Shown here: in pieces, positions 1 to 13,330 of the stretch
Numbering within the stretch: position 1 is the stretch's first letter
Layout: every line of letters starts with the position of its first letter
Source: Clostridia bacterium
GTDB lineage: Bacteria; Bacillota_A; Clostridia; Oscillospirales; CAG-272
NCBI GenBank assembly: GCA_017472105.1
Contig: JAFUQY010000279.1
Location: 1-13,330 of the forward strand
Length of the DNA: 13,330 nucleotides
Direction: 5' to 3'
Translations under genes and position numbers: made by a program
The notes under the pieces: model-generated
Databases searched by the model: none
Told to the model about the DNA's origin: nothing
What the model saw: only the letters and a program-made list of their open reading frames with translations

Positions 1-143
1 ATCTCGCGGACGACGCACAGCGCATGTGCAGCAATATGTTTCAGGCGCTGTCGAAGGTAATCATCGGACGCGGACAGGAGATGCGCAGGCTCATCGAAGG
101 CAATCCCGACCGATACTGCGACGTGATGGTGCAGTGGCGGTAA
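1..143 (+). CDS. C-terminal fragment of an unidentified protein
   Basis: An open frame runs from the window edge (first full codon at base 3) to a TAA stop at 141-143 and gives 46 residues that end in DVMVQWR. Base composition and codon choice match the neighbours, and a hairpin terminator follows within about 10 bases. These two facts support a genuine gene end. The fragment is mixed charged and hydrophobic, with one internal segment (FQALSKVIIGRG) that could be a helix. I recognise no family motif and assign no function. The start lies outside the window. Confidence 0.55.
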   Translation, partial: LADDAQRMCSNMFQALSKVIIGRGQEMRRLIEGNPDRYCDVMVQWR

Positions 144-152
144 TTTACGGAG

Positions 153-178
153 AAGGACGGTGAAAATCGTCCTTTTTC
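153..178 (+). terminator. Intrinsic terminator after the first gene
   Basis: AAGGACG (153-159) pairs perfectly with CGTCCTT (168-174) around an 8-base loop and runs into a T tract. It sits 10 bases after the stop of the upstream partial gene and before the promoter at 220-248, so it separates the two units. Confidence 0.8.
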
Positions 179-219
179 TGCATCTTGACGCCGCCGGAAT
201 GCATCTCATCGAATCCGCC

Positions 220-248
220 TTGACATCCCGTGAAAAAACCTGTACAAT
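220..248 (+). promoter_or_regulatory. Sigma-A promoter of the LytTR/DUF3021 operon
   Basis: TTGACA (220-225) and TACAAT (243-248) are separated by exactly 17 bases. Transcription should begin near 255, leaving a leader of about 100 bases before the LytTR start at 356. A GTG at 230 that opens a longer in-frame reading frame lies inside this promoter, so it cannot be the translation start. Confidence 0.85.
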
Positions 249-267
249 CGTATTCAATAAAACTTTG

Positions 268-342
268 GAGAATTTTCCATAAGGGAAATTCTCAGGAGTG
301 GGATGGATGGCTTGAAGTTTCAGCTTCAGAGTATTCCCACTC
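268..342 (+). promoter_or_regulatory. Structured 5' leader of the LytTR operon (two stem-loops)
   Basis: Stem 1 pairs 268-278 with 283-293 (11 pairs, one G-U) around the tetraloop ATAA. Stem 2 pairs 296-303 with 335-342 (8 pairs) and encloses a small hairpin, 312-317 with 324-329. The LytTR ribosome binding site AGGAGG (345-350) follows stem 2 directly. The leader could control translation or act as an attenuator. No known riboswitch consensus was recognised. Confidence 0.5.
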
Positions 343-359
343 ACAGGAGGTGCTCATGA
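303..359 (+). CDS. Possible 18-codon leader ORF overlapping the LytTR start
   Basis: ATG at 303 opens 18 codons (MDGLKFQLQSIPTHRRCS) that end in TGA at 357-359, so the stop overlaps the LytTR ATG (356) in an ATGA arrangement. AGGAG (294-298) precedes the ATG by only four bases, which is a short spacing. A ribosome moving through this ORF would open the second leader stem and finish on the LytTR start, so translational coupling is plausible. The ORF is short and may be chance: its sequence resembles nothing known, and its own start is partly buried in the stem. Confidence 0.25.
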   Translation: MDGLKFQLQSIPTHRRCS

Positions 360-796
360 AAATCACTGTAATACGCCAGCCGGACATTGCGGAAACCGAG
401 GTGAAAATCACGTGCCGTGAGCTGTCCGGGGACTTGAACGAGATCATCGCCGCCTTGTCCCTGATCGACAACACCGTGACGGGGACTGCCGGAGAGGAGA
501 TTCACTTCGTACCCCTGCGGGATGTGCTGTACTTCGAGACCGTGGACGGGAAGACGTTCTTCTACACCGCGGACGGCACATTCGAAACGGCGGCACGGCT
601 GTATCAGCTCGAGGAAAAGCTGGCGGGCACATCGTTCGCGAGGATTTCCAAATCCGTCATCGCCAATCTGAAAAAACTGCGGTGCATCAAGGCCGAGAAG
701 TACAGCCGGCTCTGCGCAACGCTCGTGAACGGCGAAAAGCTCATGGTCTCGCGGCAGTACATGGATGAAATCAAACAGAAACTGGGGGTGAAGTGA
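356..796 (+). CDS. LytTR-domain DNA-binding transcriptional regulator
   Basis: This is a protein of 146 residues with no receiver domain. A short N-terminal region (KITVIRQPDIAETEVKITC) is followed from about residue 45 to the end by a LytTR DNA-binding domain. The family signature is visible: FVPLRDVLYFETVDGKTFFYT, then FARISKSVIANLKK and a terminal VSRQYMDEIKQKL. In LytTR regulatory systems a regulator of this size is co-transcribed with a membrane protein that restrains it, and the next gene fits that role. ATG 356 is chosen because AGGAGGT lies 5-10 bases upstream and because an earlier in-frame GTG (230) is inside the promoter. The genes it controls cannot be read from the window. I did not find a clear LytTR direct-repeat site in the leader. 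Confidence 0.9.
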   Translation: MKITVIRQPDIAETEVKITCRELSGDLNEIIAALSLIDNTVTGTAGEEIHFVPLRDVLYFETVDGKTFFYTADGTFETAARLYQLEEKLAGTSFARISKSVIANLKKLRCIKAEKYSRLCATLVNGEKLMVSRQYMDEIKQKLGVK

Positions 797-1215
797 TGAA
801 AAAATTCGACTGGAAGAAGTTTTTGAAGGACTGCGCGCATGCGTATTTTATGAGTCTCGGCGGCTGTGCTCTGCTTGCGGTGCTGAGCCACTGGTTCGTC
901 GGCTTTGAGTATCTCGAGCGGTACATGGAAGGCATCGTTGTCATGCTCGCGGTGACCATTCCCATGGGACTTGGCATTTTCGGCTATTTCGGCGGAAACA
1001 TCTGGGTGCGGCGCCTGGTTGAATGGCTGTTCACCTGTCCCATTATCCTTGTATTCGCGGGATTTCTCCGGAACGGCAGAGCCTTGGGAATCGGAAAGAC
1101 GGTCGTTCTGCTGCTCGGCTACACGGTCTGTCTTGTTTGCACCTACCTCATCGCGGACGGAATCGAGCGGCGGAAACTGAAAAAAATCAACGAAAAGCTG
1201 AGCAGAAACGAATAA
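796..1215 (+). CDS. DUF3021 family four-helix membrane protein
   Basis: This protein of 139 residues has four predicted membrane helices at about 14-35, 45-67, 73-92 and 99-120. A lysine-rich cytoplasmic start (MKKFDWKKFLKD) and a highly charged tail (ERRKLKKINEKLSRNE) flank them. Size, topology and position behind a LytTR gene match the DUF3021 family of Firmicutes. By analogy with other LytTR-plus-membrane-protein pairs it probably holds the regulator inactive or senses a membrane-level signal, but this is inference. ATG 796 overlaps the last base of the LytTR stop (TGATG), which implies translational coupling. A GTG one codon earlier (793) is an alternative start. A hairpin terminator follows the stop. 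Confidence 0.85.
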   Translation: MKKFDWKKFLKDCAHAYFMSLGGCALLAVLSHWFVGFEYLERYMEGIVVMLAVTIPMGLGIFGYFGGNIWVRRLVEWLFTCPIILVFAGFLRNGRALGIGKTVVLLLGYTVCLVCTYLIADGIERRKLKKINEKLSRNE

Positions 1216-1222
1216 CGGAACC

Positions 1223-1250
1223 GGCGGGATGAAAATTCCTGCCTTTTTCT
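1223..1250 (+). terminator. Intrinsic terminator of the LytTR/DUF3021 operon
   Basis: GGCGGGA (1223-1229) pairs with TCCTGCC (1237-1243), with one G-U pair, and TTTTTCT follows. It lies 8 bases after the DUF3021 stop and directly before the next promoter. Confidence 0.8.
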
Positions 1251-1251
1251 C

Positions 1252-1280
1252 TTGACAAATCCGCGCGGATGTGCTATACT
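1252..1280 (+). promoter_or_regulatory. Sigma-A promoter of the sdpRI-like operon
   Basis: TTGACA (1252-1257) and TATACT (1275-1280) are 17 bases apart. The spacer holds a perfect 12-base palindrome, ATCCGCGCGGAT (1259-1270), which could be a second operator or chance. Confidence 0.85.
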
Positions 1281-1305
1281 GTTAACAGTTAACTTAAATG
1301 TTAAA
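1281..1305 (+). promoter_or_regulatory. Probable operator of the SdpR-like repressor
   Basis: GTTAACAGTTAAC (1281-1293) is a palindrome around a central A. A further half site, GTTAA (1299-1303), is inverted relative to TTAAC at 1289-1293. The repeats begin immediately after the -10 box and cover the likely transcription start, the usual place for an autorepressor of the ArsR fold. Which protein binds here is inference from the adjacent gene. Confidence 0.6.
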
Positions 1306-1329
1306 TGAAATCCGCGAAAGGAGCGCAGA

Positions 1330-1602
1330 ATGGGATTGCAGGCAACACTGAAAGCACTGGCTGACCCGACCCGGCGGGAGATATTGAATCTTCTGAAAGC
1401 CGGACGGATGAGCGCGGGCGAGATTGCGGATCACTTCGACATCACGGCGGCGGCGGTATCCCGGCACTTGTCCGTGCTGAAGGAGGCCGACCTCATCCAC
1501 GACACCCGTGAGGGGAAATTCATCATTTACGAGCTGAACGCATCGGTTCTGGAGGAAATCATGCTCTGGATCACGGAGCTGAAAGGAGAACATCATGATT
1601 AA
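1330..1602 (+). CDS. sdpR: ArsR-family autorepressor, SdpR-like
   Basis: This is a 90-residue winged-helix protein. It opens with LKALADPTRREILNLLKAGRMSAGEIADHF, and the recognition helix is in the region ITAAAVSRHLSVLKEADLI (about 37-56). The wing follows (TREGKFIIYELN). The metal-binding CxC of arsenic and cadmium sensors is absent, as in the SdpR subfamily. In Bacillus subtilis SdpR represses its own operon and is released when SdpI at the membrane engages the SdpC toxin. The next gene is an SdpI homologue that overlaps by 8 bases, so the same loop is likely. AAAGGAG (1317-1323) sits 6 bases before the ATG. The symbol reflects family and context, not a demonstrated function. Confidence 0.88.
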   Translation: MGLQATLKALADPTRREILNLLKAGRMSAGEIADHFDITAAAVSRHLSVLKEADLIHDTREGKFIIYELNASVLEEIMLWITELKGEHHD

Positions 1603-2233
1603 GCAGAACAGAATCCTTCTCATCGTCACGTCCGTTGTCATTCTCATCCCCATGCTGGCGGGGCTTCTGCTGTGGAACCGGCTTCCTGAGGAGATTGCAA
1701 CACACTTCGGCACAAACGGCGAGCCCAACGGATGGAGCAGCCGCGGATTTACCGTTTTCGGTCTGCCGCTGATCCTGCTGGCACTGCACTGGCTCTGCGT
1801 GATTGTCACCGCAGCCGATCCGAGACAGAACGGCGTCGCGCGGAAGATGATCCACGTAATTCTGTGGCTGATTCCGGCAGCATCCCTGTATGCGGGAGGC
1901 GCGATTTATGCCGGGGTACTGGGACTGGACTTTGACAACAACGCATTCATGATGGTTTTCATCGGTCTGATGTTCATCATCATCGGCAACTATCTCCCGA
2001 AATGCCGGCAGAATTACACCGTTGGCATCAAACTCCCGTGGACGCTGGCGGATGAGGACAACTGGAACCGCACGCACCGGCTTGCAGGCTGGATCTGGAC
2101 GGCGGCGGGTGTGCTCATTCTGGCGAACGCGTTCCTCGGCAGTTTCATCGTGATGCTCGCCGTTCTCATCGCCGCGGCAGGAATCCCGACGGTGTATTCC
2201 TTCGTTCTCTGGCACAAAAAGCAGCCGCGTTGA
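1595..2233 (+). CDS. sdpI: SdpI-like immunity and signalling membrane protein (DUF1648 plus SdpI domain)
   Basis: This protein of 212 residues has about six membrane helices. The N-terminal half carries the DUF1648 signature NRLPEEIATHFGTNGEPNGWSS right after the first helix (about 7-26). The C-terminal half has the SdpI signature NYTVGIKLPWTLADEDNWNRTHRLAGW between helices four and five. In Bacillus subtilis SdpI protects against the SdpC killing factor and sequesters SdpR at the membrane. No sdpA, sdpB or sdpC homologue is in this window, so here it may give orphan immunity to a foreign toxin. The start overlaps the repressor gene (1595-1602) and has GGAG just upstream. No clear terminator follows before the next promoter. 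Confidence 0.88.
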   Translation: MIKQNRILLIVTSVVILIPMLAGLLLWNRLPEEIATHFGTNGEPNGWSSRGFTVFGLPLILLALHWLCVIVTAADPRQNGVARKMIHVILWLIPAASLYAGGAIYAGVLGLDFDNNAFMMVFIGLMFIIIGNYLPKCRQNYTVGIKLPWTLADEDNWNRTHRLAGWIWTAAGVLILANAFLGSFIVMLAVLIAAAGIPTVYSFVLWHKKQPR

Positions 2234-2242
2234 GAAAACAGG

Positions 2243-2271
2243 TTGCAGACCGGCAAAATATGTGGTATAAT
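2243..2271 (+). promoter_or_regulatory. Extended -10 promoter before the purine riboswitch
   Basis: TTGCAG (2243-2248) and a consensus TATAAT (2266-2271) are 17 bases apart, with TG at 2263-2264 giving an extended -10. Transcription should start near 2278, just ahead of the aptamer at 2281. Confidence 0.85.
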
Positions 2272-2280
2272 GGATCTGTA

Positions 2281-2347
2281 ATTTTGTATAGACTCATAAT
2301 ACGGATGAGCGTTTCTACCAACCACCGGAAATGGTTGACTACGAAAT
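2281..2347 (+). promoter_or_regulatory. Purine riboswitch aptamer, guanine type
   Basis: All parts of the purine aptamer can be placed. P1 pairs 2281-2288 with 2340-2347 (8 pairs, one G-U). P2 is 2293-2297 with 2305-2309, and P3 is 2319-2324 with 2332-2337. Junction J2/3 is the canonical GTTTCTAC (2311-2318). The loops AATACGG (2298-2304) and CCGGAAA (2325-2331) keep the GG and CC needed for loop-loop contact. The ligand-contact bases equivalent to U22, U47 and U51 are present (2289, 2312, 2316). The discriminating base equivalent to position 74 is C (2339), which predicts guanine or hypoxanthine rather than adenine. The flavoprotein gene begins 40 bases downstream. Confidence 0.92.
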
Positions 2348-2348
2348 A

Positions 2349-2379
2349 CCAATAACGGTTAACCATGCATTTGGGAGGA
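2349..2379 (+). promoter_or_regulatory. Candidate expression platform and ribosome binding site
   Basis: TTAACCAT (2359-2366) can pair with ATGGTTGA (2331-2338), which contains the 3' strand of P3, so this pairing excludes the folded aptamer. When the aptamer is folded, CCAA (2349-2352) could instead pair with TTGG (2371-2374) and cover the start of the ribosome binding site GGGAGGA (2373-2379). No T tract follows, so translational rather than transcriptional control is more likely. The second pairing is only four bases and weak, so the mechanism is inference. Confidence 0.4.
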
Positions 2380-2386
2380 CACAGAA

Positions 2387-3757
2387 ATGAATTATGACAT
2401 TATCATCATCGGCGCGGGTCCCGGAGGCATTTTCTCGGCGTTCGAGCTGATCCACAAAAAGCCGGAGCTGAAAATCGCCGTGTTTGAGGCGGGACATGCC
2501 CTGAGCAAGCGCCGCTGTCCCATTGACGGAGAAAAGGTGAAGACCTGCATCGGATGCAAAAGCTGTTCCATCATGAGCGGCTTCGGCGGTGCGGGTGCAT
2601 TCTCCGACGGCAAGTACAACATCACCAACGATTTCGGAGGAACCCTGTACGAATACATCGGCAAGAAGCAGGCTCTCGATCTGATGCGCTATGTGGACGA
2701 GATCAACATGCGCTACGGCGGAGAGGGAACAAAGCTCTATACCACCGCGGGCACGAAGTTCAAGAAGGAATGCATCCGCCACGACCTGCATCTTCTTGAC
2801 GCATCCGTACGCCATCTCGGAACGGACATCAACTACATTGTGCTCGAAAACCTGTACGCTGAGCTTGAGAAAAAGATCGATTTCTACTTCGATACTCCGG
2901 TCAGAACCATCACCGCGAAGGACGACGGCTACGAAATCCACTGCGAACACGCGAGCCACACCTGTGGAAAGTGCATCATTTCCGTCGGCAGAAGCGGCAG
3001 CAAGTGGATGGAGCAGGTCTGCCGCGAGCTGAACATTCCCACAAAATCCAACCGCGTGGACATCGGCGTCCGCGTCGAGCTTCCCGCTGAGGTGTTCGCG
3101 CATCTCACCGACGAGCTGTACGAGAGCAAAATCGTCTACCGCACGGAAAAATACGGCGACAGAGTGCGCACGTTCTGCATGAATCCCAAGGGCGCGGTCG
3201 TCAACGAAAACACCAACGGTATCATCACCGTCAACGGTCACAGCTACGAGGATCCCGCAAAGCAGACGGAAAACACCAATTTCGCACTGCTGGTGGCAAA
3301 GCATTTCTCCGAACCGTTCAAGGATTCCAACGGCTACGGCGAATCCATTGCACGGCTGAGCAACATGCTGGGCGGCGGCGTCATCGTTCAGCGCTTCGGG
3401 GATCTCATCAACGGACGACGCTCCACACCCAACCGCATTGAAGAAGCCTTCATCACGCCCACGCTCAAGGCAACGCCCGGGGATCTCAGTCTGGTACTCC
3501 CGAAGCGCATCCTCGACGGCATCATTGAGATGATCTACGCGCTCGACAAGGTTGCACCCGGCACGGCAAACGAGGACACCCTTCTCTACGGCGTCGAAGT
3601 CAAGTTCTACAACATGGAAGTCGACATCGACGGAAACCTCGAATCCTGCTGCAAGGGTCTGTACATCATCGGCGACGGCAGCGGCATCACCCATTCGCTG
3701 TCCCACGCATCCGCCAGCGGTGTTCACGTCGCACGGTGCATCGCGGAAGCCATGTAA
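2387..3757 (+). CDS. FAD-dependent oxidoreductase resembling COG2509, under a guanine-type riboswitch
   Basis: This flavoprotein has 456 residues. The N-terminal Rossmann motif is GAGPGG (9-14), with the acidic end of strand two in FEAG (33-36). A cysteine cluster follows: C44, C54, C57 and C60 in KTCIGCKSCS, leading into GFGGAGAFSDGK. This resembles the uncharacterised FAD-dependent dehydrogenases of COG2509 and could hold an iron-sulfur cluster or a redox-active cysteine. Near the C terminus GLYIIGDGSGITHSLSHASASG (about 424-445) is the second FAD-binding element. There is no signal peptide or membrane helix, so it is cytoplasmic. The substrate is unknown. Control by a guanine-type riboswitch suggests a link to purine salvage, uptake or breakdown. 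GGGAGGA lies 7 bases before the ATG, and a terminator follows the stop, so it appears to be a single-gene unit. Confidence 0.85.
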   Translation: MNYDIIIIGAGPGGIFSAFELIHKKPELKIAVFEAGHALSKRRCPIDGEKVKTCIGCKSCSIMSGFGGAGAFSDGKYNITNDFGGTLYEYIGKKQALDLMRYVDEINMRYGGEGTKLYTTAGTKFKKECIRHDLHLLDASVRHLGTDINYIVLENLYAELEKKIDFYFDTPVRTITAKDDGYEIHCEHASHTCGKCIISVGRSGSKWMEQVCRELNIPTKSNRVDIGVRVELPAEVFAHLTDELYESKIVYRTEKYGDRVRTFCMNPKGAVVNENTNGIITVNGHSYEDPAKQTENTNFALLVAKHFSEPFKDSNGYGESIARLSNMLGGGVIVQRFGDLINGRRSTPNRIEEAFITPTLKATPGDLSLVLPKRILDGIIEMIYALDKVAPGTANEDTLLYGVEVKFYNMEVDIDGNLESCCKGLYIIGDGSGITHSLSHASASGVHVARCIAEAM

Positions 3758-3767
3758 AGCCATAAAC

Positions 3768-3808
3768 AAACGGGACTGCCGGCTCACGAAGCTGACAATC
3801 CCGTTTTT
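3768..3808. terminator. Bidirectional intrinsic terminator between convergent genes
   Basis: AAACGGGA (3768-3775) pairs with TCCCGTTT (3799-3806), and a smaller GCT/AGC pairing lies in the loop. T tracts flank it on both strands, so it can end the flavoprotein gene (plus) and the HEXXH gene (minus, stop at 3812). Confidence 0.8.
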
Positions 3809-3811
3809 GAT

Positions 3812-4201
3812 TCAGTTTTTCAGAAATTTTCTGCCGAGCACATCCGCCCATTTTTCGCAGTACAGCGCGGAGTAGGGCACGTGTTTTTCCCTGCGGTACC
3901 GCTGAAATGCCGGCAGATTGCACCACGTGAACGACGGCACACCCACGGCGAGAAGATAGAGCGGCCCGAGGATGAGCGACTGAACGGTGTGCCCGAATTC
4001 GTGCGAGCGCAGGGACGGGGCGTTTTTCGGATAGAAGATGAACAGCCCGAGCGAGACGCCGTCATTGCGGTTCCACTGCGTACCCACGACGGAGCCGACC
4101 TTTTCGTGCGGACAGCGGCGGTACACGAGGAAGAACACCAGTCCCACAAGGGTCTGCGGCAGTCCCCATGTGCATTGGAGGAGTCTGAGAAGGTGGTGCA
4201 T
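3812..4201 (-). CDS. Small membrane protein with HEXXH and ExxAD motifs, putative metallopeptidase
   Basis: This protein of 129 residues has a hydrophobic N-terminal helix (TLVGLVFFLVYR) and a second hydrophobic stretch (SLILGPLYLLAVGVPSF). Between them lies SHEFGHTVQS, a full HEXXH zinc-binding motif at the edge of the second helix. Near the C terminus CEKWADVLG supplies ExxAD, the usual third-ligand motif of gluzincins such as the M48 and M78 families. The rest of a classic peptidase domain is missing, so catalysis is inference. I recall similar unnamed small proteins in Clostridia but cannot name the family. ATG 4201 is preferred because GGAAAGG sits 5 bases upstream. Longer readings to 4468 run through the divergent gene and are unlikely. 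It is divergent from the next gene across 99 bases. Confidence 0.7.
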   Translation of the reverse strand: MHHLLRLLQCTWGLPQTLVGLVFFLVYRRCPHEKVGSVVGTQWNRNDGVSLGLFIFYPKNAPSLRSHEFGHTVQSLILGPLYLLAVGVPSFTWCNLPAFQRYRREKHVPYSALYCEKWADVLGRKFLKN

Positions 4202-4300
4202 GAAGTCCTTTCCCGGCGGAAATTGCCGCAAATGCGATTTTTCGTGCAGAAATTCACACCGGATTGTGTTAGAATAAAGAAAACGAGTATCGGAGGAAGT

Positions 4301-4801
4301 ATGAAGCAGTTCATTGCCGCGCAGTTTTCCGCATACGGCATTGCAGAAGCCGTGTCCCATTCCGTCAGCAGACCGGCGGAGGATCCCTGCATGTCGCGTA
4401 CGTTCGTAACCGGCAGAGCGGGAGAAAATTTTCACGTCACCGTCTGCTGGTACGTCTGGGAGGAGCACCCGGAGCTGAGTTCAATGGACGAAGCCGAGCT
4501 TGTGAAGTCCCCGGACGCGGAGATTCAGATTTTCAGCGAAACCGATGCCGCGGACAGGCTTGCCGAATACACACGCCGGCTTCTGTCCTACGGGAACGAC
4601 GGATGCTCCGATTATACAGCGTCCCGCTGCGTGATTGCCGGGGAAGAAGAGGATGCCCGTGCCGCTCTGGTGCTGTACCGCGAGGGAGACACCGTCATCG
4701 ATTCACTCGCCGATGAGGAGCTGTGGGCGCTTGATGTGACGATGTTCGACAACAGCGAAGGATACGACCGCGAGGAATTTTCACGCTTCCGGGGGATCTG
4801 A
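4301..4801 (+). CDS. Uncharacterised acidic cytoplasmic protein
   Basis: This is a protein of 166 residues without a signal peptide or membrane helix, and I do not recognise its family. It is rich in Glu and Asp, especially in the segments EEHPELSSMDEAELV and GEEEDARAALV, and has scattered cysteines (YGNDGCSDYTASRC). ATG 4301 has GGAGG (4292-4296) just upstream and a possible -10 box TAGAAT at 4270-4275, with no good -35. An in-frame extension back to 3881 lies opposite the minus-strand gene and is not credible. Its last 21 bases overlap the end of the convergent hydrolase gene (4781-4801). No terminator was seen at that junction. Confidence 0.6.
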   Translation: MKQFIAAQFSAYGIAEAVSHSVSRPAEDPCMSRTFVTGRAGENFHVTVCWYVWEEHPELSSMDEAELVKSPDAEIQIFSETDAADRLAEYTRRLLSYGNDGCSDYTASRCVIAGEEEDARAALVLYREGDTVIDSLADEELWALDVTMFDNSEGYDREEFSRFRGI

Positions 4802-5857
4802 AAACTGCGGTGCATATTCCGCGCGGAGTCTGTCAAGCCGTGCATTTGCGGCATCAAGATGCTCTTCGCAGAAATGCACGACGTCGGCGAAGACGTTCTC
4901 ACATCCCCAGTCGCGGAAAATTTCGTGGCGGAACCTCTTGTACATCAGCGCGGTCACGTTTTTGAAGCCGATGTCCGTGAGGAATTTCCGGCTTGCCAGA
5001 ACCCGTTTGTCACCGCCTGCGACCGGGTCAAGTTCACCCGCCATGATCTGGATGGGCAGCTCCTTCTTCGGCATGTCCCAGAACGCAGACCGGTGGAAGT
5101 CCCGTACCATGCGCAGAAGATTCGTGTAGGTACAGATCGCCTTATCGGAACTGCACAGCGGATCGGCGATGAATTCGTACCGGTTGTCAATGTCGTTCGA
5201 GAGCCACATGAACTGTCCGTCCGACTGCGGCTCCGGAGTGAATTGCCGGTTGTAGTTCGAAAACGCGATCCTGTTCAGCCAGCTCAGCTTTGCTTCCTCA
5301 CCGCAGACGGCTTCGAGCAGACTGAGCATGAGGACGCCGACGGATGTGGTTCTGTGCCGGAAGGGAAGTCCCGCCAGCATCAGCCCGTCCACGGATTCCG
5401 GCTGACGCGCGGTGTAGATTCCGGCGATGAGGGAGCCCATGGAGAAACCGAGCAGGAACCGCGGCAGATCCGGGAATTCCATATCGGTCGGTACGCTCAC
5501 GGTAATGCCGTCCTCGTTGTCCGTGATGTCCTCCGACGCAAGCGACGCGAACACCATGTCGATGCCGAGCCGCAGATTTGCATAGTCGTAGCCGGGATTT
5601 TTCAGAACGCCCAGCTGATCCGGAGACGGGATGCTTGCCCCATGCCCCGGCAGATCGTGCAGAATCACCTCCGCACCGTGGGACGCCGCATATTCCATCA
5701 GTCCGGTGAACCGCTCCTTGTGCTCGGCGATTCCGTGAACCAGCTGGAGAACGTATTTCGGTTCGCAGTCGGGTGAGATACGCAGAACGCTGATCGGATC
5801 GACGGCGTTTTTTTGTTTGGGATCCGCACAAATCACGCGGTATGTGGTTGTTTTCAT
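4781..5857 (-). CDS. Alpha/beta hydrolase (serine hydrolase, monoacylglycerol lipase-like)
   Basis: This protein of 358 residues has the alpha/beta hydrolase fold. The oxyanion-hole motif VHGIAEH starts near residue 40, and HDLPGHGAS follows near 67. The nucleophile elbow is GFSMGS, with Ser at about 139. The likely acid is Asp in AGELDPV (about 280), and the likely base is His in RFRHEIF (about 313). The layout matches the Hydrolase_4/monoacylglycerol lipase-like group, which acts on esters of lipids or small molecules. The actual substrate is unknown. No signal peptide is seen, so it is cytoplasmic. ATG 5857 has AGAGG 7 bases upstream. An ATG at 5881 overlaps the upstream stop (ATGA) and would add eight residues. 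It shares a transcript with the FAD protein upstream. Confidence 0.85.
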   Translation of the reverse strand: MKTTTYRVICADPKQKNAVDPISVLRISPDCEPKYVLQLVHGIAEHKERFTGLMEYAASHGAEVILHDLPGHGASIPSPDQLGVLKNPGYDYANLRLGIDMVFASLASEDITDNEDGITVSVPTDMEFPDLPRFLLGFSMGSLIAGIYTARQPESVDGLMLAGLPFRHRTTSVGVLMLSLLEAVCGEEAKLSWLNRIAFSNYNRQFTPEPQSDGQFMWLSNDIDNRYEFIADPLCSSDKAICTYTNLLRMVRDFHRSAFWDMPKKELPIQIMAGELDPVAGGDKRVLASRKFLTDIGFKNVTALMYKRFRHEIFRDWGCENVFADVVHFCEEHLDAANARLDRLRAEYAPQFSDPPEA

Positions 5858-5877
5858 AGCAGAACCTCTGTAAGTAA

Positions 5878-7800
5878 TCATTCGTATAATTCCGGCTTGC
5901 CGAAGGTGTTGTAGACCGTCTCGAACCAGTTGTCGGCAGTCGGAATGGGACGCGCGGGAACAAACGTGGACGATGACGAGACGGAATCTCCGCTGAGCTC
6001 AAGCGAAGTCACGAGTACACAGTCACGGTGCACGGTGTCTGTTTCGACCGTTTCGGGGATTTTTCCGTCCGTGATGAGGTACGATCCGCGCGATTTTCCG
6101 CCGTCGGCGATGTAGTGCGAGATTGCGGAGAGCATGGCATACCGCGTCAGAAGTACGTCATAGCTGATTGCAAGCTGAACAAGCGCACGGTGACTGTCAG
6201 CGGACTGCGCGGTGAAGAATCCGTCGATATCCTGCCGGGTCTTTGCGAGCAGTGCGCCGATCTCGTCAGGCTTGCGCAGGAACGCGGCACATGCGTCGTG
6301 GAGACGTCCGTTTTCCTCACGCTCGCGGAGAATTTCACCGACCGTTTTGCCGCCGGGTCGGAGCAGAGACGTCAGCTTTTGTGCAAATGCAAGGGCATCG
6401 CCGGGGATTTTGTCCGTCGCCTGAACCTTGAGTGCGCAGATCCGCTCGGATGCACGGGAGGAGCTGACCTGCGTGGAGTTGAGTGCCGAGCCGCCGGGAC
6501 GCTTTACGCCGAAGACGCCTGCACATTCCCCGACCGGGTAGAAATTGCGGATGACGGGATTTTCGTACCAGATTCCGCATTCCAGACCGCCGTTGAGGTG
6601 CTGAGCGGACACTTGAATCTCCAGATATTCGCGCTCAAGGTCGATTCCGTGGTCGAGATACAGCCGGTATGCCCGCTCGTTCATCTGACGGAGACGCTTC
6701 ACGGGCGTGTCACCGAGGGAGTCCGAGCTTCTGAGGTAGTCGTACGCGGTCTGCCCGACGGATTCTTCGGTGATGCCGGACGAAAGCTGAACCGGGTCGC
6801 GCATGAAATCGAGATACACCCGCCGTCCGCGCTGGATTTCGCCGTAAACCGCCAGATCGACGCGGGAGGAGCCGCTGTTCGACGTGATTTTATCCGGGTC
6901 AAAGGGCCATTCGTAGCCTTTGGAGAAGATCAGATGGGGATGGAAGTCCGCGAGAAACTCGTGCTCGGTGCCGTCCGGATCGACGGAGACGTAGCGCGGG
7001 AGCACCTGCTGATACGATCCCGACAGATTCCAGCGGAACTTCACCGACGCAATGCCGTACTGCGATTCGGTCAGGTTGGACGCCGTGACGCCTGCTGCCA
7101 TCGGTGCGCCGAGGGAACAGTTCTGGCTTTCGGGATACACCGAGCCGTAATACACCGCAGAAGGTCCGCCAACTGCCCAGACCGTCGCTCCGCTGAGGAA
7201 AACGGCAAGTCCGGCGGGATTTTCGTCGGTGATCTCGTTTTCGCTGATGCACAGGATACCGGCGGCGGTGCTGTCTTCCGTCAGAACACGGACAGCGCGG
7301 TAACCGTCGAAAAAGCGGACTCCGGCAGTGCGGCATGCGGATTCCAGCGCTTCGGTCATGTATTTCGACGTCAGCGGCCCGCAGGATGCTGCACGCATTC
7401 TGGCATCGTGGTCGGTGCGGTAGCCGGTGTATTCGCCGTAGCGGTCATGCGGGAAGGGAACGCCGAGGGACACCAGTTTAAAAAATCCGCCGAGGGAACC
7501 CGCCGCTTCTACGAGGGCAAGATCCCCGTGCATGGAGCCGCCGCGGAGGTAGTCCTGTGCCATGTCCGCCGCGCAGTCGGGTGTGGTCAGCCCGGTCGAG
7601 AGCTTGTAGTAGGTCTGCTTGTCCGAGCCCGTGTTGCGGGAGGTGCCCATGTTCATGCCTTCGGTGACCACAACGGTGTCCGTTTTTGCGTGACAGCAGA
7701 GTGCCGCATTGAGCGCAGCCGCACCGCTTCCCACGATGACAGTCTCCGCGGAGTAGACGGGCATCACGCATCCGCCATGCTTCAAAAATGTTTTCTTCAT
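5878..7800 (-). CDS. FAD-binding protein of the fumarate reductase / L-aspartate oxidase flavoprotein type
   Basis: This flavoprotein has about 640 residues. Near the N terminus AETVIVGSGAAALNAAL is the dinucleotide-binding motif. NMGTSRNTGSDKQTYYKL follows in the position where this superfamily has its conserved glycine/serine-rich FAD loop. HLNGGL and VGECAGVFGVKRPGGSALNSTQV (about 425-447) match the C-terminal FAD-contact region of fumarate reductase and aspartate oxidase flavoproteins. There is no Tat or Sec signal and no heme domain, so it is probably a soluble cytoplasmic oxidoreductase of unknown substrate. The start is uncertain: ATG 7800 fits the mapped promoter, TTG 7809 and ATG 7764 are alternatives, and none has a strong ribosome binding site. 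It is the first gene of a two-gene operon with the alpha/beta hydrolase. Confidence 0.8.
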   Translation of the reverse strand: MKKTFLKHGGCVMPVYSAETVIVGSGAAALNAALCCHAKTDTVVVTEGMNMGTSRNTGSDKQTYYKLSTGLTTPDCAADMAQDYLRGGSMHGDLALVEAAGSLGGFFKLVSLGVPFPHDRYGEYTGYRTDHDARMRAASCGPLTSKYMTEALESACRTAGVRFFDGYRAVRVLTEDSTAAGILCISENEITDENPAGLAVFLSGATVWAVGGPSAVYYGSVYPESQNCSLGAPMAAGVTASNLTESQYGIASVKFRWNLSGSYQQVLPRYVSVDPDGTEHEFLADFHPHLIFSKGYEWPFDPDKITSNSGSSRVDLAVYGEIQRGRRVYLDFMRDPVQLSSGITEESVGQTAYDYLRSSDSLGDTPVKRLRQMNERAYRLYLDHGIDLEREYLEIQVSAQHLNGGLECGIWYENPVIRNFYPVGECAGVFGVKRPGGSALNSTQVSSSRASERICALKVQATDKIPGDALAFAQKLTSLLRPGGKTVGEILREREENGRLHDACAAFLRKPDEIGALLAKTRQDIDGFFTAQSADSHRALVQLAISYDVLLTRYAMLSAISHYIADGGKSRGSYLITDGKIPETVETDTVHRDCVLVTSLELSGDSVSSSSTFVPARPIPTADNWFETVYNTFGKPELYE

Positions 7801-7842
7801 ATTAATCAAGTCCGATTCTTTGCGTCATAGTTTCATATTGGT

Positions 7843-7871
7843 ATCATATCATAAAATCACAGGATGTGCAA
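7843..7871 (-). promoter_or_regulatory. Promoter of the FAD protein/hydrolase operon
   Basis: On the minus strand TTGCAC (7866-7871) and TATGAT (7843-7848) are separated by 17 bases. Transcription from about 7836 gives a leader of about 36 bases to ATG 7800. The 7801-8054 interval is a divergent intergenic region that also holds the promoter of the secreted protein. Confidence 0.75.
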
Positions 7872-7982
7872 CGGATAAACGGTAAACATTCGGAAAAATC
7901 CCTGCATGGTTTTCCTTCCGGCGGAAAGTTTGTGAAGCAATTGCAAATTTTCGACAAAAAGATAAAATTAGCCAAAAAATAC

Positions 7983-8011
7983 TTGACAATGCGAAACGGA
8001 GGCGATATAAT
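7983..8011 (+). promoter_or_regulatory. Perfect consensus sigma-A promoter of the secreted-protein gene
   Basis: TTGACA (7983-7988) and TATAAT (8006-8011) both match consensus exactly and are 17 bases apart. A-rich tracts at about 7950-7980 directly upstream could act as an UP element. This predicts strong constitutive transcription from about 8018. Confidence 0.93.
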
Positions 8012-8054
8012 TATGTCGTATAATCATCTCATTATCACATTCAGGAGGTATCGA

Positions 8055-9413
8055 ATGAATAGACTCACCAGAGCAGCGTCCATGCTTCTCGCTGCCATTA
8101 CCGTTGCCGGTTCTGCTGTCTCCGCTGTTTCCGCGGCTGACGTTATCAAGTTCCTTCCCGGCATCAAGGATTATAACGAATGCGAAATCTGCGAATCCCT
8201 CATCTGGGGTGACGAAGATTATGTCAAGCTCAGCGGCAAGTATTATCACACCGAATGCCGCGAAGACGAAGAAGATGACGACGACAAGCACGTTTATCTT
8301 CCTTCCTGCAAGCCCCTCAAGCCCACGTACGAATACGTAACCACCTACGTTCCCGTACAGGAAGGCAGCAATCTCTACGTTGAATCCGACAAGAAGCTCG
8401 TGATCGCAACCAAGCCCGTGGTTACTGTAAAGCCCGGCACCGTTGTAAAGCCCTCTTACACCGTAATTCCCGGTACCACCACCATCCTCGGCGGCAAGTA
8501 CTACACCTCCGAAGAAGCACGCGAATACTTCAGCGACTACTTCGAAGACAACACTTACAGCATCACCCTCAGATCCGGCGACACCAGAACCTTCGACTCC
8601 GGCGCATACTTCATCTCTTCCGATCCCGAAGTTGCTTACTACGACTACAAGGAAGGCAAGATCGTTGCAGGTACCCACGGTTCCGCTGAACTCTATGTAT
8701 GCAGCAGCGCAGGCATTCCCTACTTCTGCATCAAGGTAAACGTTCTCACCCGCCTCACCGACTCCAAGAAGGAAGCCGCATACCTCAAGGTTGACGCATC
8801 CGCATGGCAGCTCTCCAAGGGCGAAACCGCAACCCTCACCGTAACCGGTTCCGACGGCAAGACCTATGACGACATCAACTACACCGTCAGATTCGGCGAA
8901 GAAAACGCGACCGTCGGCAAGAAGACCGGCGTTGTTACCGCAAACGGAAACGGTCCCGTTGTAGTACGCGCATACTCCAAGTCCAATCCCAACCTGTACG
9001 GCGAAGCACTTCTCTTCGTAGGCAGCTACAAGAACTACGTTTACGACGGTTACTGGACCACCACCAACGACGGCATCATCGTCAACGGCTGGGGCACCAC
9101 TGACGTTGTGATCGACTACTACTCCTACATCGCAGGCTGGATCAAGGTGGAAGACGACGGTCCGATGATTCCCGTTATCAAGAAGATCGACGCGATCAAC
9201 GAAAAGGGCGAAGACACCCAGATCATCACCGGCGAACTTCTCAGCTACACCGATCTGCTCAAGCAGGCTTACGGTGACAAGGACGACATCGTTGACATCC
9301 TCAAGAAGTACAATCTGTACAAGAACGGCATCAGCGAAGACAAGGTTACCGTAAATGATATCGACTGGGATAAGATCGTTCTCGGTCAGATCTTCAAGGC
9401 AATCAACGGCTGA
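8055..9413 (+). CDS. Abundant secreted protein with half-LIM-like motif and Ig-like (Big_2-like) regions
   Basis: This protein of 452 residues has a clear Sec signal peptide: MNRLTRAASMLLAAITVAGSAVSAVSA, with likely cleavage after Ala27. The mature start carries C43-x2-C46-x18-H65-x2-C68, the spacing of one zinc-binding half of a LIM domain, followed by a run of Asp and Glu (70-77). A Val/Lys/Pro-rich linker with TKPVVTVKPGTVVKP comes next. Two regions, about 180-260 and 265-350, look like bacterial Ig-like Big_2 modules (SSDPEVAYYDYKEGKIVAGTHG; GEENATVGKKTGVVTANGNG). There is no LPXTG or C-terminal membrane anchor, so it is probably released or held non-covalently in the wall. Codon choice is strongly biased (AAG, GAC, TAC, GGC, CCC), unlike most neighbours, which suggests high expression. 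AGGAGGT precedes the ATG. Function is unknown. Confidence 0.85.
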   Translation: MNRLTRAASMLLAAITVAGSAVSAVSAADVIKFLPGIKDYNECEICESLIWGDEDYVKLSGKYYHTECREDEEDDDDKHVYLPSCKPLKPTYEYVTTYVPVQEGSNLYVESDKKLVIATKPVVTVKPGTVVKPSYTVIPGTTTILGGKYYTSEEAREYFSDYFEDNTYSITLRSGDTRTFDSGAYFISSDPEVAYYDYKEGKIVAGTHGSAELYVCSSAGIPYFCIKVNVLTRLTDSKKEAAYLKVDASAWQLSKGETATLTVTGSDGKTYDDINYTVRFGEENATVGKKTGVVTANGNGPVVVRAYSKSNPNLYGEALLFVGSYKNYVYDGYWTTTNDGIIVNGWGTTDVVIDYYSYIAGWIKVEDDGPMIPVIKKIDAINEKGEDTQIITGELLSYTDLLKQAYGDKDDIVDILKKYNLYKNGISEDKVTVNDIDWDKIVLGQIFKAING

Positions 9414-9432
9414 TTGAAATAACCGAAAAAAG

Positions 9433-9463
9433 AAAGGCATTCCATCAACGGAGTGCCTTTTTT
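9433..9463. terminator. Bidirectional intrinsic terminator
   Basis: Bases 9433-9443 pair with 9450-9460 (11 pairs, one G-T) around the loop ATCAAC. A T run follows on the plus strand and an A run precedes it, so it serves the secreted-protein gene and also coaD on the minus strand. Confidence 0.9.
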
Positions 9464-9467
9464 GTGT

Positions 9468-9959
9468 TTATCGATTGTTGTAAAGCTCCCGCATCATTTC
9501 CCGGCATGCTTCGGGGACGGCGTCACCCAGCTCACAGCCGTATTTCAGAAGATCCCGCACATACGTGGAGGAAATCATGGAAAGCGTCGGGTCGGTCGGC
9601 AGAATGATCGTTTCAAACGCCGGATCGAACCGCTTCATGATGAGGGAAAGGTTGTATTCGTAGTCAAAATCCGTGGCATTCCGCGCTCCCCGGATGATGT
9701 AGTCCGCACCGAGTTCATGCGCCGCATCGGAAGTCAGCCCGCCGTAGAGGATTGCCTTTACGTTGGTGAGTCCGGTGGCGTCGATGCATGCCTGCACCAT
9801 GGCGAGACGGTCAGCGGGATCGAACAGTCCGCTTTTTTTCTCCGTGTTCGCGAGAATGACGACGGTCACTTCCTCAAACAGAGGAGATGCGCGGCGGATC
9901 AGGTTTTCATGCCCCGATGTGACAGGGTCGAAGCTGCCCGTGATGATCGCGCGTGCCAT
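9468..9959 (-). CDS. coaD: Phosphopantetheine adenylyltransferase
   Basis: CoaD transfers AMP from ATP to 4'-phosphopantetheine to give dephospho-CoA, the penultimate step of coenzyme A synthesis in the cytoplasm. The protein has 163 residues, normal for bacterial CoaD. The nucleotidyltransferase motif GSFDPVTSGH (8-17) carries the catalytic T/HxGH. RGARNATDFDYE and the ISSTYVRDL motif near the C terminus are typical. It follows rsmD in a TAATG overlap of one base, a common pairing in Firmicutes, and is the last gene of the uvrC-rsmD-coaD unit. Confidence 0.96.
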   Translation of the reverse strand: MARAIITGSFDPVTSGHENLIRRASPLFEEVTVVILANTEKKSGLFDPADRLAMVQACIDATGLTNVKAILYGGLTSDAAHELGADYIIRGARNATDFDYEYNLSLIMKRFDPAFETIILPTDPTLSMISSTYVRDLLKYGCELGDAVPEACREMMRELYNNR

Positions 9960-10582
9960 TACTTTTTGGGAGCGAGCAGTGTGATTCTGGTGCGGCCGTA
10001 GAGATTGGACTTGAGAACCTCATATCTTGCCGCAAGCTCTTCACTGCCGCCGAACACATCGTTCAGGACATATTCCGCCGCGATTTCTTCGTCCTTGCGC
10101 GCGCGGGTCGCCTTGATCGGAATGTCGCAGTCGGTTTCGCACACAATGGTGGAGCCGGGTGCGCACAGATCCGCGTCGGCGAGAGCCTTGAGTGCTGCGG
10201 GCAGGAGCCCGGTGTTGTAGGGCGGATCAAGGAAGATCACATCGTACTGCTCACGTCCTGCCGCACCGCGGATGAAGGAGGTGTAGTCCGCTGCGGAAAT
10301 ACGGCACTTTTCGAACAGGTGTGTCTTCTTCGCGTTTTCGATGATGATGTTCACGGCGTCTCTGGACTGGTCGATCATGGTTGCACGAGCCGCACCGCGG
10401 GAAAGCGCTTCCAGTGCGAGCTGACCGCTTCCGGCGAAGAGATCGAGAATGGCGCGTCCTTCGATGTCGAACTGGATCATGGAAAATACGGCTTCTTTTA
10501 CTTTGTCAGTGGTCGGACGGGTCACTTCACCTTCGAGTGCGGCGAGCTTGGTACCCCGTGCGGTTCCGGTAATAACTCTCAT
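9959..10582 (-). CDS. rsmD: 16S rRNA (guanine(966)-N2)-methyltransferase
   Basis: RsmD methylates N2 of G966 in 16S rRNA, using S-adenosylmethionine, during assembly of the small ribosomal subunit. The 207 residues begin with the family's MRVITGTARG. The SAM-binding loop is LDLFAGSGQLALEAL (46-60), and the catalytic motif FLDPPY is at 117-122. The usual TRPTTDKVKEAVFSM segment is present near residue 21. The start overlaps the uvrC stop in ATGA form, with AAGGAG a few bases upstream, so translation is coupled. Confidence 0.95.
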   Translation of the reverse strand: MRVITGTARGTKLAALEGEVTRPTTDKVKEAVFSMIQFDIEGRAILDLFAGSGQLALEALSRGAARATMIDQSRDAVNIIIENAKKTHLFEKCRISAADYTSFIRGAAGREQYDVIFLDPPYNTGLLPAALKALADADLCAPGSTIVCETDCDIPIKATRARKDEEIAAEYVLNDVFGGSEELAARYEVLKSNLYGRTRITLLAPKK

Positions 10583-12480
10583 AATTCGTCTCCTTTGCTG
10601 TTCTGATGAAAATGGAGGTGTATGGCTTCGGCGTCGGTGCGGCTGATTCCGGGCGTATCCGCGAGCTCATCCACCGATGCGGCTTTCATTGCGGCGAGCG
10701 TTCTGAAGCGGTTGTGGAGTGCCTTCGATTTTGCGGGACCGATGCCTTTGATTTTTTCAAGGGATGAGGTTTTCAGCGTTTTGCGCTTTGCGTTGGTCAT
10801 GCGGGTGACGGTGTAGCGGTGGACTTCCTCCTGAATGCCGTAGATGAGGCGGAAAACGTCCTGCTGCCGTGCGATGTTGATCTCTCCGTCCCCGTCCGTG
10901 AGGGTGCGGGTTTTGTGATGCTCGTCCTTGACCATGCCGAACACGGGAATGTCCACGCCTTCTCCGGCAAGAACTTCGCGGATCACATTCACGTGTCCCT
11001 TGCCGCCGTCGAGGAGGATCAGATCGGGATACGCCGCCATGTTGTCGTTCTCCTGACCGATGTGAGCGACGCGCCGCCGGATTGCCTCGGACATGGAGCC
11101 GTAGTCGTCCTGCGAATCGGTCGTTCTGATGGAAAAGGTGCGGTATTCGCTCTTCTTCGGCTTGCCGTCCTGGAAGACAACCATGCCAGCCGTGATGTGC
11201 TCGTCGCCGAGGTTGGAGATATCGTACGCTTCGATGCGCTCCGGGAGAACCTCCAGATGCAGCAGGGAAGCGAGATTGGCGAGGGTGCGTTCGTCGTTTT
11301 TGTCGCGCTTGGATTGGTTTTCGCTGTGCTTTGCCGCGTCGGTCACTGCCATGTCGCAGAGGTATTTCGACGCGCCCTTCTTCGGTGTGCGGATGGTGAC
11401 CTTGTGCTCGGCGCGCTCGGAGAGACAGTCGGACAGCAGAAGCCGCTCATGCTCCGGAAGCTCGAACGAGAGAAGAATCTCCGGCGGAATGTACTCCCGC
11501 GACTGATACAGCGAGAACACAAACGCGAGCATCGGGCTGTCGGCACTGTTGTCGTCCTCTTCGGAAACCGCCGTGATCTCGTCACCGCCGAAGAGGAAGT
11601 GCTCACTGTCCGCGATGTATCCGCTTCGGATGTAGAAAATCGTGGCACAGTCGCGGAATTTCACGTCGCCGCCGTCGTAGGAGGTCAGGTTCAGTCCGAT
11701 CACGTCGCATTCCACGTCCGGTGAGCCGACTGCTTTCTGCCGTTCACCGAGCCTGCGGAGTGCTTCGATGGCATCCCGGCACCGTGCGGCTTCTTCAAAT
11801 TCCAGCTCATCCGACGCACGCATCATCTGCTCCGTCAGCTTCACGATGACATCCCGTGTACCGCCGCGCAGAATTTCCGCCGCACGGTCGATGGCTTCGC
11901 GGTATTCCGACGGTGAGACCTTGCCCGTACACACGCCCATGCAGCGACCCATCTGGTAATACACACACGGACGCTCCTTTCCGATGTCCTCGGGGAAGCG
12001 TTTTTTGCACGTGGGAATGTTCAGCGTCCGCTCGAGCTGTGCGATGGCACCGTAGACCGTCGATGTGGACGAATACGGTCCGAAGTAGAGCGATCCGTCG
12101 GTCAGACGTTTGCGCGTCATCGTGATCCGCGGCCACTGGGATTTGATGTCGATGCGGATGTACGGGTAGGATTTTGCGTCCTTGAGCTTGATGTTGTACT
12201 TTGGGGTGTACTGCTTGATGAGGCTGTTTTCCAGTGCCAGCGCTTCCATTTCCGTGTCCGTCGTGATGAACCGGAAATCATGCACCGACGACGCCATTTT
12301 CGTGGTCTTTTCGTCGTGTGCGCCGTGGAAATACTGGGACACGCGGTCGCGCAGGGATCGGGATTTGCCTACGTAGATCACCTTGCCCGCCTCGTTCTGC
12401 ATGATGTACACGCCGGGCTGACGGGGAAGTGCGGCGGATTTTGCGCGGAGATGCTCGATATTTTTCGATAATTCAGCCAT
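10579..12480 (-). CDS. uvrC: UvrABC excinuclease subunit C
   Basis: UvrC makes both incisions around damaged DNA in nucleotide excision repair after UvrA and UvrB have located the lesion. The 633 residues show all domains in order. The GIY-YIG nuclease is at about 20-100 (GVYIM, VIYVGKS, and the Glu-rich EMEALALENSLIK). Cysteines C158, C172, C180 and C184 have the spacing of the Fe-S ligands of the Escherichia coli protein. A UVR domain (TEQMMRASDELEFEEAARCRDAI) binds UvrB. The RNase H-like endonuclease contains DLILLDGGKGHVN and VFGMVKDEHHKT. Tandem helix-hairpin-helix motifs end the protein (KIKGIGPAKSKAL, DTPGISRTDAEAI). ATG 12480 has AAGGAGG 8 bases upstream, so the longer reading to 12534 is rejected. 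Confidence 0.97.
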   Translation of the reverse strand: MAELSKNIEHLRAKSAALPRQPGVYIMQNEAGKVIYVGKSRSLRDRVSQYFHGAHDEKTTKMASSVHDFRFITTDTEMEALALENSLIKQYTPKYNIKLKDAKSYPYIRIDIKSQWPRITMTRKRLTDGSLYFGPYSSTSTVYGAIAQLERTLNIPTCKKRFPEDIGKERPCVYYQMGRCMGVCTGKVSPSEYREAIDRAAEILRGGTRDVIVKLTEQMMRASDELEFEEAARCRDAIEALRRLGERQKAVGSPDVECDVIGLNLTSYDGGDVKFRDCATIFYIRSGYIADSEHFLFGGDEITAVSEEDDNSADSPMLAFVFSLYQSREYIPPEILLSFELPEHERLLLSDCLSERAEHKVTIRTPKKGASKYLCDMAVTDAAKHSENQSKRDKNDERTLANLASLLHLEVLPERIEAYDISNLGDEHITAGMVVFQDGKPKKSEYRTFSIRTTDSQDDYGSMSEAIRRRVAHIGQENDNMAAYPDLILLDGGKGHVNVIREVLAGEGVDIPVFGMVKDEHHKTRTLTDGDGEINIARQQDVFRLIYGIQEEVHRYTVTRMTNAKRKTLKTSSLEKIKGIGPAKSKALHNRFRTLAAMKAASVDELADTPGISRTDAEAIHLHFHQNSKGDEL

Positions 12481-12511
12481 CGGATCCGCCTCCTTTTCCC
12501 GGATAATAAAT

Positions 12512-12545
12512 TGAGCGAGGGTGCAGGGATCCACACCTTCGCTCA
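12512..12545 (-). terminator. Hairpin between ptsH and uvrC, probable weak terminator
   Basis: TGAGCGA (12512-12518) and TCGCTCA (12539-12545) form a 7-pair stem extended by GGTG/CACC after one mismatch. On the minus strand it is followed by AATTTATTAT, which is only partly a T tract. It may end ptsH transcripts or allow partial read-through into uvrC. I found no convincing separate promoter for uvrC. Confidence 0.5.
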
Positions 12546-12578
12546 GGTTTGTTGTATTGTTTGCGATGCCTGCCGGAA

Positions 12579-12842
12579 TTATTCAGCGAAGCCGGTGTCA
12601 ACGAGAGTTGCGAGACCCTCGAGTGCGTCTGCTTCGTCGGTACCGTCAGCGATGAGGGTGATGGTCATGCCCTTAACGATGCCAAGGGAAAGAACACCAA
12701 GAAGGCTCTTCGCATTTACTCTGCGGTCATCCTTTTCAACCCAGATAGAGCTCTTGTAGGAATTCGCCTTCTGAATGAAGAATGTAGCCGGTCTTGCATG
12801 GAGACCTACGTTATTCTTGATAGTAACGTCACGAGAAATCAT
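12579..12842 (-). CDS. ptsH: HPr phosphocarrier protein of the sugar phosphotransferase system
   Basis: HPr passes phosphate from enzyme I to the sugar-specific EIIA proteins in the cytoplasm. The 87 residues are a standard length. His15 in VGLHARPA is the site phosphorylated by enzyme I. Ser46 in VNAKSLLGV is the site used by HPr kinase for CcpA-mediated catabolite control in Firmicutes. His15 excludes Crh, which lacks it. No ptsI is nearby, so this is a stand-alone ptsH, common in Clostridia. GGGAG lies 8 bases before ATG 12842. A TTG 15 bases further upstream overlaps that ribosome binding site and is rejected. It has its own promoter and long leader. Its codon bias is that of a highly expressed gene. 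Confidence 0.93.
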   Translation of the reverse strand: MISRDVTIKNNVGLHARPATFFIQKANSYKSSIWVEKDDRRVNAKSLLGVLSLGIVKGMTITLIADGTDEADALEGLATLVDTGFAE

Positions 12843-12873
12843 ATGATACGCTCCCAATTCAGTAATTTTGAAG

Positions 12874-12946
12874 AAAATCCGATAGTCTGAGGCAAATTCG
12901 CCACGGATTTTTGGCAGCCATTTAAAAATGGTAGTGAAAAATGGCT
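12874..12946 (-). promoter_or_regulatory. Structured 5' leader of ptsH
   Basis: The leader runs about 119 bases from near 12961 to the ATG. Read on the minus strand, the first stem pairs 12939-12946 with 12916-12923 (AGCCATTT/AAATGGCT). The second pairs 12904-12911 with 12874-12881 (AAAATCCG/CGGATTTT) and encloses a small GGC/GCC hairpin. The second stem ends in TTTT and could act as an attenuator, but there is no long T run. I recognise no known riboswitch class. Confidence 0.45.
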
Positions 12947-12967
12947 ACTCCTCGTTAAACTATTTAT

Positions 12968-12996
12968 ATTATATCAAAACCGCGCGTTAAATTCAA
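12968..12996 (-). promoter_or_regulatory. Promoter of ptsH
   Basis: On the minus strand TTGAAT (12991-12996) and TATAAT (12968-12973) are 17 bases apart. The spacer includes CGCGCGGT, which is repeated 65 bases upstream in a palindrome. Confidence 0.8.
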
Positions 12997-13042
12997 TAGC
13001 TTTGAAGGAATTTTTAATCGGCAAACTTACCAACAAGTTTGA

Positions 13043-13054
13043 GACCGCGCGGTC
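13043..13054. repeat. Perfect 12-base palindrome upstream of the ptsH promoter
   Basis: GACCGCGCGGTC is self-complementary. Its core ACCGCGCG recurs at 12979-12986 inside the ptsH promoter spacer. A hairpin-forming inverted repeat, CAAACTT/AAGTTTG (13022-13028 with 13035-13041), lies right beside it. It could be a protein-binding site for ptsH or part of the ileS 3' end. Confidence 0.4.
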
Positions 13055-13097
13055 AGATTTGTATGAATATGCAACGAAAGAGTGAATGTGCGGGAAA

Positions 13098-13330
13098 TTA
13101 CAGCTTTTCGACGGTAATGGTCACGTTTTCGCCGTTGATATCCCACTGCTTGGTGTAGCCGCCGTCCTTAGCGGTGAAGGTGAGCTCGTCGCAGAGAACG
13201 CTGGTCTTGAATTCGTCAGCGGATGCGGAGAGGATGCCTTCGAGCTTGTCACTGCCGGTGAGAGCAACGGAGATGTGGTCGGTGACAACGAAGTCCGCTT
13301 CCTTGCGCATGGTCTGAACCTTGGAGATCA
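13098..13330 (-). CDS. ileS: Isoleucyl-tRNA synthetase, C-terminal end (partial)
   Basis: The frame is open to the window edge and ends at TAA 13098-13100, giving the last 76 residues or so. The stretch ISKVQTMRKEADFVVTDHI is the conserved C-terminal region that follows the anticodon-binding domain of bacterial IleS, and the ending GENVTITVEKL fits. The enzyme charges tRNA-Ile with isoleucine. An internal Met at 13310 is not a start, because the conserved sequence continues upstream of it. No clear T-tract terminator follows before the ptsH promoter. Confidence 0.88.
   Translation of the reverse strand, partial: ISKVQTMRKEADFVVTDHISVALTGSDKLEGILSASADEFKTSVLCDELTFTAKDGGYTKQWDINGENVTITVEKL

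Follow-up and report, generated by a model that had tools for sequence, protein, structure and literature searches.

The window analysed here is the whole 13,330-nucleotide stretch of contig JAFUQY010000279.1 from a Clostridia bacterium. On its plus strand, a guanine-class purine riboswitch aptamer lies just 5' of the gene for a flavoprotein with a conserved four-cysteine motif, and the leader of that gene contains a hairpin that competes with the aptamer (Table 1).

Table 1. Positions of the riboswitch, leader and flavoprotein features in the window
Feature	Positions	Strand	Basis
Extended -10 promoter element TGGTATAAT	2263..2271	+	Sequence match; -35 poor
Guanine-class purine riboswitch aptamer, P1 to P1	2281..2347	+	RF00167, helix coordinates, covariation
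Competing hairpin, 2331-2340/2357-2366	2331..2366	+	Folds; complementarity against shuffles
Shine-Dalgarno GGGAGG	2373..2378	+	Sequence; pairing probabilities with and without aptamer
456-aa PF21688 flavoprotein	2387..3757	+	ORF, Pfam match
Four-cysteine motif C-x9-C-x2-C-x2-C, codons C44 to C60	2516..2566	+	Alignment

The aptamer and the flavoprotein gene

The sequence-only reading had called a purine aptamer with C at the specificity position and had named the RF00167 covariance model as its check. The call is borne out: RF00167 matches over its full model length at 2264-2361 (plus strand), its 61.1 bits (E 7.9e-9) exceed the gathering score of 37 bits, position 2339 is C, and the Rfam scan of the window up to an E value of 1 returned no match besides RF00167. 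The three helices, P1 (2281-2288/2340-2347), P2 (2293-2297/2305-2309) and P3 (2319-2324/2332-2337), consist of standard pairs, except that P2 is marked with one non-standard pair at its base, and the joining segments J2/3 (GUUUCUACC) and J3/1 (GACUAC) keep the guanine-I core. The C at 2339, which we take to be C74 in the xpt numbering, denotes the guanine type, where U would mean adenine, and it is unchanged across 13 aligned aptamers. In this alignment both sides change in 14 of 20 pairs, a count that none of 500 shuffles reached. One relative, L053, reads GACTAT and was considered as an adenine switch, but was rejected because the C of its GAC sets the specificity, presumably as in xpt. From its sequence, we infer that the window aptamer binds guanine or hypoxanthine. 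Close variants with other ligands exist according to PMC9295807, and J3/1 differs in two of the relatives (GUC in L046, GGC in L026); nevertheless, xanthine, 2'-deoxyguanosine or guanosine is a very improbable ligand here, given the retained core of the window and the specificity C in 13 of 13 aptamers.

The flavoprotein matches PF21688 (FAD-dependent protein, C-terminal domain-like) at 49 bits, against a gathering cut-off of 27, and also the N-terminus of Pyr_redox_2; the label COG2509-like is, we presume, appropriate to it. C44, C54, C57 and C60 are unchanged in 28 of 28 aligned homologues, and the earlier description of an FAD-type protein with these cysteines stands. As judged from the motif, a Cys4 iron-sulphur site is likely; the structure model has pLDDT values below 50 at residues 49-57, within the cysteine stretch. 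The family is large, with at least 7,998 candidates scored, all at E <= 1e-30, and its listed members go by no name more specific than 'FAD-dependent oxidoreductase' or 'NAD(P)-binding protein'. At E <= 0.001, a sequence comparison finds a single relative whose structure has been solved, the uncharacterised VP0956 (PDB 3nlc). A fold search with the flavoprotein gave no substrate clue; the fold neighbours are flavin reductases and oxidases of a general kind, none of them acting on a purine.

Extended -10 matches number two in the window, against 0.14 expected, and the site at 2263-2271 was not among the promoters listed by the promoter scan of the window. Of 14 leaders, eight have an exact TATAAT within 45 nt 5' of the aptamer. 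Since the upstream SdpI-family gene stops at 2233, the window aptamer probably heads its own transcript. Just downstream of the flavoprotein gene, Pfam matched no family to the ORFs at 3812-4468 (minus strand) and 3881-4801 (plus strand), and the next recognisable gene (4781-5881) lies on the strand opposite to the flavoprotein. The earlier claim of a single gene behind the aptamer is thus likely, short of proven, and the flavoprotein mRNA probably carries one gene.

The window holds other genes of note. An SdpR-type ArsR-family repressor gene, followed by the SdpI-family membrane protein gene, occupies 1330-2233, just 5' of the riboswitch. A second flavoprotein of 643 residues, with FAD_binding_2 and weak matches to L-aspartate oxidase/fumarate reductase models, is encoded at 5878-7809 (minus strand), and a 515-residue ORF at 7866-9413 (plus strand) seems by eye to carry a signal peptide and is matched by neither Pfam nor NCBIfam.

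Recurrence of the aptamer and linkage to purine genes

Species genomes were scanned for relatives, and the best 80 of those listed (79-88% identity) were taken with their flanks; the aptamer is found at the same place in 13 of them and is absent in 67. The 13 comprise 12 true regular-expression matches and L043, which was added by the covariance model; the regular-expression match in L039 was dropped as false. Our own covariance model, based on 13 aptamers from the window and 12 relatives, gave 14 strong matches in the 902,340 bases that the window and the 80 loci make up, all just 5' of the flavoprotein gene and none elsewhere in these bases, with 13 of the 14 matching by construction as members of the model. 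A fifteenth match (L028, E 5.8) is at chance level. Two aptamers are odd, L032 with a shortened P2 (51.1 bits) and L043 with a decayed core (39.3 bits), and RF00167 found no match in the L032 and L043 genomes. In L043 (5868-6001), J2/3 reads UUUGCUGC and J3/1 GGCUGC, and a strong terminator hairpin is still drawn from the aptamer; the switch may have decayed, or it may be a variant that binds a different ligand. An Rfam scan of 27 of the 67 aptamer-less loci gave nothing but tRNAs, one 5S rRNA and, at a distance from the gene, two T-boxes.

A sample of 245 genomes from the order of one locus was chosen independently of the flavoprotein gene. It contains 41 purine aptamers in 37 genomes, 40 of them above the cut-off, by a scan whose stricter filters miss weak matches, and the flavoprotein at E <= 1e-20 in 137 genomes. 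By coordinates, 8 of the 41 aptamers lie directly 5' of the flavoprotein gene on the same strand, against a rough chance expectation of 0.01. These pairs fall in two branches of the family, one of 76-88% identity (G001, G008 on contig 152, G153 and G250) and one of 38-40% identity (G086 on contig 24, G100, G162 and G260). The other aptamers inspected in this order precede xpt, Bmp lipoproteins, Xan_ur_permease proteins, guanine-deaminase-like genes, AIR carboxylase (purE) and a glutamine amidotransferase taken as purF. In a biased set of 30 genomes, picked for holding the flavoprotein gene, 11 of 17 aptamers precede that gene, and the remaining six lie before purC and purE (both named by eye), two Bmp-like genes and two membrane protein genes.

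When the presence of the aptamer (20 rows) was mapped on a quick tree of 122 proteins, 14 changes were needed, at least five of them forced by starred branches; shuffled labels require 18.8 on average, and none of 500 shuffles was as low as 14. The patchiness may reflect loss, gain or transfer of the aptamer. The sequence-only reading had named aptamer-less homologues in related genomes as a finding that would tell against it, and the 67 relatives are literally such homologues. We do not take them as decisive, because the aptamer occurs nowhere else in the loci and seven of the aptamer-less genes adjoin xpt. The patchy distribution and the decayed core of L043 would agree with an aptamer match that arose by chance or a relic that does not affect the gene, an explanation that is hardly conceivable in view of the 61.1-bit score, the 14 of 20 covarying pairs and the fixed position before the gene.

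xpt lies inside the fetched locus in 10 of the 80 relatives, on the same strand and within 50 nt of the flavoprotein gene in L010, L012, L021, L030, L054, L060 and L063; no aptamer was found in these seven loci. It is present in 138 of the 245 order genomes, of which 107 hold both genes, with 30 holding the flavoprotein only, 31 xpt only and 77 neither, an odds ratio of 8.9 with kinship ignored. At least 13 of the 107 genomes with both have xpt within 6 kb of the flavoprotein gene, where about 0.7 would be expected by chance. The linked pairs include four with the flavoprotein before xpt (gaps of 13, 26, 28 and 352), seven with xpt before the flavoprotein (gaps of about 5.1 kb) and two on opposite strands. 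Four of the seven long gaps were read (L167, L170, L173 and L175): an ABC ATPase, assigned to ABC_tran by Pfam in L167, and two permease-like genes are found in all four, and a Bmp-like lipoprotein in three. In G138 the flavoprotein, xpt, a Bmp lipoprotein, an ABC ATPase and permeases stand in one row. The G203 homologue (about 54% identity) adjoins ssnA and ygfK (643 and 1355 bits, above the cut-offs), neither of which was seen in the other fetched flavoprotein loci. G271 was rejected as a purine cluster, its neighbours best matching an XdhC-family aldehyde oxidoreductase maturation factor and a DVU_1551 NTP transferase.

Guanine aptamers also stand before genes that we label guanine-deaminase-like because every genome scored below the 375.4-bit cut-off of TIGR02967. 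They are found in L107, L108, L112, L117 and L118, and all five genomes lack the flavoprotein. A further such gene, in G203 (C7, 1243727-1245154), lies behind an aptamer just below the cut-off (35.6 bits). The notion that flavoprotein and guanine deaminase replace each other was rejected, as 9 of 17 genomes with a TIGR02967 match above 300 bits hold the flavoprotein.

The role in purine metabolism that had been proposed for the flavoprotein gains support from the aptamer in two divergent branches and from the coupling to xpt and BMP-type ABC genes; that it oxidises or reduces a purine, the other part of the proposal, is conjecture. The switch might also be real and its protein not act on purines, guanine serving as a nutrient signal or the protein being tied to general redox balance or to a cofactor derived from purines (flavin, folate). 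Such an explanation would agree with the general flavin reductases and oxidases among the fold neighbours, with first-listed neighbours of the close relatives' genes that are mostly not conserved, and with the spread of PF21688, which occurs in 262 of 329 genomes of the phylum sample (a cross-table of genome tallies only), many without any aptamer. We consider it unlikely, because the linkage to xpt and BMP-ABC genes is repeated and ssnA and ygfK accompany the gene once.

Direction of control

Leaders were classified by their best hairpin with a U-tract, as ON-type where its 5' arm starts inside the aptamer and as OFF-type where it starts downstream. The flavoprotein leaders are ON-type in 15 of 20 cases, as against none of 20 others (xpt 0/7, Bmp 0/10, NCS2 0/3); Fisher's test gives p 8e-7, which is not a clean probability because the rows are related. 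The flavoprotein leaders not scored as ON are those of the window, L026 and L067, with no terminator, and of L046 and G086, scored downstream, in whose folds the 5' arm appears by eye to be drawn from the aptamer as well. The script scored three of five guanine-deaminase-like leaders as ON-type. Two assignments carry caveats, the control hairpin of L114 lying far downstream (112-155) and J3/1 of L103 being misplaced. The clearest ON case is L048, where a 15-pair hairpin joins the P3 3' strand, J3/1 and the P1 3' strand to their complement and is followed by one A and eight T.

Complementarity to the 3' half of the aptamer reaches p <= 0.05 against 500 shuffles in 11 of 17 flavoprotein leaders (all except L026, L037, L065, L067, L113 and L116), compared with 1 of 21 others, in a test that took in neither the xpt leader L123 nor L103. 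The passes elsewhere are distributed as xpt 1/6 (L124), Bmp 0/8, NCS2 0/2 and guanine-deaminase-like 0/5, where the hairpins seem by eye to use the P3 5' strand, outside the reach of the test. The platform of the flavoprotein leaders is, as their sequences read, likely to be mostly ON-type, a direction that the sequence-only reading had missed.

In the window, the competing hairpin draws on J3/1, on the 3' strand of P3 and on the first base of the 3' strand of P1, and the complementarity downstream of the aptamer 3' half has p 0.01 (500 shuffles). No U-tract follows this hairpin, and the window was scored without a terminator. The leader folds at -27.8 kcal/mol when free and at -21.1 kcal/mol with the aptamer enforced. 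Enforcing the aptamer lowers the pairing of the start codon from 95-99% to 41-68% and that of the last two G of the Shine-Dalgarno element from 75-96% to 10-35%, and raises that of its first G from 77 to 94%. These modelled shifts weakly fit a translational ON switch.

A conventional OFF switch, by which guanine would repress the flavoprotein as an accessory of salvage or uptake and the window hairpin would be antiterminator-like or neutral, has to be weighed against this. PMC9295807 describes guanine-I switches as lowering expression, and the window has no terminator that would confirm ON control. Moreover, flavoprotein and xpt share operons, and the xpt leaders are OFF-type in seven of seven cases; in the xpt-transporter operons the flavoprotein stands behind an OFF-type aptamer (L124 is the xpt leader of G048). 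The aptamer of L121 is likewise OFF-type, with a flavoprotein gene lying just before it. We nevertheless regard the OFF switch as quite unlikely, since the terminator arm lies inside the aptamer in 15 of 20 flavoprotein leaders and the enforced window aptamer frees the start codon and half of the Shine-Dalgarno element rather than hiding them.

Guanine-type aptamers with a hairpin from the aptamer 3' end and a U-tract were also seen before other genes, a DUF6198/YczE-like membrane protein in L092 (1501-2332) and a 93-residue protein with a sub-threshold YgjV match in L096 (1501-1896); these genes are possible guanine-induced exporters. A membrane protein of DUF6198, the family of the switch-controlled gene in L092, adjoins and faces a flavoprotein homologue in L176 (9318-10010, minus strand), and similar ORFs occur in L178 and L183, making three related genomes, with the Pfam assignment made on the L176 copy only.

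Proposed role and relation to known systems

We lean, with restrained confidence, towards an oxidoreductase that takes part in the salvage or disposal of purines, contains flavin and probably an iron-sulphur site, and is activated by guanine through an ON switch of the pbuE layout. When no ligand is bound, a downstream complement would pair with the 3' half of the aptamer, made up of the P3 3' strand, J3/1 and the P1 3' strand. In most aptamer-bearing relatives the resulting hairpin and its U-tract would act as a terminator, and in the window a hairpin lacking the U-tract would stand beside a partly masked Shine-Dalgarno element and start codon. Guanine, or hypoxanthine, would steady the aptamer, the hairpin would not form, and the flavoprotein would be expressed, presumably acting as an oxidoreductase beside xanthine phosphoribosyltransferase and a BMP-type nucleoside transporter.

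The guanine-deaminase-like genes with the same layout favour a response to excess, and the xpt and nucleoside-transport operons behind OFF-type leaders do not fit pure disposal. A purine-handling step useful in both regimes would fit the ON and the OFF contexts. A bolder proposal, possible if doubtful, is that the short four-cysteine branch is a new flavin/iron-sulphur purine enzyme of gut anaerobes, induced by guanine through a guanine-I aptamer on an activating platform, and that it forms with the guanine-deaminase-like genes a guanine-excess regulon opposite in sign to the xpt/permease/nucleoside-transporter regulon of the same order. The recurrence of the guanine switch and the xpt operons provide a first testable pathway for a large unstudied protein family. 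If the ON reading is true, a single bacterial order uses one aptamer class in both directions, to shut off xpt, permeases and BMP transporters and to turn on the flavoprotein and the guanine-deaminase-like genes.

Among proteins, VP0956, a long form of PF21688, shares 22-24% identity with the window protein, which does not align to the N-terminal part before residue 96; the four cysteines are absent from the matching stretch of 3nlc. HI0933, aminoacetone oxidase and the urocanate and fumarate reductases align over about 225-250 residues at 12-18% identity.

Among riboswitches, the layout resembles that of the pbuE adenine switch, in which, as we understand it, the terminator is formed from the aptamer 3' half and the ligand turns on an efflux gene. 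The ON layout is the same, whereas the specificity base here is C (guanine) and the window lacks the U-tract. With the guanine-I riboswitch of xpt type (RF00167), the window aptamer shares the three-stem junction, the J2/3 and J3/1 core and the specificity C. PMC9295807 describes known guanine-I switches as OFF switches before salvage, uptake and biosynthesis genes, and the four guanine switches of C. difficile are all OFF according to PMC11477304; in contrast, most leaders described here are ON-type, and their target is an uncharacterised flavoprotein. Our search of the open-licence literature, most subscription papers being outside this scope, turned up no paper describing an activating platform joined to a guanine-I core before this flavoprotein family. 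PMC9295807 predicts ON control for guanine-II, xanthine-II and nucleoside variants, and describes guanine-II and xanthine-II as carrying changes in J2/3 and J3/1 and insertions, before phosphoribosyltransferase (PRT) or purine degradation genes. Predicted ON control is common to these variants and the present leaders, but the aptamers here keep the guanine-I core. The aptamer itself is ordinary; its platform and its target gene are not.
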